Source: Dysgonomonas sp. BGC7 (GTDB lineage: Bacteria > Bacteroidota > Bacteroidia > Bacteroidales > Dysgonomonadaceae). From it: DNA of 64,000 nucleotides. Shown piece after piece: positions 1-64,000 of the stretch. A program made the translations under genes and the position numbers. The stretch lies in contig NZ_CVRP01000003.1 in NCBI RefSeq assembly GCF_001261735.1, forward strand, positions 62,001 to 126,000, written 5' to 3'. The stretch's first letter is position 1. Every line of letters begins with the position of its first letter. The notes below the pieces were generated by a model. The model searched no databases. It saw only the letters and a list, made by a program, of their open reading frames with translations, and had not been told where the DNA came from.

Positions 1-420
1 TACAGACGAATCGCAATTTATATAACTTACCACTATTGCGTTAGGGTGCTTCTTCCTCAACTCGCGCAACCCCTCACCCGAACAAGAGTCGGCAAGAGAG
101 CAGCCTGCAAGCAAATCGGGTAAAACTACTTTTTTGGTAGGGTTCAGTATTTTTGCAGTTTCTGCCATAAAATGGACTCCACAAAACACGATAAGATCTG
201 CATCCGTTTTTTCGGCAGCACGTGCCAGCTGCAAGCTGTCTCCCAAAAAGTCGGCTATATCCTGAATGTCTCCCGTCTGATAATAATGCGCCAATATAAT
301 CGCATTTTTCTCTTTACGCATCCGGTTTATTTCCTCAACGAGATTTATCCCTTTAGGTATTTCCATGTTCAGGTAGCCTTTTGCAGATAGTGCAGCCACA
401 GCATTTTTTAGTTCTGTCAT
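1..420 (-). CDS. nadA: Quinolinate synthase NadA (3' end outside window)
   Basis: Condenses iminoaspartate with dihydroxyacetone phosphate to quinolinate in de novo NAD synthesis; a cytosolic 4Fe-4S enzyme. The first 140 codons are present, starting at the ATG whose complement is 418-420. The family motif [20 protein letters not shown] is visible around residues 44-63, followed by a cysteine in [15 protein letters not shown] that matches the first cluster ligand of the family. The remaining cluster cysteines lie beyond base 1. A TATTTTTG -7 box on the same strand at 460-467 lies 40 bases before the start. No other nad gene is visible, but the next gene lies outside the window. Confidence 0.95.
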
Positions 421-459
421 ATTTAATTCTGTAAAATAAAGCTTCACATAATCAGATGG

Positions 460-467
460 CAAAAATA
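460..467 (-). promoter_or_regulatory. Bacteroidetes -7 box (TATTTTTG) for nadA
   Basis: Matches the TAnnTTTG consensus exactly and lies about 40 bases upstream of the nadA start. No convincing TTTG -33 partner at 19-21 bases was found, so only the -7 element is claimed. Confidence 0.45.
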
Positions 468-562
468 CTTATAAAATGTGATTAAAACCACTTTGGAGGC
501 TATAATTTCATAGTTTCGAAAACTTGTACTACATTGCATACTGAATAAGAAATAGTGAATAG

Positions 563-1705
563 ATGAAAAAGATTATAGTACTCCTTTTCCTAACGATGTG
601 TTACTCAACTTTTTTTGCCCAAGACAAGTTGACAGAAGAGTTAAAATCTTTAGCCGAGAACAATCGTTACGGACAGATAGTTAAAGATTATACTCAGCAT
701 ACTAACGACTATCCGGCCAAAGCTCTGTATTATATAGGGCTGGCATATTATATGACCGAGGATGACAATAACGCTCTTAAATACATTGACCGTTCTATAG
801 AAAAAGATGCGTCTGATGCTACTCCTTATTATATAAAAGGATGTATACTGAACTATATGAAAAAATATACCGATGCAGTCACTAATTTCGAAAAAGCAAT
901 AACACTGGATGCAATCAATCCAAAAGTTTACAGTGCATTGGGAGATTCTTTTTACAGTCAGCAACAATATGCAAATGCACTGGATGCTTACCGAAAAGCA
1001 ACTGCACAACAAGAACCCGACAGCAGAGCCTACTATATGATAGCTAAAATATATTCGGAGACAGGGGACAAACAGAATACACTAAAGGCTTTCTACAAAG
1101 CAAAAGAAAACATATCGCCCGAAACATCACTATATGCAAACGTATTGTACAACATAGGACTGATGGAGTTTCTTAATGAAAATATGGATAAAGCCGAACT
1201 CGCCTTTATAGACCTTATACAAGTATCACCCGAAGACTATCAGGCTTATGCTAAACTGACACAGGTTTATTATCATCAAAGAGAATATGAAAAAGCACAA
1301 CCATATAAGGATGCCATATACAAAGCTCACGAAGCCGGGAAGCTGAAAGGTACTAATTTGCAAGATATGTTTTGTTTCGACCAGTTTCTATGGAATAATA
1401 AGTTTGTACAGGCTTTTGAACGTTACGAAAGCGGGAAGAAAGACGACATCTACAATAAACATCTTTTTTATCTGACTAATGATAAAGGAGATATCGAATG
1501 TCGTATTCAGACAGAATATTCTCCCATTTCCGATTCGCTGGGAAGTAGTAAATATTTGTTAGGCATGAACAAAAATGGAGTACATTCTACTTTCAATATA
1601 GGATTCGACGATGATTTTGCATACGACAATCTTAAAAATACGGTTGTAAATATACTCGAAGGTAAAATACAGCCTACCACCAGCCTTGTACCCTCACAGA
1701 AATAA
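563..1705 (+). CDS. Periplasmic TPR-repeat protein
   Basis: A 380-residue protein with a Sec signal peptide (MKKIIVLLFLTMCYSTFFAQ) and at least five tetratricopeptide repeats between about residues 50 and 270, for example ALYYIGLAYYMTEDDNNALK and VYSALGDSFYSQQQYANALD. TPR arrays are protein-binding scaffolds; no enzymatic motif is visible and the C-terminal 100 residues match nothing I recognise. It is probably periplasmic, or surface-associated after export. It is monocistronic, divergent from nadA and convergent with hexokinase, and a shared hairpin lies downstream. The exact partner or pathway cannot be read from sequence. Confidence 0.85.
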   Translation: MKKIIVLLFLTMCYSTFFAQDKLTEELKSLAENNRYGQIVKDYTQHTNDYPAKALYYIGLAYYMTEDDNNALKYIDRSIEKDASDATPYYIKGCILNYMKKYTDAVTNFEKAITLDAINPKVYSALGDSFYSQQQYANALDAYRKATAQQEPDSRAYYMIAKIYSETGDKQNTLKAFYKAKENISPETSLYANVLYNIGLMEFLNENMDKAELAFIDLIQVSPEDYQAYAKLTQVYYHQREYEKAQPYKDAIYKAHEAGKLKGTNLQDMFCFDQFLWNNKFVQAFERYESGKKDDIYNKHLFYLTNDKGDIECRIQTEYSPISDSLGSSKYLLGMNKNGVHSTFNIGFDDDFAYDNLKNTVVNILEGKIQPTTSLVPSQK

Positions 1706-1726
1706 AGATAGATACTGAAATAAAAT

Positions 1727-1759
1727 AAAGAGGCTCGGAGTTATTATCCGAACCTCTTT
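1727..1759. terminator. Bidirectional hairpin terminator
   Basis: Inverted repeat AAAGAGGCTCGGA / TCCGAACCTCTTT (12 of 13 pairs) with a 7-base loop between two convergent genes, flanked by A-rich and T-rich runs. It can end both the TPR mRNA and the hexokinase mRNA. Confidence 0.75.
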
Positions 1760-1782
1760 AATATATACTATTAATCAACCGT

Positions 1783-2991
1783 TTAAGACAATGCGGCTAT
1801 AGCAGAACCTATAAGGTTGGCATTCTCCATTTTGGCGACATGCACCTTCACACCCTCAAGACCTAGCTCGGCAAGGAGAACATCAAGTTCTTCCATCACC
1901 ATATCTTTATAGTTCTTTCCTTTTCTGTATTCACTCCAGAAGAGGCTGCCTTCGGCTACCAAACGAATTTTCTTGATCGACGGATTATGATCTACCATAA
2001 CAGCCACAAGACCCGCCAAAGATGCAGCTACAAGTTGAGCCGAACGTTTATAGATCCAGCCGGCTACATCTACATATTTCTTTTTGTGAATGTCGGGATA
2101 GTTCATTATGCTGGTCAACTTCTGAGCATCGAATCTTTCTTCAAATTCGTCGCAAGGGAAAACCGATTTAAGAATTTCTCCCAGATACATTCCCGATATA
2201 GCTTTTTCGAAACGTTGAGCACCTTTTGCGTCCGAGCAGGCATCGACCTTTTCGTCTACAACTGTAAGATACGGAGGATTGAAATTACCCGATTCCAGAT
2301 TGATAGGCACAAGTCCTTTCACTTTACTGTCTTTGCCCAATTTCTTTATTTTTTCGGCAGGTACAAAAGTTGCCATATTGGTTCCTGTACCTACTATCAA
2401 GCCTATGTAACCATCATAGCTACTATCGGAAAGTCCGGCAAACAGACTGGCAACAGTATCATTGATTACCTTTATGCCTGTAAATTTTGGTTTATTTTTC
2501 TTGTTCAGATATTTTAATAAAGGCTCTCCTACGGGTTGTCCTACCATTTCTTTTATATCCACCCCTTTTGTCCAGCGAAGCAATTTTGCATCTCCGTTAG
2601 GCATCGACTCGGCAGGATAAGAGAAACAATAGCCGATAGGCATTTCCTTGTCTCGCTTGATCTCAGCAATAGGGTCTCCTTGTTCCTGAAACAATTTATC
2701 TTGAGTAAATCCGGCCGACTTCATTACAGATAAGTCTTTCTTCCAGCCGTTTTCGGGATGAATGGTTGCTTTGCCTTTCACAAAGTCCACAACAGCAACC
2801 CTATAGTTTGTTCCGCCTAAGTCAAGTACCGTAGCCGAACCATTTATAGCTGTAGTTTTGGGTGTAATAAAAGTAGGAATACACTGTACCTCTGTATCAT
2901 CTTTCTTTAGGCCGTTTTCTACTTTAGTCTGAAGAGACTGGGCTATTTCTACCAGTTGTTTCTTCTTTAAACGAAAAATATTCTTCTTCAT
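1783..2991 (-). CDS. Hexokinase
   Basis: ATP-dependent phosphorylation of hexoses at the entry to glycolysis; cytosolic. It is 402 residues from the start chosen here, MKKNIFRLKKKQLVEIAQSL; an ORF start 21 bases upstream is less likely because the N-terminal helix typical of the family begins at this Met. The phosphate-binding motif LDLGGTNYRVAVVDF is at about residue 60, a sugar-binding segment FSYPAES near 125, INDTVASLFAG near 185 with the catalytic Asp, and GLIVGTGTN near 205 as the second phosphate loop. The layout is that of the eukaryote-type hexokinase family found in Bacteroides, not ROK. It is a single gene; a TAACTTTG box lies 41 bases upstream. Confidence 0.9.
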   Translation of the reverse strand: MKKNIFRLKKKQLVEIAQSLQTKVENGLKKDDTEVQCIPTFITPKTTAINGSATVLDLGGTNYRVAVVDFVKGKATIHPENGWKKDLSVMKSAGFTQDKLFQEQGDPIAEIKRDKEMPIGYCFSYPAESMPNGDAKLLRWTKGVDIKEMVGQPVGEPLLKYLNKKNKPKFTGIKVINDTVASLFAGLSDSSYDGYIGLIVGTGTNMATFVPAEKIKKLGKDSKVKGLVPINLESGNFNPPYLTVVDEKVDACSDAKGAQRFEKAISGMYLGEILKSVFPCDEFEERFDAQKLTSIMNYPDIHKKKYVDVAGWIYKRSAQLVAASLAGLVAVMVDHNPSIKKIRLVAEGSLFWSEYRKGKNYKDMVMEELDVLLAELGLEGVKVHVAKMENANLIGSAIAALS

Positions 2992-3031
2992 ATGGTATTT
3001 ATAAAATAACAAATAGGTTTCTCTTATTATA

Positions 3032-3039
3032 CAAAGTTA
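3032..3039 (-). promoter_or_regulatory. -7 box (TAACTTTG) for hexokinase
   Basis: Exact TAnnTTTG match on the minus strand, about 40 bases before the hexokinase ATG. No TTTG at the usual 19-21 base spacing. Confidence 0.45.
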
Positions 3040-3267
3040 TAAATCTATATCAAATATTTGCATTTTGTGTATTTTATCTGATTGGCAAATAACTATTTTT
3101 ATAACTTCATTTGCTAACATTAACGATCATCCTCCACCCTCTCGTGTTAACATATATTTATCAATGCAAATAAAATCTAAAAACGAGTAGTGAGATTAAA
3201 CCCTCAACCATATAGCATATCACATATCTGGTAACATTATGTACCTGATCTAAAAGTCCATCATATT

Positions 3268-4380
3268 ATGAATAGAAAGACAAAAATTGCCCTTATTGTC
3301 GTTATTGTACTGTTTATTGCCGGAATGGCATTGTATCCAAAAGTGAAAGAATATCTGTCTTCGGAAGAAGAAACTACAGAAACACCGGATGTTAAAGTAA
3401 ATAACGGAGGAAAAGGAAGAACCACATTAAATGTAAATGCACAAATATTGAAACCGGAAGTGTTGAACGATTATTTTCGGAATAAAGGATTACTGCTACC
3501 CGACGAAGAGGTCGATTTGTCTTTCGAAACTTCGGGCAAGATAACAGAAATACATTTTAAAGAGGGCTCGAATGTAAGAAAAGGGCAACTGCTGGCAAAG
3601 GTTAATGACAAGCCTTTGCAAGCCGAGCTGAAGAAATTGGAAGCACAGATCCCTTTGGCACAAGATCGTGTTTTTCGTCAAAAATCACTACTTGCAAAAG
3701 ATGCCGTAAGTCAGGAAGCCTACGAGTCGGTAAACACAGAGCTGGAGAAGCTTATGGCAGATATAGAACTTGTAAAATCACGTATTGCACAAACTGAACT
3801 GCGTGCACCTTTTGATGGTGTTATCGGCCTGCGACAAGTAAGCGAAGGCACATACGCCTCTCCATCGACAATAATAACTCATCTCACAAAAATATCTCCT
3901 CTCAAAATAGAGTTTTCGGTAAACGAATCCCAAATCAACAATATAAAAGCAGGTACTTCACTCACCTTTACGCTGGATAACGATATGAATAAATACCATG
4001 CTACGGTATATGCTGTAGAGTCTAATCTGGACAGACAGACATTGACTCTCAAAGCACGTGCAATGTATCCCAATCCCGGAGGACATCTCAAACCCGGGCT
4101 GTCTACCAATGTAGAAATAAAATCGAGAGAAATAAGAAACGCTCTTGTTGTTCCCAGCCTATCGGTTATTGCCGAAATGGGACGTGATATAGTATATGTG
4201 TACAAAGAGGGGAAAGCTCATCAGGTAGTTATAAAAAAAGGTATGCGTACAGCTTCTTCAATACAAATACTGAGTGGATTGAATGCAGGAGATACAATTT
4301 TGACGACAGGCGTTATGCAATTACGAGACGGACTACCTGTACAAATAGACAGAATAGAAGAGCGCAGCACAGAGAATTGA
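3268..4380 (+). CDS. RND efflux periplasmic adaptor (HlyD/AcrA family)
   Basis: Membrane-fusion protein linking an inner-membrane RND pump to an outer-membrane channel. The 370 residues open with a transmembrane anchor (IALIVVIVLFIAGMALYP) rather than a lipobox. Then come a lipoyl/barrel-sandwich half (VDLSFETSGKITEIHFKEGS, about 77-96), a coiled-coil hairpin (about 105-165), the second lipoyl half with the family motif LRAPFDGVIGLRQVSEGTY (about 174-192), a beta-barrel and a membrane-proximal domain. It is the first gene of a three-gene operon; the pump starts 30 bases downstream. The substrate is not predictable; no regulator of TetR or AraC type is adjacent. Confidence 0.93.
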   Translation: MNRKTKIALIVVIVLFIAGMALYPKVKEYLSSEEETTETPDVKVNNGGKGRTTLNVNAQILKPEVLNDYFRNKGLLLPDEEVDLSFETSGKITEIHFKEGSNVRKGQLLAKVNDKPLQAELKKLEAQIPLAQDRVFRQKSLLAKDAVSQEAYESVNTELEKLMADIELVKSRIAQTELRAPFDGVIGLRQVSEGTYASPSTIITHLTKISPLKIEFSVNESQINNIKAGTSLTFTLDNDMNKYHATVYAVESNLDRQTLTLKARAMYPNPGGHLKPGLSTNVEIKSREIRNALVVPSLSVIAEMGRDIVYVYKEGKAHQVVIKKGMRTASSIQILSGLNAGDTILTTGVMQLRDGLPVQIDRIEERSTEN

Positions 4381-4410
4381 TAAGGAAAACAAAAGAGAAA
4401 AATCGATACA

Positions 4411-7400
4411 ATGACCATATCCGAATTAAGTATAAAGCGCCCGGTACTTTCCACCGTATTTACTCTGATCATCTTCCTGCTTGGAATGATCGGGTACACA
4501 TATCTGGGAGTACGTGAATATCCGAATATAGACAATCCCATTATTTCTGTCAATGTAACATATCCGGGAGCAAATGCCGAGATCATAGAAAACCAGATTA
4601 CAGAACCATTGGAGCAGAATATCAATGGAATACCGGGTATCAGGTCGCTGACAAGTAGCAGTAGCCAGGGGCAATGCCGCATCACCGTAGAGTTTGAACT
4701 GTCTGTCGACCTCGAAACAGCAGCAAATGATGTACGAGACAAGGTTTCTCGTGCACAACGTTATTTACCACGCGATTGTGATCCGCCTACAGTGTCGAAA
4801 GCTGATGCCGATGCCAACCCGATTATACAGATCAGTATTCAGAGTGAGAAGCGTTCGCTGCTAGAACTGAGCGAAATAGCAGAACTTACCGTTAAAGAGC
4901 GCCTACAAACCATACCAAACGTAAGTGCAGTAGAAATATGGGGACAAAACCGCTACTCGATGCGCCTTTGGCTCGATCCTACACGAATGGCTTCGTATGG
5001 CATTACTCCTATGGACGTAAAAAATGCAGTAGACCGGGAAAACGTAGAGCTACCTTCGGGCAGTATAGAAGGCGACGACCTGGAACTTACAATACGAACG
5101 CTGGGACTTATGCAGACTCCCGAAGAGTTCAACAATATGATAATAAAAGAAGACAATTATAACATTGTACGCTTCAAAGATGTAGGGACAGCCGAACTGG
5201 GTACAGAAAATTATCGCAGCTTTATGCGACGAAACGGAGTGCCTGCCGTTAGTACGGTAATAATACCTCAGCCGGGAGCTAATCAGATAGAAATATCGGA
5301 CGAAGCAATGGTACGTCTCGAACAACTAAAAAAAGACCTTCCCGAAGATGTTTTCATCGACGTGGCATTTGACAATACCAAATTTATACGAGCATCTATA
5401 GCCGAAGTAGAAGAAACGGTGTACATAGCATTTGCATTGGTAGTAATTATTATCTTCCTTTTTCTTCGCGACTGGCGTGTCACACTTATTCCATGCGTAG
5501 TGATTCCTGTTTCACTGGTAGGAGCATTCTTTGTTATGTACGTAGCGGGCTTTTCTATCAATGTACTTTCCATGCTGGCTGTAGTCCTTGCCGTAGGTTT
5601 GGTAGTAGATGACGCTATTGTGGTCACCGAGAACATATACCTCAAAATAGAGGGGGGAATGACACCACGCGAAGCAGGGATAGAGGGATCGAAAGAAATA
5701 TTCTTTGCAGTAGTATCTACTACAGTTACTGTCGTTGCAGTATTTTTTCCAATCGTATTTCTCGAAGGTATGACCGGGCGCCTTTTCCGCGAATTTAGTA
5801 TTGTAGTCGCAGGTGCTGTTCTTATTTCGGCTTTTGTCGCCTTAACGTTCACCCCTATGCTTGCTACCAAGCTATTGAAAAAGAGAGACAGCAACGGATG
5901 GTTTTATAACAAGACCGAACCGTTCTTTCGCTGGCTTACAAACAGCTATCATCATGGCCTTGAGCGATTTCTTAAAATAAAACTTATAATCTGGCCTATT
6001 ATAATCGTTACTCTTTTGGGCATTGGATATCTTGTTTCTGTTATTCCTGCCGAAATGGCTCCTCTCGAAGACCGGTCGCAGGTTACAATACGTACCAGTG
6101 GCCCCGAAGGTGCAACCTATGAGTTCAATCGGAATTATACCGAGAAGATAGCACGTATAGCAGACTCCGTTGCTCCCGAAAGACTTATAAACACAATGCG
6201 TATATGGACAGGCGGAGGAATGGTTAATCTGAATCTGCCCGATATTAAAGACAGAGAAAGAAGCCAGATGGAAATAGCCAATGCTCTGACCAAAGCCGTA
6301 AGAAGTGAGACGGAAGCACGGGCATTTGTTCAGCAGCAGTCTACATTTGGAGGTCGCCGTTCGAGTATGCCCATACAGTACGTGCTGCAAGCCCCTAATA
6401 TAGGTAAGCTCGAAGAATTCATACCTCAGTTTATGAAAAAAGTACAGGAAAGCCCTCTCTTTCAGATGGCAGATGTAAATCTGAAATTTACAAAACCCGA
6501 AACCCGAATAATTATAGACAGGGACAAGGCTGCTTTGCTTGGTGTAAGTACCCGCGATATAGGACAAACCCTGCAATATGCACTTAGCGGACAACGGATG
6601 GGCTATTTCTATATGAATGGTAAACAATATCAGATACTCGGCGAAATAAACCGCCAGCAAAGAAATACCCCTTTAGATCTGAAATCAATTTATCTGAAAA
6701 ACCTGTCGGGAGAAATGATTCAGATGGACAACCTTGTACGCCTCGAAGAAAGTGTTGCTCCTCCTCAGCTATATAGATATAATCGTTTCAACTCGGCTAC
6801 CATATCCGCAGGTCTGTCTCCGGGAGTAACCATAGGTGCAGGATTGGACGAAATGGATCGCATAGCCAAAGAAACTTTGGACGAAACCTTCCGTACAGCA
6901 TTGTCGGGAGACTCTAAGGACTTTAGAGAAAGCTCTTCCAGCCTTATGTTTGCTTTTGTGCTTGCTGTACTATTAATCTTTCTCATTCTGGCTGCACAAT
7001 TCGAAAGCTTCAAAGATCCTTTTGTTATCATGCTCACCGTACCTCTTGCCATAGCCGGAGCTTTACTCTTTATGCACATAAAAGATGTCACGATGAATAT
7101 ATTTAGCCAGATCGGAATTATTATGCTCATCGGACTTGTAGCAAAAAATGGTATTCTTATTGTCGAATTTGCCAATCAAAGGCAAGATGCCGGAATGAGT
7201 AAGCTGGAAGCCATACAGGGTGCTGCCGTACAACGTTTGCGACCTATACTTATGACCAGCTTCTCTACCGTTTTGGGCTTATTGCCTCTCATATTGGCAA
7301 GTGCCGAAGGAGCTAACGGGCGTACGGCAATGGGTGTGGCTGTGATAGGAGGAATGATGGTTTCTACTCTATTGACAATTTTTATTGTCCCTGCCATGTA

Positions 7401-7455
7401 TCTTTACATTTCCACCGACAGAGGAAAGAACGCTTTACATCCATTCGAAAACTAA
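4411..7455 (+). CDS. RND efflux pump, inner-membrane transporter (AcrB/MexB-like)
   Basis: Proton-driven tripartite efflux pump of 1014 residues, within the HAE-1 size range. It begins MTISELSIKRPVLSTVFTLI, the canonical first transmembrane helix. The TM4 segment AVVLAVGLVVDDAIVVTENI (about 395-414) carries the paired Asp residues of the proton relay, and GIIMLIGLVAKNGILIVEFANQ (about 905-926) is the matching TM10 motif with its Lys. Two large periplasmic loops separate the two six-helix bundles. It is translated just after the adaptor; the channel gene follows 16 bases later. It probably exports hydrophobic or amphipathic toxicants, but the substrate is inferred only from family. Confidence 0.95.
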   Translation: MTISELSIKRPVLSTVFTLIIFLLGMIGYTYLGVREYPNIDNPIISVNVTYPGANAEIIENQITEPLEQNINGIPGIRSLTSSSSQGQCRITVEFELSVDLETAANDVRDKVSRAQRYLPRDCDPPTVSKADADANPIIQISIQSEKRSLLELSEIAELTVKERLQTIPNVSAVEIWGQNRYSMRLWLDPTRMASYGITPMDVKNAVDRENVELPSGSIEGDDLELTIRTLGLMQTPEEFNNMIIKEDNYNIVRFKDVGTAELGTENYRSFMRRNGVPAVSTVIIPQPGANQIEISDEAMVRLEQLKKDLPEDVFIDVAFDNTKFIRASIAEVEETVYIAFALVVIIIFLFLRDWRVTLIPCVVIPVSLVGAFFVMYVAGFSINVLSMLAVVLAVGLVVDDAIVVTENIYLKIEGGMTPREAGIEGSKEIFFAVVSTTVTVVAVFFPIVFLEGMTGRLFREFSIVVAGAVLISAFVALTFTPMLATKLLKKRDSNGWFYNKTEPFFRWLTNSYHHGLERFLKIKLIIWPIIIVTLLGIGYLVSVIPAEMAPLEDRSQVTIRTSGPEGATYEFNRNYTEKIARIADSVAPERLINTMRIWTGGGMVNLNLPDIKDRERSQMEIANALTKAVRSETEARAFVQQQSTFGGRRSSMPIQYVLQAPNIGKLEEFIPQFMKKVQESPLFQMADVNLKFTKPETRIIIDRDKAALLGVSTRDIGQTLQYALSGQRMGYFYMNGKQYQILGEINRQQRNTPLDLKSIYLKNLSGEMIQMDNLVRLEESVAPPQLYRYNRFNSATISAGLSPGVTIGAGLDEMDRIAKETLDETFRTALSGDSKDFRESSSSLMFAFVLAVLLIFLILAAQFESFKDPFVIMLTVPLAIAGALLFMHIKDVTMNIFSQIGIIMLIGLVAKNGILIVEFANQRQDAGMSKLEAIQGAAVQRLRPILMTSFSTVLGLLPLILASAEGANGRTAMGVAVIGGMMVSTLLTIFIVPAMYLYISTDRGKNALHPFEN

Positions 7456-7471
7456 TATTAAACGCAATTAT

Positions 7472-8788
7472 ATGAAAAAATATATACCTCTCCTCTTATT
7501 ATTCATCCTGCCACTTACAGCATACACGCAAGTGCTTCTCGATCTAAAAAACTGTATAGAAACTGGATTGAAGCAAAACTATGACATCAGGATAACCAGA
7601 AACAAGCAGGAAATATCTGACAATAACCTGACCATAGGCAATGCAGGTTATTTGCCCAATCTTGGCCTGAGTGCAGGCTATTCCGGTGCGGGAAATAATA
7701 CGACACAGCATTTGGAAAATGGAGAAACTTATAAGAATAACGGTATTCTCAATCAGACTTTAAACGCGGGACTCAATCTTAATTGGACTATATTCGACGG
7801 CTTCAATATTCAGACTAACTACAAGCGATTAAAAGAACTACAACAGATGGGCGAATTGAACACCCGCCTCACGATAGAAAATTTTATAGCTAATCTTACA
7901 TCCGAATATTATAACTATATACAGCAAAATATACGGTTAAAGAATCTGCAATCGGCAGTAAAACTCTCTAAAGAGCGGCTTCGTATAGTAGAAGCCCGCT
8001 ACGAAATAGGTGCAGGTTCGCGACTGGATATGCAGCAGGCAAAAGTCGATTTCAACAGTGATAGTTCCCGTCTTATAAAGCAATACGAAGTACTTTATAC
8101 GTCTCGTATTGCACTAAATCAAATGATGGCAACAGATAATATCGAACAGTTTATATTCACATCAGATTCTACCATTGCAATAGACGAATCACTTAGCCGA
8201 AGCGATATCTGGCAAAAAACTCTGGCTGCAAATACATTCCTTTTGCTCTCCGACAAAAACAAAACATTGGGTTTACTTGACCTGAAAACAGCCCAAAGCG
8301 AAAATTATCCTTATCTGCGACTCAATGCGGGTTATGGCTATACGAAAAACATGTACAATACGGGTACAGTCGATCATCAAAACAGTCTAGGTTTCAGCTA
8401 CGGACTGACTTTAGGCTTCAATCTGTTCGATGGGTTCAACCGAAAAAGAAAACAAAAAAATGCCAGAATAGAAATTGAAAACCGTCAGTTGGAATACGAG
8501 CAAACGACCCTATCGCTTAAAGCTGATCTCTCCAACATGTGGATGGCATATAATAATAACATAAAGCTGACCAATCTGGAAAAAGAAAATGTAGGGACTG
8601 CACGAGAAAATCATGAAATTGCCATAGAAAGATACAAACTAGGAGATTTGTCGGGAATAGAACTGCGTGAAGCACAGAATAGTTTGCTCGAAGCAGAAGA
8701 ACGTCTTGTGCAGGCAGAATATAGCACTAAACTCTGCGAAATATCGTTGATGCAGATTAGTGGACAGATATTGTCTTATTCCGAATAA
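7472..8788 (+). CDS. TolC-family outer-membrane efflux channel
   Basis: Outer-membrane channel completing the RND operon. The start is MKKYIPLLLLFILPLTAYTQ at 7472, which gives a signal peptide; a longer in-frame start at 7385 would lie inside the pump gene and prefix the signal sequence, so it was rejected. The 438-residue mature region shows the two repeated outer-membrane efflux protein domains (about 25-210 and 230-435), with helical stretches such as LSKERLRIVEARYEIGAGSR and NHEIAIERYKLGDLSGIELR at equivalent places in each half. It is convergent with the next gene, leaving only 13 bases between the two stop codons. Confidence 0.93.
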   Translation: MKKYIPLLLLFILPLTAYTQVLLDLKNCIETGLKQNYDIRITRNKQEISDNNLTIGNAGYLPNLGLSAGYSGAGNNTTQHLENGETYKNNGILNQTLNAGLNLNWTIFDGFNIQTNYKRLKELQQMGELNTRLTIENFIANLTSEYYNYIQQNIRLKNLQSAVKLSKERLRIVEARYEIGAGSRLDMQQAKVDFNSDSSRLIKQYEVLYTSRIALNQMMATDNIEQFIFTSDSTIAIDESLSRSDIWQKTLAANTFLLLSDKNKTLGLLDLKTAQSENYPYLRLNAGYGYTKNMYNTGTVDHQNSLGFSYGLTLGFNLFDGFNRKRKQKNARIEIENRQLEYEQTTLSLKADLSNMWMAYNNNIKLTNLEKENVGTARENHEIAIERYKLGDLSGIELREAQNSLLEAEERLVQAEYSTKLCEISLMQISGQILSYSE

Positions 8789-8801
8789 AAAAGTACTGTA
8801 T

Positions 8802-9563
8802 CTACTGTTTTTCGGTAAGGTATTTCCAAAACCGCTTAGGCATATGCTGGCGTTGTAGTTTCAGGTTGATACGTTCCTTTATAGTCATCGATTTGAAATA
8901 ACCTTTCCATAGTTCCTGAAACATTTTTTCGTCTTCAGCCATCAGATTCTCGTCAAGTTTGCCGCCGAGTAGATGCTCATCACTGTCGAGAGTCATTTCT
9001 ACCATCGTGTGCAGATCATAGTAATATCCGTACCTGCGTTTTATATCATATATTACCCACTTCTGATCGGCAAAACGATCTTTGAAATGCTCAATAGCTA
9101 TAGGCAAAGCATTGTAGCGTGGCGAAACAGGCGAGAAGAAAATATCATCGGCCGCTTTCTGAAAACGTACAAATTGCCTCAGATATTGAGCCTCATGTGC
9201 CACACGTTTTGCCAGTTGATGAAGTTTCAGTACATCATCGTCAGCAAAGTTTGTTTCTATCGAGATTTTACTGTCTATCGTTTTGCGAATATACCGAAAC
9301 AACAACTCATCACTCCCCTCCTCTTCCGACAGCCAAGCATAAGACAACATATTGCAAGCAAGTTTACTCATCTTTTTCTCCAAAGCTGCCCATACTCGTG
9401 CCGATCTGTCTTCTTGTGTAATAACAGTGTAACTCTCCTGCATAAACAATGGCGGAATGTCTTCCTCTCCCAGCAATTTGTCGGGAAATACTTTACGGCT
9501 ATATGCGTCGAATACGGCTGTAAGCAGACCTTCGAATGTTTTATCGTAGAAGAAAACTATCAT
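8802..9563 (-). CDS. TIGR03915 family probable DNA-metabolism protein (DUF4130)
   Basis: A 253-residue soluble protein opening MIVFFYDKTFEGLLTAVFDA, the signature start of the TIGR03915 family, with the DUF4130 segment (LPIAIEHFKDRFADQKWVIY, about 147-166) in the second half. The biochemical role is not established. The family is defined by its constant pairing with the radical-SAM protein encoded immediately upstream. Here the two overlap by four bases (ATGA), so translation is coupled. The pairing and the partner's DNA-repair-like domains suggest a role in DNA repair or base modification, but that is inference from context. Confidence 0.88.
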   Translation of the reverse strand: MIVFFYDKTFEGLLTAVFDAYSRKVFPDKLLGEEDIPPLFMQESYTVITQEDRSARVWAALEKKMSKLACNMLSYAWLSEEEGSDELLFRYIRKTIDSKISIETNFADDDVLKLHQLAKRVAHEAQYLRQFVRFQKAADDIFFSPVSPRYNALPIAIEHFKDRFADQKWVIYDIKRRYGYYYDLHTMVEMTLDSDEHLLGGKLDENLMAEDEKMFQELWKGYFKSMTIKERINLKLQRQHMPKRFWKYLTEKQ

Positions 9564-10825
9564 CTATCGGGGAAGATAATGGACAACTGCCTGTCGTCAA
9601 CCTTTTTCTTTTTAGGCTCGGTCAGTATTTTGCGTACATATTCGGGAGTGGCCTCATTGACAGTGTACATAGGCAATTCGTTGCAAGTGATAAAGTACTG
9701 AGCTTTTTTCATTACCACTCCTATTTTCTTGAGATGCGAGGCATTGAGTCGTCCGTGCCTGCGTGAGGTTACAATAAATTGTGCCGACTTAACTCCTATG
9801 CCCGGTACCCGCAATATCATCGCATAATCGGCCTTATTGATGTCGACCGGAAAACTCTCAGGGTGGCGCAATGCCCACGATAATTTCGGATCTATCTCCA
9901 GATCGAGATCGGGGTACGAATCATCTACAATTTCATCGGCACGGTACTGATAGAAACGCATCAGCCAGTCTGCCTGATACAAGCGGTTTTCGCGTACCAA
10001 AGGTGCTTGCTTAAGAACAGGCAAACGCTTGTCGTAACTGTTTACAGGTATAAAACCCGAGTAATATACTCTGCGCATCTGCGTTTGCTGATAGAGAATA
10101 GACGAAACCCGAAGTATATCTTTATCACGCTCGTTGGTCGCTCCCACTATCATTTGTGTGCTTTGTCCTGCCGGCACAAAGCGGGGAGCTTTCTTAAACT
10201 TGCGGCGATCTTCTATACTTTGCATCATACCCTGCTGTATATATCGCATAGGCTTGTACACACTTCTGTGGTCTTTTTCGGGTGCAAGGAGCTTGAGATT
10301 AGCCTCAGTTGGTATTTCCAGATTCACACTCATACGATCGGCATATAGTCCGGCTTCGTTTACCAGTTCCTGACTACAACCCGGAATACTTTTCATATGT
10401 ATGTAGCCGTTGAAACGATGGACTGTACGCAAATCTTTTACGACTCTCACCATACGCTCCATAGTATAGTCCGGATTGTTTATCACACCCGAGCTAAGGA
10501 AAAGCCCTTCTATATAGTTGCGCCGATAAAATTCGATAGTGAGATCTACCAACTCTTGTACCGTAAATGTAGCTCGCCGAATATCGTTACTACGGCGATT
10601 GATACAATAAGCACAATCGTATATACAGAAATTGGTGAGCATAATTTTAAGGAGCGAAACACAACGTCCGTCTTCCGTAAAACTATGGCAGATACCCATT
10701 CCACCCACAGTATTGCCAAGCTCTCCGGCCTTGCCTTTGCGGATAGTTCCACTGGAGGAACAGGAAACATCGTACTTTGCCGATTCAGCCAGTGTTTTGA
10801 GTTTTTCGAGCACAATTTCGTTCAT
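9560..10825 (-). CDS. Putative DNA modification/repair radical SAM protein (TIGR03916)
   Basis: A 421-residue radical SAM enzyme. The iron-sulfur motif is C67-X3-C71-X2-C74 in MLTNFCIYDCAYCINRRSND. The TIM-barrel part extends to about residue 300, and a helix-hairpin-helix DNA-binding domain follows (DINKADYAMILRVPGIGVKS, about 324-343). The combination of a radical SAM core with HhH is what gives the family its proposed DNA role; the substrate is unknown. It is the first gene of a two-gene operon with the DUF4130 protein. An N-terminal cysteine cluster (C22, C46, C55) is also present. Confidence 0.9.
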   Translation of the reverse strand: MNEIVLEKLKTLAESAKYDVSCSSSGTIRKGKAGELGNTVGGMGICHSFTEDGRCVSLLKIMLTNFCIYDCAYCINRRSNDIRRATFTVQELVDLTIEFYRRNYIEGLFLSSGVINNPDYTMERMVRVVKDLRTVHRFNGYIHMKSIPGCSQELVNEAGLYADRMSVNLEIPTEANLKLLAPEKDHRSVYKPMRYIQQGMMQSIEDRRKFKKAPRFVPAGQSTQMIVGATNERDKDILRVSSILYQQTQMRRVYYSGFIPVNSYDKRLPVLKQAPLVRENRLYQADWLMRFYQYRADEIVDDSYPDLDLEIDPKLSWALRHPESFPVDINKADYAMILRVPGIGVKSAQFIVTSRRHGRLNASHLKKIGVVMKKAQYFITCNELPMYTVNEATPEYVRKILTEPKKKKVDDRQLSIIFPDR

Positions 10826-10961
10826 ACTATTACAAAGAAAGACATTTCCACCGATAGTCTAAAACAAAATATATTAAAAGAAGTATTCTTGTTGAAAACT
10901 CAACACAACAAACCATATAAACCTAATAATCAAACAAATGAAAGCTAAATTAAATTATAGA

Positions 10962-10993
10962 TTGCCAGAAATCACAACTTTTATTTACATTTG
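10962..10993 (+). promoter_or_regulatory. Promoter TTG-N21-TACATTTG
   Basis: TTG at 10962-10964 and TACATTTG at 10986-10993, separated by 21 bases. This is a full match to the Bacteroidetes -33/-7 pattern, 27 bases before the kinase ATG at 11020. It argues that 11020, not the ORF beginning at 10938, is the real gene start. Confidence 0.75.
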
Positions 10994-11019
10994 TATTTCG
11001 ATCATATCAATTACAATTT

Positions 11020-11859
11020 ATGATACTTATTGCAGATGGTGGTGCGACGAAGGTGGAATGGAGCCTTGCACACAGAGGGAAGGAGATAAAACGCGTTTTT
11101 ACCAAAGGTGCAAGCCCTTATTTTAGTACAAAAGAAGAAATAAGCAGCGAGATAAAGAATGTGCTCTTGCCTCAGCTAGAAGAGTATAAGATAGATGGTG
11201 TATATTTCTTTGGAGCCGGATGCAACTCTGCGCAAAAAAATAGAGTGATAGAAGACGCAATTAAAGAAAACATCGATACCCAAACGATAGAAATACAGAG
11301 TGACTTGTTTGGTGCGGCTAGAGGGCTGTGCGGAAATCAAGAAGGTATTGCCTGCATTCTGGGTACAGGTTCCAATTCGTGCCATTACAACGGTAAGGAG
11401 ATAGCAGACCACATACAGTCGCTAGGCTATATATTAGGCGATGAGGGCAGTGGCGCAGTTTTGGGACGAATGTTTATAAATATATGCTTAAAGAATTTAC
11501 TGCCTCAGCATATTAAAGAAGAGTTTCTGACAGAATACGGACTGGACACAATACTTATCCTCGACAAAGTGTACAGGCAACCTATGGCAAACCGTTTTCT
11601 GGCAAGCCTTTCTCCTTTCATTTTGCGGCATGCCGATGACGCAACCGTCCACAGCCTTATTACTCAAACATTCAAAGAGTTTTTCACTAAGAACGTGATG
11701 CAATATAAGTATGATTACACAAATAGGCCTGTACACTTTACAGGATCTGTCGCATACTATTATCGGGAAATACTTGCCCGGACAGCTAAAGATCTCAATA
11801 TTTGTATAGGACAAATAACCCGTTCGCCTATGGACGGACTTATTACCTATTATTCGTAA
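11020..11859 (+). CDS. BadF/BcrA-family ATPase, probable N-acetylhexosamine (GlcNAc/MurNAc) kinase
   Basis: An ASKHA-fold sugar kinase of 279 residues. MILIADGGATKVEWSLAHRG is the N-terminal phosphate-1 loop, GIACILGTGSNSCHYNG (about 109-125) the phosphate-2 loop, and LGYILGDEGSGAVLGRMFIN (about 135-154) the conserved motif of the BadF/N-acetylglucosamine kinase group. murQ follows after only 16 bases, so the likely role is phosphorylating amino sugars released from peptidoglycan, the MurK/NagK type of activity. GlcNAc and MurNAc cannot be told apart from sequence. An exact-consensus promoter lies directly upstream. Confidence 0.85.
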   Translation: MILIADGGATKVEWSLAHRGKEIKRVFTKGASPYFSTKEEISSEIKNVLLPQLEEYKIDGVYFFGAGCNSAQKNRVIEDAIKENIDTQTIEIQSDLFGAARGLCGNQEGIACILGTGSNSCHYNGKEIADHIQSLGYILGDEGSGAVLGRMFINICLKNLLPQHIKEEFLTEYGLDTILILDKVYRQPMANRFLASLSPFILRHADDATVHSLITQTFKEFFTKNVMQYKYDYTNRPVHFTGSVAYYYREILARTAKDLNICIGQITRSPMDGLITYYS

Positions 11860-11875
11860 AAATAAAGTATAGATT

Positions 11876-12700
11876 ATGACATTTATAAAAATAACAGAAC
11901 AAGCCTCTTTATATAATAATTTGGAAGACAAGCCTATATCCGAAATACTTACCGATATAAACAACGAGGATAAGAAAGTAGCTTTGGCTGTAGAAATGGC
12001 TATACCTCAGATAGAAAAGTTAGTCTCACAGATCGTTCCACGTATGCAGCAAGGCGGACGTATCTTCTATTTGGGTGCAGGCACAAGTGGGCGTCTGGGG
12101 GTATTGGACGCTTCGGAAATACCACCCACATTCGGTATGCCCGACACGTTGGTAATCGGTTTGATAGCCGGAGGAGAAAAAGCCCTGCGCAACCCTGTAG
12201 AGAAAGCTGAGGATAACATGACCGCCGGATGGGAAGAACTGGAAGCGCATAATGTGAATAGCAAAGATACGGTGATAGGTATCGCTGCTTCGGGTACTAC
12301 ACCCTATGTGATTGGAGCATTGCGCGAAGCACGTAAAAAAGGCATACTTACAGCCTCTATTTCGAGCAACCCAGACTCCCCCATAGCACAAGAAGCCGAA
12401 ATAGCCATCGAAATGATTGTAGGCCCGGAATATGTAACAGGCAGCTCGCGCATGAAGTCGGGCACAGGACAGAAGATGATTCTGAATATGATAACCACCT
12501 CTGTGATGATAAAACTAGGGCGGGTAAAAGGAAACAGAATGGTAAACATGCAATTGTCGAATGCAAAGCTGGTAGACAGAGGTACTCGTATGATTGTCGA
12601 CGAACTGGGTTTGGAATATACACAAGCCGAACGGCTGTTACTGCTTCACGGCTCGGTAAAAAAAGCAATCGAAACTTATAAAAAAGAAAATAAAACGTAA
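11876..12700 (+). CDS. murQ: N-acetylmuramic acid 6-phosphate etherase MurQ
   Basis: Cleaves the lactyl ether of MurNAc-6-phosphate to GlcNAc-6-phosphate and lactate; cytosolic peptidoglycan recycling. It has 274 residues, slightly shorter than the roughly 300 of E. coli MurQ. The SIS domain carries RIFYLGAGTSGRLGVLDASE (about 62-81), the family signature, including the catalytic Glu region. A second conserved block, EYVTGSSRMKSGTGQKMILN (about 184-203), follows. It is the second gene of the amino-sugar kinase operon, so phosphorylation and ether cleavage are co-expressed. No PTS MurP gene is adjacent, which fits a kinase-first route. A hairpin terminator follows. Confidence 0.95.
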   Translation: MTFIKITEQASLYNNLEDKPISEILTDINNEDKKVALAVEMAIPQIEKLVSQIVPRMQQGGRIFYLGAGTSGRLGVLDASEIPPTFGMPDTLVIGLIAGGEKALRNPVEKAEDNMTAGWEELEAHNVNSKDTVIGIAASGTTPYVIGALREARKKGILTASISSNPDSPIAQEAEIAIEMIVGPEYVTGSSRMKSGTGQKMILNMITTSVMIKLGRVKGNRMVNMQLSNAKLVDRGTRMIVDELGLEYTQAERLLLLHGSVKKAIETYKKENKT

Positions 12701-12741
12701 TTGTGCAAAATAATACTAAAACTATAAAAAATTATAACAAG

Positions 12742-12780
12742 CTCTTTCGTAAGGGCTTTTTTTCTATCTTTACGAAAGAG
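12742..12780 (+). terminator. Hairpin terminator after murQ, overlapping a promoter-like box
   Basis: Perfect 11-base inverted repeat CTCTTTCGTAA (12742-12752) / TTACGAAAGAG (12770-12780) followed by TTTTTTATTT, a classic intrinsic terminator on the plus strand. A TATCTTTA box (12765-12772), a variant -7 element, lies across the loop and right arm and could start the next mRNA. Confidence 0.7.
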
Positions 12781-12807
12781 TTTTTTATTTATAAACCTAA
12801 AATCAAT

Positions 12808-14097
12808 ATGAAATTAATCACTAAAAATTTTACGGCAAAAGGATTGCTGGTATCCGGCCTTATTCTGGCAGCATCCTTAACTTCTTGCGGTGGTGAAAAA
12901 CAAAATGCCCTAACCGAACAGGAAAAAGCAGAAGGCTGGCAATTACTATTTGACGGAACAACAATGACAGGTTGGCGCGACTACAACGGTACATCTCTTA
13001 CCGAACCCTGGCACGTAGTAGATGGTTGCATACAAGCCAAGGGAGACGGCAGCGATTCTAACGGATATATTGTTACGGACAAGGAATATGAGAACTTCGA
13101 ACTTTCGTGGGATTGGAAACTGTCGAAAGGTGGCAATAGCGGTATGCTTTACCATGTTGTAGAACGTCCTCAATATAAAGTTCCATACGTAACAGGCCCC
13201 GAATATCAGCTGATAGACGAGCCTAACTTCCCTGAGCCGCTGGAGCCTTGGCAACGACTGGGTGTAGACTATGCAATGTACTTACCGGATACTACCAAAA
13301 TGAAAGTAAATCCGCAAGGTGAATGGAACAACTCGAAAATAGTATTCGACAACGGACATGTAGAGCATTGGCTCAATGGTGTAAAGATTCTGGAATTTGA
13401 AGCATGGACAGATGACTGGTACGCAAGAAAGCATAGCGGTAAATGGACAAATGCTCCTGAATATGGTTTAGCAAAAAAAGGAGTTCTTTGTTTGCAAGAT
13501 CATGGCTATCCTGCATCTTTCCGCAATATAAAGGTAAAAGAGCTTCCGCGCAAAAACAGCGAAATCAGCCTGTTTAACGGAACAGACCTTCACGGATGGG
13601 ATGTTTACGGAACAGAAAAATGGTATGTAAAAGACGGACTGCTGATTTGTGAAAGCGGACCAGACAAAAAATATGGCTATCTAGCCACACGTGAATACTA
13701 TAACGACTTCGACCTTACAGTAGAATTTAAGCAAGAAGCCGATGGTAATTCAGGAGTATTTATCCGCTCGTTTATCGAAGAAGACGTTAAAGTTAACGGA
13801 TGGCAGGTAGAAGTTGCTCCAAAAGGACATGGCACAGGCGGCATATATGAGTCGTACGGACGTGGATGGCTGATAGAAGTACCGAAAGAAAAAGAAGAGT
13901 TTCTGAAAGTAGGAGACTGGAATACTATGCGTATTTTGGTTCAGGGCAATAAAGTTACCACATGGCTCAATGGCAATCAGATGGTAGAGCTAGATGACGA
14001 ACAAATAGGTAAAGGACAAGGACGCATAGCTTTGCAAATCCATGATGGGGGAGGCATTAAAGTTTTATGGCGCAACCTTAATCTGAAAACACTATAA
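12808..14097 (+). CDS. Lipoprotein with two DUF1080 (3-keto-disaccharide hydrolase-like) domains
   Basis: The start is MKLITKNFTAKGLLVSGLIL at 12808; a longer in-frame ORF start at 12703 would place a terminator hairpin inside the gene. The lipobox LTSC is at about residues 25-28, so the 429-residue product is a lipoprotein. Two concanavalin-like DUF1080 (PF06439) domains lie in tandem: about 40-245 (GWQLLFDGTTMTGWRDY, GNSGMLYHVVE) and about 250-428 (SLFNGTDLHGWDVYG, GNSGVFIRSFIEE). Family members act on or bind glycosides, including 3-keto-sugars. The substrate here is unknown. A strong terminator follows. Confidence 0.9.
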   Translation: MKLITKNFTAKGLLVSGLILAASLTSCGGEKQNALTEQEKAEGWQLLFDGTTMTGWRDYNGTSLTEPWHVVDGCIQAKGDGSDSNGYIVTDKEYENFELSWDWKLSKGGNSGMLYHVVERPQYKVPYVTGPEYQLIDEPNFPEPLEPWQRLGVDYAMYLPDTTKMKVNPQGEWNNSKIVFDNGHVEHWLNGVKILEFEAWTDDWYARKHSGKWTNAPEYGLAKKGVLCLQDHGYPASFRNIKVKELPRKNSEISLFNGTDLHGWDVYGTEKWYVKDGLLICESGPDKKYGYLATREYYNDFDLTVEFKQEADGNSGVFIRSFIEEDVKVNGWQVEVAPKGHGTGGIYESYGRGWLIEVPKEKEEFLKVGDWNTMRILVQGNKVTTWLNGNQMVELDDEQIGKGQGRIALQIHDGGGIKVLWRNLNLKTL

Positions 14098-14115
14098 TAA
14101 TTTAGAATTCCATTA

Positions 14116-14159
14116 TAAACAAAGAGGTTACCAACGATTATTGGTAACCTCTTTGTTTA
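14116..14159 (+). terminator. Strong intrinsic terminator
   Basis: 19-base perfect stem (14116-14134 with 14141-14159) around a CGATTA loop, rich in A at the 5' foot and T at the 3' foot, just after the DUF1080 gene. Confidence 0.85.
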
Positions 14160-14211
14160 TATATAAATCACTGCTTACTTTTTTACACTCTCTTACATTA
14201 TAAAATATTTT

Positions 14212-14232
14212 AAATGCGAATAATTTGCATTT
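14212..14232. promoter_or_regulatory. 21-base palindrome, candidate PerR/Fur-type operator
   Basis: AAATGCGAATA-ATTTGCATTT: nine of ten base pairs symmetric about 14222. It is placed 43 bases before the start of a Fur-family regulator gene and has the AATAATT core common in Fur/PerR boxes. Position and symmetry suggest autoregulation; binding is inferred. Confidence 0.55.
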
Positions 14233-14274
14233 GAGAGTAATTTGTATTTACTTTATAGAAAATATAAGAGACAG

Positions 14275-14730
14275 ATGGACGTAACCAACATAATAAAGAA
14301 TGCCGGACTAAAAATAACTCCACAACGTAGAATCGTTTATGAGGTAATGACAAAATTAGGGCATGGTACAATAGATGAAGTAATATCGGAAGTACAAAAA
14401 CAAAATCCTAACATTACAATATCTACAGTCTACCGTATATTAGACTCTTTTTGCGAAGTAAAATTATTATCCCGAGTCAACCACCCTAACGGTAAGTGTT
14501 ATATAGATATAACACCATCAGATCATCACCACATATTTACAGACGAAGAGTTGATAGACTACACAGACCCGGAACTAACCGAATTAATCAAGAGGTATTT
14601 GGACGAGAAACTATGTAAGAAATTAGATATTGATAAAATATCTGTACAAATAATTGCAAACCTAAAAAAATCGAATGATCATGGAAAAGAAGAAGAAAAT
14701 GACAACAGCTTCGGGACGTCCTGTAGCTGA
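14275..14730 (+). CDS. Fur-family regulator, PerR-like, lacking the Cys4 zinc site
   Basis: A 151-residue winged-helix metalloregulator; the start [19 protein letters not shown] was chosen because this is the usual family opening, although the frame is open 33 bases further. The DNA-binding helix is in [14 protein letters not shown] (about 46-59). Aligned to Bacillus PerR by eye, the regulatory metal ligands are all present: H30, D78, H84, H86 and D95, in the segment DITPSDHHH. The two CxxC pairs that hold structural zinc in PerR and Fur are missing; FTDEEL stands where CENCGK would be, two residues shorter. Its last 56 bases overlap the catalase gene, implying co-transcription and peroxide-responsive control. 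Confidence 0.85.
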
Positions 14731-16150
14731 CAATCAAAATGTTCAGACAGCCGGTCAGAGAGGTCCTGTCCTCTTGCAGGATCCCTGGTATTTAGAAAAG
14801 CTTGCACACTTCGATCGCGAAGTAATACCTGAACGGCGTATGCATGCTAAAGGATCGGGAGCATACGGTACATTCACCGTAACCCACGACATCACAAGGT
14901 TTACCCGTGCTTCTATATTTGCAGAAGTGGGTAAAAAGACAGAATGCTTCTTACGCTTTTCAACCGTAGCGGGAGAACGGGGTGCTGCCGATGCAGAACG
15001 CGATATACGAGGTTTTGCCATGAAATTTTATACTGATGCCGGCAACTGGGATCTTGTAGGCAATAATACGCCTGTATTCTTTTTGCGCGACCCTCTGAAA
15101 TTTCCTGACTTAAACCATGTTGTAAAACGAGATCCTCGTACCAATCTGCACAGTGCAAACAGTAATTGGGATTTTTGGACTCTTTTGCCGGAAGCGCTCC
15201 ATCAAGTTACCATAACAATGAGTGATCGGGGAATACCATATTCTTATCGCCATATGCACGGATTCGGAAGCCATACATTTAGCTTTATCAATAAAGATAA
15301 TGTAAGAACTTGGGTAAAGTTCCATCTTAAAACATTGCAGGGGATCAAAAATCTGACCGATGAAGAATCCGCAGCCATTATAGCCAAAGACAGAGAATCG
15401 CACCAACGGGATTTATATTATGCCATAGAGAACGGAGACTATCCTCGCTGGGAATTCAAAATACAGGTTATGACCGAAGAGCAAGCCGACAATTATAGAA
15501 TCAATCCTTTCGACCTCACAAAGGTATGGTCTCATAAAGAATTCCCTCTGATCGATGTCGGTATATTAGAACTCAACAGAAATCCTGAGAACTATTTTGC
15601 AGAAGTAGAACAATCTGCTTTCAATCCGATGAACGTGGTTGATGGCATTGGTTTTTCTCCCGACAAAATGTTGCAAGGACGTTTGTTCTCGTACAGAGAT
15701 GCACAAAACTATCGGTTGGGAGTAAATCATTCTCAAATTCCGGTAAACCAACCCCGCTGTCCTTTCCACTCCTATCATCGAGACGGAGCAATGCGTGTAG
15801 ATGGCAATCATGGTTCTACACTCGGGTATGAACCAAACAGCTATGGAGAATGGCAGGACAACCCTGAGCTGAAAGAGCCACCGTTGAAGATACATGGCGA
15901 TGCTTTCAACTACAACGAAAGAGAGTACGACGATGACTACTACAGTCAACCGGGAGATTTATTCCGCCTGATGTCATCACAGCAACAACAAGTTCTTTTC
16001 AAAAACACAGCCGCAAATATGGGCGACTCGGAACTGTTTATAAAGCAGCGTCATGTAAGAAACTGCTACAAGGCTGATCCTGCTTACGGAAAAGGTGTTG
16101 CCGATGCACTAGGGATTTCACTCGAAGATGCGTTAAAGTCGACAAGATGA
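14675..16150 (+). CDS. katA: Monofunctional heme catalase
   Basis: Decomposes hydrogen peroxide to water and oxygen; cytosolic tetramer. It has 491 residues, the size of small-subunit clade-3 catalases. The distal-site motif [20 protein letters not shown] (about 49-68) contains the catalytic His, [12 protein letters not shown] (about 128-139) the distal Asn, and [14 protein letters not shown] (about 334-347) the proximal heme-ligand Tyr. Three in-frame ATGs (14675, 14681, 14699) precede the conserved region; the first is listed. All lie inside the upstream regulator gene, so translation is probably coupled. The candidate palindromic operator before the regulator would control both genes. Confidence 0.95.
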
Positions 16151-16177
16151 CAATAGAATAGTCAGAATAGTGTAAAA

Positions 16178-16210
16178 AAAAGAGGATACCCACAATGGAT
16201 ATCCTCTTTT
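16178..16210. terminator. Bidirectional hairpin terminator
   Basis: AAAAGAGGATA / TATCCTCTTTT arms (11 pairs, plus an inner CC/GG) around ACAAT, between the convergent catalase and flotillin genes. Confidence 0.8.
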
Positions 16211-16232
16211 CTATTTATAGACTTCAGGCTAT

Positions 16233-17786
16233 TTACTTAGCCTTTTTGTCGTCTTCTTTTTTATTGTCAGCCAAAGGTATAGTTATATTATTATCTTTTT
16301 CGGCCTCGCCTTTAAGGAAAGAAGGAAGGTTCATTCCTGCCATGTTGAACAAGTCGTTCAATGGAGGAACAGACTTCATCAGTCCCGACACAAAATTGGC
16401 TGTAGTAGTATTACCATTTGCAGCACCGCCTGCCGAATCCCATACTGTAACCTTATCAATTTTGATATTTTTGATTGCTTCCACCTGAGTTTTCACCAGT
16501 TCAGGAAGTTTCTCTATCAATAGTAATTGATATGCAGCTACAGGATCACCATTTGCAGCATTAACCACTCCTTTGTAACCATCAGCCTGTTTAGATAGTA
16601 TTTCGAACAAACCACGGGCCTCTGCATCCATTTTTGCAAATATTGCATCAGCTTCCCCTCGGGCTTGCTCTCTCATGCGCTCGGCTACAGCCTGAGCTTC
16701 GATAATTACTTTTTGCTTTTCTATTTCGGCAGGTACAACCACGTTTGCTATCTGAGTAGAACGTTCTCTTTCAGAACGGGCAAGCTCGGCTTTTTGCTCT
16801 GCCTGATATGCTTCTTCGAGAGCTTTTGCCTGTTGCACTTTTTCTGCTGCAACAGCTATACGAGCTGCTTCCGCTTCTTTCTCACGGCGAAGAGCATCTG
16901 ATCCTGCAATTTCGATTTTTGCACCATTCTCTCCTTTTACGGCTATGGCGTTGGCTTCGGCAGTCTTCACACGGGTATCTCTGCTTGCTTCCGCCTTACC
17001 GATAGATTCGTCACGGAAAGCTCCGGCTATGCTTACTTCTTTATCCTTTTGGGCTATGGCTACCTGCACATCACGATCACGATGAGTTTCTGCAATTCTC
17101 ACATCACGATCTCTGTCGGCAGATGCTTTACCTGTTTCCCCCATTTTTTCTTGTTCGGCAACACTAACTTTGGCTTCGTTGATCGCCTTTGCAGCCGCTT
17201 CTTTACCTAAAGCATCGATATATCCAGACTCATCGTTGATATCCGTTACGTTTACGTTTATCAGTTTCAAGCCAATTTTACGAAGTTCTGTATCAACGTT
17301 TTTCGCGATATTATCTAAGAATTTGTCACGGTCAGAGTTGATCTCTTCAATCATCATAGTAGCAATAACCAGACGCAACTGTCCGAACAATATATCATTA
17401 GCCACTTCTTTTATTTGTGCTGTAGTAAGTCCAAGAAGTCTTTCTGCCGCATTGTTCATGTTCTCTTTCTCGGTAGAAATCGCAATAGTAAAGCGACAAG
17501 GAACATCGACACGGATATTTTGTTTACTCAACGCACTTGTCAGATTGGCCTCGATAGATATCGGTTTCAGATCAAGATATGCATAATCCTGAACTACCGG
17601 CCAAATGAATGCGCCACCACCATGTATACACTTGGCAGATGCACCTCCGGTTCGTCCATATACTACCAAAATTTTGTCTGACGGGCATCGTTTGTATCTC
17701 GACGTCATGGCCAAGACTACGACGATTACCACTACGACAAGAACCACGACAATTGTAGCTCCTCCTCCTAATAATCCTTCAATCAT
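16233..17786 (-). CDS. Flotillin-like SPFH membrane scaffold protein
   Basis: 517 residues. It has an N-terminal membrane segment (ATIVVVLVVVVIVVVLAM, about 9-26), then an SPFH/Band-7 domain (about 30-200), then a long Ala/Glu/Lys-rich coiled coil (about 200-430; for example EAEAARIAVAAEKVQQAKAL), as in flotillin and YqiK. Flotillins oligomerise in membrane microdomains and organise signalling or transport complexes. The NfeD-like partner gene lies immediately upstream in the same operon, the standard pairing. The C-terminal tail is charged and ends DNKKEDDKKAK. Substrate proteins are not predictable. Confidence 0.9.
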   Translation of the reverse strand: MIEGLLGGGATIVVVLVVVVIVVVLAMTSRYKRCPSDKILVVYGRTGGASAKCIHGGGAFIWPVVQDYAYLDLKPISIEANLTSALSKQNIRVDVPCRFTIAISTEKENMNNAAERLLGLTTAQIKEVANDILFGQLRLVIATMMIEEINSDRDKFLDNIAKNVDTELRKIGLKLINVNVTDINDESGYIDALGKEAAAKAINEAKVSVAEQEKMGETGKASADRDRDVRIAETHRDRDVQVAIAQKDKEVSIAGAFRDESIGKAEASRDTRVKTAEANAIAVKGENGAKIEIAGSDALRREKEAEAARIAVAAEKVQQAKALEEAYQAEQKAELARSERERSTQIANVVVPAEIEKQKVIIEAQAVAERMREQARGEADAIFAKMDAEARGLFEILSKQADGYKGVVNAANGDPVAAYQLLLIEKLPELVKTQVEAIKNIKIDKVTVWDSAGGAANGNTTTANFVSGLMKSVPPLNDLFNMAGMNLPSFLKGEAEKDNNITIPLADNKKEDDKKAK

Positions 17787-17822
17787 AGTTTTAATTTAAA
17801 TTTATGTAAGACAATTAATTTT

Positions 17823-18398
17823 TTATTCATTTATCGGAGCAACGACCAATATACCGCCTTCTACAGCCTGTATTTTGACCAAAGTTCCACTTTTCAAATC
17901 TTTGTCGCCTGCTGTCATTGCAGGAAGCTCGTGAGTAGAGCCTTTTACACTAACAAAGATTTTACCTTTCCCCGCTTTAGATGCAGGAATATTCATATAC
18001 ACATCGGCAGTCTTGCCAACAGTATCTTCTATATCGAATGTATTATCTTCCGAAAGCCTCATCAATATCCTCATCAGAAAGAAAAAGACTGCAATAAACA
18101 ATAATCCAACCAGAAGGGCAACTATTCCCAAAAAGACTTTATTACTGATCACAGGATACAATGATGCTCCTGTCCAGCCAAATCCGAGTAAGAAATTGAT
18201 GAGATTCCTCAACGAAAATAACTGAAAAGGATGATCTCCTCCATCCAGATTACCATCAAAATCAGCATCGACTCCCGTATCGGTATCGGCACCGATAAAA
18301 GTCATAATAGTCTGTATGATGAAAATGACACTTGCACCAATGGCTATATACCAATAAAATTGCTGCCCGCTGTCCATACTTTCGAAAAACTCTTTCAT
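17823..18398 (-). CDS. NfeD-like membrane protein with OB-fold domain
   Basis: 191 residues. It has three predicted transmembrane segments (about 16-36, 72-90, 92-112) and a C-terminal soluble beta domain from about 125 (DIEDTVGKTADVYMNIPASK, then GTLVKIQAVEGGILVVAPI) that matches the NfeD OB-fold family. NfeD-type proteins are encoded next to SPFH proteins and are thought to help assemble or regulate the membrane scaffold; there is no protease domain, so this is the short form. It is first in the operon, 36 bases before the flotillin gene, under a full-consensus promoter. Confidence 0.85.
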   Translation of the reverse strand: MKEFFESMDSGQQFYWYIAIGASVIFIIQTIMTFIGADTDTGVDADFDGNLDGGDHPFQLFSLRNLINFLLGFGWTGASLYPVISNKVFLGIVALLVGLLFIAVFFFLMRILMRLSEDNTFDIEDTVGKTADVYMNIPASKAGKGKIFVSVKGSTHELPAMTAGDKDLKSGTLVKIQAVEGGILVVAPINE

Positions 18399-18729
18399 GA
18401 TAGTATTTTGTTAGTTTATAAATATCATATTATATTTCTGGGTTTGCCTATACAAAAATAAGTTTTTTTTCCATTTGACCAAATGTTTATTTGCATACAA
18501 CACGATTTATTTTTCACTTTCACAATATTTATAATTTGTAAAAATACTTGATAGGGAATAGACTTGTCTCTACCCTCTAATTGCGAATAACCACGAGGTG
18601 TCCTTAATAGATACAGACTCTAAATATTATCGCCTACTTAAATATCTTACAGCAGATAAGACTTAACTCGCAACTATTTTGTATTTTTGACGAACTTTTT
18701 CTGGAAAAATATAAAACATATAATATAAA
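18399..18729. other. 331-base divergent intergenic region
   Basis: Holds the leftward nfeD promoter and, on the right, a TATTTTTG box at 18682-18689 that is 41 bases before pheT and could serve it. No ORF or stable hairpin of note was seen between them. Confidence 0.5.
18453..18483 (-). promoter_or_regulatory. Promoter TTTG-N19-TATTTTTG for nfeD-flotillin
   Basis: On the minus strand TTTG (18480-18483) and TATTTTTG (18453-18460) are 19 bases apart, an exact Bacteroidetes promoter 54 bases before the NfeD start. Confidence 0.8.
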
Positions 18730-21195
18730 ATGAATATTTCTTACAATTGGTTGAAAGAATACCTTGATTTTGACTTAACACCGCAAGAAACATCCGATGC
18801 TCTTACTTCGTTAGGACTGGAGACAGGAGGCGTAGAAGAAGTAGAAACAATAAAAGGAGGGCTCGAAGGGCTCGTTATCGGGGAAGTACTCACTTGTACA
18901 GATCATCCCGACTCAGACCATCTGCACATCACTACTGTAAATGTAGGTGAAGGCGAGCCGCTTCAGATTGTATGCGGAGCGCCAAACGTAGCAGCCGGAC
19001 AAAAAGTTGTTGTTGCTCTTGTAGGTACTAAGTTATATTCAGGAGAAGAATCTTTCACCATAAAGAGATCGAAGATAAGAGGAACAGAATCTTTTGGGAT
19101 GATATGTGCCGAAGATGAAATCGGACTCAGTACAAATCATGCCGGCATCATAGTGTTACCATCCGAAGCCAGAGTGGGTACACCTGCCAAAGAATATTAC
19201 AATGTAAAGAGCGAATATATACTCGAAGTAGACATTACGCCCAACCGCATAGACGGAGCATCTCACTTCGGTGTGGCAAGAGACCTTGCTGCCTACCTGA
19301 AACAAAATAATCTGAAAGGAACCTTAACTCTGCCATCGGTAGAGAAATTTAAGATAGACGAACCGGCCGGAGGCGTAAAAGTTAAAGTAGAAAATACAGA
19401 GGCTTGTCCACGATATGCAGGAGTAACCATAAAAGGAGTAAAAGTAGCAGAAAGCCCCGAATGGCTTAAGAATAAGCTTACTCTCATAGGCTTGCGCCCG
19501 ATCAATAATATAGTAGATATAACAAACTTTGTTCTACACGGACTAGGGCATCCGCTTCACGCATTCGACGTAGCACAAATTGCAGGAGGTGAGGTCGTAG
19601 TGAAAACTCTGCCCGAAGGTACTAAATTCGTTACCCTCGATGAGCAAGAACGCACCCTTAGCAACAGAGACCTTATGATATGCAACACCCAAGAGGGAAT
19701 GTGTATAGGAGGTGTATTCGGTGGACTAAAATCGGGAGTAACAGAGTCTACCACAGAAGTATTCCTTGAATGTGCCTACTTCAACCCTACATGGGTTCGC
19801 AAGACTGCCCGCCGTCATGGATTGAACACCGATTCTTCGTTCCGCTTCGAGCGAGGTTGCGATCCTAACGACACGCTTTATGTGTTAAAGTACACTGCAT
19901 TGCTCATACAAGAGTTAGCCGGAGGAAAAATAACAGGCGAAATAGAAGACGTATATCCCAACAAAATAGAGAAGCCGATAGTAGAGCTTACTTACAACAA
20001 GGTAAACACCCTTATAGGAAAAGAAATAGAACCTGCTGTAGTAAAATCTATACTTGCCAGCCTCGAAGTTGAAATAGTAAAAGAAACCGCCGAAGGTTTG
20101 ACACTGGCTATACCTACATACCGTGTAGACGTTTTGCGCGATGTGGATGTAATAGAAGATATCCTTCGTGTATACGGGTACAACAATATAGAAATAGGCG
20201 AAGTGGTGAAATCGAACTTATCTTACGAAACACCGACCGATAAGAGCTACGATTTGCAGAACCTGATTTCGGAGCAGCTTACAGGGGGCGGATTCAATGA
20301 GATATTTAACAATTCGCTTACCAAAGAATCATATTATACCGATTCGCAAATATATCCTATTGCCAACTGCGTGCACCTTATCAATCCCCTCAGCACAGAT
20401 CTCAGCGTTATGCGTCAGACACTGCTGTATGGCGGGCTGGAAAGTATTGCTTATAACCGTAATCGACAGAATTCGGATATCCGTTTCTACGAGTTTGGTA
20501 ATTGCTATTTCTTCGATGCCGACAAAAAGGTTGAAGGAGAAACCCTTAAAGAATATAGCGAAGAGCTTCACTTAGGGCTTTGGCTTAGCGGAAACAGCGT
20601 GGACAACAGTTGGGCTGCTGCTGACGAGAAATCGACAGTATTTCAGTTGAAAGCCCATGTAGAAAATATACTCACACGTCTGGGTATTTCAGCAGCCAGA
20701 TATGAATATACACAGTTCTCGGACGAAATATTCAGTACTGCCATCGAAATCGGCGCCAAAGGAAAAGGCAAACGCCTCGGAGTACTTGGTATCGTAAGCA
20801 AGAAAACACTTAAATCGCAAGATATCAATGCAGAGGTATTTTTCGCAGAGCTCAACTGGGATGCTTTGATGAAAGAAATAAAGAAGCATACGATTACTTA
20901 CAGCGAAATTTCTAAATTCCCTGCGGTAAAACGCGATTTAGCTCTATTGCTAGATAAAAACATATTGTTCGACCAGATAGAAAAGATTGCCTACAAAGCC
21001 GAACGTAAGCTTCTTAAAGAAGTTACGCTTTTCGATGTGTATGAAGGAAAGAATCTTCCGGAAAGCAAAAAATCATATGCTGTCAACTTCATACTTCAAG
21101 ATGAAGAAAAAACACTCAACGACAAGCAGATAGATGGAGTAATGCAGAAGATACAGCAATCGCTCGAAAAAGAACTGGGCGCACAGTTGCGTTAA
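18730..21195 (+). CDS. pheT: Phenylalanyl-tRNA synthetase beta subunit
   Basis: Beta chain of the alpha2-beta2 enzyme that charges tRNA-Phe; cytosolic. The full-length 821 residues start MNISYNWLKEYLDFDLTPQE. In order: N-terminal B1 domain and tRNA-binding OB fold (about 40-150, HPDSDHLHITTVNVG), B3/B4 editing domain (about 210-400, containing LTLIGLRPINNIVDITNFV and HPLHAFD), B5 DNA-binding-like domain (about 405-475), catalytic-like core (about 490-710) and C-terminal anticodon-binding domain (about 727-820, SKFPAVKRDLALLLD). It is not beside pheS, as is common in Bacteroidetes. A hairpin terminator follows. Confidence 0.97.
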   Translation: MNISYNWLKEYLDFDLTPQETSDALTSLGLETGGVEEVETIKGGLEGLVIGEVLTCTDHPDSDHLHITTVNVGEGEPLQIVCGAPNVAAGQKVVVALVGTKLYSGEESFTIKRSKIRGTESFGMICAEDEIGLSTNHAGIIVLPSEARVGTPAKEYYNVKSEYILEVDITPNRIDGASHFGVARDLAAYLKQNNLKGTLTLPSVEKFKIDEPAGGVKVKVENTEACPRYAGVTIKGVKVAESPEWLKNKLTLIGLRPINNIVDITNFVLHGLGHPLHAFDVAQIAGGEVVVKTLPEGTKFVTLDEQERTLSNRDLMICNTQEGMCIGGVFGGLKSGVTESTTEVFLECAYFNPTWVRKTARRHGLNTDSSFRFERGCDPNDTLYVLKYTALLIQELAGGKITGEIEDVYPNKIEKPIVELTYNKVNTLIGKEIEPAVVKSILASLEVEIVKETAEGLTLAIPTYRVDVLRDVDVIEDILRVYGYNNIEIGEVVKSNLSYETPTDKSYDLQNLISEQLTGGGFNEIFNNSLTKESYYTDSQIYPIANCVHLINPLSTDLSVMRQTLLYGGLESIAYNRNRQNSDIRFYEFGNCYFFDADKKVEGETLKEYSEELHLGLWLSGNSVDNSWAAADEKSTVFQLKAHVENILTRLGISAARYEYTQFSDEIFSTAIEIGAKGKGKRLGVLGIVSKKTLKSQDINAEVFFAELNWDALMKEIKKHTITYSEISKFPAVKRDLALLLDKNILFDQIEKIAYKAERKLLKEVTLFDVYEGKNLPESKKSYAVNFILQDEEKTLNDKQIDGVMQKIQQSLEKELGAQLR

Positions 21196-21218
21196 CTGTG
21201 TTTCAAATCAGATAAAGA

Positions 21219-21249
21219 ATGCAGAAACAGATACCATTTGTTTCTGCAT
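21219..21249 (+). terminator. Intrinsic terminator after pheT
   Basis: ATGCAGAAACA / TGTTTCTGCAT, 11 perfect pairs with a 9-base loop, followed by a T-rich run. Confidence 0.75.
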
Positions 21250-21312
21250 TTGTTCTTTATATTATATATTTTTGTACAAATCTATAATTTACGCACACTA
21301 TAAAAAACAAGA

Positions 21313-21807
21313 ATGAAAAGACTTCTTCCTTTCGAAAACGTTACTTACAAAACAGAACTGTCGCCAACAGAAATTGCAAATCAGTTACGATCCAGTACCC
21401 AATACACAACCTTAGGAAAGAGTATTAGTGAAAAAGGTTTCACGATAAAGCGTATTATCAATTATAGAAATTCTTTTCTGCCTATAGTAACAGGTACTAT
21501 CACCGAAGAGGAAAAGGAAAAGGAAAAGGAAAACGAAACGACAGTAAACGTGAAAATGAAGATGAACATTCTTGTAATCATTTTTATGACTTTTTGGTTT
21601 GCTATGGTATTTCTCGCTTGTTTTGCTACGATAGCAATCTCCTATTCTTCCGGATTCGAAGTTTTTTATTTAATTCCTTTCGGCATGCTGATATTCGGAG
21701 TTCTATTGGTAGTTGGCGGGTTTAAAGCCGAAAGCAGTAAGACAAAGAAAGATTTACAGAAAATATTGCAAGCTCAAATCGTTTCATGCAAAAAAGAAAG
21801 CTATTAA
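21313..21807 (+). CDS. Small two-helix membrane protein, unknown function
   Basis: 164 residues, not recognised. A soluble N-terminal half of about 65 residues contains a charged run (TEEEKEKEKENE, about 64-75). It is followed by two transmembrane helices (about 86-110, ILVIIFMTFWFAMVFLACFA; about 117-136) and a short basic tail. The topology is like small inner-membrane sensors or anchors, but no domain can be named. It stands alone between pheT and the YebC gene, with terminators or promoters on both sides. Confidence 0.6.
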   Translation: MKRLLPFENVTYKTELSPTEIANQLRSSTQYTTLGKSISEKGFTIKRIINYRNSFLPIVTGTITEEEKEKEKENETTVNVKMKMNILVIIFMTFWFAMVFLACFATIAISYSSGFEVFYLIPFGMLIFGVLLVVGGFKAESSKTKKDLQKILQAQIVSCKKESY

Positions 21808-21871
21808 ACTACTTCTATTTCTACTCCTATTTCTTGACGACACAATACTTCCTTATATGTAATATTTTTTA

Positions 21872-21879
21872 TACTTTTG
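21872..21879 (+). promoter_or_regulatory. -7 box (TACTTTTG) for the YebC-family gene
   Basis: Exact TAnnTTTG match 41 bases before the ATG at 21921; no -33 partner at the expected spacing. Confidence 0.45.
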
Positions 21880-21920
21880 CGTAGCAAAAAATAAACTGAT
21901 AAAAAATACAGACATATATT

Positions 21921-22646
21921 ATGGGAAGAGCGTTTGAATACCGTAAAGCAACAAAGCTTAAACGTTGGGGAAATATGGCCCGTGTGTTTACTAAACTGGG
22001 ACGGCAAATTACTATAGCGGCAAAAGAGGGAGGCCCTGAAGCCGATACCAACCCACGTCTTCGTGTACTTATACAGCAGGCTAAGAAAGAAAACATGCCT
22101 AAGGAAAATGTAGAACGTGCCATAAAAAAAGCCATATCTAAAGACGAAGCTGACTACAAAGAGATGAACTATGAAGGCTATGGCCCATATGGAATCGCTA
22201 TTTTTGTAGAAACAGCTACCGACAACCCCACCCGTACAGTTGCTAATGTACGCAGTTACTTCAACAAGCATAACGGATCGCTGGGTACATCGGGAAGTCT
22301 GGAGTTCCTTTTCGACCATAAATGTGTATTTAAAATTTCGGCAAAAGAAGGTGTTTCGCTCGAAGATCTTGAACTTGAACTTATCGACTACGGTGTAGAC
22401 GAAATGGATCAGGAAGGTGATGAGATAATACTATACGGTGAGTTTAAATCGTATTCGGAAATACAAAAATATCTCGAAGAAAATGGATTTGAGATACATA
22501 GTGCCGAGTTTGAGCGTATACCAAACGATATGAAAGAACTGACCAAAGAGCAACAGGAGCAAATACAAAAACTATTGGATAAGTTTGAGGACGACGACGA
22601 TGTTCAGAACGTTTTCCACAATATGAAAGAAGATATAGAAGAATAA
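21921..22646 (+). CDS. YebC/PmpR/TACO1-family protein
   Basis: 241 residues beginning MGRAFEYRKATKLKRWGNMA, the Bacteroidetes version of the YebC N-terminus. Three domains are typical: an N-terminal helical domain (1-75), then two alpha/beta domains (NYEGYGPYGIAIFVETATDN, about 78-97, opens the second). The family has been called a transcription factor but has more recently been tied to easing ribosome stalling, as with mitochondrial TACO1; both roles rest on other organisms. It is monocistronic, with its own -7 box and terminator. Confidence 0.93.
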   Translation: MGRAFEYRKATKLKRWGNMARVFTKLGRQITIAAKEGGPEADTNPRLRVLIQQAKKENMPKENVERAIKKAISKDEADYKEMNYEGYGPYGIAIFVETATDNPTRTVANVRSYFNKHNGSLGTSGSLEFLFDHKCVFKISAKEGVSLEDLELELIDYGVDEMDQEGDEIILYGEFKSYSEIQKYLEENGFEIHSAEFERIPNDMKELTKEQQEQIQKLLDKFEDDDDVQNVFHNMKEDIEE

Positions 22647-22681
22647 GATTCCGACAAAAGGACCTTACTATATAAATATTT

Positions 22682-22714
22682 GGTTACAGGAAGGTAATCT
22701 GACCTACTGTAACC
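22682..22714 (+). terminator. Hairpin terminator after the YebC gene
   Basis: GGTTACAG / CTGTAACC outer arms with an inner AGGT / ACCT pair, followed by ATTTTA. Confidence 0.6.
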
Positions 22715-22737
22715 ATTTTACCTAAAAGACAAAAATC

Positions 22738-23124
22738 ATGAAAGCTAAACTCCAATTTTATTTTCTGCTAATTTTCGCCATGTCTTCTTTTATCGTATCG
22801 TGTAGCAGCGATGATGATCAACCGGAAGTCACTGAGGCAGAAAAAGCAGCCTTCATTAAAGCAATCTCCGGTTACTGGGAATTGGAAGATGGAGAAGAAT
22901 ACAGTAGTATCGAATTTTTATCGAACGGAGGATATACCCTTCAAAGCAAAACCGAAGAGGTTGTCAAGACAGGTCAATATACTGTAAATTACAATCCTCG
23001 AAGAATCGTGCTTAGCAATGTAGGAGAAATGTCAGGCATAACTGTTACAGAAAAAGAGTTGAAGTTTAGTCTGAATTATTATAACTATAAGGGGAAACGT
23101 AAATCTACCAATCCTGCTTTATAA
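22738..23124 (+). CDS. Small lipocalin-like lipoprotein
   Basis: 128 residues. The lipobox FIVSC lies at about 18-22, followed by the acidic surface-export tag CSSDDDQPE, the Bacteroidetes lipoprotein export signal, so the protein is probably on the outer-membrane surface. The body (YWELEDGEEYSSIEFLSNGG, then GQYTVNYNPRRIVLS) reads as an antiparallel beta barrel of the DUF4923/lipocalin-like type common in Bacteroidales; the exact family is uncertain. It may be slightly truncated, ending KSTNPAL. The ligand is unknown. Confidence 0.75.
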   Translation: MKAKLQFYFLLIFAMSSFIVSCSSDDDQPEVTEAEKAAFIKAISGYWELEDGEEYSSIEFLSNGGYTLQSKTEEVVKTGQYTVNYNPRRIVLSNVGEMSGITVTEKELKFSLNYYNYKGKRKSTNPAL

Positions 23125-23168
23125 TAGTCTTGCATAAAGAGCTCTTGTAGCCTCAACTATTTAGATAT

Positions 23169-23198
23169 AAAACTGCATGGTGAAAGCCTTGCAGTTTT
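23169..23198 (+). terminator. Intrinsic terminator
   Basis: AAAACTGCA / TGCAGTTTT, nine pairs, 12-base loop, followed by a T run. Confidence 0.8.
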
Positions 23199-23203
23199 TT
23201 TAT

Positions 23204-23211
23204 TACATTTG
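23204..23211 (+). promoter_or_regulatory. -7 box (TACATTTG) for the DUF5103 gene
   Basis: Exact -7 consensus 24 bases upstream of the ATG at 23235, immediately after the previous gene's terminator. Confidence 0.55.
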
Positions 23212-23234
23212 CCATATACTTAACTGATATTGAT

Positions 23235-24491
23235 ATGATGAAGATAAAGCTGCTCGTACTATTACTATCCATATCTGCTATGCTGTCGGCTCAGGCATAC
23301 CGCACTACACCCATATCGTCCGACATGCACACGATACAGGTGAATGCTAATGGCAATCAGGGAACTACACCTGTTATAAAGCTAGGGGGAGGCGACTATA
23401 TACATATATCGTTCGACCGCATCTCGGACAATTCGTTCGACAGGCTGAGATACAGGCTTGTGCACTGCGATGCTTTCTGGTGGAAGACTAAGACTATATC
23501 GGAAATAGATTACCTGAAGGGATTCAACGATAATTTTATCGACGATTATGCTCCTTCCATAAATACGACTGTAGAGTACACCCACTTCAATCTCGATATA
23601 CCAAACAGGGATATGGACATAAAAATATCAGGAAATTACACTGTAGAAGTATATGAAGAAAATGCACCCGACAAGGTTCTGCTCACAGCATGTTTCTCGG
23701 TAATAGATCCATTGATTAGTATAGGATCTACCGTATCATCGAATACTGATATAGATTTCAATAAAAGTCATCAGCAATTATCTTTCACAGTGCATCATCA
23801 AGGGTTGAATATCCGCGATCCGCGTACAGAGCTGTTTGTTTTTGCACTGCAAAACAACAGGCTTGACAGCGAACGCAGCAAACTAATGCCTACCTATATC
23901 AACCCCGGAAAGCTGATTTACGAACACAATAAAGATCTGATATTTGAAGCGGGGAATGAATACCGCCGTTTCGAGACTTCCAGCTACAGGTACAATGGTA
24001 TGAATGTGGCACATATAAAATACGTCCGTCCCGAATATGTAATGGAAATAGTAACCGACAAGGTGAGAGCCGGAAGGTCGTACAGCTACGATCAGGATCA
24101 GAACGGAAGAGTATATATACGCAGCAACGAAAGCGACTATGAGAATACCGAAGCCGATTATTTTACGACTAATTTTACACTGGCTATGGACGAACCTCTG
24201 AATAGGGATGTATATATAAACGGAAATTTTACATACAACACTTTTTCGGACAAATACAAGATGAAATATGACCTCAACGACCGCGTATATCGCCTGTCGC
24301 TACCTCTCAAGCAGGGATTGTACAATTATCAGTATCTGACCAGAGATGGCGATAAATTTTCCACAGCACAGACAGAAGGAAATTATTTCGAAACCGAAAA
24401 TGAATATACAGTATATGTCTATTATCGGCCTTCGGGACAAAGATACGATAGCCTTATAGGTATACAGACAATACAGTCGAGAGAGAAGTAA
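23235..24491 (+). CDS. DUF5103 / type IX secretion plug-like protein
   Basis: 418 residues with a signal peptide (MKIKLLVLLLSISAMLSAQA). The conserved DUF5103 region begins with residues such as GGGDYIHISFDRISDNSFDR and LRYRLVHCDAFWWKT, and extends to QGLYNYQYLTRDGD, with alternating beta strands throughout. Pfam now calls this domain the T9SS plug after a protein that seals the SprA translocon in Flavobacterium. Homologues also occur in Bacteroidales, and no other T9SS gene lies in this window, so a plug role here is only suggested. It is convergent with the following gene, one base apart. Confidence 0.8.
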   Translation: MMKIKLLVLLLSISAMLSAQAYRTTPISSDMHTIQVNANGNQGTTPVIKLGGGDYIHISFDRISDNSFDRLRYRLVHCDAFWWKTKTISEIDYLKGFNDNFIDDYAPSINTTVEYTHFNLDIPNRDMDIKISGNYTVEVYEENAPDKVLLTACFSVIDPLISIGSTVSSNTDIDFNKSHQQLSFTVHHQGLNIRDPRTELFVFALQNNRLDSERSKLMPTYINPGKLIYEHNKDLIFEAGNEYRRFETSSYRYNGMNVAHIKYVRPEYVMEIVTDKVRAGRSYSYDQDQNGRVYIRSNESDYENTEADYFTTNFTLAMDEPLNRDVYINGNFTYNTFSDKYKMKYDLNDRVYRLSLPLKQGLYNYQYLTRDGDKFSTAQTEGNYFETENEYTVYVYYRPSGQRYDSLIGIQTIQSREK

Positions 24492-24492
24492 A

Positions 24493-25671
24493 TCACACTT
24501 TCCGACAAATAATCAACACTTTCTTTTCGTCCGATAGTGTGGTGGCAAATATATACATGTCTCCGCCATCCTTCAAGCCGGTTCTTTTTCTTATCTCATC
24601 CACCGAAAGAGGAAAGTTGCGCACAGTAATATTAGCTTGCTTCGTATCGGAAAGATATTCTTTTATCTCTCGCTTGTTGAGAGAGCAAATGTTTTCGACC
24701 TTGAACTTTCTGCCCGGAAAATCATCATACAAAATGTCTGATGTATATAAATGACTACTACTATGCAGTTTTTCGAGAGAGAATGCTTTTGCAATAGTTT
24801 TATATGCTCCCGCCTTCATTATGGAAGAATTTGGCTCGTACAGATAAGTGTTAAGATGCGAAGTGTAATCGACACAAACAGCGTCCTCCTCTTCTTTGTA
24901 AAAAGGGAAATGATCTATACCTGTTTTGGATAGATTTACACAATGAAACATAGTGCGTGAACACTCTTTTTGCATAATAAAAAGAAGTTCTTTAACTTCA
25001 TTATTCACACTGACGATATGTATATCCGTTATATCTTTAAGCGTTTTCAGAGCCAGTGTAATATCGAGCATCGGTGACAATTTAATCATTGTCACATTAC
25101 TTTTTTCTTTCAGCAATGGAGCTATCTCCACCACATTAGGAGTACAATCTTCAATGAAAACAGTTTTTCGTCCGGCTTTATCCCTACGGGCAGGATCGAG
25201 ATAAATGAAATCGGAAAAAGGCATTCCCTTTAAATACTCTACACCATCTTCGTTTCGAACCGAAACATTAGTCGCACCCAATGTCTTGAAATTATGCTGG
25301 GCTATATCCGTCAGTTCTGTCTGAAGCTCTACATATGTTGCTTTTTCAAATTTCTGAGACAGAAAGAAAAAATCAATACCAAAACCTCCTGTAAGATCAG
25401 CCATAGAACCAGCCTTGGCACACAAAGATGATTTATATAGGGCTGTTTGCTCCGAAGAACTTTGCTCTAAAGACAAGTGAACAGGATAAATAATATCTTC
25501 GTTGGCATACCACGCAGGCACTTTATCTTTCATCACCTTTCGTCCAGCTATCTGGCGTATAGCCAGTTCCATATTTACAGTAGGATATTTGGCTGCCTGT
25601 AGAGCCAGTGAGTGAATATCGTCCGATTCATGTTCTCTTACGAAATCTTTTATAGAAGCGTCTAAAATCAT
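24493..25671 (-). CDS. Class I SAM-dependent methyltransferase with THUMP-like domain
   Basis: 392 residues. The N-terminal helical part (1-85) leads into a Rossmann methyltransferase core: MADLTGGFGIDFFFLSQKFE (about 91-110) is the SAM-binding motif I, and FIYLDPARRDKAG (about 154-166) matches the D-P-A-R-R block of this family. The C-terminal THUMP-like domain (PF18096, about 320-390; NITVRNFPLSVDEIRKRTG) suggests an RNA substrate, but none has been assigned. It overlaps the end of tamB by four bases, so the pair is translationally coupled, an arrangement I recall as common in Bacteroidales. Confidence 0.85.
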   Translation of the reverse strand: MILDASIKDFVREHESDDIHSLALQAAKYPTVNMELAIRQIAGRKVMKDKVPAWYANEDIIYPVHLSLEQSSSEQTALYKSSLCAKAGSMADLTGGFGIDFFFLSQKFEKATYVELQTELTDIAQHNFKTLGATNVSVRNEDGVEYLKGMPFSDFIYLDPARRDKAGRKTVFIEDCTPNVVEIAPLLKEKSNVTMIKLSPMLDITLALKTLKDITDIHIVSVNNEVKELLFIMQKECSRTMFHCVNLSKTGIDHFPFYKEEEDAVCVDYTSHLNTYLYEPNSSIMKAGAYKTIAKAFSLEKLHSSSHLYTSDILYDDFPGRKFKVENICSLNKREIKEYLSDTKQANITVRNFPLSVDEIRKRTGLKDGGDMYIFATTLSDEKKVLIICRKV

Positions 25672-28600
25672 TTCTTCCTCATTCTGATAAAGTTACTCAA
25701 CGCACTACCTTTTTTTGTAGAATCGGGTTTAACAGGAACTACGGTGTCGATACGAGGCAAGATTCTTACCTTTCGTCCTCTGAACAGATCTTTAAGATCA
25801 TCGAAATCTTTCTTATAAACGAGACCGATTCCCTGTGTATTAGGAGACTTATCAGATTGTGTATAATAATATTTCTCGTTGTAATGATTGTATGCCTTTA
25901 TGCGCCATGTGCCGGCATTGTTAAGCAGATATTCTATATCTACATCCGTAACCATAGCCTCTTTATTTATATCAAGATTGTTACGATATCCGAAGTTTCC
26001 GTTTATAATCAACCTATCATTAAGTAGTTGACTAGACAGAATTAGTTCAGCTTCGGTGTAGGTCATTTCTGCATCGCTGTAGCGAATATTAGTACCCAGC
26101 TGCCACCTGTCGTCTATTTGGCTTACTATTTTAGTGAGCTGATTAGATAATGTTGCCGAAGCTACAGCAGCAAAGTCTGAAGTCTGAGTTCCCGGATTAG
26201 AGTAATTAGGTGCTTTAAATTTGGAAAGAATAAGTAAATAAGCAACTTGTTTATTTATCTCATCTTCCGTATTTATAAGGCTTTTCACTTGTCTTTCTAC
26301 CTCAGGGTCTGCCGAAGGGAACTTTATATCGAGCCCTATATTCGGGTGTTTCAATGGCCCTGTCAAATTCAATACACAATTAACAGGAACTGTAGTCTGC
26401 CCGGTTTCCAAAGCTAACTGTTTGTCAAGATCACTAAGACTGGCATTTATTTTATATATCGCAGCTACATCCAGAATGGCTTCGAATGGATCGCCTCTGA
26501 ATTGCACATTGCTTCCATCTTGTATTACAAAACGGCGCTCCATCAAACGCTGAAAAGTAAAGTTATAACTACCCCGTGCTATATTATATGTTCCATAGAG
26601 ACGCGGGGAAGTTTTAGTGCTCCACGTAAATTGCATGGCTCCACTACCCGACCCTCTCAGCACATCTCCTCCTACAGGATCCATTATTATTTCCACAACT
26701 GCATCGGGAGTAGCATCTATATAAAAATTCATGTTTATTTCCATCCCCGACTCCGTCTTTATCGGAGGAGGATCGCTCGCAGCAACATTTACCGAATCTT
26801 TATTATTCTTCGATTTGTAATTGATGAACGAATAAGCGTTTACATACTCATCCATAAAGTTCATCCGTATGGCAGTCTTATCCTCCGTACGCATTCTTAT
26901 ATCAATATCGACAGCACTTTCATCGCCTGCAATAGTTCCGTTTCCACTACCAAACACCTTACCGTAAAACAATGGATTCTGCACTTGGGTAGCATTATAC
27001 AATAGGAAATTCTCTGCTTTGAGATCTACAAGATACATGAAATCGTGGAAGAAATCGTGAGTAACCTTTCCACTTGCTTGCGCCCTGTTTCCGTACTGGT
27101 CGGTAAGGGTTATATCATTAAAGTATATGAGATCTTTTTTTAGATATACGGTATCACTAAACGAGTAACGCGTATTGAGGAAATTAATCCCCAAACTGGC
27201 ATCCTTTATAAAGGCTTTACCCTCTACTGTAACATCCGAAAAATTACCAAAAAGATGTACATGTCCACTACCTCTGCCGGATATATTCTGAAATACAGAT
27301 TCTGCATACTTATTGAGGAAACCTATATTGATACTATCAGCATCGAAGTTTATAGACAGGCTTTGTTTTACAGGATCCAAAACACCCTTCACCTTCGTCT
27401 CTTTATTTTCTTTACTCACTATCAACCCATCGAGACCAACTACATTGGTTTCATCATCCAACTCACTAAATATATCGAGATTGCCAAGCTCCGCACCATT
27501 AAATTTGAAGTCGGATATGTGCAGACGCGTATTTGCATATGGTTTATTCTCTATTGTAGACACAAACAGATTCCCTGTGGCAGCTCCACCAAACTGCAAA
27601 GCATCTATGGCTAATGTCTGAAAAATATATTCCAGATTGATATTCTTTAGCTCGGCTTTCAATATATCGTTGGAATTCTTTGGCGAGTATTTTCCATTGA
27701 CCTTTATTTCCTGACTACCATTTTCGTTATACACCGAAAAATTATTGACCGCATAAGTTCCTCCTTTTATCTGAATGTGAGATTTATCCATCTTCCATAC
27801 AGCATTATTAAGTAGAAGCTCGCTAGGTAATACATCTACATCTACCGACAGAGGTTCACCATCAGCTTTGGCAAATAATGTGGATATGGAAAAATCTCCT
27901 TTTGCCTTCTGTTGCCCTGTATTTACCAGAGAAATATTTGTATTTATAAGATTGTTGTCGATGGTCGACTTTATCACAATATCGTTCATCGTCTCTTTCT
28001 TTCCTATGATGAGGGCATTTATCTGCGACTCGATAATATTATCCGGATTTCTCAACAACACATATCCCGACTTGATATTCATTCCACCGGCTTTGATGGA
28101 AGGGGTGAATACCTCAACCTTAAATTTGTCCTGTATATTGTTGTAGAAACCGACAATCTTTGCAGGACTCAGTACCGTAACCGGCAAATTGAGTATGCTG
28201 CTCAGGCTTTCTGTATTGTTTATCTGCAAATTGAAATTGAGTACATTATTTTTATCCTCCGGATTCTTTTTTTCATTTTGTTTGATAAGAGCAGGCAGAT
28301 AAGGATGTAACGTTTGCTGTACGCTGTTTATCATAGACGAAAACGAATACATTCCCTTTATATCTCCGTTGACGATATCTGAGGAAATTTTCAGGTCTTT
28401 ATTGTCTTCACCTCCCGAGACTTCTACTAGAAGTTTATTCATCTGGAAAGATTTATCTTCTCTGATAAAATCTAAAGAGTCTATTCGTATATAACCCTCC
28501 GCATTGTCTATATTTTTACCTGTAAAATCGGCATCTATATTCAGCGAAATATAAGAGTGTTTTAAATTATCGGCCAAATTCAGATTATCGAGCTGCACAT

Positions 28601-30125
28601 TTTTAACCTTCGCCTTAAAGATAAGTTCGGGATTGTCTTTGTCCGATAAGTCGAACAATCCATTAACAGTAAGTAAGCCATTAGGGTCTGTTACTGCCAA
28701 CTTGCCGTCTACCCGCATGCCATCATAGTCTACATCGAGAGCTACATCTTTGTAAGTATAACCCTTGAAGTCGGTATCGTATATATTCCCCGCAGCAGTA
28801 CCTTTTATCTTGCCATATTTCGGTTTTATAAGGTCTACCGATAAGTTTAAAGAAGTCTTGCCTAAATCTTTATTCCCTAGCATTTCGCCTAATTTAAAGC
28901 CTGAGGTATAAACCTTTCCTTTAACAAATGAGCTTATACCCTGACGAGGCTTGAAGCCAAACAGTACATCTGTTTTTATAATACCTAAATCAGTTTCGAG
29001 ACTACCAAAAGCTGTTAACTGGTGCAAATAGCCCGAAATATCGCCTTCGAAAGAGATAGTACCCAATTTTTTTAGTTCTTGGGGCAAATGTATTTTATTC
29101 TTCGAAAGGTTATTTACTATACCTTCCACTTCATTGCTGCTCACTATTAGTTTGTCTACACTTCCCAATATATACATATTTTCAGGATCGCGAATATCCT
29201 TTATTTCAGTATTTGAAATCAGATGAAGCTTTTCTCCATAATCGAGAGTAAGATTGTTTATATTTAGGTTATCTACCGAACCGGAAATATTAGCACGAAA
29301 CGAGACTACATCTTTAAAATATTGGAGAGATGGTGTGAATGCGGCAATATCTTTTGGGGCAATATAAGACTCCGCTATTCGGCAATCGAGGGTGGCATAG
29401 TCCAGTATTTTAGCTGTATCGCTACTTGGTGTAAGATCCAGCTCACACTTTTCGAGTTCGAGGTACGAAGAAGGCAGATTGAGTTCAAACCCTCTGACCG
29501 ATACCTTTTTGCCTTGGGTAATAAGCCTGAACACCAGATCGGATATTTCCAGTCCACTTTGTTCCTTAAGGCTAATTTTCTTTACCTGAATATTTAGAGA
29601 GTCGGAAGCCAGAGATTTCAGAGCCAGTTTGGCATGTAGATCCGAAACATGAATATGATTAGGATCGAACAGGTTAACTTTATGCCCTTTATCTTTTACA
29701 TCGTAGAAGAAATTACCGTTGACGATATTTATCGAATTTATCACAAAATTTATCGCCGATTTCGGCTTGTCATCTTTCGACTTGAATGCGTCAATAACAT
29801 ACTGAATATTCAACGGAGCATCGCTCGTCTCCTTCGACAAACGGACTTCGAAGTCGGAAAGCCATGCAGAAGTAACAGCAATTCGGCCATTAACCAAAGA
29901 CAATAAATCTATTCCTGCCGAAAGCCTGTCTACCATCAATGCTCTTTCGCCCGACTGATCGTAAAGATATACACTGTCTAAACGAACAGTATTGAAAAGT
30001 TGAAAATGAAGTTTTCCTATTCCCAGTTCTGTTCCCAGTTTCAGCTTTAGTTCTTCTACTACACGCTCTTTTGCATACTCCTGAACAGCCGGCATATTTA
30101 ACAGACCAAACAAGAGGGTAATCAA
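25668..30125 (-). CDS. tamB: TamB / AsmA-like translocation and assembly module protein (DUF490)
   Basis: A giant 1485-residue beta-helical protein anchored in the inner membrane, expected to span the periplasm and move lipids or help outer-membrane protein assembly. The C-terminal TamB domain is clear: IARGSYNFTFQRLMERRFVI (about 1180-1199), VNCVLNLTGPLKHPNIGLDI, and a late segment LILSSQLLNDRLIINGNFGY. The body is repetitive beta strand. The coordinate given is a TTG start. The frame is open 21 codons further (to a stop at 30189-30191) and there encodes a basic, hydrophobic anchor (KRFKQIFLSILGVIVG), but no ATG occurs, so the true start is uncertain. A downstream methyltransferase gene overlaps its stop. 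Confidence 0.9.
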   Translation of the reverse strand: MITLLFGLLNMPAVQEYAKERVVEELKLKLGTELGIGKLHFQLFNTVRLDSVYLYDQSGERALMVDRLSAGIDLLSLVNGRIAVTSAWLSDFEVRLSKETSDAPLNIQYVIDAFKSKDDKPKSAINFVINSINIVNGNFFYDVKDKGHKVNLFDPNHIHVSDLHAKLALKSLASDSLNIQVKKISLKEQSGLEISDLVFRLITQGKKVSVRGFELNLPSSYLELEKCELDLTPSSDTAKILDYATLDCRIAESYIAPKDIAAFTPSLQYFKDVVSFRANISGSVDNLNINNLTLDYGEKLHLISNTEIKDIRDPENMYILGSVDKLIVSSNEVEGIVNNLSKNKIHLPQELKKLGTISFEGDISGYLHQLTAFGSLETDLGIIKTDVLFGFKPRQGISSFVKGKVYTSGFKLGEMLGNKDLGKTSLNLSVDLIKPKYGKIKGTAAGNIYDTDFKGYTYKDVALDVDYDGMRVDGKLAVTDPNGLLTVNGLFDLSDKDNPELIFKAKVKNVQLDNLNLADNLKHSYISLNIDADFTGKNIDNAEGYIRIDSLDFIREDKSFQMNKLLVEVSGGEDNKDLKISSDIVNGDIKGMYSFSSMINSVQQTLHPYLPALIKQNEKKNPEDKNNVLNFNLQINNTESLSSILNLPVTVLSPAKIVGFYNNIQDKFKVEVFTPSIKAGGMNIKSGYVLLRNPDNIIESQINALIIGKKETMNDIVIKSTIDNNLINTNISLVNTGQQKAKGDFSISTLFAKADGEPLSVDVDVLPSELLLNNAVWKMDKSHIQIKGGTYAVNNFSVYNENGSQEIKVNGKYSPKNSNDILKAELKNINLEYIFQTLAIDALQFGGAATGNLFVSTIENKPYANTRLHISDFKFNGAELGNLDIFSELDDETNVVGLDGLIVSKENKETKVKGVLDPVKQSLSINFDADSINIGFLNKYAESVFQNISGRGSGHVHLFGNFSDVTVEGKAFIKDASLGINFLNTRYSFSDTVYLKKDLIYFNDITLTDQYGNRAQASGKVTHDFFHDFMYLVDLKAENFLLYNATQVQNPLFYGKVFGSGNGTIAGDESAVDIDIRMRTEDKTAIRMNFMDEYVNAYSFINYKSKNNKDSVNVAASDPPPIKTESGMEINMNFYIDATPDAVVEIIMDPVGGDVLRGSGSGAMQFTWSTKTSPRLYGTYNIARGSYNFTFQRLMERRFVIQDGSNVQFRGDPFEAILDVAAIYKINASLSDLDKQLALETGQTTVPVNCVLNLTGPLKHPNIGLDIKFPSADPEVERQVKSLINTEDEINKQVAYLLILSKFKAPNYSNPGTQTSDFAAVASATLSNQLTKIVSQIDDRWQLGTNIRYSDAEMTYTEAELILSSQLLNDRLIINGNFGYRNNLDINKEAMVTDVDIEYLLNNAGTWRIKAYNHYNEKYYYTQSDKSPNTQGIGLVYKKDFDDLKDLFRGRKVRILPRIDTVVPVKPDSTKKGSALSNFIRMRKK

Positions 30126-30279
30126 TCCAACGATTACACCTAATATGGAAAGGAATATTTGTTTAAACCGTTTTATAGTTTTCCGTTTTTAAATAAAAGC
30201 AAATTTCGTTATCTGTATTCTTTATTCTCGACTTCCTATTGCTTTTATACAGCCAGTGGGACAATAATCTTACAGAGTG

Positions 30280-30287
30280 CAAAATTA
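30280..30287 (-). promoter_or_regulatory. -7 box (TAATTTTG) upstream of tamB
   Basis: Exact TAnnTTTG on the minus strand, about 90-150 bases before the possible tamB starts and downstream of the antiporter stop. Confidence 0.45.
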
Positions 30288-30398
30288 CCAAAAAAAAGCA
30301 GTTATTCCTTATCCCAAACAGGTTATCTCAATAGTTTATTTTACTATTAAGATTATTTATAGAAAATATGTAAATCTGCTACCCGAAACAAAAGATTA

Positions 30399-31664
30399 TC
30401 ATACATTTATGCGATGTGCCAACTTACTGATACTAAGCCCCTGCACAATAATAGAGAAAATAACCACGAAGTATGTGGCCGCTATAATGGCTTCTTTGTA
30501 CGGGCCATTTGCTATAGATAAGGCAAGAGCAATTGACACACCACCACGAAGCCCGCCCCATACCAATATGGTAATTGTTCCCTTTGTAAATTTCTCATTG
30601 AACGGTATCAGCATTGTAGGAATGCGTATAGATATATATCTGGCAAACAGAACTACGACTATACAAGTTACACCCAATACCCAATAGTGCCCGATGTCGG
30701 GGATCAGCAATAGTTCGAATCCTATGAATAAGAAAAGAACAGCATTCAGTATTTCATCTATCAGCTCCCAGAATATCCCCAGATACCCTCTTTCTCCGGG
30801 AGTTTTACTCAATATCTTACGGCGCGAATCTCCTATTATCAGCCCTGCCGAAACCATAGTCAACGGACCTGATATCCCCATAGCCTGCGAAACGATATAT
30901 CCGCCCATTACTATAGACAAGGTGATAAGCACCGATAATTTATAATTCTTGGCTGTTCGCATGGCATAGCTACCCAGTTGCCCCAGCAAAAGGCCGACAA
31001 TAATACCTCCGGCAGTCTCTTTGACCAAAAGCCACGACACACTGAAAAATGTGAGATCGGCCATAGTCTCCTGCCCCATAGCAATATTGTATATGATACT
31101 GAATGTAACGACAGCAACCCCATCGTTGAACAGCGATTCGCCCGCCACCTTCGTTTCCAATGGTTTAGACACTTTTATTTCTTTCAGGATACCCAATGCG
31201 GCGACTGCATCGGTAGGAGAAATAAGTGCTCCAAACAGCAAGCAGTATATCAATGGCATCTTATGATGAATATGTATAAGAGGCAACAACAGGCCGAGAA
31301 TGTAATAAAGAGCAAAACCAATAACAAATGTAGATATAATAACACTCAGAGAAGAAAATACGATAACAGGCAGCTTCTCTTCTTTCAGATCTTTCAGATT
31401 GATATTAATAGCACCGGCAAACAGCAGGAAGTTGAGCATACCACCCATCAGCATCTGTGTGAAATCTATATGGCTTATCAGCACCGACAAATCGTGCAGA
31501 GGACGAGTAGTTGTCAGCCTGCTCACGATAACGACTCCTAACGACACCAATATGGCAATCACCATAACACCGATGGTGGAAGGCAACTTCAGAAAACGAA
31601 CATTTATGTACGAAAATACAGTAGCAATTATAATAAGTACGGAAAGCGAATAGTAAAAATCCAT
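30399..31664 (-). CDS. CPA1-family Na+(K+)/H+ antiporter
   Basis: 421 residues, twelve or so transmembrane helices covering nearly the whole length. Helix 5-6 region GALISPTDAVAALGILKEIK (about 157-176) and VAGESLFNDGVAVVTFSI (about 183-200) are the CPA1/NhaP ion-binding motifs, with the paired Asp of the exchange site and the E-S-x-x-N-D-G block. The short C-terminus has no cytoplasmic TrkA-type regulatory domain. The expected role is sodium and pH homeostasis in the inner membrane. A TAATTTTG box (31695-31702, minus strand) lies 30 bases upstream. Confidence 0.92.
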   Translation of the reverse strand: MDFYYSLSVLIIIATVFSYINVRFLKLPSTIGVMVIAILVSLGVVIVSRLTTTRPLHDLSVLISHIDFTQMLMGGMLNFLLFAGAININLKDLKEEKLPVIVFSSLSVIISTFVIGFALYYILGLLLPLIHIHHKMPLIYCLLFGALISPTDAVAALGILKEIKVSKPLETKVAGESLFNDGVAVVTFSIIYNIAMGQETMADLTFFSVSWLLVKETAGGIIVGLLLGQLGSYAMRTAKNYKLSVLITLSIVMGGYIVSQAMGISGPLTMVSAGLIIGDSRRKILSKTPGERGYLGIFWELIDEILNAVLFLFIGFELLLIPDIGHYWVLGVTCIVVVLFARYISIRIPTMLIPFNEKFTKGTITILVWGGLRGGVSIALALSIANGPYKEAIIAATYFVVIFSIIVQGLSISKLAHRINV

Positions 31665-31694
31665 ATATTAACTACAGAAGGTGATAACAGGCAT

Positions 31695-31702
31695 CAAAAT
31701 TA
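31695..31702 (-). promoter_or_regulatory. -7 box (TAATTTTG) for the CPA1 antiporter
   Basis: Exact consensus 30 bases before the ATG; no clear -33 partner. Confidence 0.5.
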
Positions 31703-31814
31703 CAAATATTTTCTCATTTATAAATCTCTCATTTATTCTAAAATCCGAATATTCCCAATTGGTTAAAATAGGTTTAAGAAGAAGATATTGCATCCGATAC
31801 ATTCAAAAAGTTAC

Positions 31815-31822
31815 TATCTTTA
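31815..31822 (+). promoter_or_regulatory. Variant -7 box TATCTTTA before recR
   Basis: CTATCTTTAC also appears upstream of the DUF1080 gene (12765), the LuxR-type gene (41066) and the fucosidase gene (58251), so it is probably a genuine -7 variant in this genome with A in place of the final G. A TTG lies 24 bases upstream, wider than usual. Confidence 0.5.
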
Positions 31823-31850
31823 CGCACCTTTTTGGGGATAGAAACAGAAT

Positions 31851-32474
31851 ATGAATCAAAAATATCCATCAGTATTACTGGAAAATGCAGTAAACGAATT
31901 TGCCCGCCTGCCGGGTATCGGACGTAAAACTGCATTGAGGCTTATATTACATCTTTTGCGACAAGACGATACACTTGTTGATAGTTTTGCTCAGGCACTT
32001 GTTACACTCAAGCACGAAGTAAAATATTGCAGCGTATGCCACAATATATGTGATGACGAAGTGTGTCCTATCTGCAAAGACAAATCACGAGACAGATCGA
32101 CCGTATGTGTTGTAGAAAACATAAAAGAAGTGATGGCCATAGAAAACACCATGCAATACAAAGGGCTGTATCATGTACTGGGAGGCATTATCTCTCCCAT
32201 AGATGGCATAGGACCCGCCGATCTGGAAATAAACAGCTTGGTAGAACGAGTATCGCAAGGTAATATCAACGAGGTTATCCTAGCCCTTAGTACTACGATG
32301 GAAGGAGATACAACAAACTTTTATATATATAAAAAACTAGCTCCCTACGATGTTAAGACTTCAATGATTGCCCGTGGAATATCTATTGGCGACGAAATAG
32401 AATATGCCGATGAAGTCACTCTGGGAAGATCTATACTTAACAGAACCTTGTTTAATGAATCGTATCGTATCTGA
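31851..32474 (+). CDS. recR: Recombination protein RecR
   Basis: 207 residues. RecR works with RecO and RecF to load RecA on gapped DNA. HhH at the N-terminus ([17 protein letters not shown], about 20-36), a four-cysteine zinc motif (C-S-V-C ... C-P-I-C, about 63-78), a Toprim domain ([17 protein letters not shown], about 84-100; [16 protein letters not shown], about 117-132) and a C-terminal Walker-B-like segment. It is the first gene of a same-strand run through 34702, though 69 bases separate it from the next. Confidence 0.96.
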
Positions 32475-32543
32475 TTTCATTACACAACTTATTATATACA
32501 TAATACGAAACAATCACAATAGAAATACATTAATACATAAAAT

Positions 32544-32999
32544 ATGATTATTGCAGTAGATTTTGACGGAACGGTAGTAGAACACGAATACCCACGCATA
32601 GGACGCCCAATTCCTTTTGCCATCGAAACCTTACTACAACTTCAAAAAGACGGACATACCCTGTTGATGTGGAGTGTGCGCAAAGGAAGCCTGCTTCAGG
32701 AAGCTGTAGATTATTGCGAAAGCAAAGGTTTGAAATTTTATGCAGCAAACAAGAATCACCCCGACGAAGACGTCAGCACTGCTTCCCGAAAGCTGGATGC
32801 AGACTTGTTTATCGACGATCGCAATTTGGGAGGACTGCCCGACTGGGGAGTAATCTACCATGCCATAAGAGCAATGGAAAAAGGAGAAACATCGTTCGAA
32901 AAAATAATGATGTCGTCAGGAGAAAATCAACGTGTACGCCGACGCAAGAAAAACTTCTTCATAAGACTGGGCGAAATGTTTGAAAAAGACAAATATTAA
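32544..32999 (+). CDS. Small HAD-like hydrolase (BT0820-type)
   Basis: 151 residues. The HAD motif I MIIAVDFDGTVVEHEYPRIG opens the protein with both catalytic Asp residues (D6, D8). LLMWSVRKGS supplies the motif II position and DLFIDDRNLGGLPDWG (about 89-104) the acidic motif IV. There is no cap domain, so it probably acts on phosphorylated small or macromolecular substrates; the substrate is unknown. Its size and order match the structurally solved Bacteroides BT0820 family. The C-terminus is basic (RVRRRKKNFFIR). Confidence 0.82.
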   Translation: MIIAVDFDGTVVEHEYPRIGRPIPFAIETLLQLQKDGHTLLMWSVRKGSLLQEAVDYCESKGLKFYAANKNHPDEDVSTASRKLDADLFIDDRNLGGLPDWGVIYHAIRAMEKGETSFEKIMMSSGENQRVRRRKKNFFIRLGEMFEKDKY

Positions 33000-33039
33000 G
33001 CAGTAATTTTATATATTGCATGTCTTAAATCAAAAATTT

Positions 33040-33576
33040 ATGACAAATACACTTCTTAGTAATTCTCAGATAAGTCTTCGTGCTGTAGAACCCGAAGATT
33101 TAGACATCCTTTACGGATGGGAAAACAGTACCGCACTGTGGATACATGGCAATACACTTGCTCCCTATTCGAAGCTTGTACTTCGTCAATACATAAACGA
33201 CGCTTTGGAAATGGATATCTATCAGAGCAAGCAGTTGCGCCTGATGATAGACCTTCCTGCCGAAGATGCTACTGTGGGGACAATAGACCTATACGATATA
33301 GATGCTCACAACAGCAGAGCAGGTATAGGCATACTCGTAGACGAGGCATATCGCCAACGCAAGTTTGCATCGCAGGCTCTAAGTCTGATGAGTGAGTATG
33401 CTTTCAAATTTCTCCATCTTCATCAACTGTATGCTTACATATCGGAGAGCAATACTAAAAGTATCAGTCTTTTCGAAAAGTCGGGTTATAAAGAATCGGG
33501 TGTACTGAAAGATTGGGTGCAACGTAGCGAAACATTCGGAAATGTAAAACTTTTTCAGCTACTCAACAATAAATGA
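33040..33576 (+). CDS. GNAT acetyltransferase
   Basis: 178 residues from MTNTLLSNSQISLRAVEPED; an earlier in-frame start at 33016 adds residues outside the fold. It is of RimJ/SpeG-like form: N-terminal LRAVEPEDLDILYGWENS, acetyl-CoA loop GIGILVDEAYRQRKFASQAL (about 97-116), and C-terminal HQLYAYISESNTKSISLFEKSG. The acceptor could be a polyamine or a protein N-terminus; sequence does not decide. It overlaps the next gene by four bases (ATGA). Confidence 0.85.
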   Translation: MTNTLLSNSQISLRAVEPEDLDILYGWENSTALWIHGNTLAPYSKLVLRQYINDALEMDIYQSKQLRLMIDLPAEDATVGTIDLYDIDAHNSRAGIGILVDEAYRQRKFASQALSLMSEYAFKFLHLHQLYAYISESNTKSISLFEKSGYKESGVLKDWVQRSETFGNVKLFQLLNNK

Positions 33577-34136
33577 AAGAAGATATAAAAAAAGCATTCG
33601 ATGTGCTTGTAGCCGGAGGGCTGATACTCTACCCCACCGACACCATTTGGGGAATCGGGTGTGACGCCACCAACGAGGAGGCTGTAAGACGTGTGTATGA
33701 ACTAAAAAAACGTGTAGATAGCAAAGCTCTCATCACACTTGTAGACAATCCTGTGAAGCTGGACTTCTACATAGACGGAGTGCCTGATGTAGCATGGGAC
33801 TTGATAGAGTTGTCAGACAAACCGCTGACCATAATATACGACAATGCCCGCAATGTAGCTCCCAATATGGTAGCCGAAGACGGCAGCCTTGCCATAAGGG
33901 TGACCAAAGAGGAGTTTTCGCATGAGCTTTGCAAACGCTTCCGCAAGGCGCTGGTATCTACATCAGCCAATATAAGCGGAGAACCTGCTCCTGCCAATTT
34001 TGACGAAATAAGCGAGGATATAAAAAAAGGCGTAGATTATATAGTCTCGTACAGACAAGACGACAGAAGCAAATCGAAGGCATCCAGCATCATAAAACTG
34101 GGTAAAGGCGGAGAGGTGAAAATAATCAGGGAATAA
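33573..34136 (+). CDS. TsaC/YrdC/Sua5-family protein (threonylcarbamoyl-AMP synthase-like)
   Basis: 187 residues. It forms threonylcarbamoyl-AMP from threonine, bicarbonate and ATP for the t6A37 modification of tRNA. The YrdC fold is shown by GGLILYPTDTIWGIGCDATN (about 15-34), the K-R-V-D-S-K substrate-binding stretch and VSTSANISGEPAPANFDEI (about 128-146). No Sua5 C-terminal domain is present. It is coupled to its neighbours on both sides: four bases shared with the acetyltransferase and one base shared with the pentapeptide gene. Other YrdC homologues may exist elsewhere, so this could be a paralogue. Confidence 0.88.
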   Translation: MKEDIKKAFDVLVAGGLILYPTDTIWGIGCDATNEEAVRRVYELKKRVDSKALITLVDNPVKLDFYIDGVPDVAWDLIELSDKPLTIIYDNARNVAPNMVAEDGSLAIRVTKEEFSHELCKRFRKALVSTSANISGEPAPANFDEISEDIKKGVDYIVSYRQDDRSKSKASSIIKLGKGGEVKIIRE

Positions 34137-34702
34137 TGGCTATATACGAAGACAAGCATTTCGAAAATCTGATATATACCACAGAGCAAACTCAGGAGGT
34201 ATTTGAAAATTGCACATTTTCGAAATGTGATTTTTCCAATCAGAGGTTATATTCGTGTCAATTCAACGATTGCTCGTTCTCGGATTGCAATCTGTCTATG
34301 ACCGACCTTAGTCAATCGACAATGAATAATGTTCGCTTCAAAAACTGTAAAATATTGGGTGTTAAATTCAATCACTGTCACGACTTTATCTTCGAAGTGA
34401 GTTTCGACAACTGCATGCTAGACTATAGTTCGTTCGAAAAAAGGAAAATGAGCAAGACTACATTCAAAAACTCATCGCTAAAGGGTGTTGACTTTGGTAG
34501 TACCGACATCAGACAGTCTAAATTTATAGGCTGCGATCTGAGTGAAGCTATTTTTTACAACACAAACATACAGGGAGCTGATTTTTCAAGCTCTCACAAT
34601 TATATAATCGACCTCAACGAAAATCAGGTAAAGAAAGCCCGCTTCTCAAAAGATGGCTTAGCAGGCCTTTTACAACAATTCGATATTGTTATAGAGCATT
34701 GA
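34136..34702 (+). CDS. Pentapeptide-repeat protein, Qnr-like in layout
   Basis: 188 residues. Repeats of the A(D/N)LxF/CxF type run from about 25 to 160 (CTFSKCDFSNQRLYSCQF, CNLSMTDLSQSTMNNVRF), expected to form a right-handed quadrilateral beta helix. The central CNLSMTDLS...ILGVKFNHC and the closing GLAGLLQQFDIVIE resemble matching parts of Qnr proteins, which protect gyrase from quinolones; that likeness is by eye only. Size is close to Qnr (about 218). Its start overlaps the stop of the YrdC gene. A bidirectional terminator follows. Confidence 0.8.
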   Translation: MAIYEDKHFENLIYTTEQTQEVFENCTFSKCDFSNQRLYSCQFNDCSFSDCNLSMTDLSQSTMNNVRFKNCKILGVKFNHCHDFIFEVSFDNCMLDYSSFEKRKMSKTTFKNSSLKGVDFGSTDIRQSKFIGCDLSEAIFYNTNIQGADFSSSHNYIIDLNENQVKKARFSKDGLAGLLQQFDIVIEH

Positions 34703-34727
34703 TTTTTTTATTTGACTTATTATAAAG

Positions 34728-34761
34728 AAAGAGGCTTATACATCCAAGTATAAGCCTCTTT
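34728..34761. terminator. Bidirectional terminator
   Basis: AAAGAGGCTTATAC / GTATAAGCCTCTTT, 14 perfect pairs, six-base loop, with T tract; lies between convergent genes. Confidence 0.88.
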
Positions 34762-34782
34762 TTATTATCAATAATTATAATC

Positions 34783-35724
34783 TTAGATTATATTGCTTTC
34801 TTTAAGCACTGCATTTGTTTTGTGAACCGCAGCAGCAGAAGCTTCGAACTTTTCTTTTTCGTCGGCAGTCAGTTTCAGGTCGATGATCTTTTCCCAACCA
34901 TTTTTGCCCAATACTACAGGAACACCAATGCAAATGTCATTCTGACCATATTCTCCTTCAAGAGGCACACAGCAAGGGATAACTTTCTTTTGGTTGTGAA
35001 TTATAGATTCCACTACATAAGCTCCCGCAGCACCCGGTGCGTACCAAGCAGATGTACCAAGCAGACCTGTCAGAGTAGCTCCGCCAACCATAGTGTCAGC
35101 CACTACTTTATCCAACGCTTCTTTCGATAGCAAATCAGATACAGGTATACCTTTATATGTAGCAAGACGTGTAACAGGGATCATTGTAGTATCGCCATGT
35201 CCGCCTATTACCATACCTTCTACTTCATTAGCATTGCAGCCAAGAGCCTGGCTCAGATAGTATTTGAAACGAGAGCTGTCCAAAGCTCCGCCCATACCGA
35301 CAATACGATGTTTTGGCAATCCGGTAACTTTAGAAGCCAGATATGTCATAGTATCCATAGGGTTGGAGATGATAACAAGAATAGCATTTGGCGAATACTT
35401 AAGGATGTTTTCAGCTACGCTTTTCACAATACCTGCATTTACACCTATCAGCTCTTCTCTTGTCATTCCGGGTTTGCGAGGAATACCGGATGTAATAACT
35501 ACAACATCTGAATTTGCTGTTGCTGCATAATCATTGGTTACTCCCTTTAGACATGTATCAAATCCCAACAACTGGGCGGTCTGATTCATATCCATAGCTT
35601 TACCTTCCGAAACGCCTTCTTTTACATCAAGCATTATCACTTCATCCGCCACTTCGTTAAATGCAAGTACATTTGCACACGTAGCACCTACATTACCGGC
35701 ACCTACAACTGTTACTTTCGACAT
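34783..35724 (-). CDS. mdh: Malate dehydrogenase
   Basis: Interconverts malate and oxaloacetate with NAD in central metabolism; cytosolic. 313 residues of the LDH-like MDH group: Rossmann start MSKVTVVGAGNVGATCANVL, Asp in VIMLDVKEG that selects NAD, catalytic loop ITSGIPRKPGMTREELI (about 77-93) with substrate Arg residues, IISNPMDTMTYLASKVTGLP and the catalytic His in VIGGHGDTTMIPVT (about 171-184). The Pro-Met triplet after Asn and the R-K-P-G-M loop indicate malate rather than lactate. A TACATTTG box at 35830-35837 (minus) would give a leader of about 100 bases. Confidence 0.96.
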   Translation of the reverse strand: MSKVTVVGAGNVGATCANVLAFNEVADEVIMLDVKEGVSEGKAMDMNQTAQLLGFDTCLKGVTNDYAATANSDVVVITSGIPRKPGMTREELIGVNAGIVKSVAENILKYSPNAILVIISNPMDTMTYLASKVTGLPKHRIVGMGGALDSSRFKYYLSQALGCNANEVEGMVIGGHGDTTMIPVTRLATYKGIPVSDLLSKEALDKVVADTMVGGATLTGLLGTSAWYAPGAAGAYVVESIIHNQKKVIPCCVPLEGEYGQNDICIGVPVVLGKNGWEKIIDLKLTADEKEKFEASAAAVHKTNAVLKESNII

Positions 35725-35829
35725 AATAATTTTGTTTTAATATATTTAATTAAGTTGTTCTTATCCCCTTGTATTTCATATTGTAAGCATCAACACCCAA
35801 AGGTGTGCTCAATCTGAATAAAAGCCTAA

Positions 35830-35837
35830 CAAATGTA
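35830..35837 (-). promoter_or_regulatory. -7 box (TACATTTG) upstream of mdh
   Basis: Exact consensus about 106 bases before the mdh ATG; the -33 element is not clear. Confidence 0.4.
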
Positions 35838-35917
35838 CATGCTTATTCTGAAATAAAGAAGATTTTGAGAAGTAAAAATTATTTCATTTATTAAAAAAAG
35901 CGAAACAATCCTATCCT

Positions 35918-35949
35918 TTTGTTCAATATATTTAAAACGTTTATATTTG
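35918..35949 (+). promoter_or_regulatory. Promoter TTTG-N20-TATATTTG
   Basis: TTTG (35918-35921) and TATATTTG (35942-35949) with a 20-base spacer, 24 bases before the ATG at 35974: a full consensus promoter. Confidence 0.85.
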
Positions 35950-35973
35950 TAGTCGCTTTGAAATAATATTCAT

Positions 35974-36864
35974 ATGAGTACAGAAACTAAGAATAATTCG
36001 AAAATACTAATTGCTGTAATTGTTATACTGATTGTAGGAATCGGAATAGCCGGATATTTTATATTCAATCAGAAAACACAGATAGAGGACTTGCAGGAAG
36101 AAAGCAGCCTGAACAAACAGCAGCTCGAAGACGAATACGAAAGCCTCTCTATGCAGTATGAAGGCTTTAAGATGAATATTAAAAACGACTCCCTGTTACA
36201 GAAATTGACTAACGAGCAAACTAAAGTACAACGCTTGTTGGATGAGTTGAAAACCGTAAAAGCAGAAAATAAAGCAGAAATAAGCAGACTGAACAAAGAG
36301 CTATCCAGTTTGCGCAAGATTCTGAAATCATACATTATACAGATAGATTCCCTCAACAGAGCCAATGCACAGCTAAGGCAGGAAAAGCAAGAGATTACCA
36401 ACAAATATCAGGAGGCTAGTAGGAATCTGAATGCTGTTTCGCAGCAAAAGGACAGCCTCAACCATAAGGTAACTTTGGCTTCCAAGCTCGATGCAACCGG
36501 CATAAGCGTACAGGCTACAAATAGTAAGGGAAAAGTACAGAAAAAAATAAGCAAAATAGAACAGTTGATTGTCAACTTCACTGTAACAAAGAACATAACC
36601 GCTCAACCCGGAGAACGGACTATATATATAAGGATAATGAAACCCGACAATGACGTTCTATCCAAAAGCCGCACCAATGTATTTGCATACGAAAACAGAG
36701 ACATCAACTATTCGATGCGCAAAATAATAGAGTATGGTGGCGAAGAAACAGGCGTAACGATGTATTGGGCTGTAGAAGAATATCTGATGCCGGGTACATA
36801 CCGCATTGATATATTTGCCGATGGCAACCGCATAGGATCTAAATCTTTCACGCTGGAAAACTAA
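35974..36864 (+). CDS. Membrane-anchored coiled-coil protein, unknown function
   Basis: 296 residues. A single N-terminal transmembrane helix (ILIAVIVILIVGIGIAGYFI, about 11-30), then a long coiled coil (about 35-165) rich in Glu, Lys and Leu, then a compact beta-rich C-terminal domain (about 185-296; KIEQLIVNFTVTKNITAQPG, GTYRIDIFADGNRIGSKSF). The topology is an inner-membrane anchor with a periplasmic rod and head. No family function is known to me; automated names such as chromosome partitioning protein would rest on the coiled coil only. It overlaps the following acetyltransferase by one base. Confidence 0.75.
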   Translation: MSTETKNNSKILIAVIVILIVGIGIAGYFIFNQKTQIEDLQEESSLNKQQLEDEYESLSMQYEGFKMNIKNDSLLQKLTNEQTKVQRLLDELKTVKAENKAEISRLNKELSSLRKILKSYIIQIDSLNRANAQLRQEKQEITNKYQEASRNLNAVSQQKDSLNHKVTLASKLDATGISVQATNSKGKVQKKISKIEQLIVNFTVTKNITAQPGERTIYIRIMKPDNDVLSKSRTNVFAYENRDINYSMRKIIEYGGEETGVTMYWAVEEYLMPGTYRIDIFADGNRIGSKSFTLEN

Positions 36865-37358
36865 TGAATATAGTTGAAGCAAACAAAGAGCATATTTTTA
36901 TAATAAAGCTGCTTTCCGATCAGATATGGCCTCACACGTTTAAGGATATCTTAAGCCCCGACCAAATAAGCTATATGATGGAAATGATGTATAGCCAAAG
37001 CTCGCTCGAAGATCAGATGAGCAAAGGACACCATTATCTTCTGGCAAACGAAGACGGAGAATATCTTGGCTATGTATCATACGAACTCAACTATAAAAAC
37101 TCTGATACAACAAAAATACATAAGATATATGTATTGCCATCCACACAGGGCAAAGGCGTAGGACGCTTCTTTATCGACTCGGTGGCAGATATAGCAAAAG
37201 CCAACGGAAACAAGGTGTTGTCGCTGAATGTAAACCGCTTTAATAAAGCTATAGACTTTTACAAACGAATAGGCTTTGAGGTTGCCGGAAGCGAAAACAT
37301 AGACATTGGCGATGGTTTCCTGATGGAAGACTTTATAATGAATAAGAAACTTAAATAA
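36864..37358 (+). CDS. GNAT acetyltransferase
   Basis: 164 residues. The acetyl-CoA-binding motif is IYVLPSTQGKGVGRFFIDSV (about 91-110), with the Q-G-x-G-x-G pattern, and LSLNVNRFNKAIDFYKRIGF (about 123-142) is the typical final strand-helix. The substrate is unknown; related RimI-like or spermidine-type enzymes share this outline. It is expressed with the upstream coiled-coil gene from one promoter, and a hairpin terminator follows. Confidence 0.85.
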   Translation: MNIVEANKEHIFIIKLLSDQIWPHTFKDILSPDQISYMMEMMYSQSSLEDQMSKGHHYLLANEDGEYLGYVSYELNYKNSDTTKIHKIYVLPSTQGKGVGRFFIDSVADIAKANGNKVLSLNVNRFNKAIDFYKRIGFEVAGSENIDIGDGFLMEDFIMNKKLK

Positions 37359-37390
37359 AAATCATCCCTGAAAATTTCGGGATGATTTTT
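37357..37390 (+). terminator. Intrinsic terminator
   Basis: AAAAATCATCCC / GGGATGATTTTT, 12 perfect pairs with a 10-base loop and T tract; the left foot overlaps the stop codon of the acetyltransferase gene. Confidence 0.88.
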
Positions 37391-37908
37391 TCTTTTATAT
37401 CCTCCAATAAAATTTTGTAATTAAACAAAGGCTATAGACACGACTCTAAAAGACCGAACACAATCCCTCTTCTAAACATCCTGTAAATAAAGTATATACA
37501 CTTTCCTGCTGATACGTTATCATAAGTTAACGTCCGAGCTACTCATTTCATACTTGTTGCTATTTCTTATTATTCTCAAAAATATTTCACCAATAGCGCT
37601 TTTTTATTTCCGAAATGACGTATATTTGTTTCGTTTTATTTCGAATAAAAGAATACAAAAGTTTTGATTCAAAATAAAAATCTAAGAAAAACAGAAATAT
37701 AGAAATAGGAAAAATTACATTTTTTAGCAATTATGTTACGCTACATATTGCTTTTACATTTTATAATTATATTTTTATGAAAAATAAACTTTAATTAATA
37801 AACCTAATGCCGCATACCTATCTGCTATTTTCATTTCTTAAAACAACAATAGACTGTTATGATTGAATAATTTTTCATTAAATATTTCCTTTACTTAATA
37901 ACTAACCT
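37391..37908. other. 518-base AT-rich intergenic region before the pyrophosphatase gene
   Basis: No credible ORF. One TATATTTG box (37621-37628) would give the pyrophosphatase mRNA a leader of about 270 bases. No stable hairpin or known riboswitch was recognised in that leader. Confidence 0.4.
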
Positions 37909-40266
37909 ATGAAAAAAATTTCTACCCTTTTGCTTATGCTGCTACCTTTAAGCCTTATGGCCAGTGAAGCAGACTTAAAAGTACCTGATCTGGGAAATGG
38001 TTACAACCTTTTGCTGTGGGGGCTTTTAATTTTGCTGCTCGGCATTGCGTTTGGCTTGGTACAGTATTTTCACATCAAGAAATTGCCTGTACATCAGTCG
38101 ATGCTTAACGTTTCAAAGACGATATACGAAACGTGTAAAACCTATCTTCTACAACAAGGCAGGTTTCTTTTTTATCTGTTGCTCATTATCTCGGTAGTAA
38201 TGGTCATATACTTCGGATTTTTATCCAATCCTGAAGTTGTAGCTACAGGAGAGACCAGCAGAGCGGTGTTTCTTATCTCTGTTCTTTTCTGGACTGTGTT
38301 AGGCATAGCCGGATCTTATGGTGTGGCATGGTACGGAATCCGCATCAACACGCTGGCCAATTCACGGACATCGTTCGCCTCGTTGCGCAAGCGTCCTTGG
38401 GAAGTGGTAAGCATTCCTCTCAAAGCAGGTATGAGCGTTGGGGTGATGCTTATCACTGTAGAACTGATAATGATGCTTGTGATTCTGCTCTTTGTTCCCG
38501 GTGATATGGCGGGCGCATGTCTTATCGGGTTTGCCATAGGCGAATCGCTCGGAGCTTCGGCGCTGCGTATAGCAGGAGGTATATTTACCAAGATAGCCGA
38601 TATAGGAGCCGACCTGATGAAAATTGTATTCAACATAAAAGAAGATGATCCTCGCAATCCGGGTGTTATTGCCGATTGCACAGGCGACAACGCAGGCGAC
38701 AGTGTAGGCCCTACAGCCGACGGATTTGAAACATACGGTGTAACGGGCGTTGCCCTCATATCCTTTATCGTACTTGCTGTACTTAATGTAGAATATCAGG
38801 CTCAGTTTATAGTATGGATATTTGTTATGCGCCTGTTGATGCTATTTACCTCTATCCTATCTTACTATATCAATCAAGGAATAGCAACCATGAAGTATGG
38901 AAATTCTCAGAAATTTAACTTCGAGATACCTCTTACTGCTCTTATCTGGATCACATCTGTAGTTTCTATCGTAGCAACATATATTGCCAGCTACTTCTTA
39001 CTCAACGATATGCCTAACGGATTGTGGTGGAAACTGGCTTCTATTATCAGTTGTGGGACATTTGCCGCTGCTCTGATCCCTGAAATCACTAAGGCATTTA
39101 CCAGTTCATCGTCCCGCCATGTAAAAGAGGTGGTGACAGCATCGCGCGAAGGTGGTGCATCGCTAAATATATTGTCAGGAATGGTTGCGGGCAATTTCAG
39201 TGCATTCTGGAAAGGCCTGATTATTGCCCTGCTGATGGCTGTAGCCTATTTTATATCCTTACAGGAATTGAAAGACATCATGCTGCATCCTTCCATTTTC
39301 GCATTCGGACTTGTAGCATTCGGACTATTGGGTATGGGACCCGTAACTATCGCAGTAGACAGCTATGGCCCTGTTACAGACAATGCTCAGTCGGTATTTG
39401 AACTATCCAGAATAGAGCATCTCCCTAACATATCGGAAGAAATAAAGAAAGACTTCGGGTTCGAGCCCGACTTTGAAAAAGGAAAAGAATATCTTGAAGA
39501 AAATGATTCGGCGGGTAATACGTTCAAAGCCACAGCCAAACCCGTATTGATAGGCACTGCCGTAATAGGGGCCACCACTATGATATTCTCTATAATCTTG
39601 GTACTCGAAAAACTTGGTATTTTAAATATAGACCTTATTGCAGCACCTGTACTTTTAGGTTTCATCTGCGGAGGATCTGTTGTTTACTGGTTTTCGGGAG
39701 CATCTATGCAAGCCGTTACCACAGGTGCGTATCGTGCAGTAGAGTATATAAAAGAGCATATTAACCTCAACAAAGAAGAGGCCGACATCAAAGATTCGAA
39801 AGCGGTAGTACGCATTTGTACCAAATATGCACAGGTGGGTATGTGGAATATATTCCTTGCATTGCTGTTCATCACGCTGGCTTTTGCGTTTATCGACCCC
39901 AACTTTTTTGTAGCCTATCTGATTTCCATCGCCGTATTCGGCTTGTTTCAGGCTATATATATGGCAAATGCCGGTGGAGCATGGGACAATGCAAAGAAAA
40001 TAGTAGAAGTAGAACTGAAAGAACGCAACACAGACCTTCATGCCGCTACAGTGGTAGGAGATACAGTGGGAGACCCTTACAAAGATACTTCATCCGTATC
40101 GCTCAATCCTATTATCAAGTTTTCTACACTATTCGGACTATTGGCTGTTGAAATTGCAATAGAACTGCCGGATACCTATAAGTGGATTGCCGGACTTATA
40201 TTTCTTACTGTAGCTTTGGTATTTGTTTACCGTTCGTTCTACAGTATGCGTATAGTGAAAAAATAG
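37909..40266 (+). CDS. hppA: Membrane-bound ion-pumping pyrophosphatase (divergent type)
   Basis: Couples pyrophosphate hydrolysis to H+ or Na+ export. 785 residues, about 16 transmembrane helices plus a signal-like N-terminus. Catalytic motifs are present: DIGADLMK (about 229), EDDPRNPGVIADCTGDNAGD, GPVTDN (about 485), ANAGGAWDNAKK and VVGDTVGDPYKDTS. Three departures from usual family members: the first motif is one residue short and lacks the K-V-E glutamate; D-N-A-G-G-I is replaced by DNAQSVFEL, followed by an extra stretch of about 25 residues; and GNTFKATAK has Lys (about 539) where K+-dependent enzymes have Ala. This suggests a K+-independent, divergent pump; the ion is uncertain. Confidence 0.93.
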   Translation: MKKISTLLLMLLPLSLMASEADLKVPDLGNGYNLLLWGLLILLLGIAFGLVQYFHIKKLPVHQSMLNVSKTIYETCKTYLLQQGRFLFYLLLIISVVMVIYFGFLSNPEVVATGETSRAVFLISVLFWTVLGIAGSYGVAWYGIRINTLANSRTSFASLRKRPWEVVSIPLKAGMSVGVMLITVELIMMLVILLFVPGDMAGACLIGFAIGESLGASALRIAGGIFTKIADIGADLMKIVFNIKEDDPRNPGVIADCTGDNAGDSVGPTADGFETYGVTGVALISFIVLAVLNVEYQAQFIVWIFVMRLLMLFTSILSYYINQGIATMKYGNSQKFNFEIPLTALIWITSVVSIVATYIASYFLLNDMPNGLWWKLASIISCGTFAAALIPEITKAFTSSSSRHVKEVVTASREGGASLNILSGMVAGNFSAFWKGLIIALLMAVAYFISLQELKDIMLHPSIFAFGLVAFGLLGMGPVTIAVDSYGPVTDNAQSVFELSRIEHLPNISEEIKKDFGFEPDFEKGKEYLEENDSAGNTFKATAKPVLIGTAVIGATTMIFSIILVLEKLGILNIDLIAAPVLLGFICGGSVVYWFSGASMQAVTTGAYRAVEYIKEHINLNKEEADIKDSKAVVRICTKYAQVGMWNIFLALLFITLAFAFIDPNFFVAYLISIAVFGLFQAIYMANAGGAWDNAKKIVEVELKERNTDLHAATVVGDTVGDPYKDTSSVSLNPIIKFSTLFGLLAVEIAIELPDTYKWIAGLIFLTVALVFVYRSFYSMRIVKK

Positions 40267-40280
40267 AAGAAACGCTGATA

Positions 40281-40319
40281 AAAAAAGTAGGCTGTCTAAG
40301 ATAGACAGCCTACTTTTTT
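40281..40319. terminator. Strong bidirectional terminator
   Basis: 18 perfect pairs (40281-40298 with 40302-40319) around an AGA triloop, with A and T runs at the feet; separates the convergent pyrophosphatase and DUF1349 genes. Confidence 0.92.
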
Positions 40320-40969
40320 TATTCTGCATTATTTTTCAACCACTCCAACCGCCGTTGATCGGGTAAATGTTTCACCGAAAAATTATCGAATCGTGCATTA
40401 AACCCGTTCCCATCGGGACAAGCACCCATCAGCCCAACCATAACAGGACGATTGTCTTGCAACCATGCGTTTCGCATCATTACATATTCCTTGTCGTCGA
40501 ACGAATAAAACACCTCTACAGCATCTAATCGTCTTACGGCCTTTATCCAAACATACTGAACAGGCTTTTCGAGAGTTATCACACTCCAGTCACTCGTTTT
40601 GTGCGTTACCACTGTGCTCAGATTGTATTTACCATCGACAAATTCAATCCCCGCCTTGATATAGTTTTCGTGATCTATACGCAGCATCAGTCCCGATTGG
40701 TCGAACCTCACTTTGTAATCGCCCGATATCTTCACCTTCACTTCAAATTCGCCGCCATAGGTAGTGTACAAAAATGGAGCATCATCGACCGTAAAGCCAT
40801 AATGAGAGATACGCCAATAATCGCTCTGAGGAGTCACCGACATAGACAAGCTATTATTTTTAATTTCCCACTTTTCCGGTTCGTTAAACCATTGCATCTT
40901 TTCAAGACTCTGAGCCATTGCACTGCCCGAAATCAGAATTGAAGCAATAAAAAACACAATTTTTCTCAT
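40319..40969 (-). CDS. Secreted DUF1349 (concanavalin-like) protein
   Basis: 216 residues with signal peptide MRKIVFFIASILISGSAMAQ. The remainder is one DUF1349 beta-jelly-roll domain (about 22-205): KMQWFNEPEKWEIKNNSLSM, DQSGLMLRIDHENYIKAGIE and MVGLMGACPDGNGFNARFDN are characteristic. The family is described as LamG-like or, historically, as a regulator of yeast enolase; a carbohydrate-binding or glycoside-related role in the periplasm is plausible but unproven. Its stop codon sits at the foot of the terminator hairpin. Confidence 0.85.
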   Translation of the reverse strand: MRKIVFFIASILISGSAMAQSLEKMQWFNEPEKWEIKNNSLSMSVTPQSDYWRISHYGFTVDDAPFLYTTYGGEFEVKVKISGDYKVRFDQSGLMLRIDHENYIKAGIEFVDGKYNLSTVVTHKTSDWSVITLEKPVQYVWIKAVRRLDAVEVFYSFDDKEYVMMRNAWLQDNRPVMVGLMGACPDGNGFNARFDNFSVKHLPDQRRLEWLKNNAE

Positions 40970-41065
40970 ATCATATAAGTATTATATTATTAAATAAATT
41001 ACAATTAATTACCTGACAGGTATATTCTTTCTATAACATAAACAAAGAATAACCATATAAAAAAC

Positions 41066-41081
41066 TATCTTTACAAAGATA
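41066..41081. promoter_or_regulatory. 16-base perfect palindrome containing a -7 box
   Basis: TATCTTTACAAAGATA: 7+7 symmetric arms around AC. The left arm plus A is the variant -7 box TATCTTTA. It is placed 44 bases before the LuxR-type gene and could be an operator that occludes the promoter. Confidence 0.5.
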
Positions 41082-41124
41082 ATTCCCTGTTATAGAATAG
41101 GCAATACTGATTAATAACCATTTT

Positions 41125-41898
41125 ATGATAAAACAAAACGTAGCTTCTATTTTGAATGATGAACTGCTGAAACAACCGTTTTCGATAGATAAGGTAGAGT
41201 CAGCAATACTTTCCGAATATCAACAAATTGCATACGGATACTCTAAGATAGAAAATTCGATAGCAGTTCTCAGCGACTTGAAGTCAGACAAGAGCTATAT
41301 CTATAATGGTGGATTTGCTGAGATATTGGGTGTAGCCGAGAAAAATAGTAGCAAAATAATAGATTCGATATGGGAAGAGGATATATTTAGCCGAATTCAT
41401 CCTGATGATCTTGCAAAAAAGCACTTACTCGAACTACAGTTCTTTCATTTACTAAAAACAATCCCTGTAGATGAGCGATCTGATTATCAAATAGTAAGTA
41501 AAATGCAAATGAAAGACCAATCCGGTAAATACATTTCCACACAACACCGAATGTTTTATGTCAGTAGTTGTCCTTCGGGCAATTTGTGGCTGGCTTTGTG
41601 TCTATATAATTATTCATACGAGCATCCCGATTATGAAGTTTCGAACGGAACGATTATAAATTCGGCAACAGGCAATACTATCGAAGCAGACAGGAATAAT
41701 TGCGACAATATTCTATCATCGAGAGAAAAAGAAATATTACTATTGATAGAAAAAGGACGAATGAGCAAAGATATTGCTACCGCATTGTCGATAAGTATAA
41801 ATACAGTGAACAGGCATCGTCAGAATATTTTAGAAAAGTTGCGGGTAAAGAATTCGCTAGAAGCGTGTAGAGTGGCAAAACTAATGAAGTTGTTCTGA
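41125..41898 (+). CDS. LuxR-family transcription factor with PAS-like sensor domain
   Basis: 257 residues. The N-terminal 150 residues look like a PAS-type fold (SDLKSDKSYIYNGGFAEILG and HPDDLAKKHLLELQFFHLL). The C-terminal LuxR helix-turn-helix is unmistakable: LSSREKEILLLIEKGRMSKD (about 196-215) then SISINTVNRHRQNILEKLRV. There is no receiver Asp pattern, so the signal is not from a two-component kinase; a small ligand or redox cue is possible. This type is frequent in Bacteroidetes near stress genes. A perfect palindrome overlaps its promoter. The targets are unknown. Confidence 0.87.
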   Translation: MIKQNVASILNDELLKQPFSIDKVESAILSEYQQIAYGYSKIENSIAVLSDLKSDKSYIYNGGFAEILGVAEKNSSKIIDSIWEEDIFSRIHPDDLAKKHLLELQFFHLLKTIPVDERSDYQIVSKMQMKDQSGKYISTQHRMFYVSSCPSGNLWLALCLYNYSYEHPDYEVSNGTIINSATGNTIEADRNNCDNILSSREKEILLLIEKGRMSKDIATALSISINTVNRHRQNILEKLRVKNSLEACRVAKLMKLF

Positions 41899-41965
41899 AA
41901 ACTCGTCCAATATCAAATCATTCAAGTAGCGGCAAATCGGATTCTCTAATTTTAGGATACAAAAA

Positions 41966-41995
41966 AAAGCTCCGATAATTACTTATCAGAGCTTT
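41966..41995. terminator. Bidirectional hairpin
   Basis: AAAGCTCCGATAA / TTATCAGAGCTTT (12 of 13 pairs) with a TTAC loop, between convergent LuxR-type and rpsP genes. Confidence 0.8.
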
Positions 41996-42014
41996 CATTT
42001 ATGCTGTATATTAA

Positions 42015-42599
42015 TTATTCAGCACTTTTTTCTTCTTCTGTTGCTGGAGCTTCTGCTACAGGAGCTTCTTCAACCACCTCTGCTACTTCTTCGGCAGGAG
42101 CGGCGGCTTCGGCTTCAGCCTCAGCTTGTGCTGCATTTTCTTCTGCTTTCTTCTGAGCTACTGCGTCAGCTTTTGCTTTGTTTGCTGCTTTTTCAGCATC
42201 TAAACGAGCTTTTGCATCAGCCTGAGCTTTTGTTTGGTTCTTATTGATAACAGCCTGAGTACCTTTTTCCTTATCAGCTTTCCATGCTTCAAATTTCTTA
42301 TCAGCTTCTGCTTCGCTAAACGCACCTTTAGCAACACCACCTAGAAGGTGTTTCTTCAATAAAACTCCTTGTTCAGAAAGTATGTTACGAGTAGTGTCGG
42401 TAGGTTGAGCACCAACTTGCAACCAGTACAAAGCCCTGTCGAAATTCATAGTTATTGTAGCAGGATTGGTGTTAGGATTGTAAGAACCAACCTTTTCAAT
42501 AAATTTTCCATCACGTGGAGCTCTGCTATCAGCAATGACGATGTGGTAAAAAGGATAACCTTTACGTCCTCGTCTTTGTAAACGGATCTTTGTAGCCAT
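42015..42599 (-). CDS. rpsP: Ribosomal protein S16 with long acidic tail
   Basis: Small-subunit protein S16. The core (1-85) is typical: [40 protein letters not shown] and [20 protein letters not shown]. The remaining 110 or so residues are low-complexity Ala/Glu/Lys, first basic-acidic mixed ([20 protein letters not shown]), then strongly acidic to the end. Such tails occur in Bacteroidetes S16 but not in E. coli (82 residues). The tail's role is unknown. A full-consensus promoter lies upstream, so it is transcribed apart from rpsT. Confidence 0.95.
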
Positions 42600-42647
42600 T
42601 TCTTTCTTTAGTTAATTTTAATTATACATAATTGTTATTAGCGGGTG

Positions 42648-42677
42648 CAAAGATAAGAATAAGTTTTTGTAATTCAA
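42648..42677 (-). promoter_or_regulatory. Promoter TTG-N19-TATCTTTG for rpsP
   Basis: On the minus strand TTG (42675-42677) and TATCTTTG (42648-42655), 19 bases apart, 49 bases before the rpsP ATG. Confidence 0.8.
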
Positions 42678-42776
42678 TACAATATTCACTAATCTTTGCG
42701 TATATTTAAACAAAAAGAAGCTGAACTCTCTAAAGAATCCAGCCTTTTATATATAAATTTTATATTAGGTAGCTAA

Positions 42777-43028
42777 TTATAGCGCGTGAACGTGAGCAGC
42801 TAATTTAGACTTCAAGTTACCGGCTTTGTTTTTATGTATAACATTTTTCTTAGCCAGTCTATCCAACATTGAGCATACAGACGGATATTGTTTTTGAGCT
42901 TCTTCCTTATCTGTAAGAGTACGGAATTTTCTAACTGCGTTACGAGTTGTCTTAGCTACATATCTGTTTCTCAAGCGTCTTGCGTCTGCTTGTCTGATTC
43001 TTTTTTCTGCTGATTTATGATTTGCCAT
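42777..43028 (-). CDS. rpsT: Ribosomal protein S20
   Basis: 83-residue basic small-subunit protein binding the 5' domain of 16S rRNA. It starts [20 protein letters not shown], the family hallmark, and continues helically to [24 protein letters not shown]-containing ribosome site (AAAGGA) precedes the ATG by about ten bases. The only promoter visible is the one before the tRNA-Glu gene 44 bases upstream, so S20 is probably made from a tRNA-mRNA dual transcript. Confidence 0.96.
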
Positions 43029-43071
43029 TTTGACTAATCCTTTATTTTTTTTTATTTATTCGTTATATTTG

Positions 43072-43143
43072 TAGCCCATAGGGGAGTCGAACCCCTCTTT
43101 CAAGAATGAAAATCTTGCGTCCTAACCGATAGACGAATGGGCC
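43072..43143 (-). tRNA. tRNA-Glu (anticodon UUC)
   Basis: 72-base cloverleaf on the minus strand: acceptor arms GGCCCAT / ATGGGCT (first pair G-U), anticodon stem CAAGA / TCTTG with loop TTTTCAT giving TTC at 43108-43110, T-loop GGTTCGACTCC, discriminator A. The CCA end is not encoded. It is 43 bases upstream of rpsT on the same strand. Confidence 0.95.
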
Positions 43144-43197
43144 ATCTTAGGTGGAGTATTCTGTTTTCACAGCTCGTTTCTCCCTCGATTGCGGATG

Positions 43198-43228
43198 CAA
43201 AGGTAATTCAATTTTGATTACATGCAAA
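43198..43228 (-). promoter_or_regulatory. Promoter TTTG-N19-TACCTTTG for tRNA-Glu/rpsT
   Basis: On the minus strand TTTG (43225-43228) and TACCTTTG (43198-43205) are 19 bases apart, 54 bases upstream of the tRNA 5' end: a full consensus match. Confidence 0.85.
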
Positions 43229-43423
43229 CATTTCACTACATTTTTTTGAAAATAATTTACCAATTTACACTACTACATTGATTTTCAATATGGTTTACAG
43301 ACATATTTTTTCACACTTTTTTGTACTATAAAGAGTAACAGCAAACATTCAGAAGAAATAAAAACAAATAGGGAAATATACCCTCCCTTTTCAGAATGTT
43401 AACCAATCGGTATCCACTATCCA

Positions 43424-43454
43424 TTGTACAGGTTACTAAAATAATTTATTTTTG
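43424..43454 (+). promoter_or_regulatory. Promoter TTG-N20-TATTTTTG
   Basis: TTG (43424-43426) and TATTTTTG (43447-43454), 20 bases apart, 21 bases before the ATG at 43476. Because the -7 box overlaps the ORF start at 43452, it also argues that 43476 is the true start. Confidence 0.8.
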
Positions 43455-43475
43455 CAAGAATATAAAATAAGACAA

Positions 43476-45164
43476 ATGAAAAAACTACTCGCTCTCCTAT
43501 TTTCCATATATACATTCGGAGTATTTGCTCAGACACAACAAGAATATCGTTCACCTCTCGACATACCTCTTATTCTCAGCGCCAATTTCGGCGAGTTGCG
43601 CCCCAATCATTTTCATTCGGGAATAGATTTGAAAACAGAAGGAGTTATAAACAAACCCGTATATTCTATTGCCGATGGGTATATATCGCGCATATCGGTT
43701 TCACCTTCGGGCTATGGACTGGCTATTTACGTTACACACGTTACAGGACAAACAAGCGTTTGCGGGCATATAAATAAATTTGCACCAAAAGTTGCCGAAT
43801 ATGTAAAAAACAAACAATACCAACAAGAGAGCTACAGTGTAGACTTGAGTCTCAACCCTGAAGAACTGCCTGTAAAAAAAGGAGACCTGATAGCATACAG
43901 CGGCAATACAGGCTCGTCGGGAGGCCCGCATGTACATTTCGAAATACGCAACACTGCCGACCAAACAGCCCTCGACCCACTCGAGTATTATAAGAATAGC
44001 ATAACAGACACCAAGCCTCCGCTTATAAAAGGTATTGCCATCTATCCTATAAACGAAGAAGGAGCAGTCGAATTCAGTCGTTTTCCTTACAGGGCAAACG
44101 TATCTGTGCTCAAAAATGGAAGCTATGCCCCAATTAAAGATGACGTAGAAGCATGGGGTAAAATAGGAATAGGTGTACGTACAAACGATCGTATGGATGG
44201 TACGACAAATATATACGGAGTAAGGAAAGTAAGACTTTTTTGCGATAGTGTCGAAATATTTTCTTCTGATCTGTCTATTATAGATTTCAGCAAAACGAGA
44301 ATGATAAACAGTATGACCGACTTTGACTACTGGAGCAAAAGAAAAGTTTTCTACGAAAAATCATTTATCGAGCCGGGCAATAAACTCCCTATCTACAAGG
44401 CTGTAAACAATGGTTATATAAATATAAAGGAGAATCGCATTTACAATTTCAGATACGAACTCGAAGACCTGTACGGCAATCAGACATCTTATTCTTTCTC
44501 GGTAAAAGGTAAAGAGCAAACAATCCCTCAAAAACGTAAATGTACCTTGCGAATGAGCTGGGACAAAGACAATAATTATTCGGCAGACGGGCTTTCTTTA
44601 AATATTCCGAACGGATATTTATACGACAATTTGTGCTTCATGTTGAAAAAGACCACAGATGCGAGCTACTTGTCCGATACATATCAAGTAAACGACACCC
44701 ACGTTCCTCTGCATGGCTACTGCAATATGTCTGTAGCATTGACAAAAGATACAGCGACAAACAAGGCTCAATACGGCATTGTCCGCATAGCCGGAACAAG
44801 AGAAAGCTGGGTAGGAGGAAAATACGAAAACGGGAAGATAACCGCACAAATACGAGAACTGGGACACGCTTATGCCGTAAGCACCGACACCAAAGCTCCT
44901 GAAATAAGTCCGATACAGCCTGTGAAATGGATTAAAAACGGAGTTATAAAAATACGTGTTACGGACAACAAAAGCGGTCTGAAATCGTGTAAAGGAACTA
45001 TTGATGGTAAGTTTGCCCTCTTCGAAAACGATGTAAAGTCACCGATTTACTCATACACCATCGACCCTAAGCGAGTAGAAAAAGGAAAAACGCATAAACT
45101 TATTTTCACAGCTACAGACGGGTGCGGCAATACAAGCACATACGAATACGAATTTAAATACTGA
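43476..45164 (+). CDS. M23-family metallopeptidase (LytM domain)
   Basis: 562 residues from MKKLLALLFSIYTFGVFAQT, a signal peptide. The LytM/M23 zinc endopeptidase domain lies near the N-terminus (about 25-180): HFHSGIDL with H47 and D51, GHINKF with H98, and PHVHFEI with H152 and H154, so all zinc and catalytic residues are present. The remaining 380 residues are beta-rich, with two segments resembling Ig-like or metal-binding repeats (KIRVTDNKSGLKSCKGTIDG near 500). It probably cuts peptide bridges in peptidoglycan in the periplasm. It is a single gene, convergent with nnr. Confidence 0.92.
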   Translation: MKKLLALLFSIYTFGVFAQTQQEYRSPLDIPLILSANFGELRPNHFHSGIDLKTEGVINKPVYSIADGYISRISVSPSGYGLAIYVTHVTGQTSVCGHINKFAPKVAEYVKNKQYQQESYSVDLSLNPEELPVKKGDLIAYSGNTGSSGGPHVHFEIRNTADQTALDPLEYYKNSITDTKPPLIKGIAIYPINEEGAVEFSRFPYRANVSVLKNGSYAPIKDDVEAWGKIGIGVRTNDRMDGTTNIYGVRKVRLFCDSVEIFSSDLSIIDFSKTRMINSMTDFDYWSKRKVFYEKSFIEPGNKLPIYKAVNNGYINIKENRIYNFRYELEDLYGNQTSYSFSVKGKEQTIPQKRKCTLRMSWDKDNNYSADGLSLNIPNGYLYDNLCFMLKKTTDASYLSDTYQVNDTHVPLHGYCNMSVALTKDTATNKAQYGIVRIAGTRESWVGGKYENGKITAQIRELGHAYAVSTDTKAPEISPIQPVKWIKNGVIKIRVTDNKSGLKSCKGTIDGKFALFENDVKSPIYSYTIDPKRVEKGKTHKLIFTATDGCGNTSTYEYEFKY

Positions 45165-45177
45165 AAATAAAAGATGA

Positions 45178-46638
45178 TTACATCACGAGCTCATCAATAA
45201 GGTCTTTACTGTTCATAGCCTCCACGCCATATTTTGCAGCAGCCTTGTCTCCCGCCAGCCCGTGTATATAAACTCCCATAATGGCGGCCTCACGACTATC
45301 ATATCCTCTGGCGATCAGCCCTGTAATATATCCGGTAAGCACATCACCGCTTCCTCCCTTTGCCATACCACTATTGCCTGTAGAGTTGAAGTAGCAATTT
45401 CCATCGGGCAAACAAATCATCGTATGAGCTCCTTTGACAATAACGACTACCTGCAAAGATGAAGCCAGATGCTTTACTTGCTCTATTTTTTCTTTCTCGC
45501 TTTGCCATTCGCCTATCAGCCGTTTCAGTTCGCCCGGATGCGGTGTCAATACCGATCCTGCGGGAATATGCTGCCTCAACCTATAATTGTCCGATATTAT
45601 GTTCAGCGCATCGGCATCTATGACCATAGGTCTCATTACATAATTGAGCAAACTCTTAAAAGCTTCTACAGTCCGGTGAGACTGACCTAACCCGCAACCA
45701 ATACCTATTGCCGTATATTTATCTGCATTTTGCGGTAATTGCGAAAAACAAGCATCATCGTCGAGGCTCAGCATAGCCGAAGGATAGGTAGCCTGTACGG
45801 CAAATCTTTCGGCATGAGGCAGATGCAGGGTAACAAGCCCACAACTCGAACGCAGTGCAGCACCTGTCGACAGTATTGCCGCGCCCGACATGCCACGCGA
45901 ACCACATATAAGCAAAGCATGACCGTATGTACCTTTGTGAGCAAATTTATCTCTTTTCTTCACAATGCTTTTCACCACATCGGGAGTTATATAGTGGTAT
46001 GGAGAATTGGCGTTATCTATATATTTTGCACTAAGGCCAATATCCAAAACCTTTATGTCCCCGCATTGCTCGCCCGATTCGGGAAGTAGCATTGCCAGTT
46101 TGGGAAACTGTAAAGTAAGAGTAATGTCCGCTTTCAGTATTTTCTGGTGTTCATAGCCAAATTCGGTTACCATTCCCGACGGTATGTCGATAGCTATTTT
46201 TGCATTGCTAAGCTTGTTTATTTCATCGATAAGCGTATATAGAGGTTCTTTTATTTCACCTTCGACGCCTGTACCCAGCAAAGCGTCAATAATTATTGCA
46301 TCGGATGTTATATCCGAAAGCGAAGCAACCTTTACGCCTTGAGGTAATTGCTCTAAATTGTAGCGGCATTCTGAGGTCATCCGTTCTTTGTCAAATGGCA
46401 GATATACCCGACAAGAATATCCTGCATGATGCAGCATACGTGCTACAGCTAACCCATCGCCACCGTTGTTGCCTTTACCAACAAGGAAGAATAAGGGCGA
46501 TTCTGATTTTACATTACTACATATCCACTGAGCAATAGTATTGGATGCTCTTTCCATAAGGAGGAGGGAAGATATCGGCTCGTCTTGTATTGTATACAGG
46601 TCGGCCTCTTTTATTTGCGTTCCTGTCAGTATCTTCAT
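45178..46638 (-). CDS. nnr: Bifunctional NAD(P)H-hydrate epimerase/dehydratase
   Basis: Repairs damaged NADH and NADPH hydrates. 486 residues in two domains: the N-terminal YjeF_N epimerase (1-215; FLVGKGNNGGDGLAVARMLH, about 52-71) and the C-terminal ADP-dependent dehydratase (about 220-486). In the latter, VLTPHPGELKRLIGEW (about 362-377) and GSGDVLTGYITGLIARGYDS (about 432-451) are the ribokinase-like nucleotide and substrate motifs. It ends next to the M23 gene (13 bases). It is probably co-transcribed with the B3/B4 gene 20 bases upstream. Confidence 0.95.
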   Translation of the reverse strand: MKILTGTQIKEADLYTIQDEPISSLLLMERASNTIAQWICSNVKSESPLFFLVGKGNNGGDGLAVARMLHHAGYSCRVYLPFDKERMTSECRYNLEQLPQGVKVASLSDITSDAIIIDALLGTGVEGEIKEPLYTLIDEINKLSNAKIAIDIPSGMVTEFGYEHQKILKADITLTLQFPKLAMLLPESGEQCGDIKVLDIGLSAKYIDNANSPYHYITPDVVKSIVKKRDKFAHKGTYGHALLICGSRGMSGAAILSTGAALRSSCGLVTLHLPHAERFAVQATYPSAMLSLDDDACFSQLPQNADKYTAIGIGCGLGQSHRTVEAFKSLLNYVMRPMVIDADALNIISDNYRLRQHIPAGSVLTPHPGELKRLIGEWQSEKEKIEQVKHLASSLQVVVIVKGAHTMICLPDGNCYFNSTGNSGMAKGGSGDVLTGYITGLIARGYDSREAAIMGVYIHGLAGDKAAAKYGVEAMNSKDLIDELVM

Positions 46639-46658
46639 AGCTGTATGATGGTAATATT

Positions 46659-47321
46659 CTAGTAATAAACTATTTCTACATCTTTGGCATTCATATATCT
46701 GCCCAGCAAAGAGTGCATATACTCTACAGCCTGAGGCAATGCGTCTTTTCCGCTGTATCCGTTTATCAACGCAAGAAAGGAAGTTGTTTGCAATGAGATC
46801 TTTGTGCGCTCGTGGTCGCTGGTCGGAGTGCCTATTCCCCCTACTCTATCACGATAGACAGGTAAACCTTCTATATTGAGAATTCCTTTACCTATTCCCT
46901 CGTATGGCTCTCCTGCTTTACCTATTCCCAACGTGAGGCAATCGCCCTCTATCTTTCCGGCATCGAATCCGCCGATAGAGTAGCCCGTGCGTAGCGAAAC
47001 AAGATTAACAAGGTCTACCAGCGTATCAATTTCGTAGAGTGGCAGATCTCTTAGAATACGTCTGCGCAAAGCCTCTGCCGATGGACGGTAACGATTGGGC
47101 TCTTTCCCAAACTTCTTGTACGCCTCCCGTGTGGCAGCTATGGCTGCGTTTGTTTTTATATCTTCTATTTCATGAGTTGCCTTATAGTCTGCCGAAAAAG
47201 CATTTATCTCGTTCCACAAGGCTTCGTTATGAGGATTGTTCTCCACTTTGGCAAAGAGAGCTACTCCCGCAAAGTGAGGCCAAAGTGTTCTTATTTCTTC
47301 CGATATATTTATTGTTATCAT
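46659..47321 (-). CDS. B3/B4 tRNA-binding-domain protein
   Basis: 220 residues from MITINISEEIRTLWPHFAGV, preceded by AAAAGAG; a start six codons further upstream (47339) is less likely. The B3/4 domain (PF03483) is shared with the editing module of phenylalanyl-tRNA synthetase beta: EPNRYRPSAEALRRRILRDL (about 73-92), LVNLVSLRTGYSIGGFDAG and RVGGIGTPTSDHERTKIS. Free-standing copies may hydrolyse mischarged aminoacyl-tRNA, though this is not proven. It is transcribed from a TACCTTTG box that mirrors the promoter of the divergent phosphatase gene. Confidence 0.85.
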   Translation of the reverse strand: MITINISEEIRTLWPHFAGVALFAKVENNPHNEALWNEINAFSADYKATHEIEDIKTNAAIAATREAYKKFGKEPNRYRPSAEALRRRILRDLPLYEIDTLVDLVNLVSLRTGYSIGGFDAGKIEGDCLTLGIGKAGEPYEGIGKGILNIEGLPVYRDRVGGIGTPTSDHERTKISLQTTSFLALINGYSGKDALPQAVEYMHSLLGRYMNAKDVEIVYY

Positions 47322-47355
47322 CTCTTTTGTGCAAACCAAAAATCGTTATTCCTTT

Positions 47356-47384
47356 CAAAGGTACAATATTATTTTTTACCTTTG
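47356..47384. promoter_or_regulatory. Mirror-image divergent -7 boxes (CAAAGGTA-N13-TACCTTTG)
   Basis: TACCTTTG on the minus strand at 47356-47363 and on the plus strand at 47377-47384, the same eight bases facing outward. They serve the B3/B4 gene (ATG 35 bases left) and the phosphatase gene (ATG 24 bases right). Confidence 0.65.
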
Positions 47385-47407
47385 TTTTTCATCAGTTCAG
47401 AATATTT

Positions 47408-47923
47408 ATGAATATATACATAGTACGCCATACAGCCGTAGACGTCGTAAACACCTGTTACGGACACACAGACGTTCCTCTCAAAAAAACATTCGAAGCA
47501 GAAGCAGAAGCCGTAAAGCAAAAACTGAAAGACATCCCCTACGATGCCGTATATTCCAGTCCACTGGGTAGAGCCAAGAAGCTTGCCGAATATTGCGGAT
47601 ATACCGACATACAGCTCTACGACCGACTAAAAGAGATGTTTATGGGCGATTGGGAAATGAAACAATGGGACGAAATAGACCTGACCCGTTGGGAAAAAGA
47701 CGCAGTAAACACTCCTGCGCCTAACGGAGAATCCATAAAACAGTTATACAACAGAGTAGCATCTTTTCTGGAAGAGCTGAAAAGCACCGGACACTCGTCC
47801 GTTATCATATTTGCTCACGGAGGGGTTATAAACTGCGTTCGTGCCTATTTCGGACAAGCCGACCTCAACGACTTGTTTGAAGATATGCCCCAATACGGAG
47901 AAGTGCTTAATTTTCAATTATAA
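47408..47923 (+). CDS. Histidine phosphatase, alpha-ribazole phosphatase (CobC)-like
   Basis: 171 residues from MNIYIVRHTAVDVVNTCYGH at 47408; the longer open frame to 47039 runs through the B3/B4 gene and was rejected. Catalytic R-H-T motif at residues 7-9, second Arg in YSSPLGRAKKLAEYCG (about 49-64), acid Glu in LKEMFMGDWEMKQWD, and the late His in VIIFAHGGVINC (about 136-147). The C-Y-G-H-T-D-V-P-L pattern near the start is typical of CobC, which removes phosphate from alpha-ribazole 5'-phosphate in cobalamin assembly. No cob genes are adjacent, so a broader specificity remains possible. Confidence 0.87.
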   Translation: MNIYIVRHTAVDVVNTCYGHTDVPLKKTFEAEAEAVKQKLKDIPYDAVYSSPLGRAKKLAEYCGYTDIQLYDRLKEMFMGDWEMKQWDEIDLTRWEKDAVNTPAPNGESIKQLYNRVASFLEELKSTGHSSVIIFAHGGVINCVRAYFGQADLNDLFEDMPQYGEVLNFQL

Positions 47924-48002
47924 GAAGACTGTATATCGTTGATAGCAATGATAAGCCGAGCCTCTACGAAAATACGATAACTAATACATAAACAAACGAC
48001 AC

Positions 48003-48036
48003 AAACAGGATAATTCTCTTCTAGATTATCCTGTTT
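48003..48036 (+). terminator. Intrinsic terminator
   Basis: AAACAGGATAAT / ATTATCCTGTTT, 12 perfect pairs, 10-base loop, eight-T tail; ends the phosphatase transcript. Confidence 0.9.
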
Positions 48037-48117
48037 TTTTTAATGCCAGATATTTGGATATATGAATCTTTATAGTTTATTTTATGATATCATTTTAATA
48101 TCATAATAAAATCGAAT

Positions 48118-49059
48118 ATGAAAACACTTGAGAAAAATTTTGAAGGAGTAAAAATTTCCGGGTTTGTTGTCTTGTTTATACTTATAGCCATTTTAGCGGT
48201 AAGCATATGGTTTTTCACGACAGAGCACCTTGCATTATTTGTGATTGGGTTTATCAGCATTATAGCTGCATCTCTTTCAACTATGGGCTTTATGGTCGTA
48301 GAGCCTAACAATGTCAGAGTTATGATATTCTTCGGAAAATACAAAGGAACTATTACAGACAATGGGTTCTTTTGGGTAAACCCGTTCTACAATAAAAAGA
48401 AACTGACTACACGTGCCCGAAATCTGGATGTGGCTCCTATCAAGGTGAATGATAAAGTGGGAAACCCCATCATGATAGGTGCAGTATTGGTATGGAAAGT
48501 AAAAGACACTTATAAGGCGATGTTCGATATAGACACATCCTCCATATCGGGGATAGTACCGGGAACACAAAACAATTATATACAGTTTTCGAACAGGATG
48601 CAATCGTACGAAAACTTTGTACAAATACAAAGTGATGCTGCCGTACGTCAGGTGGCAGGAATGTATGCGTACGACAGTAATGAAAGCAAAGACAGCCAAG
48701 TCACTCTCAGGTCTGACAATGGCGAAATCAATCAGAAACTAGAAGATGAGCTAAATATTCGGCTCGAAATTGCCGGCATCGAAGTAATAGAAGCCCGTAT
48801 CAATTACCTTGCCTATGCAGCAGAAATAGCGAGTGTCATGCTTCGCCGCCAGCAAGCCGATGCAATCATAGCTGCACGTGAAAAAATAGTAGAAGGTGCA
48901 GTAAGTATGGTACAACTGGCTCTCGACAAATTACAAAAAGAAGAAATAGTAGAGCTGGATGAAGAGAAAAAGGCTGCAATGGTTAGCAATCTGTTAGTGG
49001 TGTTATGTGCCGATGAAGCTGCACAGCCAATAGTAAATACAGGAACATTGTATCACTAG
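48118..49059 (+). CDS. SPFH/Band-7 membrane protein
   Basis: 313 residues. Two adjacent hydrophobic segments (about 15-34 and 38-58) lead into an SPFH domain (GFMVVEPNNVRVMIFFGKYK at about 59-78, then NPIMIGAVLVWKVKDTYKAM) and a helical C-terminal part (AYAAEIASVMLRRQQADAII, about 238-257). It is shorter than the flotillin at 16233 and has no NfeD partner. Instead a tiny Arc-type DNA-binding gene follows, an association I recall in Bacteroidetes. The function is unknown; likely an oligomeric membrane scaffold. A short dyad (48083-48105) lies just before its ATG. Confidence 0.87.
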   Translation: MKTLEKNFEGVKISGFVVLFILIAILAVSIWFFTTEHLALFVIGFISIIAASLSTMGFMVVEPNNVRVMIFFGKYKGTITDNGFFWVNPFYNKKKLTTRARNLDVAPIKVNDKVGNPIMIGAVLVWKVKDTYKAMFDIDTSSISGIVPGTQNNYIQFSNRMQSYENFVQIQSDAAVRQVAGMYAYDSNESKDSQVTLRSDNGEINQKLEDELNIRLEIAGIEVIEARINYLAYAAEIASVMLRRQQADAIIAAREKIVEGAVSMVQLALDKLQKEEIVELDEEKKAAMVSNLLVVLCADEAAQPIVNTGTLYH

Positions 49060-49085
49060 CCCACAAGCCTGTGTGTAAAATATAC

Positions 49086-49122
49086 GAGTTTCGGTGTTAA
49101 TAGAATATTGACACCGAAACTC
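49086..49122 (+). other. Intercistronic hairpin between the SPFH and Arc genes
   Basis: 17 paired positions (one G-U) around a GAA triloop: GAGTTTCGGTGTTAATA / TATTGACACCGAAACTC. It lacks a T tract on either strand, so it is not a standard terminator. It ends 16 bases before the GTG start of the next gene and could act as an mRNA-stabilising or expression-balancing element. Confidence 0.6.
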
Positions 49123-49138
49123 AAAACCGTTTAGAATC

Positions 49139-49309
49139 GTGGCAAAAAAAGAGAAAGATCAAAATATAAAAAGCTTTGCATTACGCATCGATCAGGAAAT
49201 GATGGAGGCTATAGAAAGATGGGCTGCTGACGAGTTTCGCAGTACCAACGGACAAATACAATACATCCTCGATCAGGCTCTACGCAAATCGGGCAGGATG
49301 AAAAAATAA
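49139..49309 (+). CDS. Arc-family ribbon-helix-helix DNA-binding protein
   Basis: Only 56 residues, starting with GTG. After a basic leader (MAKKEKDQN), IKSFALRIDQEMMEAIERWA (10-29) gives the beta strand and first helix of an Arc/MetJ fold, and STNGQIQYILDQALRKSG (35-52) the second helix. Alternating residues S12, A14 and R16 of the strand would contact DNA. The fold match is strong for so short a protein. It follows the SPFH gene by 79 bases with a hairpin between, so it probably shares its mRNA. A regulator tied to a membrane scaffold is unusual; its DNA target is unknown. Confidence 0.8.
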   Translation: MAKKEKDQNIKSFALRIDQEMMEAIERWAADEFRSTNGQIQYILDQALRKSGRMKK

Positions 49310-49327
49310 ACGGAACTACCTTTCCCC

Positions 49328-49711
49328 TCACAGCACCAACTCGACATATAGTCTTTCGAATGTTTCGTCCAGATTGTCAGAGAAACCCGAGCGGGCAACC
49401 GATGTCTGTATAGATGTGCTGCGGGTAGCGGTCAGCCAGCGAAAGCGGTCGGGAATGTCGAATGTGGCAATATGGCCACCATCTTTAGCTCCCGAACATA
49501 TCTTGTCGAATGCACCAAGATTGGTATATAAAGAAGTCATATCCAACTCGGTGTCGAACAACCGCAACTTATCCTCATTCACCGTATAACGGGCTTTTAT
49601 ATACTTCGCCCTCTTAGAGAACATAACCAAGCCTATATTTATAAATTCTTCGCGCTCTACCCTCGGCACAACACGAATAACGGCATACTCATAGAAGTGC
49701 TTTCCTTGCAT
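49328..49711 (-). CDS. DUF3037 protein
   Basis: 127 residues. The opening YEYAVIRVVPRVEREEFINI (about 7-26) and the following GLVMFSKRAKYIKARY are the DUF3037 signature; the family has no established function. RDRFRWLTATRSTSIQTS-like residues near the end (with R-F-R-W-L) are also conserved. Its first 23 bases overlap the end of the HipA-like kinase gene in another frame, so the two are translated together, a pairing seen in many bacteria. It may modulate the kinase or be its substrate; this is inference. Confidence 0.85.
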   Translation of the reverse strand: MQGKHFYEYAVIRVVPRVEREEFINIGLVMFSKRAKYIKARYTVNEDKLRLFDTELDMTSLYTNLGAFDKICSGAKDGGHIATFDIPDRFRWLTATRSTSIQTSVARSGFSDNLDETFERLYVELVL

Positions 49712-50471
49712 CTTGTGCTTCTTTTACGAAGATTGACGAATTATTTATCCTCTCGTTCAGAAAGCCAATGTACACTTTCCTTATATCGCCGGGCGACTCC
49801 TCTTCCCCGCCCCAATGCAACCAGTCGTCGGGTAAGAGTTCTACTATCTCGACAATCTTTGCAGGAGTGAGTATCTTCTTAAACTCAGCATCTACCTCTT
49901 CGAGCCGATCGGCATAGGGCAGCATCACATGATCTTTCACCTGCGAGAAAGGACTCAACGCATACTTTTGCCAGCCCGTCCACGAATGATGAAAATAGAG
50001 CGATGCACCATGATCTATAAGCCACAGCTCTTTGTGCCACATCAGCATATTGGTATTCTTCACCGTACGGTCTACATTAGTGAGTAAAGCATCCATCCAC
50101 AATATTTGCGAAGCGGTGCGAGTATCAACCTCGTTTACCACAGGGTCGAACGTAAGCGCACCCGAAAGAAAGTGCAGCCCCATATTCAGCCCCCGACTAT
50201 TTTGCAGAAGGTCTTGTATTTCCTCATCGCCTTCGGTACGTCCAAAAGCCTCATCGAGATTGATGAAAACTATTTCAGGGATACGGAATCCCAAGGTATG
50301 AGCCACTGCTCCACCAATAAGCTCACTCACCAGCATCTTTGTGCCATGCCCTGCTCCTCTGAATTTAACAACGTATTTAAACCCATCATCAGCTTCGGCA
50401 AGTGCGGGCAAAGAACCTCCCTCACGCAAGGGGGTTATATATCGTGTTACGTTTACTGTACGTAGTTCCAT
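49689..50471 (-). CDS. HipA-like kinase family protein
   Basis: 260 residues. It resembles the C-terminal kinase portion of HipA toxins: ADDGFKYVVKFRGAGHGTKM (about 26-45) with the nucleotide-loop Lys, SELIGGAVAHTLGFRIPEIV (about 49-68), the catalytic segment WMDALLTNVDRTVKNTNMLM (about 124-143) with Asp and Asn, and WLIDHGASLYFHH (about 149-161) with the metal-binding Asp. No HipB antitoxin gene and no N-terminal Couple_hipA domain are present. DUF3037 follows with overlap. A TATCTTTG box at 50492-50499 (minus) lies 20 bases upstream. Confidence 0.83.
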   Translation of the reverse strand: MELRTVNVTRYITPLREGGSLPALAEADDGFKYVVKFRGAGHGTKMLVSELIGGAVAHTLGFRIPEIVFINLDEAFGRTEGDEEIQDLLQNSRGLNMGLHFLSGALTFDPVVNEVDTRTASQILWMDALLTNVDRTVKNTNMLMWHKELWLIDHGASLYFHHSWTGWQKYALSPFSQVKDHVMLPYADRLEEVDAEFKKILTPAKIVEIVELLPDDWLHWGGEEESPGDIRKVYIGFLNERINNSSIFVKEAQDARKALL

Positions 50472-50491
50472 ACTTTTATTTTATAGTCAGA

Positions 50492-50499
50492 CAAAGATA
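50492..50499 (-). promoter_or_regulatory. -7 box (TATCTTTG) for the HipA-like/DUF3037 operon
   Basis: Exact consensus 20 bases before the ATG at 50471; no -33 partner at 19-21 bases. Confidence 0.5.
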
Positions 50500-50548
50500 A
50501 GAAGGTTTGTCCGGATTTGTATTATCGGGACAAGTGTAATAGCGCCTG

Positions 50549-51505
50549 TCAATACAGGTTCTTTTTATTCAGCCAGCTTTCTATTACATTATATACTTCG
50601 GTACGGGCAGCCCTAGCCGACAAAACAAGATCGTGCAGACCTCCCGGTATTGCTGTTATCTGCACATCACTTTCTATATTGCATGCAATACGTTTTATGT
50701 CCTCTACATCAAGGATGGCATCACGTGATGTTACCTGTAACGGATCGGACAGATCGCCTACCGACTTAAGCGAATGCAGGACAAGTACGGGCTTTGCTAT
50801 CTCAAAATCATTATTGAGTTCTCTTTGCCCCTCATATATGGCTCTCAGCCACCCTATGTTTATTTTAGGAGCCACATTGGGCTTCCACAAGAGATTGTAT
50901 TCCCACTCTCCACCATAATCTTTATGAATGCTTTCTCCGTATTTCTCACTGAATCCTCCCGATATTTTTATTTTCGGAAAATATTTACCCAGCCATGCTA
51001 TAACGGGTAAAAAAAACTTAACGGGCTTACTGAGATTGAAATCAAAAAACGGACTATTCAGTACAACCCCATCATAGAGCAAACTTTGAGGATTGTCTTT
51101 TGCATATAGTGTGACTATAAGGCCTCCTGTAGAATGCCCCATAAGAACAGTTTCTTTATTACCTTCGCTACGGATGAGACTGAGTGCAGCAGTTATTTCT
51201 TCATAGTAATCTTTCAGATTGCGAATATCATTAAACTTCTGGTGCGACATATAAGCACGCCCATACTTACGAAGGTCGATGGCATAGAAATTAAAGCCAT
51301 TACGATTGAACCAATGCGCCATCTCGGACTGAAAGAAATAATCGTTAAATCCATGAATATACAGTATGGCTTTATCCTGTTGCTGCCCATCGCACAACCG
51401 ACGCACAAGTGCAGCTACGGCCTCGCCTTCATAGTCAGCCCTCAGCTCTATAGCTCGTTGTTCGAAACCATTGCCTAATATGTCTTCTCGATAAAAATCG
51501 ACCAT
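50549..51505 (-). CDS. Alpha/beta hydrolase (monoacylglycerol lipase/lysophospholipase-like)
   Basis: 318 residues, no signal peptide. The serine nucleophile lies in LMGHSTGGLIVTLYAKD (S125), the oxyanion region in ILYIHGFNDYFFQ (about 48-60), the acid near VLVLHSLKSVGDLSDPLQVT (about 245-264) and the catalytic His in IPGGLHDLVLS (about 293-303). This is the serine aminopeptidase S33/Hydrolase_4 layout, used by lysophospholipases and monoglyceride lipases. It is co-transcribed with the gene 12 bases upstream. The substrate is not determined. Confidence 0.87.
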   Translation of the reverse strand: MVDFYREDILGNGFEQRAIELRADYEGEAVAALVRRLCDGQQQDKAILYIHGFNDYFFQSEMAHWFNRNGFNFYAIDLRKYGRAYMSHQKFNDIRNLKDYYEEITAALSLIRSEGNKETVLMGHSTGGLIVTLYAKDNPQSLLYDGVVLNSPFFDFNLSKPVKFFLPVIAWLGKYFPKIKISGGFSEKYGESIHKDYGGEWEYNLLWKPNVAPKINIGWLRAIYEGQRELNNDFEIAKPVLVLHSLKSVGDLSDPLQVTSRDAILDVEDIKRIACNIESDVQITAIPGGLHDLVLSARAARTEVYNVIESWLNKKNLY

Positions 51506-51517
51506 TGCTTCTTATAT

Positions 51518-52111
51518 TTACCGAATATATTCGTTATCTGCCCATTGCACAAATTCAGCAACAATATTGTGTGGATTTCCTCTTTTAGTCCAGCTTACAG
51601 GCAAGTCGTAATATTCGAGTTCGTGAATAACAATTGGAATATGTACACCGAATTTCTTTTCTAGATGTCCCTCTTTATGCAATCGTGTACAAATATCTAT
51701 CACAACATCCATAAACAACACTTGCATCTTCTCGTCCATATTGAGGAGTTCAGTCCATCGTTTATCTCCGATTTCAACAAATTTATGCTCTTCATCAGAA
51801 TAGAAAAGATCTTCGTGTTTAAACCATTTCACCAGATCTCTATCGCCTGCGCCTCCTATAGTAAGCAATTCATTTTGCAGCCAGAAAGCAAAATTCCATT
51901 TAGCCTCATCTCTACTAGAAGCGTGATTGGCCTCAAAGTCTAAGTTTGCGTATGTATTATATCCTATAGCTATTCGGGGATAACGCGGATCGTTTTCAGA
52001 ATTATCTTTCCAAAAAGAAATTGCATATATATCATTTACGTTTTCGAGAGACCAGATAAGCTCCACTACACGTATGTAGTTCTTTTTCAGATAATCTTGT
52101 TTGTCTATCAT
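51518..52111 (-). CDS. Hypothetical protein, possibly DUF4303-like
   Basis: 197 soluble residues, not firmly recognised. The N-terminal ENVNDIYAISFWKDNSENDP and the later EAKWNFAFWLQNELLTIGGA recall DUF4303 proteins, some of which sit in immunity or polymorphic-toxin loci; this likeness is weak. Many aromatic residues (W, Y, F) and no cysteine pattern or transmembrane segment. It is the first gene of a pair with the alpha/beta hydrolase. A TATATTTG box (52152-52159, minus strand) lies 40 bases upstream. Confidence 0.6.
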   Translation of the reverse strand: MIDKQDYLKKNYIRVVELIWSLENVNDIYAISFWKDNSENDPRYPRIAIGYNTYANLDFEANHASSRDEAKWNFAFWLQNELLTIGGAGDRDLVKWFKHEDLFYSDEEHKFVEIGDKRWTELLNMDEKMQVLFMDVVIDICTRLHKEGHLEKKFGVHIPIVIHELEYYDLPVSWTKRGNPHNIVAEFVQWADNEYIR

Positions 52112-52151
52112 ACAAATAGCTGATTAGTTTTATCTTAATAGGGCAATAAAG

Positions 52152-52159
52152 CAAATATA
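52152..52159 (-). promoter_or_regulatory. -7 box (TATATTTG)
   Basis: Exact consensus 40 bases upstream of the ATG at 52111; a TTTG lies 15 bases further upstream, shorter than the usual spacing. Confidence 0.45.
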
Positions 52160-52196
52160 TAGATAAATATGCAACAAATAATATTTTAAACAAAAA

Positions 52197-52220
52197 AAGA
52201 GACAGACAAATCTATCTCTT
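52197..52220 (-). terminator. Intrinsic terminator after the MdaB-like gene
   Basis: AAGAGA / TCTCTT arms with an inner AGA / TCT pair; on the minus strand it is followed by a T run. It ends the leftward transcript from 52857. Confidence 0.65.
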
Positions 52221-52260
52221 CAATTTTATACTATCTAACAGTGAGGAAGCACTATCTCTA

Positions 52261-52857
52261 TTAGAATACCTTACGCAAATGTTTGATATATTCGTTCTTG
52301 TTATTCTCTATACTCTCGTCTGTAACTGCCTTTTCCATTTCGTGAAAATGGAAGCTTTCCAGTCTCTCAAGTCCTGTAAACTGATTCAATTTGTGAACGC
52401 CTATCAAAACCTGATCTTCATCATTCTGTTCAAAAAATTCACCTTTCACAGTAAATGCCTCAATAGGTGCGTTCCACGAACTTGTCAGCATATATTTTCT
52501 TCCTTGCAGCAGGCCTCCTGTACCATAATGCAGCTTAGGATTGTCGCTGTGGCGGCTTCTGCCATCACTTTTATAAATACCATTATTGTGTCCTGCGGTA
52601 AATACCTGATCTATATATTCTTTCAGACGAAAAGGAAGATGAAACCACCAAACAGGAAAATGATAGATTACGACATCTGCCCATACATATTTGCGAATTT
52701 CTTCTTCAGCATCGTACTCGTCATTTATATCGGTGACTTTAACTTCTGCATTCTTTTCTTTCTCAAAAAAATTGACTGTCCATTCTGTCAATGTTTTGTT
52801 GAACCTGCCTCCTGAATGGGCAAAATGCTGCCCTCCGTTTATTATAAATACTTTCAT
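52261..52857 (-). CDS. MdaB-like NAD(P)H-dependent quinone reductase
   Basis: 198 residues with a flavodoxin-like fold. MKVFIINGGQHFAHSGGRFN opens as in E. coli MdaB; the flavin-phosphate region is the SGGRFNKT stretch, and VIYHFPVWWFHLPFRLKEYI (about 64-83) with LTSSWNAPIEAF (about 126-137) form the isoalloxazine pocket. It probably reduces quinones by two electrons, protecting against oxidative or electrophile stress. It is a single gene between two other leftward units. Confidence 0.92.
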   Translation of the reverse strand: MKVFIINGGQHFAHSGGRFNKTLTEWTVNFFEKEKNAEVKVTDINDEYDAEEEIRKYVWADVVIYHFPVWWFHLPFRLKEYIDQVFTAGHNNGIYKSDGRSRHSDNPKLHYGTGGLLQGRKYMLTSSWNAPIEAFTVKGEFFEQNDEDQVLIGVHKLNQFTGLERLESFHFHEMEKAVTDESIENNKNEYIKHLRKVF

Positions 52858-52991
52858 ATAACTCTATTCATTGGTTGGTTAATAAATTTTCATGTAGAAA
52901 GAACAATGCAAATACAAAAATGGAACAGAAAACTTCTCATTTTTATAAAACATTAATACTTACTTGCCGGACATAATGTTGGGCGTATGTC

Positions 52992-53882
52992 TTATTTTTC
53001 GGGCAAATATTTGTTCAATAACTTCTTGTAACGTTTATCGCGGCGAATATTGTTAAGATCCTCGTCCGAGTCCATTTTCTTACGGGTAAAGTCGAGCATC
53101 TTGGCAGAATATGAATTATCTTTTATAATTGACTTTTCGAGCCATTTAAAAGATTCATCTTTTTCGTTTATCAACGAATAATAGCATGCCAGATTGTAAG
53201 CTGACGACTGACTACCCAGTTGCTCGGCTCTGAAATACGATTCTTCGAGCTGCTCTCTGTATTTAGGAAAATTCTTTTCGTAGCGTCCTATACTCAGATA
53301 TGCGTATCCTTTGTCGCGCCATGCAGGCATCGAGTTGGGATCGAGCTTCAACACCTCTTCATATTTACCGACACATTCCTTAAAACTATCCACATCTTTT
53401 TTGCTCTTGGCTCTATCCAACAGTGTTGTACCCCAGTTAAGGAAGCTTTCTTTATCTTTAGGATTTAGCTCAATAGCTTTTGCAAACTTATCGAAACTCG
53501 CTGTATATAAACTATCTCCTTTGGTTCTGAAAGCATAATAGGACAGACATACACCCCACGAACCATATACCTGAGCATTTTCAGGGTTGAGCTCGGCGGC
53601 TTTTTCAAACTTGCGCAAACTACTGTCAAGCAATTCTGTACTATCGTTACGTTCGGCATAGCGAGCTATAATAAGTCCCCAGATCATATATATAGCCTCA
53701 TCTTGGGGCTGAAACTGTACAGCCTGCTCAAACAGTGCATTAAATTCGTCGGGCGATCCCCCTTCAGCCTCTCGCTGCACAGCCATAGCCAGCATCGACT
53801 GGGCACGCTGTTGCATATCCTGCGACATAACAGAAAGAACGGACAGCAAACAAAAAGTAAAAAATATAAACAGCTTTTTCAT
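52992..53882 (-). CDS. Secreted TPR-repeat protein
   Basis: 296 residues from MKKLFIFFTFCLLSVLSVMS, giving a signal peptide; an ORF start 37 codons upstream would cross the promoter and the divergent gene's control region, so it was rejected. TPR-like repeats run through most of the protein (FNALFEQAVQFQPQDEAIYM, FEKAAELNPENAQVYGSWGV, FAKAIELNPKDKESFLNWGT, YEEVLKLDPNSMPAWRDKGY). It probably works as a periplasmic scaffold; the partner is unknown. It is divergent from the pirin gene, with mirror-image -7 boxes between them. Confidence 0.85.
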   Translation of the reverse strand: MKKLFIFFTFCLLSVLSVMSQDMQQRAQSMLAMAVQREAEGGSPDEFNALFEQAVQFQPQDEAIYMIWGLIIARYAERNDSTELLDSSLRKFEKAAELNPENAQVYGSWGVCLSYYAFRTKGDSLYTASFDKFAKAIELNPKDKESFLNWGTTLLDRAKSKKDVDSFKECVGKYEEVLKLDPNSMPAWRDKGYAYLSIGRYEKNFPKYREQLEESYFRAEQLGSQSSAYNLACYYSLINEKDESFKWLEKSIIKDNSYSAKMLDFTRKKMDSDEDLNNIRRDKRYKKLLNKYLPEK

Positions 53883-53907
53883 ATACAGATAAGAAGAATT
53901 ATTGAGA

Positions 53908-53935
53908 CAAATGTAGGTAATTTTTCTTACATTTG
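53908..53935. promoter_or_regulatory. Mirror-image divergent -7 boxes (CAAATGTA-N12-TACATTTG)
   Basis: TACATTTG on the minus strand (53908-53915) and on the plus strand (53928-53935), facing outward. They lie 26 bases from the TPR start and 22 bases from the pirin start. The same arrangement, with different middle bases, occurs at 47356-47384. Confidence 0.65.
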
Positions 53936-53957
53936 TTAAAATTAAAACTGTCATAAA

Positions 53958-54980
53958 ATGAAAGTAATCAAAATAGCAAAGATGGGATTTCAATTACCGG
54001 TAAAAAATCCCTTTATCGTATGTTTCCATCACAAAGATCACTTTCCTAAAGGTAATGGAAAAATGGAACCGGCTCATTATCTGGAAAGCAGAAGAATTGG
54101 TGAAGACTTCGATCACAATGCTCCGTGGCGCATGTATTATGGCGACACTATACCCGGATTTCCGGTACACCCACATCGGGGCTTTGAAACCATAACTGTA
54201 GTTACCGAAGGTTTTGCCGACCATTTCGACTCTAAAGGTTCGCACGGAAGGTACGGGCAAGGCGATGTGCAATGGATGACAGCAGGAGCGGGAATACAAC
54301 ATTCGGAAATGTTTCCCGTGCTCAGTGAAACCAAAGACAACCCGATGGAGCTGTTTCAGATATGGCTCAACCTGCCACGAAAAGATAAATTTGCTAAGCC
54401 CGATTATAAAATGTTGTGGCACGAACAGATACCCATAGCCAAAATTGATGACGAAAATAGCAATACTTCTCTCGTAAAAGTAATTGCAGGATCGTGCTAT
54501 GGGGTGAAGTCCCCTGATCCACTGCCTGCATCGTGGGCATACGACAGGAACAACAAAGTGAACATCTGGCTAATAATGATGAATCCCAATGCTGAACTGA
54601 CCATACCAAAGGTTTCTGCATCAACCGGCCGTATGCTTTACTTCTACGAAGGCAACAAAGCTGATATAGAGGGGCAAGGAATGGAGGTAGATCATTTTGC
54701 CGAACTGGATGGCAACGAAGATATACTTATCCGAAACGGCGATACAGAAAGTCGTCTACTGCTACTCGAAGGAGAACCCATACGAGAATCAGTGGCTACC
54801 TATGGCCCGTTTGTGATGAATACGCGCGACGAAATAGAACAAGCCATTTCGGACTACGAGCAAACTCAGTTCGGAGGCTGGCAGTGGGATAGCCCGGGGC
54901 CGGTAAATAAACGTAATGATGGACGATTTGCCAGCTACAACAATGGAGAAAGAATAGAAAAACCCGAAGATTTTACTTAA
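53958..54980 (+). CDS. Pirin-family cupin protein
   Basis: 340 residues, two cupin domains. The pirin metal site is present: H71 and H73 in PVHPHRGFETIT, then H115 and E117 in GAGIQHSEMFP, with spacing as in human pirin. A second cupin-like half follows from about 190, where metal ligands are not obvious. Bacterial pirins variously bind pyruvate dehydrogenase, oxidise quercetin or act as redox sensors, so the specific role is open. An extended C-terminal tail (NKRNDGRFASYNNGERIEKP) is present. It probably shares its mRNA with the nucleotidase 21 bases downstream. Confidence 0.9.
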   Translation: MKVIKIAKMGFQLPVKNPFIVCFHHKDHFPKGNGKMEPAHYLESRRIGEDFDHNAPWRMYYGDTIPGFPVHPHRGFETITVVTEGFADHFDSKGSHGRYGQGDVQWMTAGAGIQHSEMFPVLSETKDNPMELFQIWLNLPRKDKFAKPDYKMLWHEQIPIAKIDDENSNTSLVKVIAGSCYGVKSPDPLPASWAYDRNNKVNIWLIMMNPNAELTIPKVSASTGRMLYFYEGNKADIEGQGMEVDHFAELDGNEDILIRNGDTESRLLLLEGEPIRESVATYGPFVMNTRDEIEQAISDYEQTQFGGWQWDSPGPVNKRNDGRFASYNNGERIEKPEDFT

Positions 54981-55001
54981 ATAAGAAATATATAACAACA
55001 A

Positions 55002-55517
55002 ATGCAACAACTACTTGTGGATATGGATGGTGTGCTGGCAGACGTTTATGCACAGCTATTCAGATACGAAACAGAAGAACTGGGTATAAAACGAACACTG
55101 GCCGATGTGGAAGGCAAGCTTGAATTAGATGCTTTTCGGAACGGAAGAAAATATGTAATGTCGAAAGGCTTTTTCCGCACAGCACCTGTAATGAAAGACA
55201 GTGTAGAGGGATTGAAGATGCTGAATGAGAAATATAAAGTACTCATTGTTTCGTCAGCCACAGAGTTTCCATACAGTCTGGAAGATAAATTATTCTGGCT
55301 CAACGAGCATTTTCCCTTTATCACATGGCAGCAAATGATATTTTGCGGAAAGAAAGACTCGATAAAAGGAGATATAATGCTCGACGACCACCCCAAGAAT
55401 CTAGACTATTTCGATGGTGAAACAATACTGTTTAGCCAACCGCATAATGTAAATGTAGAAAACAGGAAACACAAAAGGGTAAACGATTGGAAGGAAGTAA
55501 TTTCTATATTGGGATAG
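55002..55517 (+). CDS. NT5C-type 5'(3')-deoxyribonucleotidase (HAD superfamily)
   Basis: 171 residues. MQQLLVDMDGVLADVYAQLF contains HAD motif I with D7 and D9, the nucleophile and acid; LIVSSATEFPYSLEDKLFWL (about 80-99) holds the motif II Ser, the Lys in FCGKKDSIKGDIMLDDHPKN is motif III and the two Asp that follow are motif IV. The size and motif spacing match the NT5C family, which removes phosphate from deoxynucleoside monophosphates. The upstream pirin gene is 21 bases away, suggesting an operon. Confidence 0.9.
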   Translation: MQQLLVDMDGVLADVYAQLFRYETEELGIKRTLADVEGKLELDAFRNGRKYVMSKGFFRTAPVMKDSVEGLKMLNEKYKVLIVSSATEFPYSLEDKLFWLNEHFPFITWQQMIFCGKKDSIKGDIMLDDHPKNLDYFDGETILFSQPHNVNVENRKHKRVNDWKEVISILG

Positions 55518-55604
55518 ATATCGCTATACTAACCCCGCTCATTTTTCGTTGATACACATAAAGCAAGATAATTGTACCCTCTAGTGGATAAGAAATGCCG
55601 ACTT

Positions 55605-56543
55605 ATGCAGCAGACAGGATTTCTCTTTTTACTGATCCTTATATTTACTGTTGCACCTGTATATGGTCAGGTGGATAGTTCGTATGTCCGCTTCTACGAA
55701 CACGAATCGTCTATCCGCCCCTATTTTTCGGACAAGTACACATCTCTGATCCACAATCTGGGCGACAATGACGAAGCCATCTATCGTCCCAATGCCCCCT
55801 TCGGTATAGGTTTGGGCGTATCTTACAAAAACTATTCTATCAGTGGAGGATACGGGTTCGACTTTATGCGCGACAAAAAAAAAGGAAAAACAAAGTCGCT
55901 CGATTTCCAATACCATTACTATGGACGCAGATTTGTTACCGACATATTTTTTCAACGATACAAGGGGCTATATACCGAACCCAAAGAGGGAGAATATAAT
56001 TTCTATTCGGATATAAAACTTGTGCAGTACGGAGCCTTTTCTCAATACATATTCAATGGAAATAAATTCTCGTATCAGGCAGCATACGATCAGAACGAGA
56101 AGCAAATAAAATCGGCTGGCAGCTTTCTATTGGGTGGCGGTATATATTTTAATAAGGCCGAATCGGCAGGATCACTTATGTTCAATAATGACTATAAGAT
56201 AAAAAACTTCCAATTTGGTGTCAGTGCAGGTTATGCATACACATGGGTTATAAACAAATACGTTTATCTGTCCGGTTCCATGTCTTTTGGCATCAACGTA
56301 GGCGCAAAAGGTTTTGACCGTTTCGGCAAAGACCGTTTGGAAGTATATCCAACTATGTTTCCTCGTTTTTCGGCAGGCTACGACCGCAACGACTGGTCGA
56401 TCGGATTATCGGCAATTAACAATGTGGTATATATCATTTATTCCAAAGAGAATGAAATGATGTTCAACACCGGAGCCATACAGCTGAGTTTCGTCAAACG
56501 GTTTACCACGTTGCCGGGCTTTCTCCAAAAACGAAAACGGTGA
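55605..56543 (+). CDS. DUF4421 outer-membrane-like protein
   Basis: 312 residues from MQQTGFLFLLILIFTVAPVY at 55605, a signal peptide; a TTG start 33 bases upstream is possible but would add a charged leader. The body is made of alternating beta strands ending in aromatic residues (YSISGGYGFDFM, FQYHYYGRRFVTDIFFQRYK, FQFGVSAGYAYTWVINKYVY), typical of an outer-membrane beta barrel, and matches DUF4421 of Bacteroidetes. The function is not known. It is convergent with the DUF4890 gene, 39 bases between stops. Confidence 0.82.
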   Translation: MQQTGFLFLLILIFTVAPVYGQVDSSYVRFYEHESSIRPYFSDKYTSLIHNLGDNDEAIYRPNAPFGIGLGVSYKNYSISGGYGFDFMRDKKKGKTKSLDFQYHYYGRRFVTDIFFQRYKGLYTEPKEGEYNFYSDIKLVQYGAFSQYIFNGNKFSYQAAYDQNEKQIKSAGSFLLGGGIYFNKAESAGSLMFNNDYKIKNFQFGVSAGYAYTWVINKYVYLSGSMSFGINVGAKGFDRFGKDRLEVYPTMFPRFSAGYDRNDWSIGLSAINNVVYIIYSKENEMMFNTGAIQLSFVKRFTTLPGFLQKRKR

Positions 56544-56582
56544 AAGACTCCCGTCTTCCACCGTCCCAACCAATCGTTTTTG

Positions 56583-56951
56583 TTACCTTTGTCTCCGGCT
56601 ATTACCTTTCATTTTGTCTTGATTGTCAGATATATGTTTATCTAATTTCTTCTGTTGCTCTGCGGTCAGTACTTCCTTTATTGCAGCTATTCTCTCGCCC
56701 TGAAGTTTCTGAAACTCCGCCATCCGTTTTTCTCTATCGGCATTCTCTGTATTTTTTGCATCAGCATTGGCATATTTCAAATTAATTTCATACACCTTGT
56801 CTTTTTGCTCCTGAGTCAGGCTAAGTTCTTTTACCAGAGTTTCGGTCTGCCGTTTGGCACGTTCTTCGGGAGTAGCTCTTTGTCGTTGCTGAGCCATTGC
56901 TCCGCTAGTGATCATCATCACAGCCATTAAGAATAAAATTAGTTTTTTCAT
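56583..56951 (-). CDS. Periplasmic DUF4890 protein, Spy/CpxP-like
   Basis: 122 residues with signal peptide MKKLILFLMAVMMITSGAMA. The mature part is helical and highly charged: two segments, LVKELSLTQEQKDKVYEINL and IAAIKEVLTAEQQKKLDKHI, show the L-T-x-x-Q pattern also seen in Spy and CpxP, which are ATP-independent periplasmic chaperones or stress sensors. A role in envelope stress is likely but unproven. It stands alone. Confidence 0.85.
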   Translation of the reverse strand: MKKLILFLMAVMMITSGAMAQQRQRATPEERAKRQTETLVKELSLTQEQKDKVYEINLKYANADAKNTENADREKRMAEFQKLQGERIAAIKEVLTAEQQKKLDKHISDNQDKMKGNSRRQR

Positions 56952-57063
56952 GCTTTTTTTTGATTATTATTAAAGTCTCCGTATAATTAAGACTAGAATA
57001 AGAGGAAAAAGTAAAATCAGAAAAGCATATTTTTATAGTTAATTATTGTTAACCCAATTAAAC

Positions 57064-57567
57064 CTATCCCAATCGCAACTTGTCTCTGAATTTTTCAAGC
57101 TCATCCTTTGTCTTGCTATCGGCTACTGTAACCATAAAAGGCACGTCTAAACGGTTTTCCTGATCGTTGCTTATCGAATTAAGTTCGAGCAAGCGACTAA
57201 CAAAACTAGAATTATATGCTCCTATAATAGCGCCCTCTGTCTGATTTTGACAAATAGTATCCAGTATATGCTGTGCAGCACCTTTCATATCGTCCGACTT
57301 GAGATAAGTCCTGAATATAGACTCATTGATATTACAATAGACACACAGACCGGCAAGCGTGTATGGTCTGGTTACAGGTATTTCGACAATTTCACCTTTA
57401 CGATCACCCGATCGCTGCAATTCCTTTTTTGTCCATGGATTGTCTTCGCACCATGCAAAATATTCGAAAGCAGCCGACAAGAACGCATCAGGGTCTTTGT
57501 AATCTTTTATCGTTTGTACAAACTTCTTTTTTCGGCTACTGCATCTTTTATTCTTTTCGCTCTGCAT
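57064..57567 (-). CDS. Terminase small-subunit-like (DNA-packaging gp3-type) protein
   Basis: 167 residues, basic at the N-terminus (RCSSRKKKF). Residues 22-140 read like small terminase subunits of Bacteroidales phages: DPDAFLSAAFEYFAWCEDNP, RPYTLAGLCVYCNINESIFR (a helix-turn-helix-like stretch) and ILDTICQNQTEGAIIGAYNS. The C-terminus is amphipathic (TKDELEKFRDKLRLG). No large terminase, portal or capsid genes are near, so this is a stray or domesticated phage gene or part of a small satellite. It overlaps the upstream gene (TAATG), the third cistron of the island. Confidence 0.7.
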   Translation of the reverse strand: MQSEKNKRCSSRKKKFVQTIKDYKDPDAFLSAAFEYFAWCEDNPWTKKELQRSGDRKGEIVEIPVTRPYTLAGLCVYCNINESIFRTYLKSDDMKGAAQHILDTICQNQTEGAIIGAYNSSFVSRLLELNSISNDQENRLDVPFMVTVADSKTKDELEKFRDKLRLG

Positions 57568-57836
57568 TATTCTTTTATTTTTCGTCCTGATTTTTTCTTC
57601 TTTACGCCTGTTGAAGTGCTCTTTACAGAGGGTATGTTTTCCTCATTTTGGTCTTCGAGCCATTTTCTGAGTTCTCTCACTTTGCGAATAAGGCAACTGG
57701 CACACGACTGGGGAGTCTCATTTTTATCAAACACTCTGTTCGCTACATCATATATCTTACTCATGGAGTAACGATGAGTTTTATCTACTTCGGCCAATAA
57801 CTGCTCTACTTCTGATTTTAATTCAATTTTACTCAT
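57567..57836 (-). CDS. Small charged protein of the phage-like island
   Basis: 89 residues, not recognised. It is helical, with a basic Lys-rich tail (TGVKKKKSGRKIKE) typical of DNA- or RNA-binding proteins, and one C-A-S-C pair (about 45-48). Its ATG is the last of a tandem repeat array, and its stop overlaps the start of the terminase-like gene, so its translation is coupled on both sides. The role is unknown; a DNA-binding partner of the terminase-like protein is a reasonable guess. Confidence 0.65.
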   Translation of the reverse strand: MSKIELKSEVEQLLAEVDKTHRYSMSKIYDVANRVFDKNETPQSCASCLIRKVRELRKWLEDQNEENIPSVKSTSTGVKKKKSGRKIKE

Positions 57837-57910
57837 TTTATTATCATTTTATTATCATTTTATTATCATTTTATTATCATTTTATTATCATTTTATTATC
57901 ATTTTATTAT
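57834..57910 (-). repeat. Seven 11-base tandem repeats forming overlapping minigenes
   Basis: Seven perfect copies of CATTTTATTAT on the plus strand. On the minus strand, the coding strand of the island, each unit supplies an ATG, then ATA-ATA-AAA, then TGA overlapping the next ATG. The array starts inside the last five codons of the membrane-protein gene and its last ATG is the start of the 89-residue gene; five complete M-I-I-K minigenes lie between. Confidence 0.9.
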
Positions 57911-58166
57911 CTATATATTTAAGTACAAAAAATACTGCGAACGACAAAATAAACCCAATATAAAATACCAATTCGCAAGTTAAGACCAATGCACACACAG
58001 CTGACAAACACCACATTATATGGAACGACAGACACGGGCGGCAGTTGAAAGGTTTACAATCGAGGGCGGAAAACAATTCGGGCAAATGCAATGAAAGGAA
58101 GCTACCCCAATAAACAGAAGCCGAAATGATAATTGCAAGTATCACAAAGATTGAAAATGTATCCAT
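57888..58166 (-). CDS. Small membrane protein of the phage-like island
   Basis: 92 residues with about three hydrophobic segments (6-24, 46-62, 65-85), and cysteines in LDCKPFNCRPCLSFH (about 35-49). It is not recognised; size and topology recall holins or small ion channels, but nothing supports either firmly. Its last residues, NKMIIK, are encoded by the first copy of the downstream 11-base repeat, and its TGA overlaps the following minigene ATG. It is the first gene of the island; no promoter consensus was seen upstream. Confidence 0.6.
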   Translation of the reverse strand: MDTFSIFVILAIIISASVYWGSFLSLHLPELFSALDCKPFNCRPCLSFHIMWCLSAVCALVLTCELVFYIGFILSFAVFFVLKYIDNKMIIK

Positions 58167-58250
58167 ACCGCGTTTTTACAGTATAGATAAATTAATTGCA
58201 AAATCTTTATTCTTATTTTAACTTTCAGATAATATCCATTCTCTTTTTCC

Positions 58251-58258
58251 TATCTTTA
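58251..58258 (+). promoter_or_regulatory. Variant -7 box TATCTTTA before the fucosidase gene
   Basis: Same variant as at 12765, 31815 and 41066; 26 bases before the ATG at 58285. A TTTC lies 24 bases upstream, so the -33 match is weak. Confidence 0.45.
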
Positions 58259-58284
58259 TAGGCATTAACCCCAAAAACAAGACT

Positions 58285-59589
58285 ATGAAAAAAACATTTG
58301 TGTATTTGTTTATATTATTATTTATCTGTGTCAATACGAAAGGTCAGACCGCTAAAGCTCCGGACACAAAATGGTTCGAAGACGCACGTTTTGGTTTGTT
58401 TATACACTTTGGGCCTTATAGCGTGCTGGGAGCAGGAGAATGGATTATGAACAATCGCCCTGTGAAATGTAACGACTATATGCGGTTGCAACAACTATTC
58501 AACCCTCAGGCATTCGATGCCAAAGAGTGGGTAAGAATAGCCAAAGAAGCAGGGATGAAGTATATAAATTTCACATCGCGACACCACGACGGATTCAGCA
58601 ACTGGAATACCCAGCAATCGTACTGGAACATAATGAACACCCCTTACGGAAAAGACATTGTAAAACAGCTATCCGACGAATGCGAGAAAGAGGGGATAAA
58701 GCTGGTTCTCTATTATTCGCTTATCGACTGGATGCGTAGCGACTACCAATACGAAACAGGACGTACGGGCAAAGGAACAGGCCGCACAGAGAAAAGCAAC
58801 TGGCCGTCATACATCAACTTTATGAAAGCACAGCTGACCGAGCTGCTCACCAATTATAATGTGGCGGGCGTTTGGTTCGATGGACACTGGGATCAGACAG
58901 AAGACAAGAACAGAACAAACCACGCGACGTATGTCGATTGGCACTATCCCGAAATATACGAACTCATTCATAGTATTCGCCCCGAATGTCTGATAGCAAA
59001 CAATCACCACTTACCTCCGCTTCAGGGCGAAAGTTATCAGGTATTTGAACGTGATGTACCCGGCGAAAACGAGGCAGGATATAGCGGACAGGCAGTATCA
59101 CACCTCCCTCTCGAAACCTGTCAGACAATATCTGCTTCGTGGGGCTTCAACATCACCGACGATAAATTTAAGTCCACAAAAGAACTGCTACATCTTCTTA
59201 TCCGCACAGCCGGCACAGGAGCCAATCTGCTGCTCAATGTAGGTCCTATGCCAAACGGAGTGATTCAACCCGAGTGCGTTAGCCGACTACAACAAATGGG
59301 CGAATGGCTCAACAAGTATGGCTATACTATCTACGAAACTCAACAAGGTTTTGTAAAACCTCAGACGTGGGGAGCATCTACCAAAAAAGGAAATGTGTAC
59401 TATCTGCATATTTTGAATAAAGAAACTGAGAATATAGAACTTAATATTCCAAATATAAAATCGGCAAAATGGATAAATGTAGATTCGCAACTGGCATGGA
59501 AAAAAGACAAAAAAACGGGTAACGTCAACTTCACTATCGAAGGCAATCTGGACGATACAGATTCGATAATAGAAATAGTGCTGAAATAG
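58285..59589 (+). CDS. GH29 alpha-L-fucosidase
   Basis: 434 residues with signal peptide MKKTFVYLFILLFICVNTKG. The GH29 barrel is evident: ARFGLFIHFGPYSVLGAGEW (about 34-53), KYINFTSRHHDGFSNWNTQQ (about 92-111), and the nucleophile Asp near residue 199 in VAGVWFDGHWDQ. A shorter beta domain completes the C-terminus (about 350-434). It removes terminal fucose from host or plant glycans in the periplasm or on the surface. It is not part of a visible polysaccharide utilisation locus: no SusC/D genes adjoin. Confidence 0.92.
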   Translation: MKKTFVYLFILLFICVNTKGQTAKAPDTKWFEDARFGLFIHFGPYSVLGAGEWIMNNRPVKCNDYMRLQQLFNPQAFDAKEWVRIAKEAGMKYINFTSRHHDGFSNWNTQQSYWNIMNTPYGKDIVKQLSDECEKEGIKLVLYYSLIDWMRSDYQYETGRTGKGTGRTEKSNWPSYINFMKAQLTELLTNYNVAGVWFDGHWDQTEDKNRTNHATYVDWHYPEIYELIHSIRPECLIANNHHLPPLQGESYQVFERDVPGENEAGYSGQAVSHLPLETCQTISASWGFNITDDKFKSTKELLHLLIRTAGTGANLLLNVGPMPNGVIQPECVSRLQQMGEWLNKYGYTIYETQQGFVKPQTWGASTKKGNVYYLHILNKETENIELNIPNIKSAKWINVDSQLAWKKDKKTGNVNFTIEGNLDDTDSIIEIVLK

Positions 59590-59903
59590 TTAAAAAACTA
59601 TTCCGGTAAAAGAATATTGAGTTAAAATAGCAGTAAAAGAATAAGATCTAAAATCAAAAAAACATTTAGCAACAAATAAAATGGCAAAAATAAATATTTT
59701 TGCCATTTTATATAACATATTAGCAGTAAACAGATTTACTTTTAGATCTAAATGTTTATTCTGTGAAAAAATCGCACAATTATGTTAATTAACAAAATGC
59801 CTGTGAACATATTTAGCCATTTGGTAGTTTATATGGCATATAGTTTTGTAAAGTTTGTGTTAAGGTTTTAGGGAAGTCTGCGACGAGATGTTGCGGACTT
59901 TTT
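59590..59903. other. 314-base intergenic region with two hairpins
   Basis: Contains the fucosidase terminator (59677-59710), a TAGTTTTG box (59841-59848, plus) and a second terminator (59874-59905). The stretch between the two hairpins encodes no protein and may hold a short RNA. Confidence 0.45.
59677..59710 (+). terminator. Hairpin terminator after the fucosidase gene
   Basis: TAAAATGGCAAAAATA / TATTTTTGCCATTTTA, 16 perfect pairs, very small loop; AT-rich but long. Confidence 0.7.
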
Positions 59904-59905
59904 TT
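59874..59905 (+). terminator. Second, orphan intrinsic terminator
   Basis: AAGTCTGC / GCGGACTT, eight pairs including one G-U, 11-base loop, followed by a T run on the plus strand only. It is pointed at no visible protein gene. Confidence 0.65.
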
Positions 59906-61307
59906 ATTTGAATACTTTTTGAAACAAATTGAGCAAAGGCCCTGTCATAAATGTAGTAACCAATGCCATAATCACCATCATTGCAAAAATTTCAGCATTC
60001 AATATACCCAAGTCGTACCCTATATTGAGCACTATGAGCTCCATAAGCCCTCGGGTATTCATCAAAGCCCCTATACTAAGACTATCTTTCCAGCTTTGCC
60101 CTACAAAACGGGCTGCAACACTACTACCTACAAATTTGCCAAGAGTAGCCACAACGATAATAATACCTGTAACCAGCCACAGCGAACCATCGTTGAGTAA
60201 GCCTATCTCGGTACGCAAACCTGTGATAACAAAGAAAAGAGGAAGAAGAAGCACCAACGCCACATCTTCTATTTTTTCTATAAACATGCTTCTGAATTTA
60301 CTGCTATGAGGCATAACAGCCCCAGCCATGAATGCTCCGAAAAGAGCATGTATTCCTATCACCTCGGTAGTGTAAGACGATACCAGAAGAACCAGAAAGA
60401 ATACGGCTACTATCGACTTCCATCCCGCCTTGCCTGTCTCATACCTCAATGCCAGCTTTTTAAGAAATGGACGTACAAGCTTTATCATCAAAATCACATA
60501 TGCCACTGCCAGCAGAATGGTATAAACCGAACTTACCACAGATCCCGCTTTCACTATGGCAATTACCACTGCCAGCAAGCACCATGCTGTAATGTCGTCT
60601 GCTGCCGCACAAGTGATGACAATAGCACCCAAGCGGGTTTTGTGAATATTCCGTTCCTGAATTATTCGAGCCAGCACAGGAAATGCGGTTATACTCATTG
60701 ATATACCGAGAAACAGCCCGAACGAAGAAAAAGGAACGCCTGCGGGAGCAAACGAAGAGTAGATAAAATAAGCTAACGCAACCCCGGAAGCAAACGGAAC
60801 AATAATACTCGCATGACTGATAACAACTGCTTCGTGGGCTTTATTTTTCAAAACGCCTATATCGAGATCCATACCAACAATAAACATGAACAGCACCAAC
60901 CCTATCTGGCTAAGTACTTGCAGATTGCTCAACGACTGAGGTGCAAACAAAAATGAAGAGACTTCGGGAAAATAGAGCCCAAGCAACGATGGTCCTAAAG
61001 CAATACCGGCTATGATTTCGCCGATAACCATAGGTTGCCCCATCTTCTTAAACAACAACCCGAAAATACGGGAAACTGCAATTATAGAAATCACCTGAAG
61101 GAGTAAAAGAGCAGCCGGATGATGAAAATTTTCGGTAAATGAATTCAAAAATTGTTGGAACGAATTTTCCGCCGATACATTCAACACTATTTCGCGTCCT
61201 TGTTCCAACTGTTTACCAACGTCTATAATCCAGTACATAGCCGCAGAAAATCCTCCTATAATCAGTATATAAAAGAATACTGTCTTAAATTTTTTTATAA
61301 AAACCAT
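59904..61307 (-). CDS. CPA2-family cation:proton antiporter
   Basis: 467 residues, about 13 transmembrane helices. KKMGQPMVIGEIIAGIALGP (about 86-105) and FLFAPQSLSNLQVLSQIGLV are the opening pore-domain signatures of Na+/H+ exchanger family 2; LGAIVITCAAADDITAWCLL (about 222-241) holds the paired Asp of the ion site, and ALMNTRGLMELIVLNIGYDL (about 411-430) the late conserved helix. No RCK/TrkA domain follows, so it is the short form. It probably exchanges Na+ or K+ for protons. A leader hairpin lies upstream. Confidence 0.93.
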   Translation of the reverse strand: MVFIKKFKTVFFYILIIGGFSAAMYWIIDVGKQLEQGREIVLNVSAENSFQQFLNSFTENFHHPAALLLLQVISIIAVSRIFGLLFKKMGQPMVIGEIIAGIALGPSLLGLYFPEVSSFLFAPQSLSNLQVLSQIGLVLFMFIVGMDLDIGVLKNKAHEAVVISHASIIVPFASGVALAYFIYSSFAPAGVPFSSFGLFLGISMSITAFPVLARIIQERNIHKTRLGAIVITCAAADDITAWCLLAVVIAIVKAGSVVSSVYTILLAVAYVILMIKLVRPFLKKLALRYETGKAGWKSIVAVFFLVLLVSSYTTEVIGIHALFGAFMAGAVMPHSSKFRSMFIEKIEDVALVLLLPLFFVITGLRTEIGLLNDGSLWLVTGIIIVVATLGKFVGSSVAARFVGQSWKDSLSIGALMNTRGLMELIVLNIGYDLGILNAEIFAMMVIMALVTTFMTGPLLNLFQKVFK

Positions 61308-61872
61308 AAGCTAAATAATTATGATAAAATTATACTCTTGAAATGGGCATCTAAAACATTAATGAATATTTATTATGTTATTTAGTTCATAACAAATAAT
61401 ATGTTTTCACAGTTTTCGCAATGGTGTTAAATATACACCTTTTGCGTAAAATGCAAACTTAGAAAAATATAGAGAAAAGACTGTTATGTTTTTGTAGAAA
61501 AATACGCATCAAAAAAAGAAAAAGTACAGCTTTAGCTCTCATACAATATCGTAATCGGATATTAACACATAATTTTAAAACTTTAAATTATTAGAACAGC
61601 ATAAACAAAAATGAGATTTATGAGTTATAGTATAGTAAAAGATCTATATATTTGTATATTCTCAGAAAATAATAAGCAACTAATTAGGTCTAGGCTCGTG
61701 TTATCAGAAAGTAAAAACAATGGAGACTGTTTTTTATATTGCTTCTGTAAATAAACTTCTTTTATATGTTAAAAAAAGGAGCTATTTTTACATCGTCTGC
61801 ATATATTCGCTATATTTGCAGCAATTTTGCAATATTAAACTTTACAACACTAAGACATAGTAATTTTTTTAT
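61308..61872. other. 565-base divergent intergenic region
   Basis: Holds a leftward TAAGTTTG box (61454-61461) and a leader hairpin (61417-61446) for the antiporter, and a rightward TATATTTG box (61811-61818) for the lipoprotein gene. A 47-codon open frame at 61611-61754 has no support. Confidence 0.5.
61811..61818 (+). promoter_or_regulatory. -7 box (TATATTTG) for the large lipoprotein gene
   Basis: Exact consensus 54 bases before the ATG at 61873; a TTTT run ends 21 bases upstream and may stand in for the -33 element. Confidence 0.55.
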
Positions 61873-64000
61873 ATGGAAAAAAGAATCACCAAAGTATTCT
61901 CTTCAGGCTTGCATACGGTATTACTGCCCATATTTACGGTAATAATTATAGCTATCATGCTTTCCTGCAAAACTTCACATTCTGTAAGGGAAATAAAAGC
62001 TTCGCGAAATCCCGAACTGGGATATGTATCCAAAAAGACACAAGTGAAGGTGCCTCACACGAAGGAAGATGCCATGACCAAAGATTTGTTTATGACATCT
62101 CAACGTCCGAACATAGAGTTGCCATACGTAGAAGGAGCCGATAAAGGTTCGGGGACGGCCATGATATCGGAACAAGTAACGTATACCAATGCGGAAGTAA
62201 TAACAAAATCGAACTCACCCGAAGAAGGTAAGGTTACAAATCTGAACGAAGTACAACACCTCAACGAGGTCGTAGTAACTGCCAAATCACGCTTTACTCC
62301 GGAGCAAAACGGAAGAGTAAATATTGACTTTGTAGTAAAAGTTCCTAAAAACCTGATTTCGCCCAACTGGCGCCTTACTTTGTCGCCAGTGTTGCTACAC
62401 AACGACTCTCTGGTTCCGTTGAAAGATGTAGTTATCAAAGGACAGACTTTTGCCGACAAGCAAAAGGAATCATACGCCGACTATGATAAATTCTTGAAAT
62501 CGATAGTAGACAAATCGAAATATGACAGCGTATTTGTAGACTATACCGGAGTAAGAAAAGACATCAATACCCAGCAAGGTTTTTATTATGGACAATACCA
62601 CAAAGAGTGGAGCCGCCAAACAGACTTCGAAACATGGAAATCTGACAAAGATGAAGTAGAAGCACTTACCGAAGCAAAAGGTGTAGGATATACAAAGAAA
62701 ATATATCATGAGAATGCCCGCAAAGTAAGAGAAAAAGCAATGAAGGACTTTGCCAAGGGAAAAGATACTACAGGATACTTTGCCAAGTATATGAAAAGAG
62801 TAATCAAACCGGAAGACTTGGAAAAAGGAAAACAAAAGATTGAACAAAAGAACGAATACCGTGTAGACTTTTACAAAGAATTTTCGCAAAGAGCAAGACA
62901 ACAAGTTTTGCGCGACTGGTCGAACGGTAAAGATACTATCGGAGCATACAACCGTTATATGAAAAGCTTCGATAAGAACATGAAGAAGATGGTGCTCGAT
63001 GGTGAAGATATGAGCAAGATACCTGACAGGTTTAGAGACATATACCGCGAAGGACGTACAATGGATCAGATAGCCAATCAGGTGTTCTCGGAAAAAGACT
63101 CTATAGATATAGTTCAGCACCGCTACAAATATGAAGACATAGCCCTGAACGAAATGAAGCAGGACATGAGCGAAAGCAAGAGGAAAGAAATAATAGCTTT
63201 TCCATACGAAACGAACACACGCCTCGATAGCATTGTCGAAAACAGTACCGACTTCGTTTACTACTACAAGCAAGATTATCCCGTATCACCGGGAATGCGC
63301 AGACTACGCCTGACAATGAACAGCAAAGTGGATGCCATAGACCGCAGTAGCTATACAAATCAGCCGGCAGACACATTGTCTTACTTCATATCTTCTTTGT
63401 CTCAGTTGGTAGATACATCTCTGATTACAAAACGTACTACAGTGCACCGTGATATGTACAATACAATGGTGATCTATCCTAAGTTCTTGGCAGGAAAATG
63501 GAGTTTCAACAACAATTATAAAGACAATAAAGCCGAAACAGATAAAGTAATAAATACATACAAAACTTTCACCGGAGAAGGCAACCTTGTAATGGACAGT
63601 GTAGTACTTCGCGTATCAACATCTCTGGATGGCGAATACGAGAAGAATATAGAACTGTCTATGAAACGAGTTGAGGCTCTACAGGCATTCTTTGCCAAGG
63701 CTCTGAATGTAAGTTCCGATGTATTTAAAGTTCGTCATAGCGGCGAAGACTGGAACACAATGGCTCGTCTGATGGTGAAACGTGAAGATATGCCAAACAA
63801 GTCGCAAATACTGGAAATGCTGACACAGGCAGTAAATCCTGATCAGACAGAAACCGAGATAAAGAAAACATTCCCTACCGACTATAAAATCATCCGTGAT
63901 TCTATCTATCCAATGCTCAATAAAGCAGACGTAATATTCAATATGACACGTCCGGGAATGGCAGAAGAAATCACTGTAAACACAGAAGTACGTCCCGAGT
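61873..64000 (+). CDS. Large outer-membrane lipoprotein (3' end outside window), resembling DUF3868/OmpA-type proteins
   Basis: 709 codons are present and the frame is open to the window edge. Start MEKRITKVFSSGLHTVLLPI, then a lipobox I-M-L-S-C at about residues 31-35. A domain at about 125-200 (RVNIDFVVKVPKNLISPNWR, LTLSPVLLHNDSLVPLKDVV) resembles the DUF3868 front part of proteins in Bacteroidales fimbrial operons. A long charged helical insertion (about 215-400) follows. Later FKVRHSGEDWNTMARLM (about 617-633), IRDSIYPMLNKADVIF and related blocks recur in the OmpA-associated family members. The C-terminal domain is missing from the window, so the class is tentative. Confidence 0.7.
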   Translation, partial: MEKRITKVFSSGLHTVLLPIFTVIIIAIMLSCKTSHSVREIKASRNPELGYVSKKTQVKVPHTKEDAMTKDLFMTSQRPNIELPYVEGADKGSGTAMISEQVTYTNAEVITKSNSPEEGKVTNLNEVQHLNEVVVTAKSRFTPEQNGRVNIDFVVKVPKNLISPNWRLTLSPVLLHNDSLVPLKDVVIKGQTFADKQKESYADYDKFLKSIVDKSKYDSVFVDYTGVRKDINTQQGFYYGQYHKEWSRQTDFETWKSDKDEVEALTEAKGVGYTKKIYHENARKVREKAMKDFAKGKDTTGYFAKYMKRVIKPEDLEKGKQKIEQKNEYRVDFYKEFSQRARQQVLRDWSNGKDTIGAYNRYMKSFDKNMKKMVLDGEDMSKIPDRFRDIYREGRTMDQIANQVFSEKDSIDIVQHRYKYEDIALNEMKQDMSESKRKEIIAFPYETNTRLDSIVENSTDFVYYYKQDYPVSPGMRRLRLTMNSKVDAIDRSSYTNQPADTLSYFISSLSQLVDTSLITKRTTVHRDMYNTMVIYPKFLAGKWSFNNNYKDNKAETDKVINTYKTFTGEGNLVMDSVVLRVSTSLDGEYEKNIELSMKRVEALQAFFAKALNVSSDVFKVRHSGEDWNTMARLMVKREDMPNKSQILEMLTQAVNPDQTETEIKKTFPTDYKIIRDSIYPMLNKADVIFNMTRPGMAEEITVNTEVRPE

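Follow-up and report, generated by a model that had tools for sequence, protein, structure and literature searches.

The junction between the genes for a hydrophobic 92-residue protein and for the 89-residue protein encoded downstream of it carries seven perfect tandem copies of an 11-bp unit, through which a chain of four-codon minigenes joins the two reading frames by successive ATGA overlaps. With moderate confidence, we read this array as a private slippage expansion of an ATGA overlap that is conserved in the genus, across which some ribosomes restart while others initiate directly at the downstream gene.

Anatomy of the junction and its genes

Tandem Repeats Finder returned period 11, 7.2 copies, 100% matches and a score of 158 for the array, against a next-highest score of 54 in the window (the whole 64-kb stretch of DNA that was analysed). 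The seven perfect 11-base repeats claimed in the earlier note are therefore present, and the limits it gave (57834..57910, against 57833-57911 here) are right to within one base at each end. On the minus strand, the 92-residue ORF ends ...IDNK-M-I-I-K-TGA, with its stop inside the first unit. Every stop/start step of the chain that follows is an ATGA overlap, so that six consecutive overlaps run via five minigenes to the last ATG of the array, which is the start of the 89-residue ORF, exactly as had been described from the letters alone. The membrane-protein stop and the 89-residue start are 51 nt apart, and -4 overlaps link the two only through the minigenes. Each ATG of the array has A at -3 and at -6. 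Downstream, the 89-residue gene and the third gene are joined by a 1-nt TAATG overlap (Table 1).

Table 1 Features of the array and of the three genes around it (coordinates of the window)
Feature	Position	Strand	Basis
11-bp array, seven perfect units, ATAATAAAATG on the coding strand	57833..57911	-	Tandem Repeats Finder and sequence; single genome locus
Upstream 92-aa gene for a probable membrane protein, motif KPFNCRPC	57888..58166	-	ORF list; stop TGA 57890-57888 inside array
Minigene 1, ATG ATA ATA AAA TGA, start 57891; ATG overlaps membrane-protein stop	57877..57891	-	Sequence
Minigene 2, start 57880	57866..57880	-	Sequence
Minigene 3, start 57869	57855..57869	-	Sequence
Minigene 4, start 57858	57844..57858	-	Sequence
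Minigene 5, start 57847; stop overlaps start of 89-aa gene	57833..57847	-	Sequence
Downstream 89-aa gene (HRYSMSKIY...PQSCASCLIRK), no known family; start codon 57836-57834	57567..57836	-	ORF list, homologue searches
Third gene, phage terminase small-subunit-like (GP3_package), 167 aa	57064..57567	-	PF16677 E 1.4e-15; phrog_606 E 2.3e-23

The 92-residue protein had no PHROG match and only sub-threshold matches in Pfam and NCBIfam; from its hydrophobic sequence it is probably located in the membrane. Every homologue located at the junction, in a search that used this motif, contains KPF(N/S)CxPC, which includes a CxxC; the protein is without a family. The 89-residue protein had no convincing match in Pfam, PHROGs, NCBIfam or PDB and apparently represents an undescribed family, with a strongly conserved core (HRYSMSxIY and PQSCASCLIRK) that likewise includes a CxxC. 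The CxxC pairs encoded by these neighbouring genes suggest that their products could be partners.

On the IMG/VR contig L057, a NinG/Rap endonuclease and a 199-residue ORF without a family match precede the gene pair, a terminase small subunit and, on the other strand, an integrase follow it, and replication genes occur in the region, so that the pair there belongs to a prophage-like element. The third gene is GP3_package (PF16677) in the window, L002 and L010, and Terminase_2 (PF03592) in L015 and L057; in some loci no terminase-like third gene follows the pair. In the window, the operon has an alpha-L-fucosidase and a DUF4890 protein as neighbours, and looks like a phage-derived piece standing alone.

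A single overlap in the genus and its probable expansion

The search for the 89-residue protein covered 101 genomes, 100 relatives plus the window's own, and matched it in 27, comprising 20 of the 25 genus genomes, own included, and seven genomes outside the genus; a second, named collection gave 22 loci with this protein (18 Dysgonomonas and 4 Prevotella), many of them the same records. When one genome per species was considered, the best two homologues were 65% and 72% identical to it. Nineteen other genus members had a match, of which 18 could be read, G023 being cut by a contig end. After the loci had been oriented and their junctions read, exactly one ATGA overlap was found in 17 of these 18. 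This comes close to the supporting test proposed in the earlier note, the coupling layout being kept as a single overlap amid different sequence; a multi-step relay is not conserved, since neither the array nor more than one overlap was present in any of the 18 readable genus relatives. The lone relative without the overlap (G004) has a membrane-protein stop that begins 48 nt upstream. Outside the genus, the overlap occurred in none of nine loci (seven genomes), in which 7 to 127 nt separate the genes. Three IMG/VR loci from the viral_contigs collection also carry the single overlap; the IMG/VR locus L058 is not independent of L011, 2,264 identical bases being common to both.

These junctions point to the single ATGA overlap as a genus trait and likely the ancestral layout; the array, of which the window's genome is the sole instance found, would most simply be a derived state. 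Where relatives have the overlap, their membrane protein has the C-terminus I-D-N-K-K-(I/V)-(T/I)-K or variants of it and, owing to AT-rich codons near the junction, the two successive 11-mers found there resemble each other: of 20 loci with the overlap, 14 have 7-9 of 11 positions identical and the remaining six 4-6 of 11. Among the five best-scoring relatives, four have a pair that is 9/11 identical; in the window the identity is complete.

We propose that the array arose from an ancestor whose membrane-protein and 89-residue genes overlapped once, by the 4 nt ATGA, and in which the codons around the overlap would have become, in this lineage, a perfect 11-bp direct repeat. Replication slippage between the repeats, which we infer, no relative having an intermediate copy number, would then have led to seven units. 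Such an expansion could be tolerated because all three reading frames of the array stop repeatedly and each unit, supplying both a stop and a restart, closes with a new ATG, so that a change in copy number alters neither protein: the upstream protein would end in the first unit whatever the copy number, and the downstream protein would start at the last ATG. The idea in the earlier note that copy-number change keeps coupling intact can be upheld, by reasoning on the sequence, for the stop/start geometry and for both proteins; coupling as such, in this species, is something we infer from the conserved overlap.

The array does not reflect chance. The pattern (ATGAN7)3ATGA matched four times in the window, each time within the array, and never in 100 dinucleotide-preserving shuffles; the whole 4.32-Mb genome contained the same four matches only, and an array 25-mer had five overlapping matches in the genome, all at the array locus. 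This 25-mer was absent from viral_contigs, and the phage and plasmid collections contained neither the array nor the 89-residue gene, although all of these, and likewise the genome_contigs collection, may omit records at or near the window's genome.

A perfect seven-copy repeat, with a unit that is not a multiple of three in length yet is frame-neutral, and with a number of terminate-restart steps that scales with copy number, would suit a contingency rheostat, in which frequent slippage sets the number of such steps and thereby grades, in subpopulations, the ratio of the 89-residue to the membrane protein, leaving both proteins unaltered. Like phase-variable contingency loci, the array is a perfect tandem repeat of a short unit that lies within or next to coding sequence; the commonest, though not the only, kind of contingency switching is a copy-number frameshift, which the array would not give, all three of its frames being stopped. 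We regard a rheostat as improbable, given that the array is in no readable relative, that the genes look phage-derived and are not a typical contingency target, and that only two other perfect arrays were found in 400 kb of the genome, window included (scanned by script for units of 4-60 bp in at least 4 copies, which returned the 11-bp array, (AGGAAA)4.2 and a TC run).

The search for ATGA chains elsewhere gave matches to (ATGAN7)3ATGA, that is at period 11, in 51 of 393 Bacteroidales genomes, and to chains at periods 14 and 8 in 47 and 42 of 198 Bacteroidales genomes, respectively. We examined 50 clusters at period 11, 34 at period 14 and 30 at period 8, taken from 30 loci of each search together with 20 selected regions at period 11. 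Among the 50 period-11 clusters, five had an upstream ORF of at least 60 residues ending on the chain and three a downstream ORF starting on it. An upstream stop and a downstream start on the same chain were found in the window's own cluster only, and in none of the 49 other period-11, 34 period-14 and 30 period-8 clusters examined. Clusters inside an ORF of at least 120 residues numbered 0, 6 and 5 at periods 11, 14 and 8, most clusters being degenerate and outside long ORFs. A control with the pattern reversed likewise matched some 30 genomes, by a count made by eye, which shows short periodic arrays as such to be common. A class of ATGA relays was therefore set aside, the window's own being alone, among the clusters examined, in bridging at both ends.

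Degenerate tandem arrays, mostly intergenic, are found in many Bacteroidales genomes; their short non-triplet units contain TGA or TAA, such as an 11-bp ATGACNAYYGA, a 7-bp ATGAAYA-like and an 8-bp ATGAAACA-like unit. Period-11 pattern matches reached 102 in one genome (G178) and 113 in another (G203), and in the 11-bp arrays variation seems, by eye, confined to fixed positions. The loci concerned are L060-L066, L068-L089 and L110-L129 for period 11, and L130-L189 for periods 14 and 8; a few of them look like chance matches. These arrays are possibly akin in kind to the TAACTGA heptamers, as far as the available part of their description goes (PMC4679880).

Since degenerate 11-bp arrays lie between genes in other Bacteroidales, the repeat might be an array of DNA- or RNA-binding sites, one per helical turn, in which the reading frames are coincidental. 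This is very unlikely: the arrays of other Bacteroidales differ in sequence, none of the 49 other period-11 clusters examined bridges two ORFs, and the array in the window has no imperfect copy, keeps in step with the frames of the two genes and is similar to coding sequence in the relatives.

Possible restart and direct initiation at the 89-residue gene

According to the accessible portion of a study of Bacteroidetes (PMC6847099), initiation in this phylum does without Shine-Dalgarno sequences and is modulated by adenines upstream of the start and by the absence of structure, start selection may need little beyond an unstructured leader, and AUG is depleted around starts. In the window's genome, Shine-Dalgarno-like motifs were present in 4 of 293 gene contexts (genes of at least 150 residues, with starts from a naive ORF caller), and the contexts were A-rich from -14 to -3. 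The array RNA had a predicted minimum free energy of 0 kcal/mol, i.e., no predicted structure, which makes fresh initiation plausible at any AUG of the array, the last included.

The unstructured array RNA, the modest needs of Bacteroidetes starts and the restriction of the array to the window's genome are all consistent with a neutral slippage accident without any relay, in which 30S subunits initiate directly on the A-rich unstructured leader and the minigenes are incidental. We see this as a real but lesser possibility, because the overlap is kept in 17 of the 18 readable genus relatives, suggesting that coupling matters, and because six extra AUGs in suitable context should compete for 30S subunits.

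Six AUGs lie in the 66 nt upstream of the 89-residue start, versus none or one in the same interval in 26 of 26 other loci counted (a count that leaves out L019, L026, L028 and L029, which lack the start-placing motif, and L027, which is cut) and at most four among the 293 other contexts of the genome. Together with the depletion of AUG near Bacteroidetes starts (PMC6847099, in its available part), this excess could mark a decoy leader, in which upstream AUGs capture ribosomes and lower expression of an 89-residue gene that is on its way to decay. Such a decoy is unlikely, since each one ends on the next start, so that captured ribosomes can be handed on, and since the core of the 89-residue protein lacks signs of relaxed evolution. 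An alignment of the other ten homologues has 24 invariant columns, all of which the protein keeps, and over a 50-codon core the mean pN to seven outgroup loci (nonsynonymous distances only) is 0.207, versus 0.176-0.275 for seven relatives; dN/dS was 0.06-0.12 in three of 26 comparisons, synonymous sites being saturated in the rest. Unless the array expanded very recently, the conserved columns and the in-range pN speak against decay of the gene since then. This conservation is as expected if the gene were still expressed, and it does not tell which translation route feeds the gene.

A further route would be a promoter inside the membrane-protein gene, for which there is a weaker candidate at 57934, with one mismatch per box and 20-nt spacing. 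TTTG-(18-21)-TAnnTTTG, a Bacteroidetes promoter consensus, was absent from the 484 nt upstream of the 89-residue gene in a scan that required exact TTTG and allowed at most one mismatch in TAnnTTTG, with 0.3 occurrences expected in shuffles.

The per-step losses that can be set against a relay come from E. coli, which commonly uses Shine-Dalgarno sites. In the available parts of the published work, strict coupling was the outcome for 13 of the 14 overlapping pairs tested in E. coli and Haloferax (PMC6728339), and 24.7% of upstream ribosomes continued across a UAAUG junction in an E. coli reporter (PMC9955659); six steps at 24.7% each would, by calculation, leave about two in ten thousand ribosomes. 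Reinitiation is nearly lost across gaps of 38 nt in three E. coli pairs and of ~22 nt in Haloferax, in the excerpted results of one study (PMC10666635), and a review, in its accessible text, reports a longer reach in other E. coli studies, adding that the coupling mechanism is not firmly established and that functional work is mostly on E. coli (PMC12548453). The distance dependence published for E. coli and Haloferax disfavours a direct jump over 51 nt, and under the published limits a plain 51-nt insertion should weaken coupling or uncouple the genes; in the array, an AUG overlaps every stop. The final 15 nt of the native sequence upstream sufficed for coupling in the available account (PMC10666635), but behind a long reporter, so that this result is no evidence that four-codon ORFs couple. 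The literature searched, mostly titles and abstract openings with few subscription papers, contained no natural tandem chain of ATGA-linked minigenes; nor did what was accessible of it include a demonstration of -4 coupling from an ORF as short as four codons, or per-step figures for ATGA in Bacteroidota.

The case for a relay rests on the stop/start geometry, by which a terminating ribosome would meet, at every unit, an AUG overlapping its stop. As the only route to the 89-residue gene, a six-step relay is unlikely: the per-step losses in E. coli make a pure relay implausible, unless the steps are far more efficient here. Direct initiation on the A-rich leader may matter as much as the relay. 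Our preferred reading is therefore a mixed one, in which the gene is probably reached by restart for some ribosomes and by fresh initiation on the A-rich unstructured leader for others, a picture that we consider likely.

Phage lambda bar minigenes sequester tRNA, and the AUA-rich minigenes of the array might do the same, a titration of peptidyl-tRNA that the earlier note had also raised. Short minigenes can be toxic through slow recycling of peptidyl-tRNA, an effect that weakens as minigenes get longer and is smaller with UGA than with UAA as the stop, according to the available part of the source (PMC8708949). In sampled genes, AUA makes up 4407 of 8847 Ile codons (50%) and AAA 5843 of 8283 Lys codons, so scarcity is improbable; the proposal is weakened to the point where we give it hardly any weight.

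Relation to known systems and significance

The array has the same stop/start geometry as -4 (ATGA) termination-reinitiation overlaps, which in the accessible text of the papers describing them comprise one overlap per gene pair, as against six consecutive ones via five minigenes. The closest precedent found is the mycobacterial interspersed repetitive unit (MIRU), which has an ORF at -4 to the next gene, as the array minigenes have, a likeness of geometry only; in the available text of the review, MIRUs are apparently mobile and present in many mycobacteria (PMC12548453), whereas the 11-bp array occupies one locus and resembles the junction of its relatives. Being at a single locus, it is not classed as a MIRU. 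The leader minigenes of axe-txe mg2, LEE1, ycbK and baxL/argL are also mini-ORFs that lie immediately upstream of a gene or overlap it and can alter its translation; in the accessible part of their description, they number one or two per leader, several have a Shine-Dalgarno sequence, and no tandem chain is mentioned (PMC8708949). The TAACTGA heptamers, reported from Beggiatoaceae, Cyanobacteria and five Bacteroidetes, are, like the array, short non-triplet tandem units beside genes, but dispersed and mostly intergenic in what is available of their survey (PMC4679880), whereas the array occurs once, at the very place of a coding overlap. The ATGACNAYYGA-type arrays of Bacteroidales are similarly dispersed, degenerate and between genes, in contrast to an array with a different unit that is found at a single locus and bridges two ORFs.

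The array is thus real, and its origin is probably derived and plausibly explained; its regulatory role is putative. Its proposed history suggests that repeats can expand safely within a coding overlap, in that whole units that regenerate ATGA spare both the proteins and the stop/start geometry. If the rheostat were true, it would provide a graded protein ratio between coupled genes in a phylum that ignores Shine-Dalgarno sequences. With its six identical ATGA steps following one another in a leader that lacks structure and Shine-Dalgarno sites, a setting in which local restart, scanning and fresh initiation predict a different dependence on the number of steps, the array is a small natural test of ribosome restart.
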